From: Planctomycetales bacterium 71-10 | GTDB lineage: Bacteria > Planctomycetota > Planctomycetia > Isosphaerales > Isosphaeraceae | Assembly: GCA_001898385.1 (NCBI GenBank) | Contig: MKTT01000071.1 | Location: 1 to 64,000, forward strand | Length of the DNA stretch: 64,000 nucleotides | Reading direction: 5' to 3' | Part shown: one piece after another, positions 1 to 64,000 of the stretch | How the letters are laid out: each line of letters opens with the position of its first letter | Numbering within the stretch: position 1 is the stretch's first letter | Notes under the pieces: generated by a model | What the model was told of the DNA's origin: nothing | Seen by the model: only the letters and a program-made list of their open reading frames with translations | Databases searched by the model: none | Made by a program: the position numbers and the translations under genes

Positions 1-196
1 CCTCCGCGCTTCGCGTCCCCCTCATCTGACCGCTTCGCGGTCTGTCTTCCCCCGCGAGGGGGGAAGACGATTCTTGTCGCCCCCCCAAAATCCGTGACGA
101 TCAGCTTGTTTCTTGGCGTGTGTGACCGCCCGGATGGGGCTGGGACCCTTATCAAGGCAGGTGAGGTTCACATGGCTCCGCTGCGCCATCTTCGGA
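1..196. other. Intergenic stretch with two perfect hairpins, no gene
   Basis: No convincing gene. Two adjacent inverted repeats are visible: a 6-bp stem (GACCGC/GCGGTC) at 28-42 and a 10-bp stem (GTCTTCCCCC/GGGGGAAGAC) at 44-68 with a four-base loop. They lie downstream of the minus-strand gene that ends at 197, so they could terminate it, but there is no good T-tract. Role is inference. Confidence 0.4.
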
Positions 197-1063
197 TCAT
201 CTCCAGATCTTGTCTCGAACCCGAAGGACGCGCGTTGCACCATATTCCAATGCGTCGGAATAGGGCGTGAGCTTCTTAATGTCGTCCCAGAGCGCCTTAT
301 CTTCCGCACGCCCATCTGCCTTCTTCATCAATTCCGTGATGGACGCGCTGCCAGGAATCCGCGAGGCGAGTAGCCGAAGTCCATCGGACTCCAGGTAGAC
401 ATCATCAACTCCGTTCGTCCCGAGATTTCTGAGCAAGTCGTCACTGAAGTGGTTACAGTTGCGGTCGAGCAAGCTGTACGGTTTCCCATCGTTCCAACGC
501 GCGATCGTAGCATCCAAAACGGTCTTTACCCATACCGCATCCTTCGCCACGACACGCGGACTAGTTCGGAGAAACGGCAGATCCATGCCGCGCGGGGCGC
601 AAGTGTGGACCTTGTTGTCGGAGTCCCAGTAGTACTCAACTCCGAGGACCTCAACACCGGTATGGTAGATCGGGCGCCCGACGATTGCATATACGTGAAG
701 ATATACGGTGGTGGTGGTCGGTGCAGGCGGATCTTTGAACAGTGTGTGGACGTGGCCGGGCTCATTCACCAGCCAGACCTGACCTTTTGGCCCGACGCCA
801 ATCGCGCTCGCCCCGACATCGACGATGGTGTCCCATGTGGTGCCGCCGGTCCATTTCCGGATGAGCCCACCGCCCGGGTTTGTCCCGTTTCGGTTCTTGT
901 CCACGACCCAGACGTCGCCGTTCGCTCCGACCGCGATGTCCCGGATCGGCCCCCCGCCCCGAAGCGTGAGAATCAATTCCTGGCCTATCGCGGCCGACCC
1001 TGGCAGCGTGACGAAAGCCCAAGCCAAAGTCATGCTTAAAGCACCCGTGAAGCAGAGTCTCAT
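197..1063 (-). CDS. Secreted PPPDE-fold putative peptidase with propeller-like N-terminus
   Basis: 288 residues. Residues 1-28 look like a signal peptide (hydrophobic run then SAAIGQ). Residues about 36-108 hold two propeller/tectonin-like repeats with the pattern DIAVGANGDVWVVD and AIGVGPKGQVWLVN. Residues about 118-215 match the PPPDE (DeSI-like, DUF862) fold: His134 in YHTGVEV and Cys203 in RNCNHFSDDL are the expected catalytic pair. In eukaryotes this family removes SUMO or ubiquitin; bacterial members have no established substrate. A secreted bacterial form fused to a propeller is uncommon. The start has an AGGTGA ribosome site. Fold assignment is fairly firm, activity is inferred. Confidence 0.75.
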   Translation of the reverse strand: MRLCFTGALSMTLAWAFVTLPGSAAIGQELILTLRGGGPIRDIAVGANGDVWVVDKNRNGTNPGGGLIRKWTGGTTWDTIVDVGASAIGVGPKGQVWLVNEPGHVHTLFKDPPAPTTTTVYLHVYAIVGRPIYHTGVEVLGVEYYWDSDNKVHTCAPRGMDLPFLRTSPRVVAKDAVWVKTVLDATIARWNDGKPYSLLDRNCNHFSDDLLRNLGTNGVDDVYLESDGLRLLASRIPGSASITELMKKADGRAEDKALWDDIKKLTPYSDALEYGATRVLRVRDKIWR

Positions 1064-1675
1064 GGTTCACCTGATGTTCGGGGATGAGTGGCATTGATCC
1101 CAAGGCCCATACGTCTTCCCGATTATATCAGACCGGCTCACACCGATGAGATCGACGAGTCTCATTAATGAGAGGATTTTGAGATTCAGCGGGTGGACGC
1201 AACATATAAGGGCATTCCAGGACGTGGTGACCGAGGGGACGTTAAAGAGTACAGGCTGGTGCCGCTTTCAAGGGATCGGGTCCCGACATTTTTGACGGCG
1301 TCGGCCTCGGGTTCAACGAAAATCCGGGAATCGTGGAATCTCGACGCAACGTCCGCGGATCATCGGGGAGACGGGATGCCGCGCTCCTTGACAATCCGGT
1401 CGGTTCGAGGGCCACCCCGGGGTGGAGCGGCGTCGCCGCCGGGGTAGATGGAGGGGAGGCCGCGCCGCCCGGGGTCGTTCGGGCCCGGAGGCGAGGCGTG
1501 TGGAGCCGGAGAGGTTGCCGGGCGCGACGTCGAAAACGACGATCGGACCCAAGTTGGGGGTGTCGCAACCATTTGGGGTTAATGAGTTTCGGTTGTTCGG
1601 TTGGGAAGGGCCCTTCCCGCGATCGAACCCAGATTCCGGCGCGAACGGAGCCGTCCGCGCCGGGGCGAGGCGAGG
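1064..1675. other. 612-bp gap without a gene
   Basis: No reading frame here has a credible start and protein-like composition. The left part holds the upstream region of the peptidase gene, including a palindrome listed separately. The rest is GC-rich spacer downstream of pyruvate kinase. I see no terminator with a clear T-tract. Confidence 0.5.
1160..1173. promoter_or_regulatory. 14-bp perfect palindrome, possible operator
   Basis: TCTCATTAATGAGA is a perfect palindrome in an AT-rich patch about 100 bp upstream of the minus-strand peptidase start. This is the size and symmetry of a dimeric HTH binding site. No matching second copy was noticed, so regulation is inferred only. Confidence 0.35.
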
Positions 1676-3184
<1,509 letters not shown>

Positions 3185-3486
3185 AGGGCTGGGCGTCCTC
3201 GGTTCATGGGTGGCGCCATGCTTGACCGCGGGTCGACCTCGACGGCGCGGGGGGAGGGGCGCATCGATTCTAAGGAGTCGCGCCGGCCCTGCCCAGGGCT
3301 CCCGCGCCCGGCCGATCGTCGGATCGGTCACGACCCGTCGCATCCGAAGGCGTCCGGGCCGGGTCGAATTGACGAACGCCGCGGCGTGGCGGACAATTGC
3401 ATGGACCGGGCGGGGGAGCCTCCGCCGGGTCCCCAGCCGCCGTGCGCATCCTCTGCCGGGCCCACCACCACGAGGCCGGTCCTCCC
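3185..3486. other. 302-bp divergent intergenic region
   Basis: Lies between the divergent starts of pyruvate kinase and the 641-residue membrane-anchored protein, so it should hold both promoters. It is very GC-rich and I cannot point to a consensus -35/-10 pair. Confidence 0.45.
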
Positions 3487-5412
3487 ATGAAGCGAACCTT
3501 CGCGGTCGTCGTCCTCCTCGCCGCGCTCGGGGTGATGGTCAAGCTGGCCTTCAAACCCGCCCCGCCCCCCGCGCGCCCCGACGACGGCCCCGCGACGGCC
3601 CAGGCCCCGGCCGCCCCCGTCGGCTCCGAGGAGGACGCGCTCGTCGCCCGCTATGCGGACGCCGCCCCCGAGGTCCGCGACCTCGTGGCCCGCTCGGTCG
3701 AGCGCTACCGCCGCAACGCCGTGGCCGTGGAGCGGTCCGACGGCCTCCGCGGGCTGAAGCTCCTGGACCGGCTGGACCTGGAGGCCCTGTTCCTCTACGA
3801 GAAACACCCCACCGAGTTCCGCACGCTCCGCGACCTGCTGGACGACGACGCCGCGGCCGACCTCCTGCTCCATTGGCGGGAATACTTCGGCCTGAAGCGG
3901 GCCGACGACACCGATCGCAAGATCCTCATCGCCGAGCTGGCGGGCCTGACCCCTTCGCAACGACGGCTGGCCGCGAAGCACCCCTCCGCGCTGCCGCTGA
4001 TCCTCGCGGAGCCCGCGGGCGTCGCCGAGCTGATGGCGACGAGCGACGGCGACGCGACGCTGGTCGACCGCCTGGTCCTCCTCAGCCTGGTCAGCCTGGA
4101 GCACGGCGCCGCGGACCTGCGCTCGGCGCTGCGGACGGTCGAGGCCCACCCGACGCTCGCCCTCGAAGCCTTCCGCCTGCACGGCATGGAGGGGTTCGCC
4201 CTGGTGTTCCTGTACGGCCCCGTGCTGGAGGCCCTGGGGACGGCGGCGCCGCTCGACGAGAGCCTCGTCCTGCTGCGGGTGAACGCCGGGTTCGTGGACG
4301 AGCAGCTCCAGACCCACCGGCCGGAGACGGTCGCGCGGCAGCTGGCGCACGTCAAGGCGGCCGACCTCGTCGCGCAGGCCGGCGGCAGCCCGAACGGCCT
4401 GCGGCTCTCGGTCGAGTTCGGCCCCCTGGGCGACCGCGCCCTGGCGAAGGGGGGGGCGGACGCCGCCGACGTGGTCTTCGACTCCTACACCGACCCCGCC
4501 CTCCGCCGCCAGGCCGCCGCGGCCATCGCCGAGCACGGCGCGATGGCCCTGGCCATGCTGGAGAAGTACGCCTCCGACCCCGACTTCCGCGACGTCCTCC
4601 GCTCCTACGGCCCTGGCGTCATCCCCCCCATCGCCCGCGCCGACGCCGGCCCGGAGAACCTGGCCCATCTCCAGGCCAAGGGCCAGACCTCCTGGAAGGA
4701 GAAGCTGGCGAAGGCCGCCCTCTACCTGACGGGCGACGACGGCCAGTCCGTGATCCGGACGATCCGGGCCGACGGCCTGGATCGGGTGGCGAGCCTCTCC
4801 GACGCCGACCTGCGCTTCTACCAGTTCCTCCCCCTCTACGACATGCTCCACCTGGGCGACGTCCTCCGCCGCGGCTACGCCCCGACCACCGGCGAGGCCG
4901 CCTGGGCCCTCCTGGACGCCTGCTTCGTCGTGACCGACGTCCTCAGCCTGGCCGCGCTCCAGCCCGGCGCGGCCGCCGCCGTCGAGGCCGCCCGCACCGA
5001 GATGAAGGCCACCGCCCGCGAGGCGTCGAAGGCGGGCCTCGAATCCGCCGCCAAGGCCGGCGCCCGCGAGTCCGCCGACGCCGCCCGCCAGGTCGCCCGC
5101 TGGTGGGCCGTCCGCTCGGCCGGCGGCGTCTACCAGGTCTTGAAGCGGACCCCGGAGGCCCTGGCCCGCATGACCCTCGGCCAGCTCGCCGAGGTCGCCC
5201 GCCCCCTCGCCGCGAAGGCCGGCCTCCGCCTCGCGAACTGGGCCCCCATCACCTTCCTGAAGGACGGCGCCGAGGTCGTCCTCAAGATCCCCCCCGGACG
5301 CGGCCTCAAGTACCTCGGCGCCCAGCTCGCCCAGGCGGGCGTCGGCGTCGTCGGCATGCACAAGATGGAAGAACACTTAAGCTCGAGAAGGCCGCAAAAT
5401 CAACAGCCGTAA
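3487..5412 (+). CDS. Large membrane-anchored protein of unknown function
   Basis: 641 residues starting MKRTFAVVVL; an upstream in-frame TTG at 3397 would add 30 residues of proline/histidine-rich sequence and was rejected. Residues about 3-20 form a hydrophobic N-terminal anchor followed by a proline/alanine linker. The rest is rich in alanine, leucine and arginine helices (for example LVARYADAAPEVRDLVARSV), suggesting an all-helical envelope protein. Residues about 545-590 form an Ala/Glu/Lys amphipathic helix. No catalytic motif recognised. It resembles long planctomycete-specific hypothetical proteins; that comparison is from memory. Confidence 0.7.
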   Translation: MKRTFAVVVLLAALGVMVKLAFKPAPPPARPDDGPATAQAPAAPVGSEEDALVARYADAAPEVRDLVARSVERYRRNAVAVERSDGLRGLKLLDRLDLEALFLYEKHPTEFRTLRDLLDDDAAADLLLHWREYFGLKRADDTDRKILIAELAGLTPSQRRLAAKHPSALPLILAEPAGVAELMATSDGDATLVDRLVLLSLVSLEHGAADLRSALRTVEAHPTLALEAFRLHGMEGFALVFLYGPVLEALGTAAPLDESLVLLRVNAGFVDEQLQTHRPETVARQLAHVKAADLVAQAGGSPNGLRLSVEFGPLGDRALAKGGADAADVVFDSYTDPALRRQAAAAIAEHGAMALAMLEKYASDPDFRDVLRSYGPGVIPPIARADAGPENLAHLQAKGQTSWKEKLAKAALYLTGDDGQSVIRTIRADGLDRVASLSDADLRFYQFLPLYDMLHLGDVLRRGYAPTTGEAAWALLDACFVVTDVLSLAALQPGAAAAVEAARTEMKATAREASKAGLESAAKAGARESADAARQVARWWAVRSAGGVYQVLKRTPEALARMTLGQLAEVARPLAAKAGLRLANWAPITFLKDGAEVVLKIPPGRGLKYLGAQLAQAGVGVVGMHKMEEHLSSRRPQNQQP

Positions 5413-5451
5413 CGATTTGCGGATTTCCATGGATCCCAGGAATCCCGTGAT

Positions 5452-5491
5452 TTTCCTGCATTCGCCGGGGATTTCCTGCAGATTTCCTGCA
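5452..5491. repeat. Three short direct repeats in a 3' intergenic stretch
   Basis: TTTCCTGCA occurs three times, at 5452-5460, 5472-5480 and 5483-5491, the last two as GATTTCCTGCA-type units. They follow the stop codon of the large envelope gene. Too few copies to call a repeat family; possible protein binding sites. Confidence 0.35.
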
Positions 5492-5637
5492 TCCAGGGAT
5501 TCCTCTCCCCTGATGTGAACGGGGCGGCCACGCCCCCGGCTGCGATCTCGGCCGGGCCTCCCGGACGGCCCCGTGGGCCGGACCCGGCCGCCTTCCTCCC
5601 CGATCGTGCGGCATACTCCCACGCGGAGGGACCCGAC

Positions 5638-5913
5638 ATGACCACCGAGAAGGCGACGAAGGCCCTGGCCGAAATCTACGCGACCGGCGATTCGGACACG
5701 CGGGCGGAGCGGGCCGCCGAATCCCACCTGTGGGACGCCGAGGAGCGCGTCCGCTCCGAGGAATGGGGCCTCGCGGGCTATTCGCTCGACGCGGCCTACC
5801 GGGCTCTGGGGGCCGAGCCGCCGGATTCGACCGCCGAGGACTTTGAGCGGGGCCGACACCCGATCCGCGTCGAGGCGGAGCGGCTGGTGCGGGAGATGCT
5901 GGGGGAGGGGTGA
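5638..5913 (+). CDS. Small hypothetical protein
   Basis: 91 residues from ATG 5638, which has a GGAGG ribosome site; a longer frame starting at 5515 lacks one. The protein is acidic and helical with several Glu/Ala/Arg runs. No family recognised. It converges on the next minus-strand gene with only about ten bases between them. Confidence 0.55.
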   Translation: MTTEKATKALAEIYATGDSDTRAERAAESHLWDAEERVRSEEWGLAGYSLDAAYRALGAEPPDSTAEDFERGRHPIRVEAERLVREMLGEG

Positions 5914-5922
5914 GGGGCGGAG

Positions 5923-6189
5923 TCAGGACGCCGACCCCGCCTTCCGCTTGCGGTTCTTCCGCAGGCCCACCAGCGCCTTCAGGATGAACACCCGCGTCAG
6001 CTTCGGGGCGGCCAACCGCTTCTTCACCTCCGAGCAGTAGTCGCCCGCCTGGTCGCGGCTGAACGCCAGGTTCTCGTCCGTGAGGTCGGGGAAGAGCTCC
6101 CCCTTCACCTCGGCGAGCGTGCGGCGGAACGTCTCCAGGTCGGCGGTGCAGCCCATGTCGCGGAGCAGGTCGGCGTGGCGGGGCTTCAT
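5923..6189 (-). CDS. Small basic-tailed hypothetical protein
   Basis: 88 residues. The first 60 are mixed charged helices (for example TFRRTLAEVKGELF); the last 20 are strongly basic (LRKNRKRKAG), which could contact nucleic acid. The start has an AAGGAG ribosome site. Family unknown. Confidence 0.55.
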   Translation of the reverse strand: MKPRHADLLRDMGCTADLETFRRTLAEVKGELFPDLTDENLAFSRDQAGDYCSEVKKRLAAPKLTRVFILKALVGLRKNRKRKAGSAS

Positions 6190-6368
6190 GGCGCGCTCCT
6201 TCGGGGTGTGCTGGACGGGTTTCCAGTATTGTAGGCCGGGGAACGCGCAAGGAAATAGGTGCGCGTGGATATTATTTGTGGTGTTCGGCTGTCCTTGCCA
6301 GCTCGATCAGGATAGGATCGTTCGGCGAGAAAGGCTGGACATCAGCAACTGGTTCGTCGAGGAACTCG

Positions 6369-6635
6369 ATGTACGTCAGGATTTACCGGCGGAACGATGA
6401 CAGGGAACTGCTCCTCAACGTCGATCACGTCTCGAAGATCGAGGTGGGGTACAGCGTCCCTGGTGACAAAGGCGATTACTGGTGTACCACCGTCGCGGAC
6501 GGGCAGGCCGATCCCTCTGCCAGGAAGATTTACACCGTCTTCGTCGGCGGCGAGTCTTACACCTTGTCCGCCAATCCCGATGATCCGGTCATGCAGGTGA
6601 TCGAAGGAATCTACAAGTCCGCCGTGAAAGCCTGA
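6369..6635 (+). CDS. Small hypothetical protein
   Basis: 88 residues starting MYVRIYRRND, chosen because GAGGAA lies just upstream; an in-frame start at 6276 has no such site. The composition (alternating hydrophobic and charged residues, VFVGGESYTL) suggests a beta-rich single domain. It is followed closely by a small winged-helix-like gene on the same strand. Confidence 0.55.
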   Translation: MYVRIYRRNDDRELLLNVDHVSKIEVGYSVPGDKGDYWCTTVADGQADPSARKIYTVFVGGESYTLSANPDDPVMQVIEGIYKSAVKA

Positions 6636-6662
6636 AGCGGCTGGAACCTTCGGAGGTGCCTG

Positions 6663-6881
6663 ATGCTGTCCGACACCGCCCTCATCGGGTTCCGGCTGTT
6701 CGTCGAGCGAAACGGCGATATGCCCGTGGTCAATTCCAACCGCGAAGCCTTCCGCGAGCTGGTGCGAGAAGGGGTGATGATCGCCGGGCACAGCTTCGCC
6801 GGGGGCCGGGAGAGCTTCTACGCCCTGACCGAGGCCGGGAAGCGGATGGCGGTGATGCTGGAGTGTGGAACGCTCGCTTGA
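6663..6881 (+). CDS. Small winged-helix-like protein, paralogue of the 14.7-kb gene
   Basis: 72 residues with a GGAGGTG ribosome site. The pattern AFRELVREGVMIAG...FYALTEAGKRMAV matches the end of a winged helix (recognition helix plus wing, then LTEAGK). The same module occurs in the 155-residue protein at 14668-15135 (AFGELVSAGIMEAD...FRLTEAGRTQW). The similarity is visible by eye; DNA binding is inferred. It may be half of a duplicated two-module gene. Confidence 0.6.
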   Translation: MLSDTALIGFRLFVERNGDMPVVNSNREAFRELVREGVMIAGHSFAGGRESFYALTEAGKRMAVMLECGTLA

Positions 6882-6939
6882 GCGAAGGTGGAAAGATGAT
6901 ATGGAGACGGCTTGCGGGGTAGAGCAGCCCGGTAGCTCG

Positions 6940-7044
6940 TCAGGCTAATACGACGACATGGGCCGGGCAGCCCTCGCCAGCGCAGGCGATGGTCAAAGCC
7001 AGCAGCGAGAGCAGGAGGAAGGCGCGTATCATCCGGGGAATCAT
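6940..7044 (-). CDS. Tiny ORF with hydrophobic leader
   Basis: 34 residues: a basic start, a leucine-rich hydrophobic stretch (RAFLLLSLLALTIAC) and a short tail. Its ATG overlaps the stop of the broken gene upstream as ATGA, so translation may be coupled. It looks like a signal peptide with little mature protein. Coding status is uncertain. Confidence 0.35.
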   Translation of the reverse strand: MIPRMIRAFLLLSLLALTIACAGEGCPAHVVVLA

Positions 7045-7292
7045 AGCTCCCGGACTTTCCGTCCGTGGTCGAGCGGAACCACCCGCACCATGGCGATCGC
7101 CTGCCCCACCGCCATGTGGATCATGCCGGAGCCGGGCTTCGTTAGCAGCTTGGCGGGCGGGAACTCAGAGTAGCCCGGCTCGTCGATGCCGTCATCCTGC
7201 CGCCAGCGCGTGCCGTCGGACAGTTCGAACACGCGATCCGGCTTTTAGCCGTAGAAAGTGCCGGACAGCACACATTCCGAGACTGTGTCCAT
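7041..7292 (-). pseudogene. Broken paralogue of the 11.8-kb gene, in-frame TAA at codon 16
   Basis: Reading through, the product would begin MDTVSECVLSGTFYG, hit TAA (7245-7247), then continue KPDRVFELSDGTRW to the end in the same frame. This aligns position by position with the intact 82-residue gene at 11791-12039 (METIWTGRLIGTFCG, then RVYKLSDDSVW, DEPGY, LLT, GSGMI/GSGII). The original start keeps a GGAGG ribosome site. A single substitution explains the break. A restart at an internal ATG could still give the last 63 residues. Confidence 0.75.
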
Positions 7293-7457
7293 GGGTTGAC
7301 CTCCGGGGGGGAGGTTACCGCGTGAGCAGTGTCCGGGTGGCCAGTTGATGGAAACCGTAAAGCGTGAAATGGCCGTCATCTCGATGTTGGACCAGCCGAT
7401 CCAAGAAGATGGTATATTTGGGATTGGGCCACCCATCCCACCTTCGAGGACGCGTCG

Positions 7458-10163
7458 ATGGCGGACGACTTGCCTGTCGAGGATTCGACCCCGGCGTTTC
7501 CTGCTGAGGAAGCAGCCTCAGATACGCAGCAGCCAACGGCATCAGTCGAATCGGTCCCCATCCGCGACAAGGAGTACTGGCAGGCGCTCCAGGTGTATCC
7601 GGACAGCTTGGAGTTACCCGAAACGAAGGAAGGTTATAGCGAGCGAACCCAGAGGGTTCTCGTCCAGTTGAGTCTCGGCAACTTGCTCTACCTTTGCGGA
7701 AAACTAGGGGTGCCAGTTCGAGAGGACGAGCTGCTTCCTCAGCCAATTTCTCATAGGCTCGTCCAATCCGAGCACTCTCGCCTTCTGGCCTGTCTCGCGA
7801 CGTTCCTCAGTCAGAACGCGTCCGCAGTCAAGGAACACTTCGACAATCATTTCCCATCCCAGCTCGCCCAGAAGATCGAGGCAGAGATACACCACATTTC
7901 GAAAGGCCGAGCCCGGACGATTCTTCAATTCACTAAGCTCTTCGCCATCTACGTACGCAACCCTTCGGACCTTGAAACGATCAACTACCGTTACGTTTGG
8001 CGAAAGGCCGTCACCACTTGCGAGTATGCGATCGAAGGGGAGATCCCGAGCGATTTGCAAGAATCCCTGCAGGGAAAGCAAGAAGCTCTGATTCGATCAT
8101 TAGACTCTCTGAAGCCATCAGAAGATTACGCGTACCGAGGCCTCAGGACTGTGAACCAGGGGGTGGTTGCGATCCTCGTGCATCGCCGTTACCCCACCCG
8201 TGTTAAATCTGACTATCGAAGATGGTATCGACTTCAAAATGACTTTGGCCGCGTGGTATTTGGACTGGACGTCGAGAGTAAAAAGCTAATCCTCAAGACC
8301 CCGAACAAGGCCATCGGAACAGCGATTGTCGATTGGTTCAAGTCCGAGTTTGATGTTGTGTTGAAAGACACGAGCAAAACGCTCTACGAAGATTATGAGC
8401 CAGATTCTGTCTCCAAGAAATTGCTTGGGGACTACGATGAATCCACCGGAATCGACCTGCTGTCGCTCGACTTCAAATATTCGTCGCTGCCGACAGCTAG
8501 CGAGCTGATGCTCACCGCCGCCGAGCACAATCGGAGTATCCGGGAAGAACTCATCTGGCTGCGCGATCACGGCGTATTGAAGCTGTCCTCTCTCGCCGAT
8601 CTGAGATCGATCACGATCCGATTCGATGGTGCAACCATTCCCGTCGCAGTGGAGCCAGAACGCGGAGGGGCGGTGGTGCTCCGCATGAACGACGCGGGCA
8701 TAGACGAGGCACACAAAGAAGGAGCCAAAAGGGCCTTTTTGAAGGCGTTCGACATACCGCTGGACCAGCGGATCGACCCCACACGGATGATTATGGGGGC
8801 CACCGACGTCTATCACTATCTGTTGAGCGGCGTAGACGCGAGCCAGATCAGGAGCTACCAGCAGAAGCAGCTATCCGCTCTTCAGGCGCGGAACCTCATC
8901 AAAGAGGTCATGGTCGCGACCGGCAGATGCATAAACATCGGATGCGTCCGTAACAACCAAGCAATCAAAGGGAAGTCGGCGGCCAACTGCCCGTCGTGTG
9001 ACGCGCCGATCAAGTTCGATAGCCATCTTCGCTATGAGAGAAATGATAAGGAAGTACCTAAGTTCATAAAGAAAATCCTGCAGCTTGTGACCGACTGGAA
9101 ATTCACTGCGGAAAAGAACTTTGAAGGGGTCGCACTACACCAACTCAGTTCGCCAGATATTGCCAGCAAATCCATCTATGTATTCCTCAATACTCGATTC
9201 AGTTTAGTGAAGGTTGAAAAATTCCAGCGATCGATGTTCCCGATTCTTGTCGTCAACCCTTTGGGCGAACAGCGGGCACCGGCGATCGACGAGAGCGGCA
9301 TCGCACACCTCGGTCTACCCTGCATTCTGACGGCTTTGGAGGAGAAGCAATCGAGGAAAAGCTTCAAGAAATCCCTTCTGAGATATGTCAAAACACTGCT
9401 TCAGATGGAGCACGAACGGGTGGTGAAAGCGTCGAGGGTGTCGCGTGAGATCATCGAAAACAAGCCTGCAGGATATGATGGCGCTCAGTACGAAGCGGAG
9501 GTGTACAACATCCTACGCCGCCTTCTCCCATACTCATTCAAGCTGGGCGGCAATGACAAGCCGGACGGGTTCATCAGCTTTACCTGTTATGAAAAAAACG
9601 ATCTCAAGGCTCCGGTTAAATACAACTTTACCTACGACGCCAAGTACTCAGCTAGCTCGTACGACTTCGGAATCAAAGAACAGCGGCAGATGATCGATTA
9701 TATTAACACTTGGAGTGATAGCGATTGGATGAAGACTGAAGGCAACAAGCTGGATGGCCACATTATTATCACCAATAGCATGGAAAGAACCAGAATGCAG
9801 GGGGCCGCCGACTACTTGTGGGCTGAGCACCGCTTGGCAAGCGGTCACCCAGGAATGCTGATCGTTTTTATCAGGGAACAATTTCTGACCCATATATGGG
9901 ATGTTGTGCATGAAAATCTGCACGAAATATCCAAGCGATGGCTCCTGTTTACTCCAGCGTTGATGCGGATTATAGGGGAAAGCAAGCTGAACGGGTTTTC
10001 TCTGCTGGACAAACCGGAAGCGGAAATCATGATGCACCGGCTTCTTCACGGCCCAAAGGTCGAGGACCCGGTGAATCACGAGCTTCTGATGAATGATGTG
10101 GCAGCTCTGATCGGCATGAGGAAGCGTGCCCGCAAGCGTGTTGCTGACCCCAACTTGAACTGA
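7458..10163 (+). CDS. 901-residue protein: zinc-ribbon-like centre and FokI-like PD-(D/E)xK nuclease C-terminus
   Basis: Starts after a GAGGA ribosome site. Residues 1-480 match nothing I recognise and may be a sensor or DNA-recognition region. Residues 491-514 form a four-cysteine cluster (C491-x4-C496, C511-x2-C514) typical of a zinc ribbon. Residues about 675-760 form a restriction-endonuclease-like core: Glu in YEAEV (E679/E681), then GGNDKPDGFI (Asp703), then YDAKYS (Asp727, Lys729), then a helix with QRQMIDYI. The spacing and the words KPDG and D-x-K-x-YS strongly recall the FokI cleavage domain. Base composition is lower in GC than its neighbours, a sign of transfer. It stands alone beside a prophage, which is the usual setting of a single-gene antiphage nuclease. 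The nuclease call is well supported; the defence role is inference. Confidence 0.75.
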   Translation: MADDLPVEDSTPAFPAEEAASDTQQPTASVESVPIRDKEYWQALQVYPDSLELPETKEGYSERTQRVLVQLSLGNLLYLCGKLGVPVREDELLPQPISHRLVQSEHSRLLACLATFLSQNASAVKEHFDNHFPSQLAQKIEAEIHHISKGRARTILQFTKLFAIYVRNPSDLETINYRYVWRKAVTTCEYAIEGEIPSDLQESLQGKQEALIRSLDSLKPSEDYAYRGLRTVNQGVVAILVHRRYPTRVKSDYRRWYRLQNDFGRVVFGLDVESKKLILKTPNKAIGTAIVDWFKSEFDVVLKDTSKTLYEDYEPDSVSKKLLGDYDESTGIDLLSLDFKYSSLPTASELMLTAAEHNRSIREELIWLRDHGVLKLSSLADLRSITIRFDGATIPVAVEPERGGAVVLRMNDAGIDEAHKEGAKRAFLKAFDIPLDQRIDPTRMIMGATDVYHYLLSGVDASQIRSYQQKQLSALQARNLIKEVMVATGRCINIGCVRNNQAIKGKSAANCPSCDAPIKFDSHLRYERNDKEVPKFIKKILQLVTDWKFTAEKNFEGVALHQLSSPDIASKSIYVFLNTRFSLVKVEKFQRSMFPILVVNPLGEQRAPAIDESGIAHLGLPCILTALEEKQSRKSFKKSLLRYVKTLLQMEHERVVKASRVSREIIENKPAGYDGAQYEAEVYNILRRLLPYSFKLGGNDKPDGFISFTCYEKNDLKAPVKYNFTYDAKYSASSYDFGIKEQRQMIDYINTWSDSDWMKTEGNKLDGHIIITNSMERTRMQGAADYLWAEHRLASGHPGMLIVFIREQFLTHIWDVVHENLHEISKRWLLFTPALMRIIGESKLNGFSLLDKPEAEIMMHRLLHGPKVEDPVNHELLMNDVAALIGMRKRARKRVADPNLN

Positions 10164-10191
10164 TTAACGGCCCGTGCCCAGGCTCCTTCAA

Positions 10192-10356
10192 TTATCCCTC
10201 ATGGTCTTTCTCCCTGAGATCCGCCATCAGCTGGCGGCAAACCGTGGCCGCGAGCAGGGCGCAGGACGTCACAGTCATGGCCGTCGCCAGCTTGTCGTTC
10301 TGCTGGCGGCGCGTCAACCGGTCGAGCTGTTCGGCGAAGATCGAAGGGTTACTCAT
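10192..10356 (-). CDS. Small protein with one hydrophobic segment
   Basis: 54 residues. The N-terminal 22 residues are charged (QLDRLTRRQQNDK); a central hydrophobic run (MTVTSCALLAATV) may span the membrane. Its ATG overlaps the stop of the 32-residue ORF upstream (ATGAGTAA), suggesting coupled translation. Function unknown. Confidence 0.45.
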   Translation of the reverse strand: MSNPSIFAEQLDRLTRRQQNDKLATAMTVTSCALLAATVCRQLMADLREKDHEG

Positions 10357-10447
10357 CGTCCAGGCCGTCGAGCAGGCCCTTGGCGTAGGTGTAGGTCGCC
10401 AGGATGTCGAACTTGCCGATCGAGACGTCGCCGGTCTTCTTGGCCAT
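10349..10447 (-). CDS. 32-residue ORF upstream of the small membrane protein
   Basis: Begins MAKKTGDVSIGKFD and ends just inside the start of the next gene. Its basic start and overlap with the next gene favour it being real, but it is too short for any family call. Confidence 0.4.
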   Translation of the reverse strand: MAKKTGDVSIGKFDILATYTYAKGLLDGLDDE

Positions 10448-10499
10448 GGCTTGCTCCCATGTTCTGGTCAGGGAAGCGAGCAATTCCGGTTCCGTCGCG

Positions 10500-11138
10500 T
10501 CACTGACAATCCCCCGCCCGCCGATACCCGGCCTTCTCGGCTTCTTCGGCCGACCCGAACTCCACCCGGTTCTTCTCGCTCATCCGGGCCGCTCCGCCGC
10601 AGTGGGGTGCGTGATACACCCTGCTGCTGCGGTTGCCGACCACCCCGGTCCCGGCGGGGACGCCCACGCCCTTCCGCCAGTCCCACGGCGGGATCGCTCC
10701 CGGTTGGCTCCAGAGGCCACGCTTCGCCGCCTTCGCCTGGGCCTCGAGCGAGGCCAGCGTCCGGTCGTTCGGAGCGTAGGCACGGTACCACCAGCAGCAG
10801 CCTTCGCGCGTGAGCTCCCGGTTCAGGCTCCGGCCGTCAGGCAGCGTAACCTCGGCCACGGTCCTGCCGTAGCGGTCCGTATCCACCGGCCTGATTGTCA
10901 CGGCCTTGCCGAAGGCCAGCTCGGACGCGGCCTGCTTCGCCCGCTGGCCGAAATCCTGGCCCGACTCCGGGGCGTCGATCCCGTGCAGGCGTATCTTCAC
11001 CTGCCTCTTCTCGGCGGTGAGCACGGTCAGGGTGTCGCCGTCCGAGACGCCGACGACTTTCGCGGGGTAGTCCGCGAAGCAGCCGGGAGCGGCGAAGATC
11101 AGCAGGAAGAGCAGGGGGATTCTGAGGGCGCCTTTCAT
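10500..11138 (-). CDS. Secreted thermonuclease-like protein with Ada-type metal-binding tail
   Basis: 212 residues starting MKGALRIP. A hydrophobic leader ends at AAPGC, a possible weak lipoprotein site. Residues about 25-140 are a staphylococcal-nuclease (SNase) domain: VVGVSDGDTLTVL, then RLHGIDAPE, with Arg50 and Glu58 at the catalytic positions, then DTDRYGRTVA. It should cut DNA or RNA with calcium, outside the cytoplasm. Residues about 165-212 (SRVYHAPHCG ... EEAEKAGYRRAGDC) resemble the small zinc site of Ada proteins. I chose the later ATG because it opens directly into the leader. Could serve nutrient scavenging or destroy incoming DNA. Confidence 0.8.
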   Translation of the reverse strand: MKGALRIPLLFLLIFAAPGCFADYPAKVVGVSDGDTLTVLTAEKRQVKIRLHGIDAPESGQDFGQRAKQAASELAFGKAVTIRPVDTDRYGRTVAEVTLPDGRSLNRELTREGCCWWYRAYAPNDRTLASLEAQAKAAKRGLWSQPGAIPPWDWRKGVGVPAGTGVVGNRSSRVYHAPHCGGAARMSEKNRVEFGSAEEAEKAGYRRAGDCQ

Positions 11139-11232
11139 ACCGCAAGAATGCGTCAGGACGGGGCTCATGTCCAGGTGTTCACGAAAAGCGACGATGTGAC
11201 TCTGGACGCGAGGGCCTGCGAGATCGACGGGA

Positions 11233-11649
11233 TCAGCCCAGCAGGTCCGCCAGCCGCTTGACCTTCTCCACGCCGAGGGCTTCGACCAGCGGCTTCATGG
11301 CCTCCAGGGCCTCGAGGACGTCCATCTCGCCGGCCCGCGAGGATTTGCGGGCCGGGGCCGTCTCGCCGCCGCGAGGCTTCCGCTCCGCCTTGCCACTCTT
11401 CTCGGCCCGCTTCTTCTCCATGGCCTTGTACGCGCTGATCATCTGCCGAGGGATGTCGATCCCGTAGTGCGACTTCACGAATCCCTCGATGTCTCCGAGG
11501 TCTTCCAGCCCTTCCCCCAGAGCGTTGCGGACGGCCTGGGCCTTGGAGATGGCGGGTGAGCCGTTCCCGTCGATAACGCCGCCTCCGGCGACCTCGGCCT
11601 CTTCGTGGATTTCAGGCTTCGTGTTCTTCTGCGCGCGCGAGCGGGCCAT
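11233..11649 (-). CDS. Hypothetical protein with putative helical DNA-binding region
   Basis: 138 residues starting MARSRAQKNT. Residues about 35-75 (KAQAVRNALGEGLEDLGDIE, then IDIPRQMISAYKA) look like a compact helical domain, followed by a lysine-rich linker and a C-terminal helix (LVEALGVEKVKRLADLL). I recall this arrangement from many planctomycete genomes, often in several copies, but its function is unknown. Confidence 0.6.
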   Translation of the reverse strand: MARSRAQKNTKPEIHEEAEVAGGGVIDGNGSPAISKAQAVRNALGEGLEDLGDIEGFVKSHYGIDIPRQMISAYKAMEKKRAEKSGKAERKPRGGETAPARKSSRAGEMDVLEALEAMKPLVEALGVEKVKRLADLLG

Positions 11650-11790
11650 GTCGTGGAGCTCCGGTATGAGGTATGGGATGGGAGGAGTATTCCATCCGCC
11701 GCCTAAGCCGGGCAATGGCATTTGTTTGCGCATCGACGCCGCGGGGCCCGGCCGGGTCGGCCGAATCGTCGCGACCCCGTCCGGCGGATT

Positions 11791-12039
11791 TCAGCCGGCC
11801 GATCTCATCGGGCTTTCGACAAGGCCCACCCGCACCCTGGCCGTCGCCCCTTCGACGAGCAGGAAGATGATCCCGGAGCCGCGTCTGGTCAGCAGCCGAA
11901 CCTCGGCGCCTTCCAGATAGCCGGGCTCGTCGATGGCGTCTTCCTGCACCCAGACGCTGTCGTCCGAGAGCTTGTAGACCCGGCCTCGCCCGTAGCCGCA
12001 GAACGTCCCGATCAACCGTCCGGTCCAGATCGTTTCCAT
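11791..12039 (-). CDS. Small protein, intact paralogue of the broken gene at 7.0-7.3 kb
   Basis: 82 residues with a strong GGAGGTG ribosome site. Conserved points shared with its broken copy are GTF, the (R/L)SD segment, DEPGY, LLT and GSG(I/M)I followed by a beta strand. Looks like a small beta-rich fold. No known family recognised. Confidence 0.6.
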   Translation of the reverse strand: METIWTGRLIGTFCGYGRGRVYKLSDDSVWVQEDAIDEPGYLEGAEVRLLTRRGSGIIFLLVEGATARVRVGLVESPMRSAG

Positions 12040-12148
12040 GCGTCACCTCCGAGTCGAACCCTACCCGCGCCCGGGACTCACGTCCTGCACGAAGCCCTCT
12101 TCCGACGCCTTGAACTTCCCGCCGATCGGCGCGTCCGGGAAACTCGCC

Positions 12149-12619
12149 TCAAATCTTCTGACCGATGAACACCGGCATCCGCTCCGACCCGGTCATGACG
12201 CGGTAATAGTGGCTGGCCGGCTCGCAGATCATGTAGGCGACCGCGCGGCCGTACTCGTCGGGCACGAGGATGCCCTTGATCCCCACCTCGATCGCGTACC
12301 AGACGCCCCGCCTCTCCAGGCCGAAGTTCGCCGGGATGTCGACGTACACGCCGCCCGAGCCAGCCCACCGTCCCGCCTCGATGCTCGACTTCCACGTCCA
12401 GCCGGTCCTGGGCAGCGTCAGGCTGCGGCGCGTGTGGTTGCCCCAGCGCGCGAGCCTCAGGACGCCGTCCCGGACGACGGGGAGCCGCGGCCGCGGCTCC
12501 CGGTAGAGGAAGCGGTATTCCGGCCTCCCGGCCCGGACGTAGAGCCGCTCGGCCAGATTGTGACGCCCGACCAGCTCCGTGGGCAGCTCGCTCCCTATCA
12601 GCGCGATTCCGAGGCACAC
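12149..12619 (-). CDS. SRAP-like (SOS response-associated peptidase-like) protein
   Basis: 156 residues if it starts at GTG 12619, which places cysteine at position 2 (M-C-L-G). SRAP/HMCES proteins use Cys2 to crosslink to abasic sites in single-stranded DNA. Later segments echo the family: RWGN, GVWYAIEVG, AYMICEPASHYY and the C-terminal SERMPVFIG, which resembles the usual RMPVIL. It is shorter than YedK (about 220 residues) and the match is by eye. It is transcribed divergently from a Y-family polymerase 74 bp away, a context that supports a DNA-damage role. Confidence 0.55.
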   Translation of the reverse strand: MCLGIALIGSELPTELVGRHNLAERLYVRAGRPEYRFLYREPRPRLPVVRDGVLRLARWGNHTRRSLTLPRTGWTWKSSIEAGRWAGSGGVYVDIPANFGLERRGVWYAIEVGIKGILVPDEYGRAVAYMICEPASHYYRVMTGSERMPVFIGQKI

Positions 12620-12693
12620 CGTCGATCCCGCCGCCCCCGATTCCGCCCGCTCCCGCCTTGTCGAAACCCCCGCGCCAAAGTATACGGGAGTCC

Positions 12694-13920
12694 ATGGGGA
12701 ACGCAAATCCAGTAGGCCACGTTGATGCGGATTGCTTCTACGTCTCCGCCGAGCGGGTGCGGTACGAGCACTTCCAGGGACTCCCCCTCGCGGTGATCGG
12801 CAACCAGGGGGCCTGCGTCATCGCGAAGTCGTATGAGATGAAGTCCGCGGGGGTGAAGACCGGCGAGCCGATCTGGGACGCGGTGAAGAAGTGCCCGGAC
12901 GGGGCTTACGTGAAGCGGGACTTCCGCTGGTACGAGGTGCTCTCGCGCCTGATGCTCGACGTGGTGAGGGAGTATTCGCCCCGGGTGGAGTACTACTCGA
13001 TCGACGAGTTCTTCTTCCAGCCGCATCTATCCAAGGGCCAGGACGAGCAGGCCTTCGCCGAGATGATCCGCGACCGGATATTCGAGAGGGTGAGGGTCCC
13101 GGCGACGGTGGGGATCGGGCGGACGAAGACGCTGGCGAAGCTGATCTCGGACACGGCCAAGCCGTTCGGGGCGCGTGCGGTGCTGGGGCGGGAGGCGGAG
13201 GAGGCGCTGCTGGCCGCGACCCCCGTCACCGAGGTCTCGGGGATCGCGGGCAGGAGGGCCGCCCGGCTCTCTCCCTGGGGCGTCTCGACGTGCCTGGATT
13301 TCGCCCGGATGGACCGCCGCATCGCCCGCCAGCTGCTGACCGCCTCGGGCGAGGCCCTGTGGTGGGAGCTGAACGGCGACCCGGTCCTGCCCATCCACAC
13401 CAGCCGCATCCCGCACAAGATGCTCTCGCGCGGCGGCAGCTTCGGCGAGGCGACCGAGGATCCCGGCACGCTCTGGGCGTGGCTGGTGCGGAACCTGGAG
13501 CGGCTGATCGAGGAGCTGTCCTTCCACGGCGTCGTGACCGGCCGCGTCGTGGTCTGGGTGGGGTACAAGAACGGGCGGGCCGGGGAGGGCAGGGCGAGCC
13601 TCCCGGAGCCCGCCGACCAGTTCGACGTCTTGCTGGAAGCCCTGAGGCCGTGCCTGCGCCAGGCTTACATCCCCGGCACCCCGGCGGGCCGGATGCACTT
13701 ATTTGCGGACGACCTCCGGCCCAAGGGCGAGCGGCAACTGACGCTGTTCGAGGGCGCGTCGGAGCGGGTGAAGACGGTATCGGCCCTGAAGAAGGCCGTG
13801 AACGAGAAGCACGGGCGGTTCGCGGTGAGGAGTGGTGCCACTTTGCCGCTGGCGGAGATCTACGCGGACGGGGCCCACTCTTACGACATCTGCGACGTGC
13901 GGGGGAAGACGTGCTTCTGA
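12694..13920 (+). CDS. Y-family translesion DNA polymerase (UmuC/DinB type)
   Basis: 408 residues starting MGNANPVG after a GGGAG site. The catalytic palm carries HVDADCFYVSAE (first Asp) and YYSIDEFFF (Asp-Glu pair). GIGRTKTLAKL and the helix-hairpin-helix EVSGIAGRRAA follow, then the little-finger region with LSRGGSFGEATED. The C-terminus has KGERQLTLFE, resembling a beta-clamp binding motif (QLTLF). All catalytic acids are intact. It inserts bases opposite lesions. Such genes are common on plasmids and phages; no recognisable LexA box was found in the divergent promoter. Confidence 0.92.
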   Translation: MGNANPVGHVDADCFYVSAERVRYEHFQGLPLAVIGNQGACVIAKSYEMKSAGVKTGEPIWDAVKKCPDGAYVKRDFRWYEVLSRLMLDVVREYSPRVEYYSIDEFFFQPHLSKGQDEQAFAEMIRDRIFERVRVPATVGIGRTKTLAKLISDTAKPFGARAVLGREAEEALLAATPVTEVSGIAGRRAARLSPWGVSTCLDFARMDRRIARQLLTASGEALWWELNGDPVLPIHTSRIPHKMLSRGGSFGEATEDPGTLWAWLVRNLERLIEELSFHGVVTGRVVVWVGYKNGRAGEGRASLPEPADQFDVLLEALRPCLRQAYIPGTPAGRMHLFADDLRPKGERQLTLFEGASERVKTVSALKKAVNEKHGRFAVRSGATLPLAEIYADGAHSYDICDVRGKTCF

Positions 13921-14022
13921 GGTGTTGCGTTTTTCGTTCCCCGATTAGGGTTCGCTCGTTACTCTATCACTTTGCAATGGTGACCTGCGAGTGATCGAAT
14001 CCGACTACGGGGAGTCGACGAG

Positions 14023-14610
14023 ATGGCAGGCGAAGCCGGCGAATCGAGTGACGTCCCAGGGGCCGAGATACTGGAGAAATTGCTGGAGTTGTCGCGATCA
14101 TCCGGCAACGATTCGGCGAATCAGTACTGGGAAGACCAGGCGAAGAGGCTCACCGCCGCAGCCGAGGATGGCACCAATCCTCGGGCGACAGTTCAACCAC
14201 CATTCAGTCAGCATAGCCCCAACGGTTATGAAGTTGTCCTGGAATCCGTAGATCCAGAGTTCACCGTCGCGACCGTCTTCGCCATCCGGTTGATCACGTA
14301 TCAGTCGCTCGATTATTGCTGGAGCCTGGCGAAGAACGCGCCCTCCGTCATCGCTCGGCCAGACAGCTACGAAGAAGCATGTCGAATCAAGAGCAAACTC
14401 GAGCAGAGCTTTAAGCCGCCGGGGTGGGGGAAATCGGGTGACCCGCTCGAATTCGCCTACCGGATTCCTTCAGAGGGAGAGAAGTGCGGCGTGGTTTCGA
14501 TTCGCGAAGCGACCGAAGGGAAAAAGCCAGGTACCGACTGGTGGCGTCTACCGGAAGCATTTTGGGATTCGGATGATGGGGATGATGACGACATTGAAGA
14601 GCACGACTGA
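14023..14610 (+). CDS. Protein with ribosomal L7/L12 C-terminal-like domain
   Basis: 195 residues. Residues about 66-130 (YEVVLESVDP, AIRLITYQSLDYCW, KNAPSVIARP, EEACRIKSKLEQ) follow the L7/L12 C-terminal domain pattern: F/Y-x-VVL, then ITxxxL, then K-x-xP-x-xI, then EEA-x-x-I-K-x-x-LE. The rest is polar and ends in an acidic tail (DSDDGDDDDIEEHD). Bacterial proteins carrying this domain outside the ribosome exist but their role is unclear. It may bind translation factors or simply reuse the fold. Confidence 0.55.
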   Translation: MAGEAGESSDVPGAEILEKLLELSRSSGNDSANQYWEDQAKRLTAAAEDGTNPRATVQPPFSQHSPNGYEVVLESVDPEFTVATVFAIRLITYQSLDYCWSLAKNAPSVIARPDSYEEACRIKSKLEQSFKPPGWGKSGDPLEFAYRIPSEGEKCGVVSIREATEGKKPGTDWWRLPEAFWDSDDGDDDDIEEHD

Positions 14611-14667
14611 GGTCAGATTCCGCGATCCGGCGTCCTTGGGTAGAATGCGGCCACAAGGAGGCCGCCC

Positions 14668-15135
14668 ATGCTCCAGACCGAAAGTTTGTCGGAATCGGCC
14701 GTCGCCGTGCTCCGGTTCCGAGGCAAGGGCCATCGGATGAGGCCCGATCCCAGGAATCTCCCCGCATTCGGAGAACTCGTCTCGGCCGGGATCATGGAAG
14801 CCGACGGCGAGGATTTCCGGCTGACCGAGGCCGGCCGGACGCAATGGAAGGAGATCGTCGATCGGGAGTCCGAGCGGATCGAGCGGGCGAGGCACGTCAT
14901 CCCCGACGGGGTCGAGCTCTCCGACGCCGCCAAGGACCTGCTCCGCCTCTGCATCGAGGGGAAGAACCCCGATGGCGACGAATCCAACCGCCCGGCCTAT
15001 CGGGAACTGGTGGACGCCAACATCATGATGCCGATGGGGACCTTCACCAAGGGCGACTGGGTCGTCTTCAGGTTCACGTTCACCGGCTGGGAGCGCCGTT
15101 TCGAGTTCCTGGACGACGCCGGATCGGCGGCGTGA
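14668..15135 (+). CDS. Two-module winged-helix-like protein
   Basis: 155 residues with an AAGGAGG site. Two copies of a short module are visible: residues about 8-55 (VAVLRFRGKG ... AFGELVSAGIM ... FRLTEAGR) and 88-145 (DLLRLCIEGK ... AYRELVDANIM ... FRFTFTG). The first copy matches the 72-residue protein at 6663-6881. The pattern suits a MarR/PadR-like wing, but no named family is claimed. Confidence 0.6.
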   Translation: MLQTESLSESAVAVLRFRGKGHRMRPDPRNLPAFGELVSAGIMEADGEDFRLTEAGRTQWKEIVDRESERIERARHVIPDGVELSDAAKDLLRLCIEGKNPDGDESNRPAYRELVDANIMMPMGTFTKGDWVVFRFTFTGWERRFEFLDDAGSAA

Positions 15136-15141
15136 TCCCGC

Positions 15142-15699
15142 CTATCGCTTCCAACCGTCGCGCATGGCCGCGGCGATCGCCCGGGCCCGGTCGCTGATGG
15201 GGAGTGCCGTGCTCGGCGTGCGATCCAGGGCTTCGACGTGGCTCATCCCATGTCGGTGCTCTTCGTATTCGTGGGCGACGATCGAGTCGAGCCTGTCCTC
15301 GATCCGCGAGCCTTCGAACAGCCTCCCCGCCTTCTCCCCGTAGACCTCCGCGATCCGATCGGGGTTGAACAGCCCGGCCCCGACCACGATCCGGCCGTCC
15401 GGGGATACGTTCCCGGCGTCCGCTATCCCCGGATGGAACGCCTTGTGGTCCTCGCCCACCTCCCTCCATCCGATCTTCGCCGGGTCGACGCCCAACTCCA
15501 TCATTCGGCTCTCGACCTCGATGTTGATCGGCTCGGCGTAGCGCTCGGAGAAATCGCGTGCGTGTTCGGCGGGATCGCTCCAGCGCGGCCGCTGGGACGG
15601 CGGAAGGCCGATCATGGCCGATGAAGGATCGACGGCCGTCTCTTCGCGGCGGAAAGCGTCGCGGAGCCGGGCGAGGATGCGGGAGAGGCGGCCTTCCAT
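15142..15699 (-). CDS. Hypothetical protein with conserved HEYEEHRHG segment
   Basis: 185 residues starting MEGRLSRILA. The C-terminal half contains SIVAHEYEEHRHGMSHVEAL followed by LPISDRARAI. The histidines and glutamates suggest a metal site, but the spacing is HExxxH rather than the HExxH of zincin proteases, so protease activity is not claimed. It lies just downstream of the HTH gene on the same strand. Such C-terminal segments also occur in predicted toxins, an open possibility. Confidence 0.5.
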   Translation of the reverse strand: MEGRLSRILARLRDAFRREETAVDPSSAMIGLPPSQRPRWSDPAEHARDFSERYAEPINIEVESRMMELGVDPAKIGWREVGEDHKAFHPGIADAGNVSPDGRIVVGAGLFNPDRIAEVYGEKAGRLFEGSRIEDRLDSIVAHEYEEHRHGMSHVEALDRTPSTALPISDRARAIAAAMRDGWKR

Positions 15700-15701
15700 G
15701 T

Positions 15702-15893
15702 CTATCCTTCCCACTCCGGGACTGCATCGCGGATCAGCAGCGCGTCCGCCCGGCTGATCTTCAGCTTCCCGTTGAGCTTCCGCCAGACGGTGCTGTGGTC
15801 CCAGCCGGTCCGGCGGGCGAGCTCGGTCTGGCCGCCCCGGCCGTGTTCGTCGTTCAGGGAGGCGACGATGCGCTCGAGATCCTTGCGGTTCAC
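15702..15893 (-). CDS. Small HTH regulator
   Basis: 63 residues starting from GTG, whose GTGA overlaps the stop of the nucleotidyltransferase gene. Residues about 19-50 (GGQTELARRTGWDHSTVWRK) form a helix-turn-helix of Fis/XRE type, followed by LNGKLKISRADALLI as in Cro-like proteins. Translation is probably coupled to the upstream enzyme gene. Likely regulates its own operon. Confidence 0.65.
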   Translation of the reverse strand: MNRKDLERIVASLNDEHGRGGQTELARRTGWDHSTVWRKLNGKLKISRADALLIRDAVPEWEG

Positions 15894-16888
15894 GCCGCGG
15901 CCCCCAATACCCTCGTCCGGTAGACCGAGGCGACGAACTCCTCGGCGAATGCACGGTCCGGCTCGGCGGGGAGCGTAGACGCGGCCTGACATTCTTCCAG
16001 GCGGTCCATGCCCGCTTCGAGCAGTTCGGCGACCTCTCGGTAGGGCAGCTCGCCCTTGCGGATTCTGAGGAGCAACTCCGCCTCGGGCCGGGGATAGCTG
16101 ATCGTGTGGGTGAGGAGGAGCTCTTCGGCTTCCCGGCAGACTCGGAGGGCGTGCATCATGGCCTTCCAGTCCACGCCCTCGTTCTTTTCCGCGAGCAAAG
16201 CCCGCTGGCCGTACTCGTCGACCAGGTGCTTGTATATCTTGTAGGCCTCCTTGGCGGTGACGTGCTCCTGGACCTTGCGGTTGCAGACGTCGAGCATCCT
16301 GACGATCAATTCCGGGCGGCCGCGCAGGTTTCCTTCCAGGATCTGCATGTGCTGGTAGCGGGGATCGGCTGCGAGGGCCTCGATACGGTCCCAGGCTTCA
16401 CGGATCTTGAAGCCCGTGCCGTGCTCGGCCATCAGGGCCTCGAAGAACTCCATCGCCGCACGAGAAGCAGCCACTCGGCTTCCCTTCACGCCGTATTTGT
16501 TGGCCTGCTGCCGACAGTATCCCGCGAAGGCGGAAACTCCCCTGTGCAGCCAGCGATCCTTGTGCTCGCGGATCGCCTCCCACGTCCCGCTCGGCTCCCG
16601 CACCCAGCGGTCGGGGACGAAGAGCATGGTCAATGCCACCGTCTGCCCTTCCAGGAGCAGCTTGAAATACTGCTGGAGGGAGAAGGACTCGAAGTCCACG
16701 TCGTCGGGCCCGTTCTTCTTCGTCGCGTCGGACTTGGATTTCACGTTGATCGTGTTCCTCGGCCGTTGGAGCAGTATGTCGCGGCCTTCGGGCAGATGGA
16801 CGCCCTTGAAGTCGAGGTCGCTCGTCGGAAGGTTCGTCCCGTAGACGTGGCTGCCGAACTGCATTTTCACCAAGGCCGTTTCCATCAT
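15890..16888 (-). CDS. Predicted nucleotidyltransferase, DNA polymerase beta superfamily (COG3541-like)
   Basis: 332 residues. The N-terminal motif GSHVYGTNLPTSDLDFKGV (residues 12-30) is the nucleotidyltransferase signature, with Asp24 and Asp26 as metal ligands. This branch is often called the RNA-repair-pathway polymerase beta family, and phages often carry it. Residues about 75-330 are helical. Substrate unknown. The start overlaps the phosphoesterase stop (ATGA) and its stop overlaps the HTH start, so the three genes form one tightly coupled operon. Confidence 0.8.
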   Translation of the reverse strand: MMETALVKMQFGSHVYGTNLPTSDLDFKGVHLPEGRDILLQRPRNTINVKSKSDATKKNGPDDVDFESFSLQQYFKLLLEGQTVALTMLFVPDRWVREPSGTWEAIREHKDRWLHRGVSAFAGYCRQQANKYGVKGSRVAASRAAMEFFEALMAEHGTGFKIREAWDRIEALAADPRYQHMQILEGNLRGRPELIVRMLDVCNRKVQEHVTAKEAYKIYKHLVDEYGQRALLAEKNEGVDWKAMMHALRVCREAEELLLTHTISYPRPEAELLLRIRKGELPYREVAELLEAGMDRLEECQAASTLPAEPDRAFAEEFVASVYRTRVLGAAA

Positions 16889-17433
16889 TTCGCCTCCTTG
16901 CGCTTTTCAAGAATCCAGTCGAACGTCACCGGCGTCAGGTCCACCTGCTCGGCGGAGACGCAGACGTAACGCCAATCGGGCACGCCCTCCATGATCGTGC
17001 CGTCCAATTGAAGCGTCGGAGGACGCATCGCACGCTTGGTGTGCAGGTGACCGTGGACGTTGAACGCCCACCTCTCCATCTGCGATTCATGGATCGGCAC
17101 GTGCGTCAGGACCGCCCCCTTGAACTCGACCGCACCGGACAGCCTCGTGAAGTACCTCAGGTAGTCGGCGGACGTGTACATGTCGTGGTTGCCCATGACC
17201 AACTTCTTGTTGCCGTTCAGGAGGGCGGCGATCTCCAGGTTCCTCTTGCCGAAGCAGAAGTCGCCGAGATGCCAGACAACGTCCTTCGGGCCGACCACGC
17301 TGTTCCAGCGGCGCACCAGTCCCTCGTCGTGCTCCTCTATCGAGGGGAACGATCGAAACGGCCTGGTCTCATCGAATTCGATGATCCGGCGGTGTCCGAA
17401 GTGGGTGTCGGCGATGAAGAAGATTTCACTCAT
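16885..17433 (-). CDS. Calcineurin-like metallophosphoesterase
   Basis: 182 residues. All metal-binding motifs are present: ADTHFGH (Asp9, His11), WHLGDF, MGNHDMY, LTHVPIH and VHGHLH. Such small single-domain enzymes hydrolyse phosphodiesters or phosphomonoesters. Being the first gene of an operon with a nucleotidyltransferase suggests an end-processing or nucleotide-removal step paired with nucleotide addition. That pairing is inference. Confidence 0.88.
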   Translation of the reverse strand: MSEIFFIADTHFGHRRIIEFDETRPFRSFPSIEEHDEGLVRRWNSVVGPKDVVWHLGDFCFGKRNLEIAALLNGNKKLVMGNHDMYTSADYLRYFTRLSGAVEFKGAVLTHVPIHESQMERWAFNVHGHLHTKRAMRPPTLQLDGTIMEGVPDWRYVCVSAEQVDLTPVTFDWILEKRKEAK

Positions 17434-17471
17434 GACGCGGACACTATTGCATTTGGAAATAAATACAAGCG

Positions 17472-17508
17472 AAAAAATCGCCTCCCCGGGGGGTTACCCG
17501 GAGAGGCG
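17472..17508 (-). terminator. Rho-independent terminator of the phage late operon
   Basis: CGCCTC/GAGGCG plus CCGGG/CCCGG stems around a short loop, with six A on the plus strand next to the stem, i.e. a T-tract at the 3' end of a minus-strand transcript. It sits downstream of the last small lysis-region gene and before the phosphoesterase gene, so it separates the late operon from the accessory island. Confidence 0.75.
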
Positions 17509-17594
17509 TCAAGTTCACTGAAAGGGTCGTTCGGTCAGGTCATCGGCCGCGGCCCGCGCAGGGCCGCCGTGCCGATGGCGGTCGCAGCCCCGAG

Positions 17595-17828
17595 CTATTC
17601 GATCGGGGCCTGGAGGATCGCCCGGTCGGCCTCGATCGAGGCGTTGAGGGCGTCGATCTCCTCCTGGGTCGGGGCGCGTTTCTGCGTGACGAGCTGCTTC
17701 ATCAGCTCGGCGTGGTTGTCGATCTGCTTGATGAGCTCGGGGCCGAGCTCGATCCCCTTGGCGACGAGCGAGAGGGCCTGGCTGATCAGGCCGCCGTAGG
17801 AGGTGAGGAAGACGAGGAGGCTGTTCAT
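17595..17828 (-). CDS. Small phage protein after the lysis genes
   Basis: 77 residues. An N-terminal hydrophobic stretch (SLLVFLTSYGGLISQAL) precedes a charged coiled-coil-like tail (HAELMKQLVTQKRAPTQEEI). Its start overlaps the stop of the lipoprotein gene (ATGA). The shape suits a lysis accessory or second holin, but no family is recognised. Confidence 0.55.
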   Translation of the reverse strand: MNSLLVFLTSYGGLISQALSLVAKGIELGPELIKQIDNHAELMKQLVTQKRAPTQEEIDALNASIEADRAILQAPIE

Positions 17829-18178
17829 TTGGCTGTACCGAGTATGAGGTTCTGCAGGTTCTTCAGGGCGACCTTCGCGTTCTGGAGGACGATCTCCTTG
17901 TAGGTGGCGTCGGGCTCGACGTCGGCGTTGAAGAACGCGTCGTCGGCCTTGGCGAAGGCGAACGAGGCGGTCGTATCCAGCCGCTGCATCTCCTTCACCA
18001 CGCCCTTGCAGGGGTCGGCCTTGGGCTTGGCGTCGCAGTCCTTCCGGTAGGAGGCCGAGAAGTGGATCGCGGTCGCGTAGTGCTGCTTCAGCTCGAAATA
18101 CTGCTGGACCGGCGTCTGGCCGACGCAGGCGCAGAGGGCCAGGGCGGCCAGGAGGCTACTTGTTCTTGGGAGTGCCAT
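17825..18178 (-). CDS. Small lipoprotein in the lysis cassette (spanin-like candidate)
   Basis: 117 residues with a short leader ending ALCAC, a plausible lipobox. The mature part is helical (VKEMQRLDTTASFAFAKADD). It overlaps the holin gene by 23 bases in another frame, a layout typical of Rz/Rz1-like genes. Spanin function is inferred from position only. Confidence 0.55.
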   Translation of the reverse strand: MALPRTSSLLAALALCACVGQTPVQQYFELKQHYATAIHFSASYRKDCDAKPKADPCKGVVKEMQRLDTTASFAFAKADDAFFNADVEPDATYKEIVLQNAKVALKNLQNLILGTAK

Positions 18179-18344
18179 CGAGTTTCTCCTTCTTGATGAC
18201 GTTGATGAGGCCGATGATCGAAAGGCCGATCGCGATGATGGCGTTTTCGTAGTCCGGCGCGAGCGAAATCCCGCCCGCGGTGAGCATGGCGAAGAGCCCC
18301 CGCCACGTGGAAGGTTCGGATAGGCGCGTGATGATCCATTCCAT
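18156..18344 (-). CDS. Phage holin
   Basis: 62 residues. The start PSTWRGLFAMLTAGGISL is the typical opening of a small phage holin, followed by a second hydrophobic helix (AIIAIGLSIIGLINVI) and a lysine-rich tail. It would form inner-membrane holes to release the endolysin, which is encoded upstream in the same operon. Confidence 0.8.
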   Translation of the reverse strand: MEWIITRLSEPSTWRGLFAMLTAGGISLAPDYENAIIAIGLSIIGLINVIKKEKLDGTPKNK

Positions 18345-18481
18345 GGATATCCCCCTGGTTGAAAGGTTGAAAACGACTTGGACGCCCGGTCTTGGGCCGG
18401 GTTGGAGTGTCGGTGGGCGTTCGAGAAGGGCGGCGTAATGCGGATCGGGCCGCGGCCGCGAGAAGAGTCGGCCCGCTCCTG

Positions 18482-18742
18482 CTAAACGTGCCAGGCCGGG
18501 TTTCGGCCGAGCTGGGCGAGCCCATGGGACGCGAGCACCGCGTTGGCCTCGCGCATGAGGCGGTTCAGGTCGCAGGGCGTGCCGTCGAGCAGGCGGAAGC
18601 CGGGGCGGGTCGAGAGCCGGGTGCGGAGCAGGGCCTCGGCCTGGGAGACGACGTTCATCTCGGAGGCGGGCCGGGCGAGCAGCTCGGCGTCGGGCGGGGT
18701 GGCTTTGTGGTAGGCGTTTCGGACGAGGCGTTTGCGGGGCAT
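18482..18742 (-). CDS. Small phage hypothetical protein
   Basis: 86 residues starting MPRKRLVRNA. The basic start is followed by a helical region (SQAEALLRTRLSTRPG). It sits between endolysin and holin. Gaps of about 100-140 bases on either side hold no gene; the left one has a CCCGG/CCGGG hairpin near 18390. Function unknown. Confidence 0.45.
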   Translation of the reverse strand: MPRKRLVRNAYHKATPPDAELLARPASEMNVVSQAEALLRTRLSTRPGFRLLDGTPCDLNRLMREANAVLASHGLAQLGRNPAWHV

Positions 18743-18842
18743 GCGAGGCGGCGAAAAAGGGGTTGGTCCTACGACCAGATTGGAGGGTCGGGCGGGTTCG
18801 CGCAAGCGAAATGTCAGGAGACCGTCAGGTCGAATTCGGGCG

Positions 18843-19262
18843 CTAGGCCTTCGGCCCGATCTTGTAGAACGCGTGGTGGCCGATCAGAGCCGCCTTCTCG
18901 CGTCCTTCCGCCCACTTCGGCTTCTTGATGCGGTAATCATAGTAGTGGTCCGCCCCGTCGGTGATGTCGGCCAGCTTCCCGGCCACGGCCTGACGGGCGA
19001 TCAGCAGCGCCAGCCGGAACGACTGGTCGGTTTCATCGACGGTCAGGAGCTTCGGGCGGTTGGGGTCGTTCTGGTTCCAGCACGAGAACTGCCACGGCTT
19101 GAGGCAGACGGACGCAATGTCCTTACCCCACCACGCGGGTTGCTTCGCCCGGTTGAGGACCACGCAGGCGACGGCTTCCATGCCCCGGCGGCCTTCGCCG
19201 CGCGCCTCCCCGTAGAGCGTCCTGGCGAGGACGTCCGAGGGGTCGGAAAGGTCGGGGGTCAC
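18843..19262 (-). CDS. Endolysin, SleB-type cell wall hydrolase
   Basis: 139 residues. The SleB/Hydrolase_2 family is evident: LARTLYGEARGEG (catalytic Glu19), MEAVACVVLNRA, FSCWNQNDPN, and GADHYYDYR near the end. It cleaves peptidoglycan at the muramic acid site. No signal peptide, so release depends on the nearby holin. The start overlaps the previous stop as ATGA. Confidence 0.88.
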   Translation of the reverse strand: MTPDLSDPSDVLARTLYGEARGEGRRGMEAVACVVLNRAKQPAWWGKDIASVCLKPWQFSCWNQNDPNRPKLLTVDETDQSFRLALLIARQAVAGKLADITDGADHYYDYRIKKPKWAEGREKAALIGHHAFYKIGPKA

Positions 19263-19747
19263 GGTTTGACGCCGAAGATCGTGAAGACGCCCGCGACGAA
19301 AAGGCTCCCGACTCCGGCGACCACGAGGCCGATCACGGCGTTGTAAGTGAAGCCCTTCCCGTCCTCGGACGCGATGCGGAGCTTGCGCAGGAACGTCATG
19401 TCCTCGCGGAAATGGCCCTTGGCGTCGTCGCCCTCGTCGAGGCGGAACGCGCCGAGGAGAAGCCCGAGCTGCCCGTCGACCCTGGCGTTGGCCTCGCCCT
19501 GGGCCTTGATCAGGCCGTCGAGGTTCTGCGAGACGTCCTGCTGCTTGGCGCCGATGGCGTCGATCTTGATGTTCACCTCGACGAATTTCCGCTCCATTCG
19601 CTCCTCCAGGTCCCGGTCGCTCTTCTCGAGCGCCGTGATCCGCTTGCGGTCCTCGCGGAGGGTGGATGACGCCGACTCGACCTTCCGTGCGAGGGCGTCG
19701 AATTCCTTGCGCGTCACCGAGGACGCGGGCTTGCGGATCTGGGGCAA
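19259..19747 (-). CDS. Coiled-coil protein with C-terminal membrane segment
   Basis: About 162 residues if it starts at TTG 19747, which has GGAAAGG upstream; the upstream part of the frame overlaps the fibre gene and is unlikely to be coding. Residues about 20-110 are a long coiled coil (LARKVESASSTLREDRKRI, then LDGLIKAQGEANA). The last 28 residues are one membrane helix (NAVIGLVVAGVGSLFVAGVF). Likely a lysis-region membrane protein; alternative GTG starts are possible. Confidence 0.6.
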   Translation of the reverse strand: MPQIRKPASSVTRKEFDALARKVESASSTLREDRKRITALEKSDRDLEERMERKFVEVNIKIDAIGAKQQDVSQNLDGLIKAQGEANARVDGQLGLLLGAFRLDEGDDAKGHFREDMTFLRKLRIASEDGKGFTYNAVIGLVVAGVGSLFVAGVFTIFGVKP

Positions 19748-19815
19748 AGTGTGGGCCTTTCCATGTAAGGATTCAATGAGGGTTTTGCATCGCCCTTTTC
19801 GTAGGATCCTCGTCG

Positions 19816-20937
19816 TCAGTTGATCTGCTGGACGATGAAGCTCGATCCGACCAGCACGCTCGACGTACCGGAACCGGTGTTTTGCGCGAACTGGATCGCC
19901 AGCGTGCCGTCGCTGGACGCCGTGACCGTGCCGTCCACGACCGTGAACGGGTCCACGCATCCCGCCTGGCCCGCCGAGCCGCCGAGCGTCGTCTGCCGGG
20001 AGGTGATGACGTTCACGGACGTGGTGTTGCACAGCGACCTGATCTCGTAGATGATCGCCGAGACCGTGCCGCTGCTGGTCGCCGCGTACTTGTGGCCGCC
20101 CGTCGCGTCGGCCGCAACGTGCAGGACGGCGCGGAAGGAATAGGTCTTTCCGTTCTTGATCGGCGCCGTCAGCCCGGTCACGTTTCCGAGCGTGGCGTTG
20201 GTCTTGTCCACCTGAGTCGCCACACGGTTCACGCCCGCCGGGATGACGTAGCCGGTGCTGGTCACCGCCCCGGAGCCCTTGGGGTTGACCGCGAAATTGA
20301 TGTCCGCATCCGATCCCTGCGCGCTCGCCGCGACCGTGCCCGGGGTTCCGGTCGCGCCGCCGGTGAGCTGGATGTAATCCACCGCGCTCGCCGTGCTGGC
20401 GACGCGGACCTGCCGCCCGCCCCCGCCCGTCTGGAGGTTGATGCCCCCGGCGGCCTGGGTGGTCAGGGTGAGGGCCACGTCCGTGTCGCTCCCGGTCACG
20501 CCGATCGAAGGCGGCGTGTTGGTCGCGGCCCCGGCGAAGGTGAGGGAATTGACGGTGTTGGACGAGGAGAGAACCGACGCCTGGGTGTTGCCGTTGACGC
20601 GGAAGACGACGCCGCCCGTCCCCTTGCCGCTGAGCGTGAGGGCCGGGTTGGAGCTCGTCCCGTCGACGGCGACGACGGGCGAGCCGGACAGCGACCCGGT
20701 GAGGGTGATGTAATTGCTGGCGTTGGCGGTGTTGATGATCTGGGCCTGCGTCGTCCCCAGGCTGGAGAAGGCGATCACTCCCGTGGAAGGAGTCCAGAGC
20801 CCCGTGTTCGCTTCGCCCTGGCGGCGAGGGTTGGTGTTGGTGGCGCTCGTCCCCAGGTATGGCGGGTCGTAGGCGTGGGCCGCGGACGCGGCGCCGAGCA
20901 GGATGGCGAAGAGGAAGGGGAGGGTGCGTTTCATCAT
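19816..20937 (-). CDS. Tail-fibre-like protein with signal peptide
   Basis: 373 residues starting at ATG 20937, which overlaps the previous stop as ATGA. Residues 1-23 form a textbook signal peptide (KRTLPFLFAILLGAASAAHA). The mature part is Gly/Ser/Thr/Asn-rich with fibre-like beta repeats (NTGLWTPSTGVIAFSSLGTT, GKGTGGVVFRVNG, SDADINFAVNPKGSG). A signal peptide on a phage tail protein is odd: either it is a host-surface protein carried by the phage, or a fibre that gained a leader. Confidence 0.65.
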   Translation of the reverse strand: MMKRTLPFLFAILLGAASAAHAYDPPYLGTSATNTNPRRQGEANTGLWTPSTGVIAFSSLGTTQAQIINTANASNYITLTGSLSGSPVVAVDGTSSNPALTLSGKGTGGVVFRVNGNTQASVLSSSNTVNSLTFAGAATNTPPSIGVTGSDTDVALTLTTQAAGGINLQTGGGGRQVRVASTASAVDYIQLTGGATGTPGTVAASAQGSDADINFAVNPKGSGAVTSTGYVIPAGVNRVATQVDKTNATLGNVTGLTAPIKNGKTYSFRAVLHVAADATGGHKYAATSSGTVSAIIYEIRSLCNTTSVNVITSRQTTLGGSAGQAGCVDPFTVVDGTVTASSDGTLAIQFAQNTGSGTSSVLVGSSFIVQQIN

Positions 20938-23900
20938 GAGATTACATTCCATTCCGTACCGTTGAACATGACCGTCTTGGAGTCGTAGTTGAACTCCATG
21001 ACGTAGCTCGCCTGGCCGTCGATCGTGCCGGACGAGGGGGTGATCGTGATGTTGTTGACGTTCGCGTCGCCCTTGCCGTCCTTGATCGTGAACGGTTTCC
21101 CGACCGTGATCGGCGCCGGGGGGAGCGTCACGGTGGTCGCCTGGGCCGCCGTCTTGTTGACCACCAGCACGTCGACCGAGTTGGTGAGGGTCACGTTGCC
21201 GGCCGACTGCTTCGTGATCAGGTTGGGCGTGCCCGGATAGCCGTTGCCCGCCTCGTACAGCGTCGCGATCGCCGAGAATGCGTTCGTCAGCGCCGGTGTG
21301 GTCGGCGTGCCGAAGTTGTTGTTCTTTGCGAACAGCAGCGTGATCGAGGAGGCCGCCACCGAGGCGTCGAACATGAGCGGGCAGATGGTGTTCCCGGCGT
21401 ACGACGCCGTGTTGCCTTCCATCTCCATCCGGGACACGGACAGAGTGAAGCCGCCCGCCGTCGCGGCCGTGATCCGCAGCAGCCCCTCCGAGCCGTTGGA
21501 GCTGGAGTTGATCGCGTTGGCCTGGTTGCCCTTGAAGGTCAGCCGCTGCACGGTCACGTTGTTCGGGAATCGCAGGACGGCGAAGCCCGATGAGGAGCCC
21601 GACAGCGTGTTGTCGGTGATGGCTATGTTCGTGTTCGCCAGCGTATTCGCCGATCCCGCGGTGAAGCTCAGGTCGAACATCCGCAGGAACGTGCCGTCCA
21701 TCGCCCTGTTGTCGTGGGCGACGAACTCCTTCACGTTGCCCGTCGCCATGTTGAAGAAGTTGCGGGCCGAGTTGCAGTTCGCGGCGTGGTTGCCGGTGAC
21801 GTGCACCGAGTCGAGGCCGTTGGAGCAGGTGATGACGGCCCCGCCCGATCCGGGCACGATCCCTTCGAGCAGGTTGTCGGCCACCTGGAAGACGCCGTTG
21901 TTGTTCTGCCGGAAGGAGATGCCCGACCCGCCGATGTAGGCGAAGGTCGTGGTGCCGTAGCCGGGCGCCACCCCGGCGGAGTTGTCCGTGAAGCGGACGG
22001 TGTTGTTGCGGATGGCGATCTTCCCCTGGTTGGCGCTGCCCCAGGAGATCCCGCCCGTGCCGTAGGTTCCGAGCGTCGGCGAGTAGCCGTCGATGTAGTT
22101 GCGCTCGACGATCGCGTCGGCCGGGACCTCGTAGCCGTATGTGGCGGAGGTCGCGGTCGTCCCCGGCGTCTGGGCCTCGCCCTCGACGCCGAAGTCCTGG
22201 TTGCCGATGAGGACGTTGTCGCTGATGATGACGCCCTTGCAGGTGGAGTTCTGGATGCCCTCCTGGCGGCAGTTCGAGACGTAGTTGTGGTGGATCTTGA
22301 GGTCGAGGCTCGAATTCTCCCGGTCCGTCGCGTCGATCCAGCCCGGCGTCGAGATGCCGTTCAGGGAGCCCGCCTCGGACGTCAGGTGCCCGCAGTGGTC
22401 AACGATGCAGTGGGCGATCTCGGCGTGGCGGTAGCCCGCCATGTAGGGGCCGGAGTTCGGGAAGTTGTAGAACTCGCACCAGGTGATGCTCGACTTGTGG
22501 CAGAACCACAGCTGGACCCCGTTCAGGTGATAGCCCGCAGGGATGGGGGTGGTGGACGCCGAATTGTCGAAGACCAGGTCCTTCACGTGGACATTCTCCA
22601 CGATCGACGCCGGGTTGACGGTCTGGCCGGACACCAGGCCGGCGCGGTTGCCGGTCGTCGGGTCGCCGGTGATCACCATCGCCCCGGTCGCCAGCGGGTA
22701 GATCTTGTCGGGCAGGATGGTGCTCATGTCGGGCACGAGGCGCGTCTGCGCCCGCACGCCGGAGAGGGTGATGTTGGACGGCAGGATGATGGGCGTTCCG
22801 ATGTCGATGAGGTACGTACCGGCGGGGATGTAGACCTCGCCGCCGCCGAGGCTGTAGGCGTAGACCACGGCGGCCTGGATCGCCTGCCGGTTCGCCAGCG
22901 GCGTGGCGAGCGGGGAGGCGCCCCAGTCCTTGGCGTTGTGCACGTCGGCGAATCGGTCCTTGAGGCTTCGGGGCGTGGTCGAACCCGTGGCCGTCACCAG
23001 CGCGTCGCCCGTCACGGCGAGGGCGGGGCCGTTGAAGGCGAGGCCCGCGCCGAGCGTGATCTCCGACGGAGCGGCCGCGCCTCCCGTGGGGTTGCCGAGC
23101 AGCGTGGAAGCCGACTCGTCCTGCATCTTCGCGTAGGTCACGGCCTTGGCCGCGAGCTTGTCGGTGGATACCGAAGCGTCGGCCAGCTTCGCGGTGGCCA
23201 CCGCGGAATCGGCGAGCTTCTGCGTCGTCACGGCGGAATCGGCGATGCTCAGGTTCCCCGCCGCGTCGATCGTGGCGTCTCCGCCCATCGCTTCACTCGA
23301 CCACTCGGAGCCGTCGCCGATCAGCAGGTTGCCCGCCGTCGCCGTCGTCGCTCCGAGGGGAGTCCCGTTGATGCCTGCGACCGTCGGGTTGGGATAGGAG
23401 CCGGAGAGGTCCCCGCCCGCCGATCCGCCGGGGGCGGCCGTGATGGTGATGTTCGCGGTGCCGTCGAAATCGACGCCGTTGATGGTGCGAGGGGTCTGGA
23501 GGGCCGTTGCGGTGGCGGCGTTGCCGGTCGTGTTTTGGTTGAGCGTCGGGAAGTCGGCCGCCACGGCGATCGTGAGATTTCCGGTGCCGGTGGTCGACTT
23601 GAGGATGCCGGTGGAGAGGGATGACGTCCCGGCGGAATAGTCCTCGCCCGGGGTCGCCTGGGTGAGCGCGCCGCCGTCGCCCTTCAGCATCCCCTCCTCG
23701 GTCGTCGAGAGGGTGATCGTCACGGTCGACACGCCGGACGAGGTGCCGGAGAATCCGTTGTCGGAAGCCACGACGACGGACTGGTCGCCGGTGTTCGTCC
23801 CGTGGCTGGAACCGCTGAAATTCGGCGTGGTCAGGTTGCCGTTCGACGCGATGCGCGACAGGACGGCGCCTTCGGAGTCGGCCCAGCGCTGGAGGTCGCC

Positions 23901-24275
23901 CGACTGGGTGGGGCTCGCCGCCTCGATGGTCAGCGGCGTGTCCGCGTCGTGCTGCGACTTGAAGGAGACCAGCTCGCCGGTGGCCTGCACGCGGCTGCCG
24001 GGGATTCCCCCGAAGAAGCCCGCCGCGTTGTACTGGACAGCCCCGTTCGCGCCGCCCGGCCCCGCGTTCTCGGCCCCTTCCGCGAGCAGGTTCCAGTACG
24101 GGTCGCCGACCTCCCCCGTAGGCGCGACGCCGGTGTTGGGCTGGATGCAGATATAGGAGCTTCCCGCATAGAAGATCGCGTCGGACGGTACGTACTTCGC
24201 GTCTACGGAGAAATATCTCCTCCAATTGATGCCCGGCGGCCCCTGGGGGCCGACGCGGGTCGCATCACAACTCAT
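20934..24275 (-). CDS. Tailspike / fibre with right-handed beta-helix (pectate-lyase-like)
   Basis: 1113 residues. The N-terminus has a collagen-like GPQGPPG and a tail-attachment-type region; residues about 330-410 repeat short helical units (AVTTQKLADSAVATAKLADA). The body from about residue 440 begins with the pectate-lyase-3 pattern AKDWGA...NRQAIQAAV...GGGEVYIPAGTYLI and continues with beta-helix repeats (IVERNYIDGY, IAIRNNTVRF, VTGNHA). Such spikes bind and often degrade surface polysaccharide, setting host range. No specific catalytic residues are assigned. Confidence 0.82.
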   Translation of the reverse strand: MSCDATRVGPQGPPGINWRRYFSVDAKYVPSDAIFYAGSSYICIQPNTGVAPTGEVGDPYWNLLAEGAENAGPGGANGAVQYNAAGFFGGIPGSRVQATGELVSFKSQHDADTPLTIEAASPTQSGDLQRWADSEGAVLSRIASNGNLTTPNFSGSSHGTNTGDQSVVVASDNGFSGTSSGVSTVTITLSTTEEGMLKGDGGALTQATPGEDYSAGTSSLSTGILKSTTGTGNLTIAVAADFPTLNQNTTGNAATATALQTPRTINGVDFDGTANITITAAPGGSAGGDLSGSYPNPTVAGINGTPLGATTATAGNLLIGDGSEWSSEAMGGDATIDAAGNLSIADSAVTTQKLADSAVATAKLADASVSTDKLAAKAVTYAKMQDESASTLLGNPTGGAAAPSEITLGAGLAFNGPALAVTGDALVTATGSTTPRSLKDRFADVHNAKDWGASPLATPLANRQAIQAAVVYAYSLGGGEVYIPAGTYLIDIGTPIILPSNITLSGVRAQTRLVPDMSTILPDKIYPLATGAMVITGDPTTGNRAGLVSGQTVNPASIVENVHVKDLVFDNSASTTPIPAGYHLNGVQLWFCHKSSITWCEFYNFPNSGPYMAGYRHAEIAHCIVDHCGHLTSEAGSLNGISTPGWIDATDRENSSLDLKIHHNYVSNCRQEGIQNSTCKGVIISDNVLIGNQDFGVEGEAQTPGTTATSATYGYEVPADAIVERNYIDGYSPTLGTYGTGGISWGSANQGKIAIRNNTVRFTDNSAGVAPGYGTTTFAYIGGSGISFRQNNNGVFQVADNLLEGIVPGSGGAVITCSNGLDSVHVTGNHAANCNSARNFFNMATGNVKEFVAHDNRAMDGTFLRMFDLSFTAGSANTLANTNIAITDNTLSGSSSGFAVLRFPNNVTVQRLTFKGNQANAINSSSNGSEGLLRITAATAGGFTLSVSRMEMEGNTASYAGNTICPLMFDASVAASSITLLFAKNNNFGTPTTPALTNAFSAIATLYEAGNGYPGTPNLITKQSAGNVTLTNSVDVLVVNKTAAQATTVTLPPAPITVGKPFTIKDGKGDANVNNITITPSSGTIDGQASYVMEFNYDSKTVMFNGTEWNVIS

Positions 24276-24304
24276 GTGTTCCTCGCTGCTCTGGGGTTGC
24301 GGAT

Positions 24305-24613
24305 TTATGCCGGCGTGACGGATTGGGTCACGCGCACCAGGCCGGACTCGACCTGCGTGCGGTCGCCGTCCTGGCTCGTCATGAATATGTCGAACGGATA
24401 GAGGCCGGGGACGATCCCGGCGGTGGTCGCCCAGGGGATGTTCACCACGAGCGATTCGCCGTCGACCGTCAGGCCGCCGTCCTCGCTGGAGAGGTCGAGC
24501 GACGATGGCAGGAACGCGAACCGCGAATCGAACCGCTTGCCCGACGGGTCGAGGCCGAGCGGGAAGGCCTCGGCGACGGTCTCGCCCTGGGCGAAGGTGA
24601 AGCAGGCTTCCAC
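24305..24613 (-). CDS. Small phage tail-region protein
   Basis: 102 residues, beta-rich (PFDIFMTSQDGDRTQVESGL). Position between two fibre genes suggests a fibre-associated or baseplate-edge protein. It resembles small beta-sandwich proteins that describe loads or stress on fibres only in length; no family claimed. Confidence 0.55.
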   Translation of the reverse strand: MEACFTFAQGETVAEAFPLGLDPSGKRFDSRFAFLPSSLDLSSEDGGLTVDGESLVVNIPWATTAGIVPGLYPFDIFMTSQDGDRTQVESGLVRVTQSVTPA

Positions 24614-24617
24614 GGAC

Positions 24618-25736
24618 CTAGAACGTGTAGCTGGAGACGCCCATGTCGATCGACGAGGCCCGCGTGTCTGCGGACGTCCAGTAGATCGTCTGGGGCGTGA
24701 GGATCGGCAGCAGGCGGAAGTTCAGGTTGTTGTAAGTGCCGGTGAAAGCGCTGGTGCGCCCGCCCTGCTGAAGGGCCGTGCCCGCGGCGTCGGAGGCGAC
24801 GGCCACGTTGGTCTGGATGGATGCCCCGGTCTGGCTCTGGTAGATGTAGCCGCTGACCGACTTCGCCCCCACGGGCACGGCGGCGGCGACCGACTGGGAG
24901 CCGAGCGTCGCCTTCCCGGCGGCGCCGGAGAGGATGGCGACGGGCGGGAAGTACACCTCGCGGCCGATCTGCGTGAAGGAGTCCAGCTCGGCGGAGCCGT
25001 TGGTCCGCAGGACGCTGGCGAGCGCCGAGGCCGTGTAGCCGGCGGGCATATAAGCGCCGGGGTAGATCGTCGCTCCCGTGCCGCTGTTCGTGGCCAGCAG
25101 GGCGAACGTGAAGGTCGTCGGGTTGTAGATGAGGTAGACGTAGAGGTTGCCGTTCGTCGGCGGCGAGCCGGAATCCATCCCGCCCGCGCCGACCGTGGCA
25201 AGATCCAGGGGCAGGTTCAGGCTCGACCCCTTGTAGGCGGTGCCGTTCAGCGCGGTGGCGACCACCGCCTCGTCGGCCGTGAGGGTCGCGGTCGTCGCCG
25301 AGGCCCAGGCGAATTTCAGGTTGAGGTAGGTGCCGGGGACCGCCGAGCGCGAGCCGGAGGTGAAGTCGAGCACCGCCCATTTCGAGGACGGGGGCGTGTC
25401 GGTGTTGGAATCCTGCAGGGACTGATAGGCCACGCCGTCCTTCAGGACGGTGGCGTATTGGGGGTACGAATAGGGCGTGCCGCCGTTCATGGCCGAGGTG
25501 ATGAACGCCGCGGCGTTGCCCCGCTGGATGTACTGCAGGGCCGTGGTGATGTCGTTCATCAGCTGGTTGAACTGGGCGCGGGGGAAGTTGATGCCGCCGC
25601 TCGCCACCGCCGTGCTGTAGAGGATGCCGAAGCCTTCCGTGTAGCTGACGCTGCCGTTGCCCTGGATGGTGTCGGGCACGGTCTGGAGGTTGCCGGCGAC
25701 GGCGAAAGGCGCGTCGAAATAGCCGTTGATTGGCAT
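24618..25736 (-). CDS. Tail fibre protein
   Basis: 372 residues. Begins MPINGYFDAPFAVAGNLQ, includes GINFPRAQFNQLMNDITTALQYIQRG, a phrase typical of phage tail-collar or fibre proteins, and then Ser/Thr/Gly-rich repeats to a Tyr/Phe end. Probably the proximal fibre connecting the baseplate to the spike. Confidence 0.7.
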   Translation of the reverse strand: MPINGYFDAPFAVAGNLQTVPDTIQGNGSVSYTEGFGILYSTAVASGGINFPRAQFNQLMNDITTALQYIQRGNAAAFITSAMNGGTPYSYPQYATVLKDGVAYQSLQDSNTDTPPSSKWAVLDFTSGSRSAVPGTYLNLKFAWASATTATLTADEAVVATALNGTAYKGSSLNLPLDLATVGAGGMDSGSPPTNGNLYVYLIYNPTTFTFALLATNSGTGATIYPGAYMPAGYTASALASVLRTNGSAELDSFTQIGREVYFPPVAILSGAAGKATLGSQSVAAAVPVGAKSVSGYIYQSQTGASIQTNVAVASDAAGTALQQGGRTSAFTGTYNNLNFRLLPILTPQTIYWTSADTRASSIDMGVSSYTF

Positions 25737-25745
25737 GCTGTGTCC

Positions 25746-26402
25746 TTACTGCAATGTCGATTGATCGAAGACCCCGCCGTACGGCTCGAAGCCGAAATAC
25801 GTCAGGGTGGCGTCCACCCAGGTCGACGAGACGCCGGCGGGCCGGGGGAGGATGTCGTAGTTGTTGAACAGGTAGGCGAGGTCCCAGGTCACCGGGAAGG
25901 CGAACACGTACTGCTGGGCCATGTTCCCGAAGTCGTTCAGGAAGGCCTTTCCGCGGTCCGCGAAGAGGTGTTTCAGCATCCGGTTGATCTCGGGGGCCGT
26001 GCCCGCCGAGGTGAGCTGGAAGTAGCGCAGCCGCAGGGCCAGCCGCTTGGTCTCCAGCGGCAGGTAGTAGGACGAGCCGGACGAGTCGGTGAAGTTGCCG
26101 TTGTCGAAGTTCACGTCGCCGCCCGCGCCGTCGAAGCCGAAGGTCGGCTTGCCCGGGTCGGGGGGCGAATTCACGAAGAGCGGCAGGTCGAGGATGACGC
26201 TCCAGACGATCAGGCCGAACTCGCTCGCGGTGCGCAGGTCGAACACGTCTCGGATCCACCCCTCCCAGAACTGCGTCTGGTTGGCGTCGTACCACGCCTT
26301 CTTGTCGGCGAGCAGCGACTGCAGGTTCTCCGCCTTCTCGTACTGCCAGAGCAGCGCCCGCAGCAGGTCGACCGAGAAACTGAACTCCTGGATCGTCGTC
26401 AT
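25746..26402 (-). CDS. Baseplate-region protein, DUF2612-like
   Basis: 218 residues starting MTTIQEFSFSV, overlapping the preceding stop. The segments LRALLWQYEKAENLQSLL, FWEGWIRDVFDL, ASEFGLIVWSVILDLPLFV and KRLALRLRYFQLTSAGTAPE match the DUF2612 tail protein family as I know it. It follows the J-like gene as in other myophages and probably links the baseplate wedge to fibres. Confidence 0.75.
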   Translation of the reverse strand: MTTIQEFSFSVDLLRALLWQYEKAENLQSLLADKKAWYDANQTQFWEGWIRDVFDLRTASEFGLIVWSVILDLPLFVNSPPDPGKPTFGFDGAGGDVNFDNGNFTDSSGSSYYLPLETKRLALRLRYFQLTSAGTAPEINRMLKHLFADRGKAFLNDFGNMAQQYVFAFPVTWDLAYLFNNYDILPRPAGVSSTWVDATLTYFGFEPYGGVFDQSTLQ

Positions 26403-27580
26403 GCGATGACGACCGTGATGTAGCTGAGCTGGGTGTGGGCGATCTGGTTTATGCCGATCGCGATCGGAGCGGTGGAATAGGACACCGGGGATAACCGGCT
26501 GATCTCGACCTTCGAGATGTAGTAGCCCGGCTGCTCGGCCATGACCGCCCCCGCGATTTCGAAGGGCGACACGTCGGCGCCGACGACGAAGCCAGCCAGG
26601 CCGTCGATGTCGCCGGCCGCGTAGTCGAGGATCGCCTTGGTGATGTTCCCGGCGTCGCCGTTGGTGGTGGTGACCTTGATCAGGACGCCGATCACCTCCG
26701 GGCGGTCGAACTGGACCGCGTAGGACTGCCCGCTGGCGGGCTCGACCACCGAGACGTTGGTGCCGCCGTTCCAGGCGCACCCGGAGCTCTTGTTCTCCAG
26801 CAGCGCCGCCGCCACGTCCGTATCGGAGCCGCCGTCGACGCAGGCGTAGATGGAATGGCCGACCATGCTGATCCCGTCGATCACCTGGGTCGTCGCCGCC
26901 ACGTTCTCGCGGAACGCCAGGCTGCGGACGCCCTCCACGTTGTAGAGGGCCGAGGTGATCGCCTCGGCCAGCGCCACGCCCTGGAAGGCGAGCGTGTTGC
27001 GGCGGAGGGCCCGGGCCGCCTGGTCGGACTGGACGGCCGATCCGAGAACTCCCGCATTCGGGTTGGTCACGGTCTCCCAGCCGAGGATGCCGGAGACGAC
27101 CGTCGTGAGGTCGCCCGCCCCGCAGGGGACCGGGCCGTATTCCACGGCCGCGAAGTCGACTGTTGCGGAGCCGGCGCCGTCGAGGGTGACGGTGGACAGC
27201 GAGGCGAAGCGGTCCCCGGCGGCGGTGGCCGCCAGCGCCCCGGCGGCGATCACCGTCCCGGCCACGCCGGAGAGCGTGACGGCGGGGACCACGGTCTTCG
27301 TGGCCGGCGTCCGCTGCATGCCGGTGAGGGCCATGATCGCGTCGAGGAAAACGCCGCCCGCGACGTTGGGGTTGATCTGGTTCGCCAGATCGGCGTTGTT
27401 GCGCACCACCTCGGCGCGGGCGAGGGCCTCGGCCGTGATGAGCACGCCCTGGGGCGTGTCGGGCGTGACGACGAGGTCGGCGCCGAAGGCGTCGCGGTAT
27501 TCCTGCTGGACGCCGGAGAGGATGTCCGACGTCTGGGGCAAGATGACGCCGGTCGCCGCTATGTACTGGTAATCAGCCAT
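26399..27580 (-). CDS. Baseplate J-like wedge protein
   Basis: 393 residues. The start (SDILSGVQQEYRDAFGADL, TPDTPQGVLITAEALARAE, FLDAIMALTGMQR) and the central VEGVRSLAFREN plus C-terminal IDGLAGFVVGADVSPFEI follow the baseplate J family. It forms the wedge around the tail hub in contractile phages. It overlaps both neighbouring genes by a few bases. Confidence 0.88.
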   Translation of the reverse strand: MADYQYIAATGVILPQTSDILSGVQQEYRDAFGADLVVTPDTPQGVLITAEALARAEVVRNNADLANQINPNVAGGVFLDAIMALTGMQRTPATKTVVPAVTLSGVAGTVIAAGALAATAAGDRFASLSTVTLDGAGSATVDFAAVEYGPVPCGAGDLTTVVSGILGWETVTNPNAGVLGSAVQSDQAARALRRNTLAFQGVALAEAITSALYNVEGVRSLAFRENVAATTQVIDGISMVGHSIYACVDGGSDTDVAAALLENKSSGCAWNGGTNVSVVEPASGQSYAVQFDRPEVIGVLIKVTTTNGDAGNITKAILDYAAGDIDGLAGFVVGADVSPFEIAGAVMAEQPGYYISKVEISRLSPVSYSTAPIAIGINQIAHTQLSYITVVIA

Positions 27581-27923
27581 TCACCGTCGTCTTTCCGAAT
27601 GTCGTTTCGATGGTCGCCCGGTAGGACAGGACGCCGCCCGTGCGGTCGACCGTCAGGTCGGACACGGCCAGGACGCCCTCGACGCCGAGCAGGGTGTTCA
27701 AGAGGTATTGCCGCCAGAGGGCGAGGTTGGGCGCGCCCGTCCACACCGCTTGGAAGTTCGGCAGGCCGGAGGTCGTCGCCAGCACCATCTCGCCGAGCTG
27801 GGCCAGCGATGCGGTCTGGCACGCGGCCGCCACGGCGTCGCGGCCGGAGAGGACCGCGAGGTTTCCGTCGGGCGCGAGGTAGAGGTCGTGCGACGAGTCG
27901 GAGAGGCCTAGAGTTCGGGTCAT
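27573..27923 (-). CDS. gp25/W-like baseplate protein
   Basis: 116 residues. The pattern HDLYLAPDGNLAVLSGRDAVAAACQ, then ETTFGKT at the end, is typical of small baseplate wedge proteins placed just before J in contractile phages. It overlaps the J-like gene by eight bases. Confidence 0.65.
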   Translation of the reverse strand: MTRTLGLSDSSHDLYLAPDGNLAVLSGRDAVAAACQTASLAQLGEMVLATTSGLPNFQAVWTGAPNLALWRQYLLNTLLGVEGVLAVSDLTVDRTGGVLSYRATIETTFGKTTVNG

Positions 27924-27926
27924 GGT

Positions 27927-28643
27927 TCAGCTCCAGGCCGTGCCGTCGTAAGAGGATGGGGCGTGCGTGTCGAGGTTCCAGACCACCATGCCTTCCCTGG
28001 GGGATGGGATGGCGTCGCGCTGCGCCTCGCTCATGCGGGGCCAAGGCATCGCCGCCTTGGCGGTGGATTGCACGTCGAAAATCGCGTTCTCGTCGGGCGT
28101 CCCACCAATCCCCACGCCCGAGGGGGCGTGCATCTCGATCAGGTCCTCGCCGAGGGCGATCCGCACCGAGCCGTCGAGCGACTGGAACACCGCCCTGGCC
28201 GAGTCTTCCGGGGCGATCGCCACGCCTCGCATCATGACGTCGGGGATGAACATCGCGTCGGAGAAGCTGTGCATCCGCCGGGTGTTGGGCGGCGATGCGG
28301 ACCAGGTCTGGCGGAACAGCGAGATGTCGCGGTCGTTGGCCTTGATCCAGCCGAGGTCGCCGGAGCTGACCGGGAAGCTGAGCACGAAGCCGCCGCCGCC
28401 GAGCTGGAGGACGGGGACCTCGGCCACCTGGGCCCGCTGGACCACGACCCTGTCGGTGGTCACCGAGGCGATCAGCGGCTGCACCTGCGCCACGTTGCGG
28501 GCCCGGTCGTAGGCCATGACGGCGGCCGGGAGCATGTCGTCCCAGCGTTGCTGCGTCTTGGTCAGGAACAGGCGGAGCAGCCCCGCCAGCGAATCGACGT
28601 CGGCCGGGTTGCGCGACGGCGGAGAATTGCGGAAATCGGTCAT
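27927..28643 (-). CDS. Baseplate spike protein (Gp138/gpV-like)
   Basis: 238 residues. The N-terminal domain has MAYDRARNVAQVQPLI followed by VLQLGGGGFVLSFPVSSGDLGWIKANDRDI, the Gp138 N-terminal/OB-fold pattern of the central spike. The end has the fibre-like words NLDTHAPSSYDGTAWS. It pierces the host envelope below the tail tube. Its start overlaps the hub stop. Confidence 0.8.
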   Translation of the reverse strand: MTDFRNSPPSRNPADVDSLAGLLRLFLTKTQQRWDDMLPAAVMAYDRARNVAQVQPLIASVTTDRVVVQRAQVAEVPVLQLGGGGFVLSFPVSSGDLGWIKANDRDISLFRQTWSASPPNTRRMHSFSDAMFIPDVMMRGVAIAPEDSARAVFQSLDGSVRIALGEDLIEMHAPSGVGIGGTPDENAIFDVQSTAKAAMPWPRMSEAQRDAIPSPREGMVVWNLDTHAPSSYDGTAWS

Positions 28644-29506
28644 CCGTCCACCCCTTGATAATAGGCGAGGTTCGAGCAGGCGAGCGTGTACCAGAAGGGC
28701 GTCTCGCGGCTGGCCGCCTCGAAGTTGAGCTGCACGACCTTGTAGGAGCCGTTGGCGGCGGGGTTGAGCTTGCTGACGATCGTCACCCCGCAGCCGACCT
28801 TGATCGCCGGGTCGATCATCGCGCGGACGACGACGCCGGAGTCGGTGACCTGCGGGATGCCGACCATGCCGGTGTCGGCCGAGATCAGGACGTCCGCCCC
28901 GTCGCGCAGGGCGTCGTGGTCGAGCACGACCAGCGTGGAGCCGTCCACGAAGGCGTCGACGTCGCCGGCGAGCGCCAGCTGCTCGATCTGCCTCTGGGCC
29001 GAGCCCGAGACCGACCAGTTGGACACGAGCTTGCCCGCCTGCCGGGACTGGAAGCTCAGCTCCAGGCCGTTGGCCCGCGCCACGTTGGAGGCGAGCCGGT
29101 CGAGGGCGGCGAGGCCGCCCGCGTTCGACCCGGCTATGACGCCGGTGAGCAGGTTGTTCGTCAGCGCCCTGAAGGTGATGCCTATGTCGGGGGGCTGGGT
29201 CATCCCGCCCTGGAAGGCGTAGCCCTCGTAGAGGCGGAAGAGGCCGGTCGACTCGCGGCCGACGTCGAGGGCGATGTTGATCGGGGTGCGTTCGACGCCG
29301 GGCCGGGCGAGCGGGGAGGCCTGGGTCAGGATGTAGTTCTGGGCTTCGCGCGTCAGGTTGAAGACGCGCACCTGGGCCTCTCCCTGGATGCCTCCCGCGT
29401 ATTTGCGCCCCGAAGCCTGGATCGCGAACTGCTGGTCGAACGACTGCGGGCCGGAAGGGAGCTGGACGGTCAGCCGCATGAGGCGGCCGTCGAAAGCCGA
29501 GGGCAT
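28640..29506 (-). CDS. Baseplate hub protein
   Basis: 288 residues. Sequence words such as QVRVFNLTREAQNYI, LRDGADVLISADTGMVGIPQ and KVGCGVTIVSKLNP are characteristic of baseplate hub proteins of the gp27/gpD type in this phage group. It lies between the plug and the spike gene, the expected place. Confidence 0.75.
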   Translation of the reverse strand: MPSAFDGRLMRLTVQLPSGPQSFDQQFAIQASGRKYAGGIQGEAQVRVFNLTREAQNYILTQASPLARPGVERTPINIALDVGRESTGLFRLYEGYAFQGGMTQPPDIGITFRALTNNLLTGVIAGSNAGGLAALDRLASNVARANGLELSFQSRQAGKLVSNWSVSGSAQRQIEQLALAGDVDAFVDGSTLVVLDHDALRDGADVLISADTGMVGIPQVTDSGVVVRAMIDPAIKVGCGVTIVSKLNPAANGSYKVVQLNFEAASRETPFWYTLACSNLAYYQGVDG

Positions 29507-29511
29507 GGGCC

Positions 29512-29901
29512 TTACGCGTATCCCTGCGGGGCGAACCGCAGCGGGAGCGCGGCGACGGGGTCGAAGTCGGCCGCGGTGACGGGGGGCGTCTTGGGCGAGC
29601 GGATCGCGGCCAGCTCGGCGGCGCCGATGTAGATCAGGTGCTGGCTGACGTTGAATTTCGCGTAGTCGGGCAGCTCGAAGTCCTGCGTGGCGAAGAAGAA
29701 GTTCCCCGACTCCTCGTATTCCGCCTGAAGGATGAACGACCCGGCGACGGCGCGGGCGTTGTCGACTACGGGGGCGCCGTCCCGCGACAGGCTCACGGTC
29801 ATGACCCCGGCCGCCGCGCGGATCGCGACGTCCCAGGTCGCCCCGTCGAGGATGACGGTGAAGGCCTGGTTGGGCAGCGAGGCTATGGGAATCTGGAGCA
29901 T
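29512..29901 (-). CDS. Baseplate plug-like protein
   Basis: 129 residues. Starts IPIASLPNQAFTVILDGATWDVAIR and has ESGNFFFATQDFELPDYAKF, a pattern I associate with the small DUF6983-type baseplate plug protein that sits before the hub. One base overlap with the Dit-like gene. Confidence 0.6.
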   Translation of the reverse strand: MLQIPIASLPNQAFTVILDGATWDVAIRAAAGVMTVSLSRDGAPVVDNARAVAGSFILQAEYEESGNFFFATQDFELPDYAKFNVSQHLIYIGAAELAAIRSPKTPPVTAADFDPVAALPLRFAPQGYA

Positions 29902-30482
29902 CAGAGCAGCCGGCCGAGGTCGGCGTAGGAGGCGATCGATGTGGCCGCGGCGAGCGCCTTGCGGCCGAGGACGGCGGCGGATTGCAGCCCCCCGCTCGCC
30001 AGGTCGAGGTTCGCCGGGTCCGCCGGGGAATAGGTGGAGGCGCCGGGGGCCAGCAGCACCTGCTTCAGCCGCAGCAGCATGGCGATGGCGTCGTAGAGGT
30101 CGGGATTCTCCTCGTGCGGCATGTCGGCGATCACCATGTTCAGGTAGACGCCGGTCTTCGTCTGGACCGAGAGGTTCGTCGCGTTCGCGAAAGCCTGGCG
30201 GATCTGCGCGTAGGTCGACCCGTAGAACTGGACCGGGATGAGCAGCGAGAGGTCCACCTCCACGGGGTTGATCACGTGGTGGTCGGCGATGATCACGCCG
30301 TTCTCGGCCGGGTGCTCCATGATCCGCGAGGTCTCGCGCACCGAAGCCTTCATGGGGCGGGCTTCGGCGAAGACCTGCGTGAATCCGTCGTACACCGCCA
30401 CGACGTCGACGTTCGAGCCGAGCGCCAGCAGCTCCAGGGCGGCCGCGAGGTTCGAGGAGAGGGCGGCGGGGATCAGGGCCAT
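29901..30482 (-). CDS. Dit-like distal tail / baseplate protein
   Basis: 193 residues starting MALIPAALSS. The segment SRIMEHPAENGVIIADHHVINPVEVDLSLL split in two here (SRIMEHPAENGVIIADHHV and NPVEVDLSLLIPV) is the Dit-like N-terminal motif. It should form the ring between tail tube and hub. The ATG overlaps the tape measure stop as ATGA. Confidence 0.75.
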   Translation of the reverse strand: MALIPAALSSNLAAALELLALGSNVDVVAVYDGFTQVFAEARPMKASVRETSRIMEHPAENGVIIADHHVINPVEVDLSLLIPVQFYGSTYAQIRQAFANATNLSVQTKTGVYLNMVIADMPHEENPDLYDAIAMLLRLKQVLLAPGASTYSPADPANLDLASGGLQSAAVLGRKALAAATSIASYADLGRLL

Positions 30483-31987
30483 CAGTAGGCGACCCCGTCG
30501 TCGATGTTGCTCATGGCGGACCTCAGGTGGGAATTCAGCTCCTGGCCGATCGCCGCCGAGATGCCGGCGGCGTCGGTGGCCTGGGTGTGGACGTTGATCT
30601 GGTCGATCTTCACGCTGGCGGTGGACCCGCCGGAGGATGACGCGTTGAAGGGCGCGGAGCCGGCGATGTCGAGCGCCATGCGGGCGCGCCGGACCGACTG
30701 GCCCCGCCAGTCCGCCGGGTTTTCGAAGTCGCGGGTGAAGATCGCGGAGGCCTGGTCGATCCCGGAGGCGTCGCGGAGCCTGGGGCCGATCCCCGTGGCT
30801 TCCAGTTCCCACGCGGCGGCCTTCCGCTGGTCCTCGGCCGAGGCCGTCTTCACGTCGATGCCGGTGTTCTTGAGGATGCGGTCGCGGCGCGCCGGGTCGT
30901 GCCATTGGAAGAGCCCGAACGAGGTGCCTCCGTCGCCGACGGCGCGGGGGTCCCCGCCGCTCTCGGCCTGCTCGTTGGCGACGATGACGGCGGCCTGCTC
31001 GCGGGTGTAGCCGCGTGAGATCCAGAAGTCCATCGCGGCCTTATGGCCGCCCCTTGCGTCGGCGCTGGACGGGTCGCTCGCCTTACCGCCGAGCCAACGG
31101 ACGACGGACCCCACGCCCTTGCCGGCGAGTATCCCGCTCAGGGCCCCGAAGGCCCCGTACGTCTCGACCTTGCTCTCCTTGAGTATGGGGGCGAGGTCGC
31201 TGAACTTGTCCAGCACCTTCGTCACCGCGGGGAGGACGTCGCCGCTGACGACGCTGAACATCTGGTCGATGCTCTGCGTGGCCCTGGACCACGACTCGGC
31301 GAATTCGTCGGCGGCCTTCGCCTGCTGGCGCGTCACCTCGGCGTGCTCCTTGCCCTGCCTGATCCGCCGCTCGAACTCCTCGTCGGAGGACTCCAGCAGC
31401 CGCACCAGCCCCGGGTCGGAGACGCCGAGCTGGGCGAGGTAGTTGGCCTTGCCGCTCGGGGACATGCCTCGGATCGCGGCGTGGTAGCGACGCATGAGGG
31501 TGTCCACGCCCGGCAGCGGGAGCCCGGCGGAGGACGCCGCGCCGAAGGCGGCCTGCAAAGCGGACTGGAACCCGCCCACCGTGCCGCCCGCCTGCTCGAC
31601 GGCGTAGGCGTAGGCCTTCATCTCGCGGGTGTTCACGCCCATGATCTGCGACTGGATCGAGATCTGGCGGTTGAAGTCCGCCGCGTTCAGCACGCCCGAC
31701 TTGAGGGCCGCGAACGAGAGATACGCGCCGCCGGCGACGGCCAGCGATTCGAACATCTTCGCGTAGGCGCCGCCCGTCTCCTCGACCGCCTTGCGCTCGT
31801 CCTTCAGGTCGCGAGTGACTTCCTGGCGCTGCTTGCGGAGCTCCTGAAGCTGCTTGCTCTCGGCCTCGCTCCTCTGCTTCCCCTTCGCGGCGAGCTCGGA
31901 GATCTGCCTGTCGAGGTTCTTGACGTCGTTCGACGCGCCCTTCGCGTCGGTCTTGAAAATCAAATAAAAGGTATCTAAGACACTCAC
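30482..31987 (-). CDS. Tape measure protein with tail lysozyme domain
   Basis: 501 residues, short for a tape measure, so the tail may be short. Residues about 10-75 are a charged coiled coil (ISELAAKGKQRSEAESKQL). Residues about 315-440 hold the phage tail lysozyme fold (WISRGYTREQAAVIVANEQA, ESGGDPRAVGDGGTSFGLFQ) that cuts peptidoglycan at entry. It starts at GTG overlapping the HNH gene's stop (GTGA), and its ribosome site (GGAG) lies inside the HNH coding sequence. Confidence 0.82.
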   Translation of the reverse strand: MSVLDTFYLIFKTDAKGASNDVKNLDRQISELAAKGKQRSEAESKQLQELRKQRQEVTRDLKDERKAVEETGGAYAKMFESLAVAGGAYLSFAALKSGVLNAADFNRQISIQSQIMGVNTREMKAYAYAVEQAGGTVGGFQSALQAAFGAASSAGLPLPGVDTLMRRYHAAIRGMSPSGKANYLAQLGVSDPGLVRLLESSDEEFERRIRQGKEHAEVTRQQAKAADEFAESWSRATQSIDQMFSVVSGDVLPAVTKVLDKFSDLAPILKESKVETYGAFGALSGILAGKGVGSVVRWLGGKASDPSSADARGGHKAAMDFWISRGYTREQAAVIVANEQAESGGDPRAVGDGGTSFGLFQWHDPARRDRILKNTGIDVKTASAEDQRKAAAWELEATGIGPRLRDASGIDQASAIFTRDFENPADWRGQSVRRARMALDIAGSAPFNASSSGGSTASVKIDQINVHTQATDAAGISAAIGQELNSHLRSAMSNIDDGVAY

Positions 31988-32502
31988 CTGGCAAAATCTC
32001 CATGATACTTCAGACGAGCTTCCGTTGCCATGCGTGCCGCCTCCTCAAGGTCGTCGAAGTATCCGATGATGATTTGCCTCCCGTTCCGTCGCAGTCGAAC
32101 TTCCCATTTCTGAACCGGCTTGGACCAGGAGACGTTCTTGTGACCGGATTTATTGTTTCGCTGGAGGGTTCTATTCCATAGATTCTCGTAAGGAGTTGCC
32201 TCGCGAAGATTTCTTAGACGGCAATCAGACCGATCGCCATTTATGTGATCAAGGTCGTGTTCCGGCCATCGTTCATGAGAGACCAGCCAGGCGATGCGAT
32301 GAGCGAGATGGACGCGACCGTCCAGGGATACAACTTTGTAGCCATTCACATTGATTCCGCCAGCTTTGCCTCCGGGTCTAATCTTCTTCGAGGTCGTCGC
32401 CTTTCTTGTGAACTCGCCGGTTTCCGGATCGTAGTCGATAAGTTTTCTGACGCGATCGAGCGTGATGTCGTTCCTGTAGTATCTCTTGTATCCTCCAGTC
32501 AT
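31984..32502 (-). CDS. HNH homing endonuclease with AP2 DNA-binding domain
   Basis: 172 residues. The HNH core is HRIAWLVSHERWPEHDLDHI with NGDRSDCRLRNLREAT. The C-terminal AP2 domain is NKSGHKNVSWSKPVQKWEVR with GYFDDLEEAARMATEARLKY. It has its own strong AGGAGG ribosome site and lower GC than the tail genes. It sits between the tail chaperone and tape measure, a common landing place for free-standing homing endonucleases in phages. The overlap with the tape measure start suggests long co-evolution. Confidence 0.88.
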   Translation of the reverse strand: MTGGYKRYYRNDITLDRVRKLIDYDPETGEFTRKATTSKKIRPGGKAGGINVNGYKVVSLDGRVHLAHRIAWLVSHERWPEHDLDHINGDRSDCRLRNLREATPYENLWNRTLQRNNKSGHKNVSWSKPVQKWEVRLRRNGRQIIIGYFDDLEEAARMATEARLKYHGDFAR

Positions 32503-32559
32503 AAGCCTCCTAAATATTGGGGGGGCTTACGATACACCGATTATCTTAATATTCAAGAC

Positions 32560-32799
32560 TCATCTACGCCTCGCCTTCGCCGACTCGGCGGCGGCGTGAT
32601 CGTTGCAACGCGCGACCATATGGACCTCCCACAGCCAGAACGCCCTCTCCAGAGAGTAGACGGTCTCTAGTTCGTGGAGGGTGGCGAGCCGGCTTGCGAC
32701 GATCGCGCCAATAAATCCGTCAACGTTCGGAAAGTCGACTCCTGGAGCTTCGCGGCGAACCCCTGCAGGTACTCGGAGATCCGCCCATCGCGCAAAAAA
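32560..32799 (-). CDS. Frameshifted C-terminal part of the tail assembly chaperone
   Basis: In the -1 frame relative to the chaperone gene, an open stretch runs from the slippery site to TGA at 32560-32562 with no stop. It encodes words such as VDGFIGAIVASRLATLHELE and TVYSLERAFWLWEVHMVARC, which look like genuine chaperone T-domain sequence, while the frame has no good start of its own. A -1 shift at residue 104-105 would give a fusion of about 182 residues against 146 for the unshifted product. This matches the G/GT arrangement of many tailed phages. Confidence 0.7.
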   Translation of the reverse strand, partial: FFARWADLRVPAGVRREAPGVDFPNVDGFIGAIVASRLATLHELETVYSLERAFWLWEVHMVARCNDHAAAESAKARRR

Positions 32800-33107
32800 C
32801 TGACGTTGTACTCCAGCATCGCCATCTCGACCTTCGCGAGCGTCTCGAAGTCGGGCACGTGGTTGTTCACCAGGGCCCGCGTGGACAGGCGCAGCGGCGA
32901 GCCGTTCGCGTCCACCGCGACGTAGGACATGAGCTTGAGCATCGTCTCCTCGCCCACCTTGTAGTCGCCCAGCTTCGGCAGGGCGCTCAGCGGGTATTTC
33001 GCGACGATCTCGCGGCCGTCGACGGCCGGGAACTTGGAGAGGGTGTAGGTGCGTTCGACGCCGTCCTGGTCGGCGACGACGAACGGCTTGGGCTGGATGA
33101 GGTCCAT
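32667..33107 (-). CDS. Tail assembly chaperone (unshifted product)
   Basis: 146 residues. Begins MDLIQPKPFVVADQDGVERT, a tail chaperone-like opening, and includes GREIVAKYPLSALPKLGDY. It lies between tail tube and tape measure genes, the conserved chaperone position. Its 3' end overlaps the -1 frame extension. It should coat the tape measure before tube assembly. Confidence 0.75.
   Translation of the reverse strand: MDLIQPKPFVVADQDGVERTYTLSKFPAVDGREIVAKYPLSALPKLGDYKVGEETMLKLMSYVAVDANGSPLRLSTRALVNNHVPDFETLAKVEMAMLEYNVSFLRDGRISEYLQGFAAKLQESTFRTLTDLLARSSQAGSPPSTN
32793..32799 (-). promoter_or_regulatory. T-TTT-TTG slippery heptamer for -1 frameshifting
   Basis: On the minus strand the in-frame codons are AGT TTT TTG CGC, giving the X-XXY-YYZ heptamer T TTT TTG with the zero frame correctly placed. 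The -1 frame is open from here to 32560. This is a canonical phage tail-chaperone slip site. Confidence 0.75.
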
Positions 33108-33111
33108 GGGC

Positions 33112-33555
33112 CTAGCCGATCGAGTTCTGGAAGGTGAACGTGTAGGTCTTGCTCTTCATGCGCCCGGCGGAGGCCACGCTCTTGCCGAACGGGGCGTTCG
33201 TCAGCCGGCCCGACTGGAGCGTGATCTGCGTGCCGTCCGGATAGATCCCGGTCAGGGTGATCGAATCGAGGGCGGGGGCCTTGCCGCGGCCGGGGCGGTT
33301 GGCCTGGGCGAGGATGCCGAGGTTCGCGTCGTCGGGCGAGCCGGGGATGACGGAGATGCTCACGTCGATCGGCACGGCGCGCGACCAGACCACGAGGTCG
33401 CCGTTGACGCCCATCGCCTTGTCGGCGATCTGCACGGAGGGGATGTCGAAGGGGTCGGAGTCGTCCGCGAACTGCGTCACGACGAACCCGGCGGGGAAGG
33501 TGCTCGACGCGATCACGTTGACGACGAGCCCGAAGCCCGAGATGTCTTGTGCCAT
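33112..33555 (-). CDS. Tail tube protein
   Basis: 147 residues, beta-rich. Words such as AQDISGFGLVVNVIAS, VWSRAVPIDVSISVIPGSPD and KSKTYTFTFQN suit the tail-tube proteins that follow DUF3383-type sheaths (DUF3277-like). The tube polymerises inside the sheath. Confidence 0.75.
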   Translation of the reverse strand: MAQDISGFGLVVNVIASSTFPAGFVVTQFADDSDPFDIPSVQIADKAMGVNGDLVVWSRAVPIDVSISVIPGSPDDANLGILAQANRPGRGKAPALDSITLTGIYPDGTQITLQSGRLTNAPFGKSVASAGRMKSKTYTFTFQNSIG

Positions 33556-33568
33556 GGATTGAACCTTT

Positions 33569-35077
33569 CTAGATGAGGATGTCCGTGCCGTCGATGCGGC
33601 GGATCGTATCGTCCTTGCTGTATATGATCGTGTACGTCGCCTTCCACTGCGTCACGCCGCTGGCGACGTACGATTCGATGACGCAGCCCACCCAGTAGCC
33701 GACGTCCTGCACCTGGTGCCACGCCGCGTTGTCGCCGGTGGCGTTGGTGATGTAGAGCTTCTGCGTCGAGTTCAGGGGCTTTCCCACCGAGATCACGCCG
33801 TTGAACAGGGCCAGGTCGATCACCTCCTGGAGGGAGGCGAGGATCTGGGCGCGGCCGGTGGAGTTCGCCGAGACCCGCGAGAGGGCCAGCAGCAGGTTCA
33901 TCAGCCGCGCCGTGCAGGCCGACTTGAACCAGATCTCGTTGCAGTAGGTGTTCTGGTCCGACGGGTCGCTCGCCAGGCCGAACATAAGGCCGCGCTGGTA
34001 GAACGAGACGTTCTGCCCGGCGCTCTGGGTGCGGCCGTAGTAGTTCACCAGCAGGGAGTCGTAGAGGTCGGCGTCCCCGTCGGTGGTCACCGACGGGGTG
34101 AGGTCGAACTCCTGGAACATGAAGTTCTGGACCGCGCTGCGGCCGTTGTAGTTGGTGGCGGCGAGGATCATCATCGGGCACATCTCGGGATACTCGGCCG
34201 CCAGCGGGGCGAGCGTCAGCGTGCTGCCTCCGATTCCGCGCAGGGCCGAGCTGAGGGCGGAGGCGTTGGAGGCGGTGCACGGCACCGAGTACATGAACTT
34301 CACGTTGCTGGGCAGCGAGTCGTTCCACTCGGCGGCCGAGACGACCTCGTCGAGGGAGAGCGCGTCCATGAACGCGAAGCTGCCGAAGTTGTCGTTCGTG
34401 TTGTTGAGCTGGGTGAGCATGTCGGGGATCGTCCGGGCGCCCTGGCCGTTCGAGAAGATCGCGCCCGCGAGCCAGCCGAGGGGCGAGGCCAGGTCGTTGC
34501 TCACGGCCGCCGTCACCGCGACGGAATCGTCGCCGGAGGCGCCGGAGGTCAGGTTGAAGGAGCCGCGCGTGGCGTCGAAGGCCACCGTCGCCCCCGTCCA
34601 GGCGGAGCCGCCGGAAGAGTACGCGCGGATGGCGGTCTGGATGATCCCGGCCACCGCGGACAGCGAGCCCGCCGCCGAGCAATTGATCCCGGTCAGCGTG
34701 TGGGTGGCACCGCCCAGCGTCAGCGTGAAGGAGCCCGACGAGATGGCCGTGAATGCGGGGAGGAGCGCGGGATTCGGCTTGCCGTAGATGCGGGACGGGA
34801 CGTCGGCGTCCTCGTTCCAGAACCAGAAATTCAGGGCCTGGGGGGAGGTCACGTTCTTGCTCACCCAGCCGAAGTAGAAGGTCGCCCGCTTGTATTCGTC
34901 CGAGGTCGTGCCGAAGTACGAGCCGACGTTCGCGGCCGAGGCGAACGACAGGAACGTCCCCGTCGGGCAGAGCGGGTTGGTCGTGATCAGCATGGCGTTG
35001 AGCTGCCGGACGCCGAGGTTCGCCCCGGCGCCGACGCCGGAGGTCACGCGGATGTAGCGGGATATGTCGATCGACAT
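33569..35077 (-). CDS. Contractile tail sheath protein (DUF3383-like)
   Basis: 502 residues. Starts MSIDISRYIRVTSGVGAGAN, with LNAMLITTNPLCPTGTFLSF, KRATFYFGWVSKNVTSPQAL and a C-terminal domain ending KATYTIIYSKDDTIRRIDGT. This is the DUF3383 sheath pattern. Together with the J-like, hub and spike genes it shows a contractile tail. Confidence 0.88.
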   Translation of the reverse strand: MSIDISRYIRVTSGVGAGANLGVRQLNAMLITTNPLCPTGTFLSFASAANVGSYFGTTSDEYKRATFYFGWVSKNVTSPQALNFWFWNEDADVPSRIYGKPNPALLPAFTAISSGSFTLTLGGATHTLTGINCSAAGSLSAVAGIIQTAIRAYSSGGSAWTGATVAFDATRGSFNLTSGASGDDSVAVTAAVSNDLASPLGWLAGAIFSNGQGARTIPDMLTQLNNTNDNFGSFAFMDALSLDEVVSAAEWNDSLPSNVKFMYSVPCTASNASALSSALRGIGGSTLTLAPLAAEYPEMCPMMILAATNYNGRSAVQNFMFQEFDLTPSVTTDGDADLYDSLLVNYYGRTQSAGQNVSFYQRGLMFGLASDPSDQNTYCNEIWFKSACTARLMNLLLALSRVSANSTGRAQILASLQEVIDLALFNGVISVGKPLNSTQKLYITNATGDNAAWHQVQDVGYWVGCVIESYVASGVTQWKATYTIIYSKDDTIRRIDGTDILI

Positions 35078-35087
35078 GGGTGGCTCC

Positions 35088-35627
35088 TTAGATGGGGATG
35101 ATCTGGTATTCCTCGATCGCCACGACCGGCGAGGTCGTGACGACGACGCGGTCGTGGGTGAAGGTCGCGTCGAAGGACGGCGACGCCTCGAACCGCTGGC
35201 GGTCGTCGAGGAAGTAGGGATTGCGTACGTCCGTCACGCGCAGCACGCCGACGCCCCGCGCCTCGAAGGCGGCGATGGCCGCCGAGGACTGGAGCGTGTA
35301 GGCCGCGAGGTTGAGCACGTCCGAGGCGGTGTATTGCCGCGGGGCCTTCGGGTCCTGGGTCGCCAGCGCCGAGAACTGGAAGGTCGTCTCGTACTTCTGC
35401 AGCTCGGTGTGGACCATCCTGGAGTTCTGCTCGTCCCACGCGTCGCTGACGCGCGGGAAGCCGACGCGGCGGTCGCCGATCTTGTAGAGATAGCCGGTGG
35501 GCTCCGTGTTGGCGCCCTGCTGGGTGGGCTGGAACGCCTGCTTGATCGGCAGGCCGGGGATTCCGGCCGCAGCCTCCTGCGCGATGATCGTGGCGCGGAT
35601 CAGGGCGATGAGTTCGTTGTCGAGCAT
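35088..35627 (-). CDS. Tail completion / neck protein (LIC_12616-like)
   Basis: 179 residues. ELIALIRATIIAQEAAAGIP opening, then IKQAFQPTQQGANTEPTGYL and ETTFQFSALATQDPKAPRQY, the LIC_12616-like family used by many phages with this gene order. Probably caps the tail tube at the head end. Confidence 0.7.
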   Translation of the reverse strand: MLDNELIALIRATIIAQEAAAGIPGLPIKQAFQPTQQGANTEPTGYLYKIGDRRVGFPRVSDAWDEQNSRMVHTELQKYETTFQFSALATQDPKAPRQYTASDVLNLAAYTLQSSAAIAAFEARGVGVLRVTDVRNPYFLDDRQRFEASPSFDATFTHDRVVVTTSPVVAIEEYQIIPI

Positions 35628-35652
35628 GGCGCGTCCTCTCTGGTTGCCGGCG

Positions 35653-36018
35653 TCAGCAGGGCACCTGGACGCAGAGGATCTGGTCCCAGCCGTCGATGCC
35701 GTGCCACGGGGTCGCCGACAGTACCTGGTATTTCCGCCCCTGGAACACGACCTGGTCGCCGGAGACGTCGCGCGTGACGTCGATGAACTTCCGCGGGGCG
35801 TAGACGTTGATGTAGTTGCTCTGGAATTCCAGCCCGTAGGCCTGGTAGAGGTTCCGGGGGACGGGCTGGATGCTGCCCTGCACCCTGACGGGAGGGCAGT
35901 ATTCGGCCACGTCCTCGCCGATCTCGTTGGTCGTCCGCGATTTGAACTTGTAGTAGGTGAAGCTCTGCTTCGCGATCACGGTCTGGGCGGCGGAAAGCAG
36001 ATTTGAGCCTGGTATCAC
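35653..36018 (-). CDS. Head-tail connector / collar protein
   Basis: 121 residues starting from GTG 36018, which overlaps the preceding stop as GTGA. Beta-rich, with QGSIQPVPRNLYQAYGLEFQ and VFQGRKYQVLSATPWHGIDG, typical of phage collar proteins in this position. Confidence 0.65.
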   Translation of the reverse strand: MIPGSNLLSAAQTVIAKQSFTYYKFKSRTTNEIGEDVAEYCPPVRVQGSIQPVPRNLYQAYGLEFQSNYINVYAPRKFIDVTRDVSGDQVVFQGRKYQVLSATPWHGIDGWDQILCVQVPC

Positions 36019-36566
36019 TTGGCCTCCGTGACGTGCGTGAGGGTGGTGATCAGCAGGCCCGTGTCGAAGAGCGGCTTCGTGGGCGTGCCCGCCGCGAGCT
36101 TGTAGCCCGGCTGGTTCACGCGGGAGGCGGCGATGCCGACCGTCTGACCCGTCACCTTCAGCGAGGGGTCCTTGTGCTTCATCGCCCGCAGCTCCAGCGT
36201 GATCGGCGAGAGCGGGGGCGAGGTGATTTGATTGATGGTCTCCTTCACGTCCTCCTGCGCGCGCCCCCCGATCGCGTCCATGACCTGGAAGGCGGTGCGG
36301 TCGCCCCGGAGGATCGCCTTCGCGCCCTGGGCGGCGTACCCGGCCCATGCGGTCCGCTCCTGCATGATCGTGGGGCGGAAGAAAGGGCGGGGCGGGGTGG
36401 AGCCGTGGCCGTATTCGTTCAGTGACGCGGCGTACGCTACGGGGACCCCCGTTTCGTACTTTGCGCCTGGAAACCATCCGATCTTCGTCTCGACGCGGGC
36501 GAGTTCCTTCAGGCGAAGTTCCAGCGTCTCGAAGGCCTTGGGATTCGATCGCTTCACGCCAGCCAT
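36015..36566 (-). CDS. HK97 gp10 / gpS-like virion morphogenesis protein
   Basis: 183 residues starting MAGVKRSNPK. Contains VAYAASLNEYGHGSTPPRPF followed by FRPTIMQER, the pattern of gp10/gpS tail completion proteins, then ending with GTPTKPLFDTGLLITTLTHV. Connects head to tail. Confidence 0.78.
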   Translation of the reverse strand: MAGVKRSNPKAFETLELRLKELARVETKIGWFPGAKYETGVPVAYAASLNEYGHGSTPPRPFFRPTIMQERTAWAGYAAQGAKAILRGDRTAFQVMDAIGGRAQEDVKETINQITSPPLSPITLELRAMKHKDPSLKVTGQTVGIAASRVNQPGYKLAAGTPTKPLFDTGLLITTLTHVTEAK

Positions 36567-37015
36567 CAGAAGCCGTTCCCGAACCAGAACCCGGCGCGGC
36601 CGGGCACGGCGGTGGAGGCGTAGAAGCCGCCGACGCTCGCCACGCTGAGCAGGGCGAGCAGCTGCTTGCCGTACGGCGACTGGTTGAGCCAGTACTGCCA
36701 GTTGTTCCCCGAAGGGGGAGGTTCCAGCGTCACGCTCACCTTGTCGATGGTCGCCCCCGTCACCACCCCGCCGACGTCGCCGGAGGCGATCTGGTCGTTG
36801 AGGAAGGCGACGTGGGCCGTCATCAGGTTGAGCGCGAGCGTCCGCTGGGCGACGGTCATCCCGCCGCCGTAGCATCCGCCGCCGCGGTTCGAGATGTAGG
36901 CCGTCGCCGCGTCCCAGTAGGCCTGGAGGGCGACGGTGGAGTGTCGGCCAACGTCCGCGAACGCGGGGTAGGCCTGCCGGAACGCGACCTCGTGGAAGTG
37001 GATCACGCCCGACAC
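36566..37015 (-). CDS. DUF4054-like head-tail connector
   Basis: 149 residues. The opening FHEVAFRQAYPAFAD, the middle ALNLMTAHVAFLNDQIASGD and GKQLLALLSVASVGGFYAST match the DUF4054 connector family. It shares one base with the next gene. Confidence 0.8.
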   Translation of the reverse strand: MSGVIHFHEVAFRQAYPAFADVGRHSTVALQAYWDAATAYISNRGGGCYGGGMTVAQRTLALNLMTAHVAFLNDQIASGDVGGVVTGATIDKVSVTLEPPPSGNNWQYWLNQSPYGKQLLALLSVASVGGFYASTAVPGRAGFWFGNGF

Positions 37016-37024
37016 GGGAAGCCT

Positions 37025-37429
37025 TTAGGCGGCCTTCGACTTCTTGTTGGTCTTGGGCTCGATCGCGGTCAGGCCGTCCTTGGCCGGCTTGTCGCTGAAA
37101 TCCTGCGGCACGATCGGGCAGGCGTCGGTCTTCTGGTCGCGGGTCACCATGTCGGCGGCCACGACCTCTGGGTCGAGCTTGCTCTTCTCGACGCGGATGT
37201 AGCCGTTGGCCATGTGCTGCTTGAAGGAGAAGTTCTCCTTCAGCCACGCGAAGTCCTCGTCGGACACCGCCGTGTGGACGCCCAGCGGCGTGCCCAGGCG
37301 CTTCTGGTGGACGCCCGATCCGCCCTTGACGAGCACCGAACGCTCGGCGACGTTGACGCCGCGCGGCCCGTGCTCGCTGTATCGGATGTATTCGTTGTCG
37401 TTGGCCAGAGTGCTGTAGATATGGTACAT
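37025..37429 (-). CDS. Phage head-region protein of unknown function
   Basis: 134 residues between capsid and connector genes. Contains NVAERSVLVKGGSGVHQKRL and a lysine-rich end. Shared with other phages of this gene order as a small head protein, but the role is not known. Confidence 0.55.
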   Translation of the reverse strand: MYHIYSTLANDNEYIRYSEHGPRGVNVAERSVLVKGGSGVHQKRLGTPLGVHTAVSDEDFAWLKENFSFKQHMANGYIRVEKSKLDPEVVAADMVTRDQKTDACPIVPQDFSDKPAKDGLTAIEPKTNKKSKAA

Positions 37430-37453
37430 GCGGTGTGACTCCTTGATAATGAA

Positions 37454-38545
37454 CTAAATTCCGCTATAGCGGACTACGGCGAAAGGCCGCTTACACAAAG
37501 TCCCCGCCGTGGCGTTGGAGTAGTCCTCCTCGTAGCCCTTGGTCATCTGCTGGACGCCGAGCACCTGGAACTTCGCCGGGACGAGCTGGGCGAAGGTCTT
37601 GCCGTCGTCCGACGACAGGTCCGTCACCGAGTCGGCGAAGAGGTAGAACACGTTCGAGCCGCCGTTGGCCGCGTTGAGCTGCGGGGCGGAGACCACGCGG
37701 CATTTCGGGTAGGTCTGGCGCAGCCACTCGCGGACGCTCAGGCCGAAGTCCGTGGTCACCGAAAGGTACTGGTAATCGGCGGTCGCCAGGGCCAGGGTGG
37801 TGGCGGTGACTTCCGGGTTGATCGTGTCCTGAGACTGCAGCTGGAGCTGGGCGAAGGCCGTGATCAGGTCCTGCGTGATCTGCTGGAAGTTCTTCGTGGT
37901 CCAGAGGGTCGAGCTGCCGGTGCCGGTGGCCGCCACGTTCTTGTAGGCGGGCAGGTTCGGGTCGTTCAGGAAGCCGTAGGTGAGGTTGTTGCCCGAGTTG
38001 TAGCCGTAGAAGCCCACCGCGTTGCGCTGCTGCTCGAGGACGAGGCCCGCGGACTCGCGCTTGCGGCCCGCCGTGTCGACCATGATGCGGGCGGAACGCT
38101 TCGCCTCCAGCACGTCGACGCGCATGCCGAGTTCGAAGCGGACCACGGTGCGGGGCACCCAGTTCTCGTTCCAGCTGGCCAGCGGCACGTTGGTCTGGTC
38201 GCCGTAGGGGACGGCCGTGCCGGTGTTCTCGATGATGCCCTGGACGATCTCTTCGTCTTCCCAGGAGCCGGCGGTGTTGATGCCGACGATCTCATCGATC
38301 TTGCGGGCGGCCGTCATGACGCTCACGAAGCCGGGCAGGAACTGCTGCAGGAACTGCAGCTGGACGGAGATGCTCCCCTGGGTCACGCCTCCCTGGATCG
38401 AGTCCATGCCGAAGCCGGCCTCGACGATCTTGTCGAAGCCGTCCATGCCGATGCGGGCCAGGTCGGGGTAGTGCTCCACGTTGGTGAAGTTGAGGGCGTG
38501 GACGTGTCGTGCGTCCAGCGCCGAGTGAATGGTGGTCTCTTTCAT
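37454..38545 (-). CDS. Major capsid protein (DUF2184-like)
   Basis: 363 residues. Words such as GWDSIQGG-like GFGMDSIQGGVTQGSISVQL, VMTAARKIDEIVGINTAGSW, RKRESAGLVLEQQRNAVGFY and DLSSDDGKTFAQLVPAKFQV follow the DUF2184 capsid family, which has the HK97 fold. The gene follows the protease-scaffold and cement genes as expected. Confidence 0.87.
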   Translation of the reverse strand: MKETTIHSALDARHVHALNFTNVEHYPDLARIGMDGFDKIVEAGFGMDSIQGGVTQGSISVQLQFLQQFLPGFVSVMTAARKIDEIVGINTAGSWEDEEIVQGIIENTGTAVPYGDQTNVPLASWNENWVPRTVVRFELGMRVDVLEAKRSARIMVDTAGRKRESAGLVLEQQRNAVGFYGYNSGNNLTYGFLNDPNLPAYKNVAATGTGSSTLWTTKNFQQITQDLITAFAQLQLQSQDTINPEVTATTLALATADYQYLSVTTDFGLSVREWLRQTYPKCRVVSAPQLNAANGGSNVFYLFADSVTDLSSDDGKTFAQLVPAKFQVLGVQQMTKGYEEDYSNATAGTLCKRPFAVVRYSGI

Positions 38546-38571
38546 GATGGTCTATCCCTTCGGGTTGGACG

Positions 38572-39543
38572 TTAGTTGGTGAGCTTGATCACCGCGAGGC
38601 CGCCGGCCGTGTTGGCCGTGAACCGCGAGACGACGCAGTTCGGCACGAACAGGTTGGAGGGGCCCGTCATCGCCTCGGCGCCGACGGTCTGGCCGCTGGT
38701 GTTGAGGGTGTAGGTGCCCGTGCCGCCGACGCCGGAGCCGAACGCGGTGATCACCGTGTTGGGGGCGACGCCCGCGCCGAAGACCTGCTGGCCGACCTGG
38801 AGCGCGCCGGAGGTCAGGGTCGTCACCGTGAGGGTGTCGACGCCGCCGGAGGTGGCGATGCTGGCGTTGGAGGCCGCCCAGGCGGTGGCCGGGGCGTTGG
38901 CCGCCGTCATGACGGTGTCGGTGCCCACGGTCTGCGAGACGCTGATCGTGTAGGTGCCCGTGCCGCCCTTGCCGGTGCCCAGCGCGGTGATGCGGGTGCC
39001 GGGGGTGACGCCGGTGCCGGAGATGATCTGGCCCACGGCGATCTGGCCCTTCGAGATCGCGCTCACGGTCAGCGTGGTGGTGCTGATCTGGGCGGTGAAG
39101 CTCGTGGTCGGCGTGACGCTGTTGAGCGCGCCGGTCAGCGGGTCGTAGGTAACGAGGTCGCCGATACTGGCGGGGCCGGGGAGGTTCACGAAGAACTCGC
39201 CCATGATGGCCAGCTGGCCGATCGAGTAGTCGGGGAGGACCAGCGTGGGGTTCAGCGGGCCGCCGAGGCCGGTCGTGCCGTAGGAGGCGTAATCCTTCGG
39301 GTTGATCAGGATGCCGGCGAAGGTGCCGGAGCCGCCGACCTGCGCGGTGCCGGCGATGCCGCTGCCCGGGACCGGGTCGGGGTTGCCGCCGGAGGTGACG
39401 GTGTAGGCGTTGCCGATGAGGTTGGGGACGCCCGCGCTGTAGAGGTTGTAGGGGGCGGCGCGCATCGGGCCGTCGAAGGCCTGTTCGCCCACGACGCCGG
39501 CCGCGGACCAGATGTTAACGGTGGATTGGAATGCTGCAACCAT
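38572..39543 (-). CDS. Capsid cement / decoration protein with internal repeats
   Basis: 323 residues. The N-terminal third ([40 protein letters not shown]) matches a structural cement protein. Two tandem units of about 80 residues follow, marked [20 protein letters not shown] and [20 protein letters not shown], each ending GGTGTYT. Such units look like surface-exposed immunoglobulin-like or adhesive modules on the capsid. Confidence 0.72.
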
Positions 39544-39555
39544 GTGCTGGTCTCC

Positions 39556-41190
39556 TTATTTGGACTTGTTGAGGTAGGCGTCGATCTCGCTCGAACGCTT
39601 GGCGTCCGCCGAGTCGAGCGTGAACGCGTTCCTGGACGGCTTGTTGGCGGCGAAGAAGACGTTGAGGGCGGTCTCTTCGTGGCCGGCGGGGCAGGGGATG
39701 CCCAGCTTCTTGACGCCGTAGGCGGTCACCTCGTCGAGGGTCATCTCGGCGTGGTCGAACGCGCCGAAGTGCTGGGACAACTTGCCGGCCAGCTCGTTGC
39801 GGCGGGAAACCTCGGACAGCAGCGACTTGTGCGTCACCTTGTCCTGGGCGACCTTCGTCAGGGCGTCCTTGGTGGACTTGCCGAGCGAGTCCATGGCCGA
39901 CTTCAGGACCTTGAGTTCGGCTTTCAGGGCCTTGATCTCGGCGGCGTCCTCGGCGGATTTCTTCTCGGCTTCGTCGTCCTTCGATTCGTCCTCGGCCTTC
40001 TCATCCTCTTTTGCCTCGTCTTCGGCCTCTTTCTTCTTGGCCTCTTCCTCGGCGTCCTTGGCGGCCTTCTCTGCCGCCTCCTTCTCCTCGGCCTCGTCCT
40101 GCGCCTTGCGGGCGTCGATCCAGTCGAGGGCGGCTTTCAGGCCGTCCTCCGCCTTCTTCAGGCGGTCTTCCAATTCGTCCTTCTTGGTTTCGTCGGCCAT
40201 AGCCTTCTCCTCTTGGTGGTTGTCGAGCGCCAGATCGAAGTGATCGAACGCCATGTGGTTGTCGTATGCGTGGTGGTTGTCGAGGACTGCGACGTCGCAG
40301 CGTGCGGCGTCGACGAGCGCGAGGTGGTTGCCGCGCAAGTTTCGCTGGATGTAGTCGTAGCGCACGCCGTCGAAGACGCCGGAGGCCTTCTCGTAGGCGC
40401 AGCGGTATCCGAGGCTGAGGGCCCGCTTCCCGCTCTCGATGAGGGATTTCAGCTTCTCGCTGAAGATGCGAAGCGGGGCGTAGAGCACGCCGTCCTCGAA
40501 GACGACGCCCTCGCCGGTGGTGCCGTGCACGCCCTTGGACTCGGCCGGGGTGTGTCCCTCGCCGATCATGGTGTGGTCGTCGACGATGGGGATCAGCTTG
40601 AAGCTGTCCAGCATCTCCGGCGTGAACTCTTCCGCGGGGCGGTAGACGTTGTAAACCCTGTCCGGCTCCGGCGCGCCGATGCTGCGGCCCAGATACGGGA
40701 ACACGCCCGCCCGCGAGATGGGGTTGCGCTCGATGGTGATGAAGCCGTTGAGGTCCGCACGGCGTGCCGTCTCGGCGGCGTCCGCGGCGGGCGGGGCGAC
40801 GTGCTTGTTCGCCGTGTATTTCTTCAGGGTCTTCTCGACGCCGGGATGGAGCGGCTGCGGGGGCGAGGCCAGGTCGGCCCAGGCGAATTCGGTGTGCTCG
40901 TCGTTGAGGGTGGGCTCGAAGGCATCCGTGCGGGCCAGGAACGTGGTGAAGGCCACGCGGCCGTCGTCGGACCGGTCGATCTCCTCCAGGGCCGTCGGTT
41001 CGACGCCGATCTCCTCGCGGGACTCGCGTGCGGCCGCCTGCTCGGGAGACTCGCCGTCCTCGATCTTGCCGCCGGGGAAGGCCCATTGGCCGGTGTCGGA
41101 ACGCTTCAGGAGCAGGACCGTGTCGCCAGAGGCGAACAGCACGCCGGCGGCGCGGATCGGCCCCTGTCCGGGCGCCGTCTCAGGCTGCAT
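39556..41190 (-). CDS. NUDIX hydrolase fused to prohead protease (DUF2213-like) and scaffold
   Basis: 544 residues in three parts. Residues about 12-125 are NUDIX, with the box from Gly41 to Val63 ([20 protein letters not shown]) intact. Residues about 145-320 are the DUF2213 protease ([57 protein letters not shown]). Residues about 330-440 are a Glu/Lys/Ala coiled coil typical of a scaffold, ending in a small domain with [10 protein letters not shown]-like residues. The protease would cleave the scaffold after capsid assembly. A NUDIX domain on the front is unusual; it might hydrolyse nucleotides or nudge host signalling, but it may simply be a passenger. Confidence 0.82.
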
Positions 41191-41326
41191 CGGAGACGAC
41201 TTTCGCTTCGATGCAGATGGAAGGTATCCACGCCTCGAGGCCCAGGGCGAGCAGAGGGTAGTTGATCGCCTTGATGAGCCACCAGTGCTTCACGCGGCAG
41301 TGGACGCTGATCGTCACGATGGCCAT
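41180..41326 (-). CDS. 48-residue ORF between MuF-side and protease genes
   Basis: Reads [20 protein letters not shown] and ends overlapping the protease start (stop TGA inside ATGCAGCCTGA). One hydrophobic stretch ([15 protein letters not shown]). Tight packing between two genes in the same direction favours expression. No family. Confidence 0.45.
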
Positions 41327-41327
41327 C

Positions 41328-41516
41328 TCAACCCCTCTCGGCGCGCCGGTGCCAGTCGAGGCCGAAGAGGAAACGACGCGTGTCGATGCGGTGGTAGACT
41401 TCGCGTCCGAAGACGCTGAGCACGCCGATCACGCCGACTCGGGTGTAGCGGATCGCCCCGAGGAGGCGTATCTCGACGGAGTCGCCGTCTGTGGTGCGTT
41501 TCACCAGTTCGATCAT
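41328..41516 (-). CDS. Small phage protein after MuF
   Basis: 62 residues starting MIELVKRTTDGDSVEIRLLG, overlapping the MuF-like stop (ATGA). Beta-rich and basic. Function unknown. Confidence 0.55.
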   Translation of the reverse strand: MIELVKRTTDGDSVEIRLLGAIRYTRVGVIGVLSVFGREVYHRIDTRRFLFGLDWHRRAERG

Positions 41517-42388
41517 TCCTGTACTCCGAAGTTTAAAATTGGCTGGCTCCTGCAGAGGCACCCGGGCAACTCGCCCGGCTTGACCTTGCGCTTCACGGAG
41601 GGGTCGTAGATGCCCTCTTCGAGGACATACTCTTCGCCGTCCATGTGGATGTGCGTCTGGCGCGGCTCCCTGGAACCGCTGGTATGGCGCCAGATCCCGC
41701 GAGTGACGCCGATGCGCTTCATCCGCTCTCGGCTCAAGCTTGAAAATGCCTTAACCGTTTGATCTCTGGCGATGAATCGCGCCCTCCGCAGCGTGATCCC
41801 CTTGTGCTTCTGGAGGTACGGCACCAGCTCCTGCATGCCGTTGCCGGTCGTGATGGAACGCATGACCGCGCCCTGCACCCCGGAGAGGTACTGGGCCGGG
41901 ATCGACTTGATGAGGCCGACGTTCTCGGCGACCGTGGCGTTCAGGATTTCCTTCAGTGGGCCGGAGGTGATCGCCCCGGTCGGCAGCGTCAGGTCGTCGG
42001 TCATGGAGCGTATGCTCGACTTGACCGCCACGTCGCTGGACTTGTCCGATTCGCGCGCGAACTCCTCGGCCATGGGCTTGGACAGCGAGGCGAAGAGGTC
42101 GGCGTATTTCTTGATCAGGGCGTTAGTGAGGATGCGCGCCTGGCTCGATAAGCTGGCGTCTTCCGCGAATCGCTCGACTCGGTCAGTGGCGAAAAACTCC
42201 TCGGCCGCATCGGTCTCGAAGAGCTTCTTCAGCTCGAATTCCGTCTCGGCCGTCATGCGGTCGATCAGGACTCGCAGGGTCGTGTAATAGCGCTGCTCGA
42301 TCGCGGCGTTGGGGTTCAGGACCCTTCCTTCGACTACCCCCTTCTTGCGGGGGTTGCCGAGCCACGCCTGCTTGCGGACCGAGGGCAT
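41513..42388 (-). CDS. MuF-like minor head protein
   Basis: 291 residues. C-terminal block LRRARFIARDQTVKAFSSLS, then GIWRHTSGSREPRQTHIHMD and PGCLCRSQP matches the MuF/SPP1 gp7 family conserved end. It sits directly after the portal gene and is packaged with the head. Confidence 0.82.
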   Translation of the reverse strand: MPSVRKQAWLGNPRKKGVVEGRVLNPNAAIEQRYYTTLRVLIDRMTAETEFELKKLFETDAAEEFFATDRVERFAEDASLSSQARILTNALIKKYADLFASLSKPMAEEFARESDKSSDVAVKSSIRSMTDDLTLPTGAITSGPLKEILNATVAENVGLIKSIPAQYLSGVQGAVMRSITTGNGMQELVPYLQKHKGITLRRARFIARDQTVKAFSSLSRERMKRIGVTRGIWRHTSGSREPRQTHIHMDGEEYVLEEGIYDPSVKRKVKPGELPGCLCRSQPILNFGVQE

Positions 42389-44008
42389 CTACTCGGCCCC
42401 GTTCTCTCCGGGATTCTCTTCCGACTCCGAAGCCTGCCCGGCCTGCAGTGCCGACAGTTCGGCGTCCTGCCGCTCGCGCTCGGCTTCCCGGTTCTCCAGC
42501 TCCGCCTCGCGGTCCCCGGGCCCGCCCGGCACGACCGGGTCGATGCCGTTGAAGCCGGAGTGCTTGTCGGCGATGAGCTTGGACCGCACGTCGAATCCGT
42601 CCACCGCGCCCATCTCCACGTAGGCCTGTGCGGCCTGGGCCTTCTTAAGCTCGGTCTCGGCCTGCTCGGCCGCCGTCTGCTCGTCGAGCTCGTTCCAGGA
42701 GACTTCCGTGTTGAACGGCTTCATCTTGAACTTCGGGGCCACCTCGGAGCGTATCAGCAGCAGGTGGTGGCGGTTGACCAGCGGCGATAGGTCGTGCTGC
42801 TGGAGCGAAGCCAGCATCTCGTGGTAGCTCGCCTCGTCGAACTCGCCGGTGGCATTAAAACCCTTGGGCTGCGTGCCCAGCATCTTGGTGGCGGGCACCT
42901 CGGCGGCGGCGCAGGCGATCTGGTACTGCGTCATGATCGCGGCGTCCAGCTCGGCGAGGGTCGTGTCGAACTGCTCGATCTCCTCGTCGCCGCCGATGAT
43001 CTTCACCCCGAAGTTGTTCTGGATCTGCGTCCAGTATTCCATCCGGGCGTTGAACGCCTCCTGGTTGGCCATCGCCTGGGTGATGTCCACCTTCAGCACG
43101 GTGAGCCGCTTGGTCATGGCGAGCATCGGGGCCTCGTTGGCCGTCCGCTCGGCCGCGTAGACGCGCTCGGCGATCTTCTGGGGCACGGGGATGCCGCCGT
43201 AGAGGTAGGCGGGCTTGAGGATGTCGGGCAGGTCGCCGTTGCGGTAGATCACGAGGTGCGTGCGGTGGACGCGCCTGCCGTTGATCCGCCACCAGGTCGG
43301 CTCGTAGAAGTCCATTGCGGCGGGGTTTGCCGCCGCCTCCTGGCCCAGCTCCGGCGTGATCCAGTAGGGGTCGATCTGGCTGATGCCGCGGTAGCTTCCG
43401 GGCTTCACCCCATCGGGGTTGAACGGCTTGGCGTAGTATTCCGGGTCGCTCGAATCGACGACGAACATCGCCACGCGGATGCCGAAGACACGCCCCAGCT
43501 TGACGAACTCGACGCAGTTGCGGAGCACCTCGTATTTCTTGTCTTGCTCGCGGATGTAGTCGAGCACCTCGGGGTCGACCTCGGTGCCGTCGTTGACCGA
43601 AACCTCGTACCCGTTGCGGGTGGCGTCCTTGGCCGGCATGGTGCAGGCCTTGTCGACGAACCAGTTCTGGCTGATGAGCGCCGCCGCCTGGTAGCCGATG
43701 AAGCCCTGCCCGCAGTACCACGCGAACTGGGTCTCGGGGATGTAGCCGCCGATTCCGAGGCCGTTCATGGCCTTGACGCGCTGGAGGCCCTGGGCGTCGT
43801 CCATGGCGACCGTGACGGGGTTCCCCGCCTCGTCGACCGCCTTCAGGTCGTCGACCGTCCGCTGGAACGTGAGGGCCAGGTATTCCTGGAGCCGCTTGTG
43901 GCGCCTGACCGCGTTGTCGCGGGCCGGAGGAAAGCCGTCGGTCGAGAAGAAGCCCCCGCGGGCCGGTTCTTCCGGCCGTGTCTCGGGCTGCTTCTTCTTA
44001 AACCACAT
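42389..44008 (-). CDS. Portal protein (DUF1073-like)
   Basis: 539 residues. The words [73 protein letters not shown] and [20 protein letters not shown] are the DUF1073 portal signature. The C-terminal 60 residues are Glu/Gln-rich. Forms the DNA entry ring at one capsid vertex. Confidence 0.9.
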
Positions 44009-44015
44009 GGGAATC

Positions 44016-45617
44016 CTATGTTAAATCGAAAAAGCCTTTGGGCGGCCGGATGGGGTTGTAGGCGATGACCACGGCGTCCGCGAGATTCGGAGACTTGGCC
44101 CCGGCCGGCTTCTTGTCGACCAGCACCTTCCCCACTGCGTTGTATTTGTGGACGGCCTGCGAGAGCTCCATCTGGAGCTCGTGTAGCCTGGGGAGCGTCG
44201 AATCGAGGGAGATCAGCTCGGCCGAGTCGTAGACGTCGCCGTGATGGACGGCCCGGAACGTCTTGTAGAACCGGGTCCTCAGCCGCCACCAGCTCTGGGC
44301 CTTGAGGTTGGCGTACTGGTCCTCGTTGGTCGGCGACTGCTTGTCTCCGGGGATGATGTTCTTCTGCGGGTCCAGCGGGGCGGCACCAGCGTCCCACGGG
44401 TGGACTTTGAGGCCGGGCGGCAGCGTCATGTTGTTGACTCCGACTTTGAAGCCGGCGCCGACGCCGATGCTGTCGTAGTAAAGGTCGCGCACGCCGTGTT
44501 CGATGCAGCGGGGAACGGCCGCCTTGGCCGCTTCGCCCGCGTCGCCGCCCCAGTGTTCGGCATACTTCAGGATGACGCCGTGCCGGATCGCGAGGGCGTT
44601 CTTGTCGCCCCCTTCGTCCGCGACGTCCTGGCCGGCGACCTTCTCGCCGTCCGCCCCGAAGCCGAGCTTCACGTGTGCGTCGACGGCCGCCCTCACCCAG
44701 TCGGGCTGGATGATGACGCGGTCGATCGCCCCGGCATAGTCGCGGTCGACTTCCTGGGCGAATACGTGGAGCAGGCCTTCTTCCTCGGCCCGCTTGCGCC
44801 GCCGGTCGTACCATTCCTGGGTCTTGCCCGGGTGATCGCGCCAGTCGAAGACGAAGATCTGGACCTTGCCGGGGGTGTGGGGGCCGTCCGGAGTCCAGAT
44901 TTCGCCCGCCATGCGCCTGCGGTAGAAGACGTTGGCCGAGCCGTTGACGCTCGAGATGTCGATCTGGACGTCGGTGTTGTCGCCGAGCGACGCCTCGATC
45001 AGTTCTGGCTGCTCGTAGTGCGCCGACTCGTCCTTGAAGTAGATGGTCGTTCGACCGCCGCGGCCGATGTTGTTGCCCGCCTCGCCCGTGACGGCGGAGC
45101 CGCTCTGGGGGTTGAGGAGCTTCATGTGGGTGTCGTGGGACGTCGGGTCGAAGCCGACGGGCCGCATGAACGGCGGCAGGTGTTCGATGATCTGCCTGAG
45201 CTTCGGGAATATCGCCTTGGGGTCGCCCTTCTTGTCGACGTACTCTTCCTTGCGGCTGCCCCATCCGACTACGGAGCCGGGCAGGAACCGCCACATCCAG
45301 ACCGTGAAGCCGCAGGCGAGCCAGGTGGCCCCGATGTCGCGGCACTTCTCGGTCAGGCCCGATTCCTTGTTGGTCAGGCACCAGTGGAGGAACCGGACGT
45401 ATTCCTTCTGCCTGGGGAAGAGCATGAAGGGCATCAGCTTCGGGTTGGGCGGCTGGATGCGGGGGTCGAAGGTCACGCACCAGTCGCCGATCCAGTCGGC
45501 GGGGCTGTTCGCGTAATGCTGCATCACCGCCGAGCGGAGGATCGGGTCGGCGTTCAGCCGGTTCAGCAGGCGGAGCCGCCTCTCATACTCGGCCTTGACG
45601 TCGGGCGGCCAGGTCAC
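44016..45617 (-). CDS. Large terminase subunit
   Basis: 533 residues. ATPase part: [19 protein letters not shown] (Walker A variant) and [20 protein letters not shown] (Walker B DE). Nuclease part: [36 protein letters not shown] and [20 protein letters not shown] supply the catalytic aspartates of the RNase H-fold domain. It pumps DNA into the capsid and cuts it. Overlaps the small terminase stop by four bases. Confidence 0.92.
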
Positions 45618-46210
45618 TGGCCCTTGACGGCCTCGGCGTAGGCCCTGGCGGCCTCTTCAGGCGACGTGAATTCGGTGGGGGCCTCGACCTGGGCGACGGT
45701 CTGCTCGATGTGCTGGGTGTCGCGCCAGCTCTTGGGGCGGCGGTTGCGGAGCCAGAGCGAGGCGGCCTGGGTGTCGGGAGGGGCGGCCTTGCGGACCTCG
45801 ACGATCTGGACTTCCTCGGTGAATTGGCCGGGGCCGGTCTGGTTGCGGATCTTGAAGGCGGCCTGCTCGGTCCACTGTGCGCCCTTGGCGCGGTCGTAGA
45901 GCGAGTGGGCGATCTCGGCGTCGGCCTTGACCTTGCCCGCGCTAGCGGCCTCGGAGAATTCGGGGTGGACCTTCTTCCATTCGTAGAAGGTGTCCTCGCA
46001 AACCTCGAAGAATTCGGCCATCTCCACGTCGGTGAGGCCGAGGAGGGCGAGCTTCTTCACCTGCTCGCAGTATTCGGGCTTGTACTTGGTTGGCTGGCCG
46101 GGCTTCGGCTGGGATTCTGGCTCGTCGGCCATGGTGTTACTGGGTGAGTTTGGGCATTTCGGTTGCCCGTTCAACGAAAAATCAATGGGTTGCGAGGTGA
46201 TTGGAAGCAT
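45614..46210 (-). CDS. Small terminase subunit
   Basis: 198 residues from ATG 46210, chosen because AGGAGG lies nine bases upstream; the internal ATG at 46132 has no ribosome site. An HTH region (VKKLALLGLTDVEMAEFFEV CEDTFYEWKK, read in two parts) recognises the packaging site, followed by AEIAHSLYDRAKGAQWTEQA. First gene of the late operon. Confidence 0.85.
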   Translation of the reverse strand: MLPITSQPIDFSLNGQPKCPNSPSNTMADEPESQPKPGQPTKYKPEYCEQVKKLALLGLTDVEMAEFFEVCEDTFYEWKKVHPEFSEAASAGKVKADAEIAHSLYDRAKGAQWTEQAAFKIRNQTGPGQFTEEVQIVEVRKAAPPDTQAASLWLRNRRPKSWRDTQHIEQTVAQVEAPTEFTSPEEAARAYAEAVKGQ

Positions 46211-46233
46211 ACGAAGGGCCTCCTAATGCGATT

Positions 46234-46262
46234 ATTGTAAAATTTATATACGTTGATGTCAA
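46234..46262 (-). promoter_or_regulatory. Late-operon promoter, near-consensus sigma-70 type
   Basis: On the minus strand TTGACA (46257-46262) and TACAAT (46234-46239) are separated by exactly 17 bases in an AT-rich patch. It points at the small terminase gene, whose ribosome site is about 14 bases downstream of the -10 box. This would drive packaging, head and tail genes. Confidence 0.75.
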
Positions 46263-46287
46263 CAAGAACATAAGGGGGGCGTGAGCG

Positions 46288-46938
46288 CTAATTCGCACCC
46301 TTGGCCTCGCGCAGCGCCTTCAGCTCCTCCATGATCGGGGGGAGCTTGCCTGAGAGGCAGTCGAACGCCTCGCGGTAGAAGCGGCAGTTCCTCTGGGCGA
46401 TGAAGCGGACGTGCCCGGAGGCGGCGTTCGTGTGGACGGCGTGGTCGATCCACTTCTGGTGCCGCGCCGGGACGCGGATGAGGAGCAGTGTGAAGCCCCG
46501 CTCGCGCAGGTCGTCCCCGTCGGTGGCCTCCCCGCTGGCGGCGACCTTGCGCCGCAGGCCGAGCCTCGCCTGCTGGACCATCTGCCATTGCTCGTACGTC
46601 TGGCCGTCGTGCAGGTGCTGGTCGTCGAGCGTGCCTCGCTCCCAGAGCCAGTTCATGACGTTCTGGACTTGGGCCTGCGCGAACCGCACGTGCTGGAGGG
46701 CGATGTCGCCGATCACCTGGTTGGTGCCGCGGCCGTGGCATGTTCGGCAGGGGACGATGCCGCGGCCGTAGGGGTCGGGGAACGAGCCGCGGCCGTTGCA
46801 CTCGGAGCAGGGGGTGTTGTAGACGAGGTCGCCCTTGGCGGCGCGCTCGGGCGTGACGATCGGCTGGTTCGCAGGACGCCACTGCGTGACGTCGATGTGC
46901 TCGTAGTCCTCGGACTCGCGCCGATCCCCTGAAACCAT
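46288..46938 (-). CDS. DnaJ-type zinc-finger phage protein
   Basis: 216 residues. Two CxxCxGxG units (CSECNGRG and CRTCHGRG) at residues about 44-72 form a DnaJ-like zinc site. The middle (FAQAQVQNVMNWLWERGTLD) is helical; the end has FYREAFDCLSGKLPPIMEEL. It is last in its own transcript just before the late promoter, where phages often keep a late regulator or host-takeover protein. Specific role unknown. Confidence 0.65.
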   Translation of the reverse strand: MVSGDRRESEDYEHIDVTQWRPANQPIVTPERAAKGDLVYNTPCSECNGRGSFPDPYGRGIVPCRTCHGRGTNQVIGDIALQHVRFAQAQVQNVMNWLWERGTLDDQHLHDGQTYEQWQMVQQARLGLRRKVAASGEATDGDDLRERGFTLLLIRVPARHQKWIDHAVHTNAASGHVRFIAQRNCRFYREAFDCLSGKLPPIMEELKALREAKGAN

Positions 46939-47036
46939 AGCCCCCCCCTGGTTGGTGTAAGGGAGCCATAAAAATGCGAGGATGTCAACTGCTGGTAGCA
47001 GGCGAGAAGAGGTCGGGCCATTACTGGGGTGGGCGC

Positions 47037-47477
47037 ATGGTCGAGCGAGGTCGCAAGATCACGAGGCTGGCGGGCAAGGTGCTGTTCGCCTCCCTCTTCG
47101 TCGCGGGAGGCGTCGCCCACTTCGCGACGCCCGAGACCTACATGAAGATCATGCCGCCCTACCTGCCGCTGCACCGTGAGCTGGTGCTGCTGAGCGGCTT
47201 CTTCGAGGTCGCCCTCGGCATTCTGTTGCTGGTCTCGAGGACGTCGAGGCTGGCGGCCTGGGGCCTGATCGCCCTACTCGTCGCCGTCTTCCCGGCGAAC
47301 GTCTACATGTGCCAGGAGGCGGGTAGGTTCGGCGTCCCGGAGTGGCTTCTGCTTCTCAGGTTGCCGCTGCAGGGGCTGCTGATCCTCTGGGCGTATGCCT
47401 ACGCCGGGGGGGCGTCAGGAGATTCTTTCCAAGGCCTGGGAAAGAATTGGGAAAGAATTCACGGCGAAAATATATAA
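47037..47477 (+). CDS. DoxX-like four-helix membrane protein
   Basis: 146 residues starting MVERGRKITR. Segments GKVLFASLFVAGGVAHF, ELVLLSGFFEVALGILLLV, LAAWGLIALLVAVFPANVYM and LRLPLQGLLILWAYAYA are four membrane helices; AHFATPETYMKIMPPYLP is the DoxX-like signature. It is a host-type gene against the flow of phage genes, so it may be a cargo gene or a remnant. Its last codons overlap the repeat array. Confidence 0.75.
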   Translation: MVERGRKITRLAGKVLFASLFVAGGVAHFATPETYMKIMPPYLPLHRELVLLSGFFEVALGILLLVSRTSRLAAWGLIALLVAVFPANVYMCQEAGRFGVPEWLLLLRLPLQGLLILWAYAYAGGASGDSFQGLGKNWERIHGENI

Positions 47478-47674
47478 TAAATACAACAGAATTATATTAT
47501 ACGTTATATTCTTTCCTTTCTTTCCATTCTTTCCCCGAGACACCCCTCTATTTCGTGGAGGGTAGGGGGCGGGAGAATGCCTCGGGAAAGAATTCCCGGG
47601 AAGGAATTAATTAACCGGCTGAGATTACTCTAGGTTTCGAGGCAATTCTTTCCCGGGCGGGGATTCTTTCCCGG
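47422..47674. repeat. Iteron-like array around an AT-rich core, candidate replication origin
   Basis: About ten copies of GGGAAAGAATT or its complement AATTCTTTCCC occur as groups: minus at 47422; plus at 47438 and 47449; minus at 47508, 47517 (imperfect) and 47526; plus at 47584 and 47598 (imperfect); minus at 47645 and 47663. The centre (about 47465-47510) is almost pure A/T, a likely unwinding element. Paired iterons with an AT-rich core are typical of phage or plasmid origins. Replication genes lie 2 kb away. An alternative is a multi-site operator. Confidence 0.6.
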
Positions 47675-47798
47675 ACCGCATGGTCGCGGGCGAACCCGCA
47701 GGCCTCCCGGGCCGTCGAAGTTGGCGGGCGGGCCTCGACCTTGATAGGCTACATGCATCCAGAGGCCGTCCGGTGGTCCAGAGCGGGAGTTTTGTCGC

Positions 47799-47960
47799 AT
47801 GCCGCAAGCCGAACCCTTGGCACCGCCCGTCGAGCCTCGAGAGGCCCCGGCCCCGAGGACGCCGCCCGCGCCGACGCCCGCTCCCGAGCCGCGGCGGAAG
47901 CTCGACCCCTTCAACCCCGACTGGCCCAAGACGCGGCCCACGCCGGAACCTAAAGCGTGA
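47799..47960 (+). CDS. Proline-rich small protein
   Basis: 53 residues after a GGGAG site, with proline/alanine-rich body (PAPRTPPAPTPAPEPRRKLD). Its stop overlaps the start of the next gene (GTGA), so translation is coupled. Low-complexity; function unknown. Confidence 0.5.
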   Translation: MPQAEPLAPPVEPREAPAPRTPPAPTPAPEPRRKLDPFNPDWPKTRPTPEPKA

Positions 47961-48946
47961 ATCCCACGGAGAGCGACGCCGGCCTGCGCGACGAGATCAA
48001 CAAGCGGTTCACCCTCAACTGGCTGATCCAGGGGGCCGCCCAGCACGCCGGGATGACATTCCACCACCTGGTTCGGGAAGGGCTGGAGGCCGTCCACCCG
48101 GAACTCGTGCTGCTCTACGACCAGTACGCCCTGATCAACCTGCTTCAGTACTGGGCCGAGGCCGATCATGTCTTCGGCTCTCCGGCGAAGTTCTGGAGGC
48201 GGGCGAAGACGGATCCGACGCACCCTTTCCACGGCCACCCCGTGCTAGCCCGTCACGGCGGCATGCTCGCCGCGGAGTCCCATCGTCGCGGCCGGGAGCG
48301 TGCCAAGGAGAAGGGCCTTTCGGACGAGCCGGGCGTCTTCAAGTTCCAGGCCTTCCTGTTGATCAGCTGCCTTCAGGAGCGAGAGGCGGGGCACGAGCCG
48401 GCCTTGATCGAACTTGCCAAGCACGCCGTGACGACCGTTTGGGGGATATCGCCCGACCGTTTGGAGGCGGCCATAACGCACAAGGTCGCCTTCGGCAAAG
48501 TGACGCCGCCCAGGACCGACGTGGGCCGAGCGTTCCTCGCCGGGGTCGTCGGATATGGCGGCGTGCTGAGGCGAGGCGGGCGCATGATGGTCGTGGGGCG
48601 GGGGACGAACTGGTATCTCATGGCCAAGGAGCTGGTCAAGGGGACGGCCGAGCTCGTCTGCCTCCACGGCCTGAACCGCCTGCCCGAGGACGTCTACCGT
48701 CGCGTGGTCGCGGCAGCCGACGGGATCGACTTCGAGCCCTGGATGCTCCAGACGGGCGGAGAACTCTGGCGTCGCTTCCTGGCCGTGCAGCCCGGGGAGC
48801 GCCCGATCGCGGAAATGCTGATGCACGTGGCGAGGCTCTCGCCGGGGGCGCTCGAGTCGCTGATCCTCGCGGTGATCGAGCGGCCCGAATGGGCCAGGGA
48901 GCTGATGGCCGGGCTCGACGCGTCGGATGAGGGTGAGGCGGGCTGA
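47957..48946 (+). CDS. Unrecognised 329-residue helical protein
   Basis: Starts at GTG 47957. Helical throughout; conserved-looking words are LNWLIQGAAQHAGMTFHHLV, WAEADHVFGSPAKFWRRAKT and LARLSP-like ends. No nucleotide or nuclease motif visible. Its place beside the candidate origin and on the strand opposite the phage late genes suggests an accessory or regulatory role, which is inference. Confidence 0.6.
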   Translation: MNPTESDAGLRDEINKRFTLNWLIQGAAQHAGMTFHHLVREGLEAVHPELVLLYDQYALINLLQYWAEADHVFGSPAKFWRRAKTDPTHPFHGHPVLARHGGMLAAESHRRGRERAKEKGLSDEPGVFKFQAFLLISCLQEREAGHEPALIELAKHAVTTVWGISPDRLEAAITHKVAFGKVTPPRTDVGRAFLAGVVGYGGVLRRGGRMMVVGRGTNWYLMAKELVKGTAELVCLHGLNRLPEDVYRRVVAAADGIDFEPWMLQTGGELWRRFLAVQPGERPIAEMLMHVARLSPGALESLILAVIERPEWARELMAGLDASDEGEAG

Positions 48947-48973
48947 AGGCGTCGAAGAAGATTGCAGCCCGTT

Positions 48974-49330
48974 TCAGTTCCTCTCCACCCACACCCTGCG
49001 ATATTCGATGACCTTCCGGTCGAACCAATCCTTGGCTTCCTCCACCGTCCAGCCTCCGATCTTTGGGACGAAGCGTTCGAGCACTCCAACTTCCCCGTGC
49101 TGGTGCTGGAGATGGTGTTCGAGCTGGGTCATGGGGATGCAGGAGTAGCTGGCCTTGAAGCCCGTACCGCTGCTCGCAGCCCTGCGGACGTGGCAGGCGG
49201 GGTTCCGGCCTTCGCCGCTCTCCAGCCATTCGCTGTAGCGTCCGCTGAGGCAGCTTGGCTGACGCTGGACCCACGCCCTGAACTCGGCGTCGGTCCCCTT
49301 GGCCTGGGCCTTGGCGAGCAGGTCAATCAT
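48974..49330 (-). CDS. HNH-like nuclease (DUF968-like)
   Basis: 118 residues starting MIDLLAKAQA. The middle (NPACHVRRAASSGTGFKASY, then CIPMTQLEHHLQHQHGE) matches a phage recombination nuclease of the DUF968 or Ref-like type, with cysteine and several histidines as metal or catalytic residues. It overlaps the replication gene stop by eight bases and belongs to the replication operon. Confidence 0.6.
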   Translation of the reverse strand: MIDLLAKAQAKGTDAEFRAWVQRQPSCLSGRYSEWLESGEGRNPACHVRRAASSGTGFKASYSCIPMTQLEHHLQHQHGEVGVLERFVPKIGGWTVEEAKDWFDRKVIEYRRVWVERN

Positions 49331-49919
49331 GGGCCATCGCCAGCCTGTGGTCCTCAAGCTGGGACTGCGCGTCCCGATACCTCTCCGTGCCGCCGCGCAC
49401 CTTCGCCAATTCCTGCTTCTCGTAAGCCCTGACGTAGGCCTTCTCCTCGTCCGTGACGAAGACGTTCCCCTCCCGCAGGTTCTTCTTGATCTGGACGTAC
49501 ATCGCCGAGGAGTAGACCGGCGGGGGAGGCTCGATGATCTTCACGATGTCCGAAGGGGCCGGGAGCTCGTTCGACTGTTTGAGGTAGGTGCGGAAGGCCG
49601 CATGCACCTGCTCGAAGGTGTAGTCCCCCAAAACCATGACGAATACCTTGATCAGGTTCACGACCTGCTCCGGCTCCTTCCCATAGACCTTCAAGGCGTC
49701 GAAACACTGGGTCAGGAGTTCGGTCAGCTGATGCTGGGCTTCAGGGCTGGAGGCCAAGGTCGGCCCTGGCCTGGGCTGCGGCGGCCTTGAGGCGGTCGGA
49801 CTTGGTCGGCTGACCGGCAGGACGGTGGCCAGGGGCTTGAACTCCGGTTCCGCCTGGAAGCTTGGGCTGGCAGCGGTCCCACTCGAAGGCTTGTCGGTAT
49901 CCAGCAACGTAGTCGTCAT
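49323..49919 (-). CDS. Phage replication protein, helicase-loader-like
   Basis: 198 residues; the start has AAAGG eight bases upstream. The first 60 residues are proline-rich; residues about 62-130 (LLTQCFDALKVYGKEPEQVV, FEQVHAAFRTYLKQSNELPA, PSDIVKIIEP) resemble the domain of phage loaders that sits before PPP-type linkers. It overlaps the upstream initiator by 179 bases in another frame, which is a long overlap. Confidence 0.6.
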   Translation of the reverse strand: MTTTLLDTDKPSSGTAASPSFQAEPEFKPLATVLPVSRPSPTASRPPQPRPGPTLASSPEAQHQLTELLTQCFDALKVYGKEPEQVVNLIKVFVMVLGDYTFEQVHAAFRTYLKQSNELPAPSDIVKIIEPPPPVYSSAMYVQIKKNLREGNVFVTDEEKAYVRAYEKQELAKVRGGTERYRDAQSQLEDHRLAMAHD

Positions 49920-50454
49920 AGCGTTTACCTTTCGATTGACAGTAGTTTTTGAAGTACTCCAGGACGAAGTGCTCGTCGTGTCGCCCGTATCGCCCTTCGG
50001 CCCGCTTCTTGGCGAGCCAGTCCGAAACGTGGCCGACGCTCAGTTCGTCGAGCGACACCCGCCTCTTCCCGCGCGGTTTGTTTCTTTCTCCCTCTGCCTC
50101 TTTCTCTGTCTCTGGGATAGCGGGGTGCTCGCATGCCGCTAGCAGGTCGCTAGCATCATGCTCCAGTCGCACGAAACCCTTCTCGATCAGGGGCTTGAGC
50201 GCGGCCTGGAAATCCTTGACTCCCTGATGGAGTCGGAAGGCGATCCTCTCGTCCGGGCCTTCCACGACGCCGCTCGACACGTCCTCGTTCTCGCTCGCCA
50301 GCAGCCAGAGCATGGGCGCTAGCGCCCTGCTAGCGACCGGCAAGCAGTGGAACTCGTAGTCGTCCAGGAGGTCCCGCTGGAGCTTGATCCACGGCGGCTT
50401 GCGATCCTTGTAGTGCTGGAACCGCTCCCAGCCCTTCACCCTGTATGAAGTCAT
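49741..50454 (-). CDS. Phage replication initiator-like protein
   Basis: 237 residues starting MTSYRVKGW. The opening (KPPWIKLQRDLLDDYEFHCL, PVASRALAPMLWLLASENED) is the winged-helix start of phage replication proteins of lambda-O or DnaD-linked type; the end (RLKAAAAQARADLGLQP) is a short helix. Candidate binder of the iteron array at 47.4-47.7 kb. Follows the small excisionase-like gene on the same transcript. Confidence 0.7.
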   Translation of the reverse strand: MTSYRVKGWERFQHYKDRKPPWIKLQRDLLDDYEFHCLPVASRALAPMLWLLASENEDVSSGVVEGPDERIAFRLHQGVKDFQAALKPLIEKGFVRLEHDASDLLAACEHPAIPETEKEAEGERNKPRGKRRVSLDELSVGHVSDWLAKKRAEGRYGRHDEHFVLEYFKNYCQSKGKRYDDYVAGYRQAFEWDRCQPKLPGGTGVQAPGHRPAGQPTKSDRLKAAAAQARADLGLQP

Positions 50455-50471
50455 CCCCCGCCTCGTCGCCT

Positions 50472-50660
50472 TCAGTGATGGTTGGTCATTTGATCGATGT
50501 ACCTGAGCACGTCTTCTTTTCGGTAGCGGATCTTCGGGCGCCTGCTCTCGTTGAGGGGGAACCAAGGAGGACCCAGCCCGTTCTTGCGCCAGACCCGCAA
50601 CGTGTCGGGCCTGATCTTGAGCAGCTCGGCGACTTCCTTGGGGAGGAGTATTTCCGTCAT
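50472..50660 (-). CDS. Small MerR/excisionase-like HTH protein
   Basis: 62 residues. LLPKEVAELLKIRPDTLRVW RKNG read in two parts is the HTH of the excisionase/MerR type, followed by IRYRKEDVLRYID. First gene of the minus replication operon and next to the palindromic control region, so it may act as regulator or as recombination directionality factor. Confidence 0.75.
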   Translation of the reverse strand: MTEILLPKEVAELLKIRPDTLRVWRKNGLGPPWFPLNESRRPKIRYRKEDVLRYIDQMTNHH

Positions 50661-50678
50661 TGCAAACCTCGTTTAGCG

Positions 50679-50721
50679 GTTGACAGGCGTATCAATGCGT
50701 ATTATGCGTGGTCATGTCAAC
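50679..50721. promoter_or_regulatory. Palindromic divergent control region
   Basis: GTTGACA at 50679-50685 and TGTCAAC at 50715-50721 are a perfect inverted pair around 29 bases that contain three near-repeats of (A)TGCGTAT. Each arm is also a perfect -35 box, one for each strand, so promoters for the minus operon (start 50660) and the plus operon (start 50742) would face and overlap each other. The -10 boxes are weak, so activation or repression is likely. The layout recalls a genetic switch, but no repressor is identified. Confidence 0.55.
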
Positions 50722-50741
50722 AACTAAAACGCGATGTGGGC

Positions 50742-51812
50742 ATGGCTAATTTCGGAGAGTCGATCGAACCGGGCATCTACCTGGACATGGAGGAGGAGGC
50801 GTATCACGAGGCCGACGGCCTGTCGTGCAGCGGCATGAAGGACCTATCCGTCTCCCCGCTGAGGTACTGGCATCGGCACATAAACCCCGAGTTCGAGCGG
50901 GAGGACGACGGGGGGGCGAGGCGGTTCGGGAAGGCCGTCCACTGTCTCGCGCTCGAACCCGAACGATTCTCCGCCGCCTATGCGCTGAAGCTCGACCTGG
51001 ACGACTTCCCGGGGGCGCTTCAAACGACGGACGACATGAAAGCCTGGCTGGTGGAGAATCAGCTCCCCAAATCGGGGAAGCGGAAGCAAGACCTGATCGA
51101 TCGGATCGCAGGCAGCGGCATCCCCGCGACGATCTGGGATCTGGAGCTCAAGCGGCACGCCGAGGAGAACGAAGGAAAGACCTTCCTCGGGAAGGAAGAA
51201 TCACGGCTGATCCGCAAGGCGTCCGAAGCCCTGGCGGCCGACCCTTACGCCGTGAAGGCGCTGACCGGCGGGATGCCCGAGGTCTCGTTCTTCATCCGGG
51301 AGCCGTCGACGGGGATCATGCTCAAGGCCCGCATGGACTACGTGAAGCCCCGCTCCACCATCGACGTGAAGACCTTCTCCAACTCGCGAGGCAAGGCCAC
51401 CGATCGGGCCGTGTTCGAGGCCATCTACTACGAGGGGTACTATCTCCAGTGCGTCTTCTACTCGTACGTCAGGGAGTTGTGCCGCCAGGCCTTGGCGTCG
51501 GGCGAGATAGAGATCCACGGGGCCGCTCGCGACGGCTGGGTCGAGGGCTTCTTGGAGGCCCAGAGCCCTCCTTTCGGCTTCGTCTTCGTCGAATCCTCCG
51601 AGCCGTTCGACCTCCGCATCGTCCAACTCAGGCGGGGCGACCAACCGGGGGTGGACGCGAACATCTACTGGGGGGCGGCCGAGCGGAAGATCGCCGAGAT
51701 GATCACGCTATACGCCGACTGTCGGGGGAGGTTCGGCGACAGACCGTGGCGCGAGGCCAGGCCTCCGCACGTCTTGGTCGACACCGATATGCCGCAACTC
51801 ATTTTCACCTAG
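50742..51812 (+). CDS. RecE-like PD-(D/E)xK exonuclease with SAP-like insert
   Basis: 356 residues. Residues 97-122 (DDMKAWLVENQLPKSGKRKQ) look like a SAP DNA-binding motif. The nuclease core has Glu180 (MPEVSFFI), Asp199 (KARMDY), and Asp208/Lys210 (STIDVKTF). The opening MKDLSVSPLRYWHRHINPEF is typical of phage RecE/exonuclease VIII-like proteins. Acts with the Sak4-like ATPase in recombination. Confidence 0.8.
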   Translation: MANFGESIEPGIYLDMEEEAYHEADGLSCSGMKDLSVSPLRYWHRHINPEFEREDDGGARRFGKAVHCLALEPERFSAAYALKLDLDDFPGALQTTDDMKAWLVENQLPKSGKRKQDLIDRIAGSGIPATIWDLELKRHAEENEGKTFLGKEESRLIRKASEALAADPYAVKALTGGMPEVSFFIREPSTGIMLKARMDYVKPRSTIDVKTFSNSRGKATDRAVFEAIYYEGYYLQCVFYSYVRELCRQALASGEIEIHGAARDGWVEGFLEAQSPPFGFVFVESSEPFDLRIVQLRRGDQPGVDANIYWGAAERKIAEMITLYADCRGRFGDRPWREARPPHVLVDTDMPQLIFT

Positions 51813-51820
51813 GAGGGTAC

Positions 51821-52753
51821 ATGACGATCAAGATAGAGCAGGCCAGCAGGAAGTCCGTACCGACGCTCATCAGCCTGGCGGGAGTATCCGGCTCCGGAAA
51901 GACCTATTCGGCGCTCCTGCTCGCGGCCGGCCTCGCAGGCGAGGACGGCAAGGTCGGCTTCCTGGACACGGAGAACCGTCGGGGCAGCATGTACGCCGAC
52001 AGCCCGGGGATCAAGGCCGCCCTGCCGAACGGATACCAGATCGCGGACATGAAGGAGCCATTTACTCCGGCGCGTTACATAGAGGCGGTCGAGGCCTTCG
52101 AGCGGCACGGCTGCAAGGTGCTCGTGATCGACTCCATGACGCACGAATGGGAGGGTTACGGCGGCTGCTCGGACATCGCCGAGAACAACAAGCGGGGCGG
52201 TACGCCCAACTGGGCCAAGGCGAAGATGGAGCACAAGCGGATGATGAATCGGATGCTCGCCTCGCCGATGCATCTCGTCTTCTGCCTGAGGGCCAGGGAG
52301 AAGGTTAAGTTCGTCAAGGTCATCAAGGACGGCAGGGAGAAGGAAGAGGTCGTGCCGATGGGGCTGCAGGCCATCCAGGAGAAGAACTTCGTCTTCGAGA
52401 TGACCCTGTCGCTGCTCCTGGACGAGAAAACCCACGAGCCGGAAGTCGTGAAATGCCCGGAGCCCCTGCTGACCCTGTTCCAGTCGAAGCAGCCGCTCAT
52501 CACGAAGCAGATGGGCGTGAAGCTCCGCGAGTGGGCCGAGGCGGCGATGCCGGTGGGAGGGATCGACCCGGCCCAGCTGTTCGACCAGGCGATGGCCTAC
52601 GCCGAGGAAGGCACCGCGTCGTATCAGGGCTTCTGGAGGACGCTGACCTCCGCCCAGCAGAAGGCCCTGCTGCCCCAGCACGAGGAGTGCAAACAGGCGG
52701 CGGCGGAGGCGGATTTACGCCTGACGGTCGAGCCGACGGCGGACGACCTGTAA
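51821..52753 (+). CDS. Sak4-like RecA-fold ATPase
   Basis: 310 residues after a perfect AGGAGG site. Walker A is GVSGSGKT (21-28) and Walker B VLVIDSMTHEW. The middle (IAENNKRGGTPNWAKAKMEH) and ending match the phage Sak4/AAA_24 family that promotes annealing or strand exchange with SSB. Lies between a RecE-like exonuclease and SSB, forming a complete homologous-recombination set. Confidence 0.82.
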   Translation: MTIKIEQASRKSVPTLISLAGVSGSGKTYSALLLAAGLAGEDGKVGFLDTENRRGSMYADSPGIKAALPNGYQIADMKEPFTPARYIEAVEAFERHGCKVLVIDSMTHEWEGYGGCSDIAENNKRGGTPNWAKAKMEHKRMMNRMLASPMHLVFCLRAREKVKFVKVIKDGREKEEVVPMGLQAIQEKNFVFEMTLSLLLDEKTHEPEVVKCPEPLLTLFQSKQPLITKQMGVKLREWAEAAMPVGGIDPAQLFDQAMAYAEEGTASYQGFWRTLTSAQQKALLPQHEECKQAAAEADLRLTVEPTADDL

Positions 52754-52778
52754 TTAACATCCAGTCGAAAGGAGTTTT

Positions 52779-53213
52779 ATGTCTGGAAGCATTAACAAAG
52801 TGATCTTGGTGGGAAACGTGGGAGCAGATCCGACGATCAGATCGACTCAAGGAGGGAAGGAGATCGCCAACTTCTCGCTCGCCACCAGCGAGACCTGGAA
52901 GGACCGCTCGACCGGCGAACGCATGGAAAAGACCGAATGGCATCGCGTTGTGGTCTTCAACGAAGGCTTGGTGTCGGTCGTCAAGAATTACGTCGCCAAG
53001 GGGATGAAGCTCTACCTGGAAGGCTCCCTCCAAACGCGGAAGTGGGTGGATCAGTCCGGCCAGGATCGATACTCGACGGAGGTCGTGCTCCAGGGATTCA
53101 ACTCCTCATTGGTCATGCTCGACAGGCCGAGGAGCGAAGATCGGCAGGGCGCTTCGCAGCCGGATCACGCGCCGACCTATCCCGCGGGCTTCGACGACGA
53201 GATCCCGTTCTGA
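52779..53213 (+). CDS. ssb: Single-stranded DNA-binding protein
   Basis: 144 residues. Canonical SSB: NKVILVGNVGADPTIRSTQG, ANFSLATSETWKD, TEWHRVVVFNEGLVSVVKNY, EGSLQTRKWVDQSGQDRYST and the acidic tip DDEIPF that recruits repair proteins. Last gene of the plus recombination operon, tail-to-tail with the VRR-NUC gene. Confidence 0.95.
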   Translation: MSGSINKVILVGNVGADPTIRSTQGGKEIANFSLATSETWKDRSTGERMEKTEWHRVVVFNEGLVSVVKNYVAKGMKLYLEGSLQTRKWVDQSGQDRYSTEVVLQGFNSSLVMLDRPRSEDRQGASQPDHAPTYPAGFDDEIPF

Positions 53214-53560
53214 CCGCTCGCGCCCAGGATCACATCCTTCCTGTTCTCGAGGTCGTCGATGGATCGGGCGAGGATGTAGACGCCTCCCAAGGCCTCCACG
53301 TGTCTTTGCCGATCGATCTGCTCCGGACGCTGGACGCCGGAGCCGTCCTTGGCCTCGATCTCGATCCACCGGCCCGTCCGCCCGCAGACGAGGATGTCGC
53401 CGCTTCCTTTCCTGCCGACTCGGACGAAGTGGGTAGTCTCGAGGCCGGTCTTCTTGGAGCGGTAGGTCTTCTTGAACGCGCCGGTGTTGTTGCGGATGGG
53501 TTCGAGGCCGTGGAGATAGAGCCACCGCATCAAGGAATTGATGACCTGCGACTCGCTCAC
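53177..53560 (-). CDS. VRR-NUC domain nuclease
   Basis: 127 residues from GTG overlapping the HNH stop (GTGA). The motif GSGDILVCGRTGRWIEIEAK with KDGSGVQRPEQIDRQRHVEA is the VRR-NUC core, a Holliday-junction or structure-specific nuclease fold common in phages. Its 3' end overlaps the ssb gene by 37 bases in antisense. Confidence 0.82.
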   Translation of the reverse strand: MSESQVINSLMRWLYLHGLEPIRNNTGAFKKTYRSKKTGLETTHFVRVGRKGSGDILVCGRTGRWIEIEAKDGSGVQRPEQIDRQRHVEALGGVYILARSIDDLENRKDVILGASGQNGISSSKPAG

Positions 53561-53970
53561 GCACCCCCGCGTGCCTTGGGACGCCGCCAGTCGTCGGCGT
53601 GCCGATTCCCCTTCCCGATATTGCAGTCCGAGTCCGTGACCTGGAGGTTTTCCAGGTCGAGCGCCAGGTGCGGATGCGTCTTCCTGGGGAAGATGTGGTC
53701 GACGTTCAGGTACTCGCCCGGCGGAAGCTCGTGCTTGCTGCGGCCGCAGAGCTGGCAGCGGCCGTCGCTCGCGCGTAGGGCGTCGTAGCGGGCCCGCTTC
53801 CACTCGGGCGTCTGGAGGAAGGCCTTCGAGGCGATAAACTCGGCCGTCCAGGCGAGTCCCCGGATGGGGTAGAGCGGGCCGGGGCGACGATGGGGCGGAT
53901 CGGGCCGGAGGGTTGCGTGCTGACCCAGCAGCCGGCCGATGACGGACGTGAAGACGTGCAGCGATCTCAT
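53557..53970 (-). CDS. HNH endonuclease
   Basis: 137 residues. CQLCGRSKHELPPGEYLNVD with HIFPRKTHPHLALDLENLQV and DCNIGKGNR are a complete zinc-supported HNH site. Sits directly upstream of VRR-NUC on the same transcript. It may resolve recombination or packaging intermediates. Confidence 0.82.
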   Translation of the reverse strand: MRSLHVFTSVIGRLLGQHATLRPDPPHRRPGPLYPIRGLAWTAEFIASKAFLQTPEWKRARYDALRASDGRCQLCGRSKHELPPGEYLNVDHIFPRKTHPHLALDLENLQVTDSDCNIGKGNRHADDWRRPKARGGA

Positions 53971-54280
53971 GGTGGCTCCCTCCTCGGCGGAATCCTATAC
54001 CTGAAGGGGCCGGGGCGCAAGGGGCGGAGTGGCCAATTTCGCGGCGAAAGTCGACGTTAGGGCAGGTTGTGTAGTGGCAAAAATCTGGAACCGGGTCCCC
54101 CGCGTTCCGGCCCCTGTTCCCGGCCCTCGGTCCTTGGCGTTCGGTTCCCCTGTCCCCCGCGTTGCGGCACACAATTCCTGGCTTAGGGCTAAAGTTTGGT
54201 GCCCCCTGAAATTCCGGCCCTCCGGCCCCGATGTCCCGTCCTCTCCCCGTGAGTCAGCCACCTAACTCACCCCCACTCCA
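53971..54280. other. 310-bp gap without a gene, degenerate GC-rich repeats
   Basis: A frame of 88 codons on the minus strand is low-complexity and was rejected. Phrases recur imperfectly, for example CCCCCGCGTTCCGG/CCCCCGCGTTGCGG and CCCCTGTTCCC/CCCCTGTCCC near 54100-54170. It probably holds the promoter of the HNH/VRR-NUC pair. Confidence 0.45.
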
Positions 54281-54306
54281 CAAGAAACCCCCGGTCTGGC
54301 CGGGGG
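54281..54306 (-). terminator. Rho-independent terminator of the 54-62 kb minus operon
   Basis: CCCCCGG (54288-54294), loop TCTGG, CCGGGGG (54300-54306), followed on the minus strand by TTTCTT. It lies just after the stop of the last gene of the small-protein operon. Confidence 0.7.
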
Positions 54307-54317
54307 TGGAGAGGGTG

Positions 54318-54539
54318 TCAGTTTCCGCTGAAGATGCTCCGCACCCACTCGCGGTATCGGTCGCCGCTCTGCGTCCGGTGGACCGTCCTCTTGGAGCCGC
54401 TGGGGAACGTCTTGCCGTTCGTGTACTGCATGGCGAGGAAGTAGGTGAAGCCATCATGGAACACCTCGGCCTTGCCGATGTGGTCGGCGTGGGAGTGTAT
54501 CAGTTCGGACCCGGCTGGGACTTCGGCGGGGGTGGTCAT
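54318..54539 (-). CDS. Small phage hypothetical protein
   Basis: 73 residues. EVFHDGFTYFLAMQYTNGK and SKRTVHRTQSGDRYREWVRS suggest a beta-hairpin with a basic helix. Its start overlaps the next gene's stop (ATGA). Confidence 0.5.
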   Translation of the reverse strand: MTTPAEVPAGSELIHSHADHIGKAEVFHDGFTYFLAMQYTNGKTFPSGSKRTVHRTQSGDRYREWVRSIFSGN

Positions 54540-54715
54540 TCGCCGTCACCGGTCTGGCATGGGAGGGGGATCGCGTCCGGGTCGTGGTGGTCGCAGCAGG
54601 TGGGGCAATCCACCGATTCCGGTGCAGGGATTTCCATTGCCGCCGTTATGGCCCGCAGTTGAAACAGGGCTTTGATGCGGGCGAGGTCTTCCAGCGTTTT
54701 CTGGCTGGTGGTCAT
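54536..54715 (-). CDS. Small protein with CxxC-type end
   Basis: 59 residues starting MTTSQKTLED. The C-terminal half (VDCPTCCDHHDPDAIPLPCQ) contains CPTCC and histidines, a possible zinc site. ATGA overlaps on both sides mark it as part of a coupled operon. Confidence 0.5.
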   Translation of the reverse strand: MTTSQKTLEDLARIKALFQLRAITAAMEIPAPESVDCPTCCDHHDPDAIPLPCQTGDGE

Positions 54716-54996
54716 GCCGCCTCCTTCCGGCTCAGAAGCCACTCCGTGTAATCCACCAAGGCCAGCGTGATGTCGCTGAACGCGTAGAAATATCCGGTGT
54801 CGGTGTCCTCATAGCGTTGCTTCTCTCGGTCGATCTTGACATTCCCTGCCGCAACTCGGCTCTCCGCGTAGGCGGCCCGATTTGTGACGGGACCACCGGA
54901 GTAACGCTGCGGGCGAAGCAGGGCTTTCCGAAGCTTCCCGGCGTGCATCGGCGAGAAATGAGGCTGGGCCAGGTACAGTTCCAAAAGGCCGCTCAT
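54712..54996 (-). CDS. Small phage hypothetical protein
   Basis: 94 residues. GYFYAFSDITLALVDYTEWL near the end is the most conserved-looking part. Coupled by ATGA overlaps to both neighbours. No family known. Confidence 0.5.
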   Translation of the reverse strand: MSGLLELYLAQPHFSPMHAGKLRKALLRPQRYSGGPVTNRAAYAESRVAAGNVKIDREKQRYEDTDTGYFYAFSDITLALVDYTEWLLSRKEAA

Positions 54997-55415
54997 GCCG
55001 CCCTCCGCTTCGCATAAAGCTGTCTCGCCCGCTCATGCGAATCCCGGTTGGTGCAGGTCATCGGTAACTGTGGCTCCCCGTGCCGTTCGCGGTACGTCAG
55101 GGAGAGTTTCAGCCAGCGGTCGTGCGTGTCCCTAGATGCGGCTGCGTCCCAGCCCCGGTCTGCAGCCTCGACTTGCATGTGGTGGACGTGGGCGTTGTAG
55201 GCCGCCAGCCAGTCGGTTTCCTCGGGGGTGAGGGTGGGCTGGGCCGGTCGCTCGGCGACTGCCGCACGTGCTTCCGCCACGAGCTGCGTCACGGTCTCGA
55301 TGTAGGCATTCAGCTCGAACACTTGGGGGAAGTCTCGGCTCTGGTCCCGCAGAGCTTCAGCGAGGCCGATGGCTTCGCTCAGTTGGTCGGCCATTTGCGT
55401 AAGTAGGTCGTTCAT
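54993..55415 (-). CDS. Phage hypothetical protein with helical C-terminus
   Basis: 140 residues. Opening MNDLLTQMADQLSEAIGLAE is helical; later DWLAAYNAHVHHMQVEAADR and RERHGEPQLPMTCTNRDSHE suggest a metal-binding or structural helix bundle. The start follows the repeated leader CCTTGCTCTGGTT (complement). Confidence 0.5.
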   Translation of the reverse strand: MNDLLTQMADQLSEAIGLAEALRDQSRDFPQVFELNAYIETVTQLVAEARAAVAERPAQPTLTPEETDWLAAYNAHVHHMQVEAADRGWDAAASRDTHDRWLKLSLTYRERHGEPQLPMTCTNRDSHERARQLYAKRRAA

Positions 55416-55457
55416 GGTTGCATCCTTGCTCTGGTTGTAGGTTGTCGGTGTCTCGAT

Positions 55458-55703
55458 CTACGCAGCCTTGCGAAACCGCCGGACGATGCCCGGCCTCTTT
55501 AGCTCCCCGATAGCCCATTCCAACGCGTCGATCTGCCGAGCGTACTCGCCGCAGTTCCGGGCGTAGCGTGCCTTGTCCTCCGGGTCGGGTTCCGCCCTCC
55601 AGTCCTCCAAGTTGTACTGCTCCAACTGCCACAGTTCGCGGAGTAGTTCGTTGAGCTGGTTCAGCTTCCTGCGGCGGGCAAATAAGGTGGGGTTGGTTTT
55701 CAT
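55458..55703 (-). CDS. Small basic coiled-coil protein
   Basis: 81 residues, with ARRRKLNQLNELLRELWQLE and a basic end (GIVRRFRKAA). Uses the repeated leader just upstream. Function unknown. Confidence 0.5.
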   Translation of the reverse strand: MKTNPTLFARRRKLNQLNELLRELWQLEQYNLEDWRAEPDPEDKARYARNCGEYARQIDALEWAIGELKRPGIVRRFRKAA

Positions 55704-55781
55704 ATCAGCGTTCCTTGCTCTGGTTTTTTCTCCTGTGGGGCGACCCTTTCGAGCCGCCCCGGTTTGTCTTAAACTTTGGCC

Positions 55782-56006
55782 TCAAATCTCCACGCTGGAA
55801 GTAATCTCTTCCTTCGTCTTGATGGTCGTCTGGCTGGCGTGCCGTGCGACTTCTTCCCGCAGCCGCTGCCGGGCGTAGTCAACCGGATGGACTCCGGCGG
55901 GAATCAGCTCGTTGACGGTGAAGGCGATGGCCTCCCTGTCTTCAAACGACCATTTGCCGCGTTCGAGGATTTTCACGGAGACTTCCAGCTTGTAGTGCTT
56001 TTTCAT
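55782..56006 (-). CDS. Small phage hypothetical protein
   Basis: 74 residues from ATG 56006, preceded by the repeated leader CCTTGCTCTGGTT (complement). Alternating charged strands and helices (KLEVSVKILERGKWSFEDRE, ARQRLREEVARHASQTTIKT). Function unknown. Confidence 0.5.
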   Translation of the reverse strand: MKKHYKLEVSVKILERGKWSFEDREAIAFTVNELIPAGVHPVDYARQRLREEVARHASQTTIKTKEEITSSVEI

Positions 56007-56341
56007 GGTTGGCGTTCCTTGCTCTGGTTGTTGTCGAAGGTCAGTCCGCAAAAAGCGGCACTGAACTTCTGCCACGCTGGCGAAGCGGCGGGGGGAGTGG
56101 TCAAGGCTGGCCGGACGGCGATTTTGTATGAGCGAGTGAATGCCCGAAGGGCAGAGAGAAAATCGTTGGCCGGACACCCGCAGGGCTTGGCCTTTACCGC
56201 GATGGGGTCGCAGACCCCCTTCTTCCTGCGTTAGGTGCCGGAGGCAGGCGAAGCCGTCCCGAAGGGACCGCAGCGAAGCGGAGTGCTGCAGGGACCGACC
56301 CGCGTAGCGGGGAACGCCCAAGCCCTTCCTGGCCGCCATGC
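56007..56341. other. 335-bp gap with a long RNA-type stem
   Basis: No gene seen. A 15-base stem pairs 56111-56125 with 56159-56173: all but one position pair if G-U wobble is allowed in plus-strand RNA, and a small GCCC/GGGC hairpin (56142-56152) fills the loop. Several more short hairpins with GAAG or TTCG loops follow up to about 56320. Could be a structured RNA or 3' processing signals of the operon. Weak evidence. Confidence 0.4.
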
Positions 56342-57361
56342 TCAACTCGGCCCTCCGCACCGCTTGTACGCCCCCGCCGGAACCGTCCACACCTCCCCCG
56401 GTTTCAGGAAGAAGTGCTCCCTGGTGAACGCGTCCGGCGACATGGCCAACGCCCGAGGTTCGGATGGCTTATCGGACACGAACTCCCGGCCTTTGGCGGC
56501 GATTTCCTCGACCGTCTGACCCTTCCTGATCGTGCTGCGGAAGTCCCGCTCAAGCCCAGCGATCCGCTGGAAGCGTTCCGGGGCGATGGACTTCACGCTG
56601 GCCCACTGGTCTGCGTCCCCGAAGATGCAGGCAAGACAAGAGGTTCTTCCCCAGCCGAGGGAATAACTCGGATGTGGGCGGACGTTCCACCGCCGGATTT
56701 CGTCCCAGACCTGCTCCTCGCTCCAGTCGATGACGTTCCGCCATTGGTGGACGGTGCGGCTCCGGGTGTTCGTCCGGTGCGGCTCGCTCTCGGCGTACCT
56801 GGCCCTGGCGGACGACTCCTGCCGCCGCTCCCCGGTGACGACCAGGATTTTCTTCCCCTGGTAGGCCGGATCATTGGCCAGCACGCGGGCCATCACGTCG
56901 ATCTTGAGATACGCGGAACACCAGCGGACGTTGAGGTCGGCACTGACCTGCGGAAATTTCAGCCGCGTCCCCGGCGTCTCCCGCTTCGTGGGCAGGGTGA
57001 CGGTCTCGCCGCCACGCTCATAGACCACCGGAGCCGTCGCCGTCCGGTCGCGGAGCATTTCACGGACGAACCCGCCTTCCCGCCAGGAGAAGACAACCGG
57101 TATGCCCAACGCCTCGGCGGTGGCCTTCACGTAGGCCCGCGTGCAAGGCCAGTCCATGAGGGCCTCGCCCTGGCCGTCGATATCGTGGTGGTGAAGCTCG
57201 ATCTTGGAGGGCGGGACGCCACGATCCAGCAGGTCAAGCAGGGAGGCGAGGCTGTCTTTGCCGCCGCTGTAACCCACCGCGATCACGTCGTACTGATCGA
57301 GGGGCAGGAGGCAGGAAGGCTCTGGTTCCTCGCTGAAGAGCGTTTTCTGGACCCAGGTCAC
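56342..57361 (-). CDS. PAPS-reductase family / DndC-like protein
   Basis: 339 residues. The N-type ATP pyrophosphatase loop is GYSGGKDSLASLLDLLDRG (SGGKDS at 32-37). Cysteines in DWPCTRAYVK, VRWCSAYLKI and GRTSCLACIFG may bind an iron-sulfur cluster, as in DndC-type proteins. Many phages carry a family member; roles proposed include sulfur transfer to DNA or nucleotides. It overlaps the next gene by four bases and is operonic with a DNA methyltransferase, which supports a modification role. The exact reaction is inferred. Confidence 0.75.
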   Translation of the reverse strand: MTWVQKTLFSEEPEPSCLLPLDQYDVIAVGYSGGKDSLASLLDLLDRGVPPSKIELHHHDIDGQGEALMDWPCTRAYVKATAEALGIPVVFSWREGGFVREMLRDRTATAPVVYERGGETVTLPTKRETPGTRLKFPQVSADLNVRWCSAYLKIDVMARVLANDPAYQGKKILVVTGERRQESSARARYAESEPHRTNTRSRTVHQWRNVIDWSEEQVWDEIRRWNVRPHPSYSLGWGRTSCLACIFGDADQWASVKSIAPERFQRIAGLERDFRSTIRKGQTVEEIAAKGREFVSDKPSEPRALAMSPDAFTREHFFLKPGEVWTVPAGAYKRCGGPS

Positions 57362-57519
57362 GCGGCCTCAACGGGGGTGAGCTGGAACCGCCACTGATAC
57401 TTGTCGATCCGCTCTTCCACGACCGGCAAGCGAACGGTCAGTTGGTTCGAATCGGTGTCGATCTGGATTTCCAACGGTTCCGGAGGATCGTTCGCCAATA
57501 CCGTGAATTCGATCTTCAT
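57358..57519 (-). CDS. Tiny protein between modification genes
   Basis: 53 residues, beta-rich (KIEFTVLANDPPEPLEIQID, QLTVRLPVVEERI). Coupled by ATGA overlaps to the reductase-like gene and the next small gene. No family. Confidence 0.5.
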   Translation of the reverse strand: MKIEFTVLANDPPEPLEIQIDTDSNQLTVRLPVVEERIDKYQWRFQLTPVEAA

Positions 57520-57689
57520 CGTGCTTCCTCCGTGGTCTCTGGGTTCTCGTCCCTGAACGCCCCTCCCTCGCACATCCGGTAAGTCATCTGCCTGACATAC
57601 TCGCTCTCGCCCAGCCTGCCCTCGGATACGGCGATTCGTGCCGCGTAGAGGGCACAGAGGTGGAAGCGGTCGAGGCCAGGGAGGATCAT
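57516..57689 (-). CDS. Small helical protein
   Basis: 57 residues starting MILPGLDRFHLCALYAARIA. ATGA overlaps with the methyltransferase stop and the next gene show coupled translation. Function unknown. Confidence 0.5.
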   Translation of the reverse strand: MILPGLDRFHLCALYAARIAVSEGRLGESEYVRQMTYRMCEGGAFRDENPETTEEAR

Positions 57690-59374
57690 GCTGCCCCGCC
57701 GAACAGGTCTGGCTGGGCTGGCCTTTCCGGCTCCGCCTTCGCCATCGGGACAGTGGCAGGCACGCCCTGGTCTAGGACGGCTCCCCCTCCGGCGACGCGG
57801 GCGCAGGCGATGTCGAAATACTCCGGCTCCCGCTCGATGCCGATGAACCGGAACCCTTCCAGAAGGGCGGCCTTGCCTGTCGAACCGCTTCCGAGGAATG
57901 GATCCAAAACCGTTCCGCCCGGTGGGGTCACGAGGCGGCACAGGTAACGCATCAGATCGGTCGGCTTGACCGTGGGATGCGTGTTCTTCCGCAGGATCGC
58001 CCGGTAGGGGTCGCCGTCTGAGAAGCCGCGACCGCTCTCGTTCTTAACTCCTGCGGGCCGATTCTCAAACCGCTCCAGCCCCTCATCCCGGTCCTTCCGG
58101 CTCGCCTTGGCACAGTAAAAGAAGCGTGCTGCGGAACCCGAATCGCCCCTCGGCTGAGTCGCTGGGCGCCCGTCGAACTGACCATAGACGTTGTTCGTCT
58201 TGCTGCTAGGCTCGTCGCCCGTGACGGCCCGCGACTGGCCTGGGGCGTCGGGGAAGCAGGAGAGGACTTCATCGCTGCCGTCGTGGATCAGATTGGCGGG
58301 CCATCTTCCGGCCGGATCTCCGCCACGAATGCCGGGCTTGGCGGCGAAGTTCGTCCCGCCCGTTTCCGTGTAACGTCGATCTTGAGATGCTTCGCTGACC
58401 CTCTGGCGGCTTTCTCCGGTCGGCTGCACCCGGCAGCCCTCGATCTTGAGGGCACCGGTGCCGTGGGCTAGGACGTTCTGAGCAACTGTCCCTCTGAAAG
58501 GCTTCCGGGCGACCACGATCGGCTCATGAGCTGGCTTCAGAGCCGTGCCCCAGCCCTCCCAGTCGCCTTCGAGGTTGTGCGATTTGGGGAATCCACTGCC
58601 GAAGACCCACATTATCTGGTCGCGGATCTCGAACCCCGCGTCCTCGATACCGGCTGAGAGACGGTGATAGCCCCGCGGAGAACCGAAGGCGAGGAGGTGC
58701 CCCCCCGGTTTCAACACGCGATAACATTCCTTGGCCCACAGCCTGCACCAGTCTTGAAACTTGTGGCCTGACCAAGGGACATCCGTGTACCTCCTTACGT
58801 CCTCTAGGCGTGCCTTCAGTACGGCGGCCCGCGTTTGATCGGCTGTTCCCGTCCATCGGTTGCCTCTTGGCCGGTCAAGCCATTCCTCCACCGCCTCAGC
58901 CCAGATCTCGAAGTCGAGAGACTTCTTGGCCGTCAGCGGGTACTTCCTGAACAGCGATACCAGCCGGTCACACCCTTCCTTATCTTGCACGACAAACACC
59001 GATTGCGGCTTGCTTGCCCCGTCGCCGTCGAGATCATGTATCGAGCCGTATCCGACAAACCTCATGATCCGCTCCAGCGCCGCTCTGTCGTCGCGGCGAA
59101 GCTTGAGTTGAAACGCACAAACGTGCGTGCCCCGCTCGTGTCTCTGGACCCGGAAATGACCTTCGCCATCCGTGAAACCTGCGAGCCAATACCCGAAACC
59201 GCAGTCTTCCCGGCCATCAAAGTTGTCCCAGCCTTTCCCCATGAATCCGCCTGGGAACGCGTAGGGTGGATCGGTGACGATGCTGTCCACCGACTCCGGT
59301 GCGAGTGTCTTCAGAGCCTCAATGCAGTCGCCGAGGTGGAGGGTCGCTCGGTGGAGTTGAACGGTCCGGGTCAC
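57686..59374 (-). CDS. DNA methyltransferase with in-frame LAGLIDADG domain
   Basis: 562 residues. Methyltransferase parts: DPPY at 35-38, GFMGKGW, then YRVLKPGGHLLAFGSPRGYH, ALKPAHEPIVVARKPFRGTV, THPTVKPTDLMRYLCRLVTP and the SAM site DPFLGSGSTGKAA near residue 490. In relatives, the GKGWD segment leads directly to the LKPGGHLLAFG region. Here about 145 residues (roughly 57-200) are inserted between them: GYWLAGFTDGEGHF is a LAGLIDADG helix and VFVVQDKEGCDRLVSLFRKY with PLTAKKSLDFEIWAEAVEEW are the rest of a single-motif homing endonuclease. The insertion keeps the frame and lacks the usual intein ends (no terminal His-Asn), so it is not a simple intein. Both activities look intact by motif; neither is shown. 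Confidence 0.8.
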   Translation of the reverse strand: MTRTVQLHRATLHLGDCIEALKTLAPESVDSIVTDPPYAFPGGFMGKGWDNFDGREDCGFGYWLAGFTDGEGHFRVQRHERGTHVCAFQLKLRRDDRAALERIMRFVGYGSIHDLDGDGASKPQSVFVVQDKEGCDRLVSLFRKYPLTAKKSLDFEIWAEAVEEWLDRPRGNRWTGTADQTRAAVLKARLEDVRRYTDVPWSGHKFQDWCRLWAKECYRVLKPGGHLLAFGSPRGYHRLSAGIEDAGFEIRDQIMWVFGSGFPKSHNLEGDWEGWGTALKPAHEPIVVARKPFRGTVAQNVLAHGTGALKIEGCRVQPTGESRQRVSEASQDRRYTETGGTNFAAKPGIRGGDPAGRWPANLIHDGSDEVLSCFPDAPGQSRAVTGDEPSSKTNNVYGQFDGRPATQPRGDSGSAARFFYCAKASRKDRDEGLERFENRPAGVKNESGRGFSDGDPYRAILRKNTHPTVKPTDLMRYLCRLVTPPGGTVLDPFLGSGSTGKAALLEGFRFIGIEREPEYFDIACARVAGGGAVLDQGVPATVPMAKAEPERPAQPDLFGGAA

Positions 59375-59403
59375 GCGGCCTCGTCGGTCGCCGTGGCTTT
59401 GAT

Positions 59404-59682
59404 CTACTTCCGCACCATTTTCAGAACGGGCTCGGACTTCGCCCCGTGGTCAACAGCCCAATGGATTACGCCTTCGGCAGCTCGGAGAGCTTCAAGTAGC
59501 GCTGGAGCTGCCCGGTACAGCGGATCGGCCTCGATGTACGCCCTCACGGCCTCCTCAATAGGACTGATGAGTGCCTCGCCCTTCACGCCCGCCATGAACT
59601 GGCATTCGCGTTCGGATTGGGCTTCAGCGAATCGGCGGCGTGCTGCTGTTGAGGCGGCGGGATTCAGTTTGATTTGAGACAT
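59404..59682 (-). CDS. Small phage protein upstream of methyltransferase
   Basis: 92 residues. PALLEALRAAEGVIHWAVDH is a phrase common in small phage operon proteins. It starts after the long repeated leader AAGGATGGTTCACC and lies 30 bases upstream of the methyltransferase start. Confidence 0.55.
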   Translation of the reverse strand: MSQIKLNPAASTAARRRFAEAQSERECQFMAGVKGEALISPIEEAVRAYIEADPLYRAAPALLEALRAAEGVIHWAVDHGAKSEPVLKMVRK

Positions 59683-59689
59683 GGTGAAC

Positions 59690-59720
59690 CATCCTTGGTG
59701 AGTTGTTGGGGTGGGGCGAC
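59690..59720 (-). repeat. Repeated 31-bp operon leader, copy 1
   Basis: CATCCTTGGTGAGTTGTTGG followed by GGTGGGGCGAC is identical in copy 2 at 61693-61723. On the minus strand it ends in the ribosome site AAGGATGG. A GGGCGAC/GGCCGCCC hairpin follows on its far side, after the upstream gene. It likely marks a transcript-processing or translation-control unit. Confidence 0.65.
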
Positions 59721-59742
59721 CCGTAGGCCGCCCCCGTGGTTG

Positions 59743-61686
59743 CTATGCGGCCTTCCGTGCCTTCTTCGCTTTGGCGGGCTTCTCGGGCTGCGGGAGCGAG
59801 CCGAACTCCATCCCGGCGGGGAGCCAGTTGGTCAGGCGTTCCACCTGCTCCGGCGTCTTGCCGTGCTTCTTTGGCCCCGCGAACGCCTGATGCAGATCCT
59901 CGGCTAGAGCGGCTTTCTTGCTGTTCCGGCGGTGCGAGGCCCACTGCTGGCCGAGCAACTCGGCACCGAGGTCGAGCAGCTGGTCCTTGGTGAGGCGGCC
60001 AAGGTAGTTGTCCTTGGTCGGTCGCCAGTATCCGGCCACGTTCGCCCCGGTCTGGGCCAGTGCGATGTCGTAGGCCGTCCGGCGGTCGTCGTCCGGCCCC
60101 GCCTTCGGAAGTAGTTTCGGCTCCAATGTGCTGGCCACGCAGTAGGCGAGGATGGCGTGCTTCTGCTCCAATGTCAGGGCTTGCAGGGCGGCGAACTGGT
60201 CCTGCTGGTTGTCCAGTTCCAGCCAATCCAGCGGCAGGGAATCCTTGATCGGCTTCAACTGCTCCGCCACGAACTCGCGGGCAGCCGAAGATGCGGGGCC
60301 GCCGAAGTTCGCATTGAACGAGACGTTCGGCCCGTCATAGGCGTGGCTGAGGCCGCAGCAGTTCTTGGCCGCCTTGAACACCAGCAGGTCGAACGCGATC
60401 TGTGGATGCTTGGCGATCTCTGCCTGTGCGGCTCCCAGCCGGTAGGCCTTCAGGTCATCGATGAGCGGCTTCGAGAGCCCAGTCGGTTTGGCTTCCGCCT
60501 CGGACTTCCGCGCTTCGCGGACATCCTTTTCCGGCTCACCCACTTCCTTGCTGTCCTCCGGCTTCATCAGCCCCATTTCGATGCGGACCTCGCCGTTGCC
60601 CACCGTGACGTAGCACCCGGACATCGCCTTCTGCTCGGGGGTGAAGACGCCGTATTCCTCGATCTTCGTCTCAAGTTCGTAAAGCTTGTCTTGCACCCCT
60701 TCGTGCTTCTCGCTTAGGGCGTCCCACTCCTCGGAATCGCTGTCCATCTCGTCGAGATGCTTGTCGAGGGCGTCGAACTCGGCTTGCAGCTTCTCCTTCT
60801 CGTCCAGCCATTCCTTCGGGGCATCGAGCGGTACCGGCTCCAGTTCTTCGCACTGGTTGGCGAACTGCCAGTCCCGCTCAAGGGCGGTTTCCACCCACTT
60901 CCAGCCGTCCGCTTTCAGTTGCTCGGCGGCGGCTTCCAGCTTCCGGCTGGCGAGTTCCCTCACGAGGTCGGGGCTGTCGAGATAGGTGTCGTCCCCGAAC
61001 AGGTCGCGGCGGATAACCCCGCCAGCGGACTCGTAGGCCTCCAAGCCGACGAACCGGGCGAGCGTCGAGTCGCCTTTGATCGAGTTCTCGGTGAGGATGC
61101 CGCGGATTTCTCGCGGGCTGTCCTTCTGCCAGCCGCTCAGCCCCTTCCACACCTTCACCTGACGCTTCTTGTCGTCGGTGACGGTGAAGGCCATGAGCGA
61201 TTCGAGGGTCATCTCCCCGGCCCGGTAGGCGGCCAGCAGCGAGGGGGCTACGCGGGCCAATTTCATCCGCTGCTCGACGTGCTTCGCCGTGACGCCGAAG
61301 TTCAGGGCGATCTCCTCGGCGGAACGTCCCTTGTCGGCGAGGGCCGCGAACGCCTCGAACTCGTCGGCAGGGTGCATGGCGGAGCGGACGATGTTTTCCG
61401 CGAGGCTCAATTCCGCCGCCTGTTCCTCGGAGGCGATCTGGCAGGGGACGGCGTAATCCTCCGTCAGCTTGCCCTCGGCCTGTAGTTGCTGGAGGGCGGC
61501 CAAGCGGCGTGCCCCGGCGATGACGTGATAGGTGCCGTCCCCGGCTTCCGTGACGACAAGATTCTGCATCAGGCCGTGGGCGAGGATCGAGGCTTTCATG
61601 TCCTCGATGCCGCTCTGCGTCAGCGTCTTGCGAGCGTTAAGCGGGCTTTTCGACAGCTTGGTGATTTCGATGTTTTGGGTAGTCAT
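59743..61686 (-). CDS. ParB/Srx-family protein
   Basis: 647 residues starting at MTTQNIEITK, because AAGGATGG lies eight bases upstream; an ATG nine bases earlier is too near that site. The N-terminal ParB nuclease/CTPase core is visible (LSKSPLNARKTLTQSGIEDM, HVIAGARRLAALQQLQAEGK, ELSLAENIVRSAMHPADEFE, AEEIALNFGVTAKHVEQRMK). The remainder is long and helical with a charged middle. No ParA is encoded in the window. It may act in partition, or as a phage transcription or nuclease factor as in other ParB-carrying phages. Confidence 0.75.
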   Translation of the reverse strand: MTTQNIEITKLSKSPLNARKTLTQSGIEDMKASILAHGLMQNLVVTEAGDGTYHVIAGARRLAALQQLQAEGKLTEDYAVPCQIASEEQAAELSLAENIVRSAMHPADEFEAFAALADKGRSAEEIALNFGVTAKHVEQRMKLARVAPSLLAAYRAGEMTLESLMAFTVTDDKKRQVKVWKGLSGWQKDSPREIRGILTENSIKGDSTLARFVGLEAYESAGGVIRRDLFGDDTYLDSPDLVRELASRKLEAAAEQLKADGWKWVETALERDWQFANQCEELEPVPLDAPKEWLDEKEKLQAEFDALDKHLDEMDSDSEEWDALSEKHEGVQDKLYELETKIEEYGVFTPEQKAMSGCYVTVGNGEVRIEMGLMKPEDSKEVGEPEKDVREARKSEAEAKPTGLSKPLIDDLKAYRLGAAQAEIAKHPQIAFDLLVFKAAKNCCGLSHAYDGPNVSFNANFGGPASSAAREFVAEQLKPIKDSLPLDWLELDNQQDQFAALQALTLEQKHAILAYCVASTLEPKLLPKAGPDDDRRTAYDIALAQTGANVAGYWRPTKDNYLGRLTKDQLLDLGAELLGQQWASHRRNSKKAALAEDLHQAFAGPKKHGKTPEQVERLTNWLPAGMEFGSLPQPEKPAKAKKARKAA

Positions 61687-61692
61687 GTTGTC

Positions 61693-61723
61693 CATCCTTG
61701 GTGAGTTGTTGGGGTGGGGCGAC
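61693..61723 (-). repeat. Repeated 31-bp operon leader, copy 2
   Basis: Identical to copy 1 at 59690-59720, upstream of the ParB-family gene. Three shorter leaders of a related style, CCTTGCTCTGGTT, precede the genes starting at 55415, 55703 and 56006 (at 55424, 55713 and 56017). Confidence 0.65.
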
Positions 61724-61746
61724 ACGGAGGCCGCCCCGGTGGGTGG

Positions 61747-61956
61747 TTAGGAGTTCGTATCGCTGAGTAGCTTGCGGATTCGCTCAGCGAGGGACGCTTC
61801 CCCGTCCGTCTCGCCCAAGGAGTACGCATCGTCGAGATTTCCGCCTGACCAGCCGTGGATGTCGAAGCATCCGTCCTCTTCGCGGTCAACGAGCGGTGCA
61901 ATCTGAGAAATGACCTCGCGGATTTGTTCGAGGATTTTGCTGTCGTTATCAGCCAT
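61747..61956 (-). CDS. Small acidic protein
   Basis: 69 residues. Start chosen at ATG 61956 because GGAGG lies six bases upstream. Words include ILEQIREVISQIAPLVDREE and GETDGEASLAERIRKLLSDT. First gene of the operon; a TTGACC/TAGTGT pair about 60 bases upstream may be its promoter. Function unknown. Confidence 0.55.
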   Translation of the reverse strand: MADNDSKILEQIREVISQIAPLVDREEDGCFDIHGWSGGNLDDAYSLGETDGEASLAERIRKLLSDTNS

Positions 61957-62141
61957 ACTGGCCTCCTTGCTCATGCCGGACTTCATCGTCCGAATGCATG
62001 GGGGGACACTAGAGGCGATTTGCCGAATGGTCAATCACTTTATTTGACGTTCAGGCAATCATTCCGCTTGCGCGACAAGATGGGGCGTGGTAGGCATTCG
62101 GTGGAGTATGCGATAAGGGATAGGACAAAGAAGGAGGCGGT

Positions 62142-62486
62142 ATGACTGGACGAGTGAAATCGTTAAGGAAAGCTCTGGCAGAGTTGCTGGACGAAGTGGA
62201 TAAAAATGTTACTCCGAATGAAAAGGACGGAATATGGAAGGCTGCCCTTGAACAATCACGAGCGGCTCTCGCGCTGCCACCGGACGAGGCGGACGACGAG
62301 ATGATGGACGATTACCAGGCGATGCAGGAGCAGAATGCGAGGCTCCGAGCATCGTTGGAGGAGAGCAACAGGATGATTAGACAATTGTGGGCACGCGCCG
62401 CAGGGGCAAGGGACATCCGCGATGTCACTGCAGAAGTGAACGCTCAACTGGCGCGGAATGAAGCGGCGACGACGAGCAACGGATAG
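62142..62486 (+). CDS. Helical protein of the divergent regulatory pair
   Basis: 114 residues with AAGGAGGCGGT upstream. Almost entirely helical, with DYQAMQEQNARLRASLEESN forming a coiled coil. It precedes a HTH gene and may modulate it. Confidence 0.55.
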   Translation: MTGRVKSLRKALAELLDEVDKNVTPNEKDGIWKAALEQSRAALALPPDEADDEMMDDYQAMQEQNARLRASLEESNRMIRQLWARAAGARDIRDVTAEVNAQLARNEAATTSNG

Positions 62487-62500
62487 AACAGGGATACAGA

Positions 62501-62782
62501 ATGCTCCACACCCCCCACGCCCTCCACCCCCTCACCCTCTGGCGAAAAGCCAACCGCTACAGCCACGCTGGCTTCGCGGGCCTACTCGCCGAGAAGTTCC
62601 CCGGCATCACGGTCTCAAAGCAGGCCGTCTCCGCCTGGGAACAGCTGCTGGCCCGCCCCACGCCCGACAAGATCGCGGCGATTGAGAAGCTGACGGACCA
62701 CGAAGTTCTGGCCGAGGATTTCCGGGAATACCGGGGCAGGGGGAGGCCGCCCCGGAAAACCGTTCCCGCCCCTCAATCGTAA
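62501..62782 (+). CDS. HTH protein, Cro/CI-like candidate
   Basis: 93 residues. LLAEKFPGITVSKQAVSAWE is the HTH, with PDKIAAIEKLTDHEVLAED as the following helices, similar to phage XRE/Cro proteins. The C-terminal tail is basic and proline-rich. It is divergent from the early minus operon, where an immunity regulator is expected. Its 3' end overlaps the next minus gene by ten bases. Confidence 0.7.
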   Translation: MLHTPHALHPLTLWRKANRYSHAGFAGLLAEKFPGITVSKQAVSAWEQLLARPTPDKIAAIEKLTDHEVLAEDFREYRGRGRPPRKTVPAPQS

Positions 62783-63069
62783 TACCGCTTCTTCCTCTCC
62801 ATCCCGCTCCACACCCCCGCCTTCCTCTGCAATGCTTCCCTGTCCGCTTTCACCTCGGCCAGCAACACATCGAACCGGGCCGCGATCTTCCCCGCGCTCT
62901 CCGGCTCGAGGTCGGCCACCATGTCGGCCAGGGCAAGCCTGAGCAGCTTGGCCGGGCCTTCGTCGGGAAGCGTGCCGGTGGCGGTTCGCTGGACGATCAG
63001 GTGACTGTTCACGCGGTTGAAGCGGGAGCGGACTTCTAGGGTGAGGGAGTAGGTGAGTTCTCGGGGCAT
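62773..63069 (-). CDS. Phage hypothetical protein
   Basis: 98 residues starting MPRELTYSLT. VRSRFNRVNSHLIVQRTATG is beta-like, with helices after (AARFDVLLAEVKADREALQR). Function unknown. Confidence 0.5.
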   Translation of the reverse strand: MPRELTYSLTLEVRSRFNRVNSHLIVQRTATGTLPDEGPAKLLRLALADMVADLEPESAGKIAARFDVLLAEVKADREALQRKAGVWSGMERKKRYYD

Positions 63070-63071
63070 GG

Positions 63072-63359
63072 CTATTTGCCCTCCGCGTGGCTGCACGTAG
63101 CTCCTTTGGGTTCAAGGAACGCATGTGCGGCCTCTATTGCCTTCCACGCCCGCTCGGCCTCGGCCTCCGCGTAAGGCAGCACCGCCCGGAGAAGCTCCAG
63201 GGCAGGAGAGTTCAGGGCGTCCACGATCAGCTTCGCGGCGTGCTCTGCACTCGGCGGGTGATCCCAGAACGGTATGGAGACGAAGTGGCTTCCGTCTGGG
63301 TTCAGTACGTCGAAAGTTTCGTCCGTGCCATCGGTAAAACGTTGGTAGGTGTAGGGCAT
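63072..63359 (-). CDS. Phage hypothetical protein
   Basis: 95 residues starting MPYTYQRFTD. The first 50 residues describe a small beta domain (NPDGSHFVSIPFWDHPPSAE), then LELLRAVLPYAEAEAERAWK is helical. Function unknown. Confidence 0.5.
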   Translation of the reverse strand: MPYTYQRFTDGTDETFDVLNPDGSHFVSIPFWDHPPSAEHAAKLIVDALNSPALELLRAVLPYAEAEAERAWKAIEAAHAFLEPKGATCSHAEGK

Positions 63360-63424
63360 GTGGAGTCCTTTCCAAGTTGGTGATCGCTTCGTTAGAGGAG
63401 GCCGCACTTGGCGGCCGCTCTCTT

Positions 63425-63770
63425 ACGAAGGATCATTGCCACCTTGAACGGGGAGCCTTCGTGTGAGTGGCGACCGGCAGGGGGTGCCGCCCAAGAAGTC
63501 AGATTTCCCCTTCGGAAATCTGGCGATTTCCGCTCCTTCGCGGAAATCTTGGGGGCCTGCCGGGCGACAGCCCCTTGGCCTCGCTCACACGCAGGTGGGG
63601 TGTCCCCCGTCCTTCGCACACACTGACGTCTCCGTGACGACGGAGGCGGATCAGAGGGGTTTGAATCACGAGCGTCAGCGGGCGTCACACGCAGTGCGGA
63701 GACTCGCCTTCGAGGCTCCGGGAGCGAAGCGAGTAGCACGCGACGGCTCAGCCGGGACGCCAGCTCTAAT
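63425..63770 (+). ncRNA. Candidate structured RNA with a three-way junction
   Basis: A gene-free stretch with dense perfect pairing: ACGAAGG/CCTTCGT (63425/63456), GTGTGAG/CTCACAC (63461/63584), CCGGCAGG/CCTGCCGG (63474/63556), CCCAAGA/TCTTGGG (63490/63547), and inside these two 9-base hairpins, CAGATTTCC/GGAAATCTG (63500-63522) and GATTTCCGC/GCGGAAATC (63525-63548). Further stems lie at 63628-63645 and 63697-63720. This layout is a nested junction, not a terminator. It precedes a GIY-YIG-like gene. Strand, class and function unknown. Confidence 0.55.
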
Positions 63771-63886
63771 CTGCTCAAGGCTCGGGGCATAGGTGCCTGG
63801 ACCTGTCGTAATCCTGAAACTAGGATGGGTCGTGCGGGAAAATTCTAAGGCCGACCGCTTCTTGCACGGCCGAGAAGGGCAGGGCG

Positions 63887-64000
63887 ATGGCAAAACAAGC
63901 TCCTCACCGCTATTTCAAAGAAGGCTTCGTCTACTTCATCGTTTGCGAAGCTTTGGCATCTGTGAAAATTGGCCGAACCAATAGATGGCTGCCTCCGGCG
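63887..64000 (+). CDS. GIY-YIG-like nuclease, partial (runs off the window)
   Basis: The first 38 residues read MAKQAPHRYFKEGFVYFIVC and then SVKIGRTNRW. VYFI followed by VKIGRT is the GIY-YIG (T5orf172-type) opening. The rest of the gene is beyond the window, so catalytic Arg and Glu cannot be checked. Such enzymes are often mobile, which would fit the structured RNA upstream. Confidence 0.6.
   Translation, partial: MAKQAPHRYFKEGFVYFIVCEALASVKIGRTNRWLPPA

Follow-up and report, generated by a model that had tools for sequence, protein, structure and literature searches.

The window analysed here is a stretch of 64,000 nucleotides, positions 1 to 64,000 of contig MKTT01000071.1 (assembly GCA_001898385.1) from Planctomycetales bacterium 71-10. 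Within it, the reading frame of a 156-residue protein and that of a Y-family DNA polymerase lie in divergent orientation (Table 1), just as the first-pass annotation had described a protein with Cys at position 2 standing back to back with a translesion polymerase. The smaller protein begins VCLGIAL. A search for sigma-70-type or terminator-type consensus sites across positions 12560-12760 found none.

Table 1. Features of the locus, in window coordinates
Feature	Position	Strand	Remarks
SRAP-like polymerase partner gene	12149..12619	-	156 aa, GTG start, stop codon included; ORF
Cys2 codon	12614..12616	-	would be N-terminal after loss of Met1; Cys in 49/62 clusters
Gap separating both start codons	12620..12693	.	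74 bp
Y-family DNA polymerase	12694..13920	+	408 aa; Pfam IMS/IMS_C, phrog_1268, DADCFY and SIDE
QLTLF, beta-clamp-binding-type motif	13735..13749	+	residues 348-352; named after the published QxxLF consensus (PMC12926913)
Conserved segment, residues 366-386	13789..13851	+	located where the published RecA-NT-like motif would fall
Conserved C-terminal tail ending YDICDVRGKTCF	13861..13917	+	conservation; candidate partner docking site by UmuC analogy

Comparison of the smaller reading frame with two copies in Paludisphaera soli, L005 (dN 0.060, dS 0.303) and L006 (dN 0.124, dS 0.516), gives a dN/dS of about 0.2; it is a real gene under purifying selection. The first aligned position is Met in 46 of 62 family clusters and Val in 10 more (GTG-coded where listed), which makes the start codon, and hence Cys2, credible. 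A different start that would take Cys2 away, named beforehand as evidence against the annotation, is at odds with these counts.

Matches to baseplate, sheath, tape measure, portal, terminase, endolysin and ParB-like proteins, located between about 18 and 62 kb, reveal a contractile-tail prophage in the window. The pair sits either beside this prophage or inside it, and for the window copy the phage genes bear out the description "mobile-looking". The prophage genes between 18000 and 62000 also include a tail fibre gene and a DNA methyltransferase gene. Positions 10505-13922 are common to Paludisphaera soli at 86% DNA identity. Elsewhere, in L168, a divergently arranged copy from another genome has neighbours whose N-termini, judged by eye, do not suggest that it is phage-borne. 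In the L006 copy (3711-5462, Paludisphaera soli), Cys2 is replaced by Tyr and the polymerase frame is broken near residue 26-29.

Searches of Pfam, NCBIfam and PHROGs with the 156-residue protein, to E values of 1, gave no match. Profile searches covered the window's phylum and capped the candidates scored in each genome, which makes absences approximate. A 12-row profile found the family in 9 genomes of a phylum-wide sample of 294, every one from the window's class; 39 of 59 relatives have it, and a 16-row profile found it in 95 of the 297 class genomes. Named relatives occupy two loci in Paludisphaera soli, an Isosphaeraceae planctomycete whose contigs recur as a genome of the window's genus (G297), and four loci in metagenome-assembled records. 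Distant homologues occur on Methylophaga, Pseudomonas and Nitrosomonas plasmids, a branch that matches the family profile with a probability of 99%. The window's own genome holds a second copy, 63% identical, on contig C68, where it follows the terminal part of a polymerase gene; contig C100 carries a further piece that probably comes from that polymerase gene. Three records titled Candidatus Kuenenia (L007, L008, L010) and one titled "bacterium" (L009) have match places identical to those in genomes of the window's own family (G438, G329 and G320; G303), and the Kuenenia titles therefore look doubtful.

From 110 full-length sequences, the window's included, two (L092, L115) were dropped and the remaining 108 formed 62 clusters at 80% identity; L026, L029, L038 and L062 are second fetches of L008, L010, L009 and L007, respectively, and leave cluster counts unaffected. 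Residues E34, F37, W59, W107 and P149 are constant in all 62 clusters, and Y138, M142 and T143 are conserved in 60. When the 62 representatives were compared with Pfam at E values up to 10, ten families appeared, each with one or two members and a best E of 0.002; NCBIfam returned two single matches (0.097 and 0.2). By these comparisons the protein belongs to an unclassified family, one that no model of Pfam, NCBIfam or PHROGs describes. Viral contigs scanned with the window protein, A2 and L011 yielded no relative, and a single candidate from a scan with L002 (L025) was discarded because stops surround the matching peptide, which makes it a chance similarity. In the phages collection no match appeared for the 156-residue protein or two of its homologues, nor for the window polymerase at E 1e-30.

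The co-occurrence survey that the first-pass annotation had proposed ties the protein firmly to the translesion polymerase. With the window polymerase as query and a cutoff of E <= 1e-60, 89 of the 297 class genomes were positive; 88 genomes have both proteins, 7 the small protein only, 1 the polymerase only, and 201 neither (Fisher 8e-66, a value that ignores shared ancestry). Among the protein-only genomes, three (G438, G448, G357) have a polymerase fragment adjoining the gene, and two (G410, G358) have no polymerase in the fetched stretch. The sole polymerase-only genome, G337, gives a partial match.

Gene order repeats the pattern. Among 109 full-length loci (window excluded, the four second fetches included), 87 have the polymerase no more than about 0.4 kb upstream and in the same orientation, some of them only as fragments at contig ends; 10 are divergent as in the window, and 12 lack a polymerase in the fetched flank. 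Overlaps of 1 to 4 bp, measured from alignment ends, join the two genes in 19 of the 87 co-directional loci (for example TGATG in L016). Both genes are kept even where they lie apart, by about 64 kb in G306, 52 kb in G323 and 3 kb in G314, and on different contigs in G299 and G474. Distance matrices of the two proteins correlate with r = 0.78 over 49 pairs, against a maximum of 0.244 in 1000 permutations, a correlation that need not mean contact because linked genes are co-inherited. The family is a near-obligate partner of one Y-polymerase clade, and because the protein travels with the polymerase in so many planctomycetes, it is probably that polymerase's dedicated helper. The outlying plasmid branch is linked to Y-polymerases loosely: of the five plasmids that carry a distant homologue, only that of Methylophaga thalassica has a Y-polymerase next to it. 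Two others match a Y-polymerase at some other place, and the remaining two lack one. On the Pseudomonas and Nitrosomonas plasmids L011, L012 and L013, the homologue adjoins toxin-antitoxin-type genes, and no Y-polymerase is annotated within about 6 kb.

The polymerase gene is intact, and its product is assigned to the Y family by its domains and motifs, with Pfam matches to IMS (1.2e-35) and IMS_C (6e-13), a PHROGs match to phrog_1268 (5.5e-68), and DADCFY (DxD) and SIDE (SxDE) motifs. Conservation of its C-terminal region was read from 53 related polymerases, 49 adjacent to the partner gene and four apart from it. In the clamp-type motif QLTLF, L351 is kept in 51 of the 53 and F352 in all. 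The segment at residues 366-386, K-x3-N-x3-GRF-x2-RS-x2-TL, is strongly conserved; set against the N-terminus of the genome's own RecA it falls in the expected register with a weak score of 7.3, where other polymerase segments reach up to 26.5 and the rest of RecA 5.0. The tail, YDICDxxGKxCF, has C400, D401, K405, C407 and F408 in 53 of 53 sequences, and is absent from the own genome's other Y-family polymerase (contig C83) and from the Methylophaga polymerase. Of the traits of a Pol V-type mutasome, a clamp-type motif, a conserved tail and a co-encoded small gene are observed; the RecA-NT comparison is weak, and an assignment to that type is tentative. The conserved tail of UmuC is described as the primary UmuD'-binding site (PMC6511836), and by analogy the tail seen here may suggest where the partner binds. 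Because the tail of YqjW was modelled without contact to YqjX (PMC12926913) despite the UmuC precedent, docking on the tail is a placement we infer only.

The first-pass annotation had also read "SRAP-like later motifs" in the small protein. The RMP motif is indeed present, near the C-terminus, whereas no SRAP model was returned and profile significance is confined to the RMPV block. PF02586 was listed for none of the 62 representatives in a Pfam search to E = 10, in which filters drop most matches above about 0.1, and the own genome has no PF02586 match. For comparison we used 30 planctomycete SRAPs picked by an MCG[RK]-type start, so that their Cys2 (30 of 30) is given by construction; they are typical rather than diverse because they were taken from best-scoring loci. 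Cys2 is present in the window protein and in 49 of the 62 clusters, and absent in 13. The NARxE motif (YedK N75) occurs in no cluster, versus 27 of 30 canonical SRAPs; the Glu of the GFYEW-type motif (YedK E105) likewise in none, versus 28 of 30; and HxRMP (YedK H160) in 6 of 62, versus 29 of 30, the window protein having Ser. On these alignments the SRAP catalytic signature is not kept by the family. Position 102 is acidic in 46 of 62 clusters (33 E, 13 D; E in the window protein), and may be a counterpart of YedK Glu105, where an E105D change is reported to cause modest impairment only (PMC9436759). Cys2 and the acidic residue occur together in 38 clusters, Cys2 alone in 11, the acid alone in 8 and neither in 5. 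A full-length polymerase adjoins 9 of the 13 Cys2-less clusters versus 40 of the 49 with Cys2, and the pair thus survives without the crosslinking residue.

Profile comparison of the family with the 30 SRAPs by hhalign gave a score of 28.8 and a probability of about 22%, in the RMPV block only; that score was reached by none of 120 full column shuffles, by 12 of 120 with both ends held, and by 24 of 120 ten-column block shuffles. In global mode against full-length SRAP columns, hhalign scored -0.7, under the shuffle mean of 2.9, and a separate global profile alignment gave z values of 4.5 against full shuffles and 1.0 to 1.5 with ends held. With the latter aligner, 18, 9 and 16 of 150 shuffles of the middle of the profile, ends held, reached the observed score. 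In a forced full-length alignment the N-terminal MC and the C-terminal RMPV coincide with the SRAP ends, and homologues from Methylophaga thalassica and a Pseudomonas plasmid keep an MCG start and IHxRWP; the plasmid branch matched the SRAP profile with a probability of about 1%. The MC start and RMPV end are no more than suggestive of SRAP kinship. AlphaFold2 models from seven sequences, with the window protein or L009 first, had pLDDT 40.2 and 46.9 and were both unusable as a structural comparison. Two profile searches of solved structures returned beta-lactamase inhibitory protein II (best E 0.015 and 9e-05), rejected as a sum of weak WG-repeat matches.

Canonical SRAP genes occur in many of the same genomes, being present in 54 of the 95 that bear the 156-residue family. 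Within the window's own family, 45 sampled genomes include 41 with the small protein and 9 with SRAP; outside it, the protein is found in 54 of 252 genomes, and 45 of those 54 have SRAP also. Replacement of SRAP by the small protein could therefore apply to the own family at most. Of 36 wide loci, 6, from six genomes, have a canonical SRAP adjoining the protein or no more than about 2 kb away, a proportion that gives no frequency because five of the loci were chosen for SRAP proximity already seen. In L160, L161 and L164 the order on one strand is polymerase, small protein, canonical SRAP; since the canonical SRAP follows, the small protein there is a further component and not the cassette's SRAP. 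SRAP is the sole recurrent neighbour recognised as repair-related in the 14-kb surroundings. Further ORF groups recur, every one of them at 6 to 10 loci; the members of one have a prepilin-type N-terminus, and some groups are probably antisense ORFs.

A link of this general kind has already been reported: an UmuC-like polymerase is tied to an SRAP-related group of putative PolY-binding regulatory subunits (PMC12926913, NAR 2026), a group that may or may not be the family described here. SRAP genes beside UmuC, DinB and LexA were described in 2013 (PMC3765255), and among the literature titles and abstract openings searched, none describes a planctomycete pair of this protein and a Y-polymerase. 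Canonical SRAP (YedK, HMCES; PF02586) resembles the family in its N-terminal MC, near-terminal RMP and reported association with translesion polymerases (PMC3765255), but differs in length (a median of about 155 residues in the family against 225), in matching PF02586, and in having NARxE and HxRMP, where the family lacks the first and mostly lacks the second; Cys2 is not constant in the family. The earlier characterisation of the protein as shorter and more divergent than known SRAPs, with Cys2, agrees with these figures. Pol V-type systems share a polymerase with a clamp-type motif, a conserved C-terminal tail and a small partner gene; the partner here, by contrast, matches no Pfam family, S24 peptidase included, and the window polymerase has IMS and IMS_C as its only Pfam domains and YDICDxxGKxCF as its tail. 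YqjW/UvrX with YqjX/YolD likewise joins an UmuC-like polymerase to a co-encoded small protein, a proposed UmuD analogue, and those polymerases are described as having conserved tails beside YolD-type partners, with UvrX in an integrated prophage (PMC6511836), but the 156-residue protein has no YolD match in Pfam or NCBIfam.

Bypass polymerases are mutagenic, and several are held in check by small partner subunits. To our knowledge few families of such subunits are known. The family described here, for which the databases offer no model, is found in 95 of the 297 genomes sampled from one planctomycete class, and its inheritance is nearly confined to lineages with one polymerase clade. The reading we favour, at a probability of roughly 60%, is a two-gene translesion module, an active Y-family polymerase with a dedicated small subunit that would be distantly, but not provably, SRAP-like. 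The 156-residue protein would then probably be an accessory subunit of a Pol V-like bypass complex, and possibly a worn-down SRAP relative. It would bind the polymerase, plausibly at the near-invariant C-terminal tail in the way UmuD' binds the tail of UmuC, and, with the clamp and perhaps RecA, would control the enzyme or position it at a lesion. Its N-terminal Cys, kept in most clusters, may contact the template or an abasic site. The pairing, the linkage, the conservation and the polymerase's motifs and tail are observed, whereas binding, its site, a role at lesions and descent from SRAP are inferred.

The first-pass annotation had gone further and paired abasic-site shielding with lesion bypass. 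Read in that way, the protein would be a true miniature SRAP whose Cys2, once Met1 is removed, crosslinks to and shields abasic sites in single-stranded DNA, with the polymerase bypassing other lesions. Cys2 in most clusters, the acidic position 102, the coincidence of MC and RMPV with the SRAP ends, the MCG and IHxRWP of the two plasmid homologues, and the 36 of 45 own-family genomes with no canonical SRAP match all lend it something, but we consider it unlikely: E105 and H160 are reported to drive YedK chemistry (PMC9436759), NARxE is found in none of the clusters and HxRMP in few, nine Cys2-less clusters retain a full-length polymerase, loss of Cys2 does not go along with loss of the acidic residue, and canonical SRAP is present in more than half of the bearer genomes, lying close by in some (mostly preselected) loci. 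SRAP-type shielding is thus unsupported, covalent shielding not being what conservation in the family points to, although abasic-site crosslinking itself is possible. A variant in which the N-terminal Cys of the small subunit reaches into the active site of the polymerase and there binds an abasic site reversibly, the subunit acting in Cys2-less lineages as a purely structural manager, is quite improbable; if true, it would make shielding and bypass a single, handed-over reaction.

That the protein has an unrelated fold, regulates the polymerase gene or its activity, for instance as a brake on mutagenesis, and resembles SRAP by chance, is also unlikely. The failure of every family model to match would suit it, as would a profile middle that aligns with SRAP no better than shuffles do, but the constant residues and the frequent gene overlap would better suit a stoichiometric partner, and no convincing operator emerged: upstream of 48 polymerases there was no convincing shared palindrome of the LexA-box kind, the commonest occurring in 5 of the 48 regions versus at most 4 in ten simple shuffles. 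A hitch-hiking or decaying gene without function would account for the fragments and stop-bearing copies in some genomes (G357, G477 and G343 among them), but is scarcely credible for a gene with a dN/dS of about 0.2 that is kept with its polymerase even where the two lie apart. Because natural variants with and without Cys2 adjoin full-length polymerases, the choice between crosslinking and binding by SRAP-like partners is directly testable.

Three further stretches flank the pair in the window. A 901-residue ORF with no credible Pfam match (7458-10163, plus strand) lies in a stretch of lower G+C. A staphylococcal-type nuclease is encoded at 10500-11168 (minus strand), where an Ada metal-binding domain match at the end falls just under the cutoff. 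At 15890-17433 (minus strand), genes for an RlaP-type nucleotidyltransferase (phrog_388) and a phosphoesterase (phrog_547) overlap by 4 bp and may form a phage nucleic-acid repair pair.

Follow-up and report, generated by a model that had tools for sequence, protein, structure and literature searches.

A LAGLIDADG endonuclease domain lies in frame, with no recognizable splicing element, inside a phage adenine methyltransferase and appears to have moved between methylase genes

RESULTS

A methyltransferase gene with an in-frame endonuclease domain

A phage-type DNA methyltransferase gene in a 64,000-nucleotide stretch of Planctomycetales bacterium 71-10 DNA (positions 1 to 64,000 of contig MKTT01000071.1; here called the window) contains a LAGLIDADG endonuclease domain in frame. 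The reading that we consider likely is that of a homing endonuclease that does without splicing, has become a permanent domain of the methylase in an insertion-tolerant loop, and spreads by homing or gene conversion. The relevant features of the window are as follows.

57686..59374, minus strand: open reading frame (ORF) of the DNA methyltransferase with its embedded LAGLIDADG domain (562 aa, GTG start)
59261..59272, minus strand: motif IV, DPPY (sequence)
59225..59245, minus strand: conserved FMGKGWD, the left flank just before the insert (alignment with relatives)
58763..59224, minus strand: in-frame insert, residues 51-204 (comparison with insert-less relatives)
59159..59185, minus strand: LAGLIDADG motif, LAGFTDGEG (DGEG kept in all aligned relatives)
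58892..59185, minus strand: LAGLIDADG_1 domain, residues 64-161 (Pfam E=1e-14; same bases in a whole-genome search)
58745..58759, minus strand: FQDWC, the right flank and first conserved methyltransferase residues past the insert (alignment)
58694..58714, minus strand: LKPGGHL, methyltransferase core segment past the insert (sequence)
57878..57910, minus strand: SAM-binding motif I region, VLDPFLGSGST (sequence; CcrM matches the same region)

The ORF matched the Pfam N6_N4_Mtase family (E=4.5e-34), and the PHROGs DNA methyltransferase family phrog_67 covered its residues 1-528 (7.5e-80). Because both the methyltransferase and the LAGLIDADG_1 matches fall in one ORF, the in-frame arrangement described in an earlier note on this DNA was confirmed. 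DPPY lies near the N terminus and the SAM-binding LDPFLGSGSTG near the C terminus, and CcrM is the best solved relative of the protein by sequence and by structure. The placement of DPPY before the SAM-binding FxGxG, together with the CcrM-like fold, indicates a beta-class N6-adenine DNA methyltransferase. Judged by its sequence, the gene product is an orphan adenine methyltransferase of a phage, with predicted methylation activity. Its neighbors encode a portal protein, a terminase, a head protease, a major head protein, a tail sheath and tail fiber proteins, which identifies the contig, part of a 7.7-Mb bacterial assembly, as a contractile-tailed phage or prophage.

An antisense open frame of 280 codons (58835-59677 of the window, plus strand) runs over the insert and is probably a by-product of high G+C content. 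We also read the other frames of 58701-59300 for a hidden out-of-frame nuclease like that of the phage ShiLan, and this candidate was rejected, the longest stretch being an antisense one of 164 residues.

The insert occupies a loop of variable length

DPPY and LKPGG are separated by 182 residues in this protein, compared with mostly ~25 or 71 in insert-less relatives. Alignment with such relatives, as the earlier note had proposed, yielded natural empty alleles, the nearest of which (L233, L243 and L237) have ~5-7 residues at the insert site; the right flank matches in all three, and in L233 the site reads WD-THDTPA-GFQQWC. This leaves ~147 residues extra here. The borders given in the earlier note, residues 57-200, had to be widened slightly to 51-204. 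The insert position is a length-variable loop between motif IV and the LKPGG segment. Near-identical relatives lack the insert, and we therefore rejected the idea of a target-recognition domain that close relatives ordinarily carry. Chance is excluded as the source of the fusion, since the same insert is found at the same place in >10 distinct phage loci. L237 has a separate insertion near the insert site, which lengthens the interval from DPPY to FMGKTWD by ~270 residues.

The LAGLIDADG_1 domain is near complete, with positions 1-101 of the 102 in the Pfam model aligned. The glutamate of LAGFTDGEG is presumably the catalytic acid, as expected from I-OnuI and I-CreI, and DGEG is retained in every embedded and free-standing relative that was aligned.

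An AlphaFold model of the 562-aa protein was built on a 72-sequence alignment. LAGLIDADG residues 58-195 and the methyltransferase core mostly had pLDDT values of >90, and low-confidence linkers (~40-56 and 196-204) leave the relative placement of the two domains unfixed in the model. VIA-align matched the model (range 8-546) to CcrM with a Z score of 24.7 over 236 residues (rmsd 2.8), and residues ~57-204 to I-OnuI variants, I-LtrI and I-TnaI with Z scores of 15-17 at about 20% identity. The insert thus has an I-OnuI-like LAGLIDADG fold with the acidic catalytic motif present. The model and these matches indicate that the two folds are compatible and that both ends of the insert join the methyltransferase in a loop whose length varies naturally. 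The insert is predicted to fold independently of the methyltransferase. This prediction and the single open frame agree with the earlier suggestion that the two domains may be one protein.

Distribution of the insert

The window insert is 51-53% identical over 152 residues to those of Taj, Kersh and other phages, at the same site and between the same flanks. It is also present in IMG/VR phages (L001-L003, L091-L099 and L101), and diverged versions occur in L112, L117-L119 and Rhodobacter phage RcMrWorf gp52 (L090). Free-standing relatives exist at about 30-40% identity. No plasmid copies were found. The window copy was the sole LAGLIDADG_1 match in a search of the whole genome, and the domain was not found in five congeners.

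The insert-bearing methylase of L092 and L097 is divided farther downstream, past NLIL, into two ORFs; a tail that is almost the same in both (SVPEDQYALRDDVTPGQLRQL-EWMDANA) precedes the stop, possibly another mobile insertion. A methyltransferase of a different type (TSPPY; L132:2305-4245) has a LAGLIDADG domain elsewhere in the protein, which suggests independent splice-less insertions.

Selection acts on the protein

The inserts of L001 and L002 share 94% protein identity (pN 0.047) at saturated synonymous sites (pS 0.88), and their substitutions are distributed 11/4/95 over the three codon positions. Further diverged pairs likewise show an excess of third-position changes in the insert. 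This excess indicates that selection maintains the protein and not the RNA, and the pattern suggests that the endonuclease has been functional over long times. As synonymous sites are saturated in such older inserts, not every transfer can be recent, and we dropped the high insert identity alone as proof of recent transfer between L001 and L002.

The insert shows no sign of splicing

The usual view is that a homing endonuclease can invade genes harmlessly only with the help of an intron or an intein, and LAGLIDADG proteins are common in group I introns. The earlier note had left open removal of the insert at the RNA level, but an Rfam search of both strands of 57000-60000 gave no match up to E=5, and the intron reading was rejected. 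The reading frame is open across both borders in all relatives listed, and the ~460 nt of the insert are nearly all conserved coding sequence, leaving little room for a ribozyme core. Selection on the protein with the RNA sequence free to vary is a strong argument against an intron. RNA splicing thus appears very unlikely from these data, and we give scarcely any credence to a group I or similar intron, even though the published insert resembles the endonuclease of a group I intron (PMC9957025).

An unusual intein whose Hint domain escapes recognition is just as hard to credit. It would fit the in-frame place in a conserved region, and an intein occurs at another site in related methylases (PMC9957025). 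However, the endonuclease fold alone fills the insert, and in Pfam searches LAGLIDADG_1 alone matched there, with no Hint splicing domain found. No conserved nucleophile was found at the left border, where the aligned relatives have Asn, Ala, Lys, Arg or Ser first; C57, the sole Cys near that border, is not conserved among relatives, and the alignment shows no C-terminal His-Asn at the right border. The claim that this is neither a free-standing endonuclease nor an intein was thus upheld, the conserved splice motifs having been sought at the borders without success. The intein identified in the same methylase family by Gosselin et al. indicates that a genuine intein looks unlike the window insert.

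Other insertions were observed in these genes and nearby. The Akhila methylase has a further one, with an intein-like start (CLTADTEVLT), at a different site. In L117-L119 a few extra bases after WVYGSG, around position 3627, disrupt the reading frame of the methylase close to where relatives have an intein-like insertion (AWLYG). A nearby ORF in L099 (5222-6451) with an ATPase-like GLPGVGK motif holds an apparent intein start (ALALDTPLPTPSGWTTMGEVQVGD).

Movement between methylase genes

Genes with and without the insert are intermingled in a tree built from the methylase body. A reduced body tree gave 9 changes for 10 rows and rejected a single insert-bearing clade (p-AU 1.8e-4), to be read in light of long branches and a recombining gene. 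The final body tree omits L083, L085 and L101, whose methylase body contains further insertions, as well as the long-branched L090 and L112. In the insert tree, 12 inserts form one clade (support 100/99). As reconstructed from these alignments, the histories of the insert and of the methylase body disagree.

Seven mycobacteriophage-type alleles vary at 6 of 459 nt in the insert versus 120 of 366 nt in the flanks (Fisher 4e-40, only a guide because sites are not independent). Their near-identical block overruns the insert by ~33 nt on the left (NLSFMAKTWD) and 32 nt on the right, and the stretch matching the left-flank FMGKGWD belongs to the co-transferred block in the mycobacteriophages. Between L137 and L102, fourfold-degenerate sites differ at 0 of 89 positions in the insert versus 24 of 142 farther downstream in the gene.

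Of two metagenome phages, L001 has the filled allele and L048 the empty one; they share ~95-98% identity upstream of the methylase gene and mostly 91-97% downstream, and the far C-terminal part of their methylases is 95% identical. Where they mainly differ is a stretch of ~830 nt centered on the insert. A second pair, L002 and L025, is less close. Together, the mycobacteriophage block, the L001/L048 pair and the trees support horizontal movement of the insert between methylase genes. An insert with co-transferred flanks is the pattern that homing leaves, and plain recombination could leave the same.

DISCUSSION

The computed support for a splice-less homing endonuclease consists of an in-frame fusion, intact motifs, selection at the protein level, horizontal spread, and near-isogenic filled and empty alleles, to which the model adds predicted separate folds. 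The insert would be translated within the methyltransferase and stay there, without protein or RNA splicing in vivo. A loop that accommodates added sequence would let the methylase keep its fold, so that the element would need no splicing device. The endonuclease domain would probably work as a homodimer; when two phages share a cell, it would cut insert-free alleles in the conserved FMGK-WD/FQxWC region, and repair off the filled allele would copy the insert and short flanks into the new gene. The methylase would go on methylating DNA despite the added domain.

Recombination between methylase genes could, however, shift the block without any cut, and phage methylase genes recombine a lot (PMC9957025). 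It is conceivable, if unlikely, that the LAGLIDADG domain was co-opted as an additional DNA-binding or target-recognition part, its nuclease secondary or lost, and that the block moves by recombination of methylase modules. The very strong protein constraint seen between L001 and L002 and the location of the loop after the catalytic DPPY motif would agree with co-option, but the DGEG nuclease motif is kept in every copy, L048 keeps an otherwise very similar methylase without the insert, and the insert hardly varies among mycobacteriophage methylases that have themselves diverged. The domain might contribute to methylation specificity, but this idea is unsupported, given that closely similar methylases lack the domain. 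We think it improbable that the endonuclease, besides being active in homing, also works as part of the methyltransferase, its DNA contacts steering methylation and the methylase modifying the cleavage site in its own genome; if this were true, element and host enzyme would protect each other. Methylase and nuclease are known to share one chain in type IIG/IIB enzymes, and this protein likewise holds two candidate activities, so that the methyltransferase might protect DNA while the LAGLIDADG domain cuts unmodified DNA of the host or of rival phages. Such one-chain restriction-modification is most improbable, as LAGLIDADG enzymes recognize long sites, close relatives lack the insert, and the insert spreads as a block. 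Gosselin et al. (2023) also raised a restriction-modification reading and judged it unlikely (PMC9957025).

The sequence evidence thus points to a homing endonuclease that spreads without a splicing device by way of an insertion-tolerant loop. It opposes the published view of vertical inheritance and extends the insert well beyond actinophages, and natural filled and empty alleles are now at hand for a direct comparison of homing.

The class itself, splice-less LAGLIDADG domains in mycobacteriophage methylases, is known already. Gosselin et al. described an actinophage methylase family with three insertions: an intein, the ShiLan domain, and a LAGLIDADG "second homing endonuclease" present in nine cluster F mycobacteriophage methylases, e.g., Taj_79 (Taj gp79), where the inserts form one clan and transfer was not strongly supported (PMC9957025). 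Arsenault et al. (2025) likewise state that this insert seems vertically inherited and has neither intein nor intron parts detectable (PMC11855218). The window protein has a homologous insert and methylase, at the same position and with no intein or intron, but its contig is that of a contractile-tailed phage within a bacterial assembly, and our comparison supports transfer. What is new is the insert's occurrence in a phage of a bacterial genome, among phages from metagenomes and, as a diverged version, among Rhodobacter phages, as well as its mobility between methylase genes, which the sequence comparisons support, contrary to the published vertical inheritance. The ShiLan domain is also a mobile endonuclease of the same gene family with no detectable splicing, but it occupies another site, is an HNH nuclease and is read out of frame (PMC11855218). 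The LAGLIDADG inteins of the family share the in-frame endonuclease (PMC9957025), but inteins are excised by a splicing domain, which the window insert does not have. The I-OnuI/I-LtrI family and I-TnaI share the fold and catalytic motif but are not embedded in a methyltransferase, and a single chain of I-OnuI or I-LtrI contains two LAGLIDADG repeats, in contrast with the single motif of the window insert.
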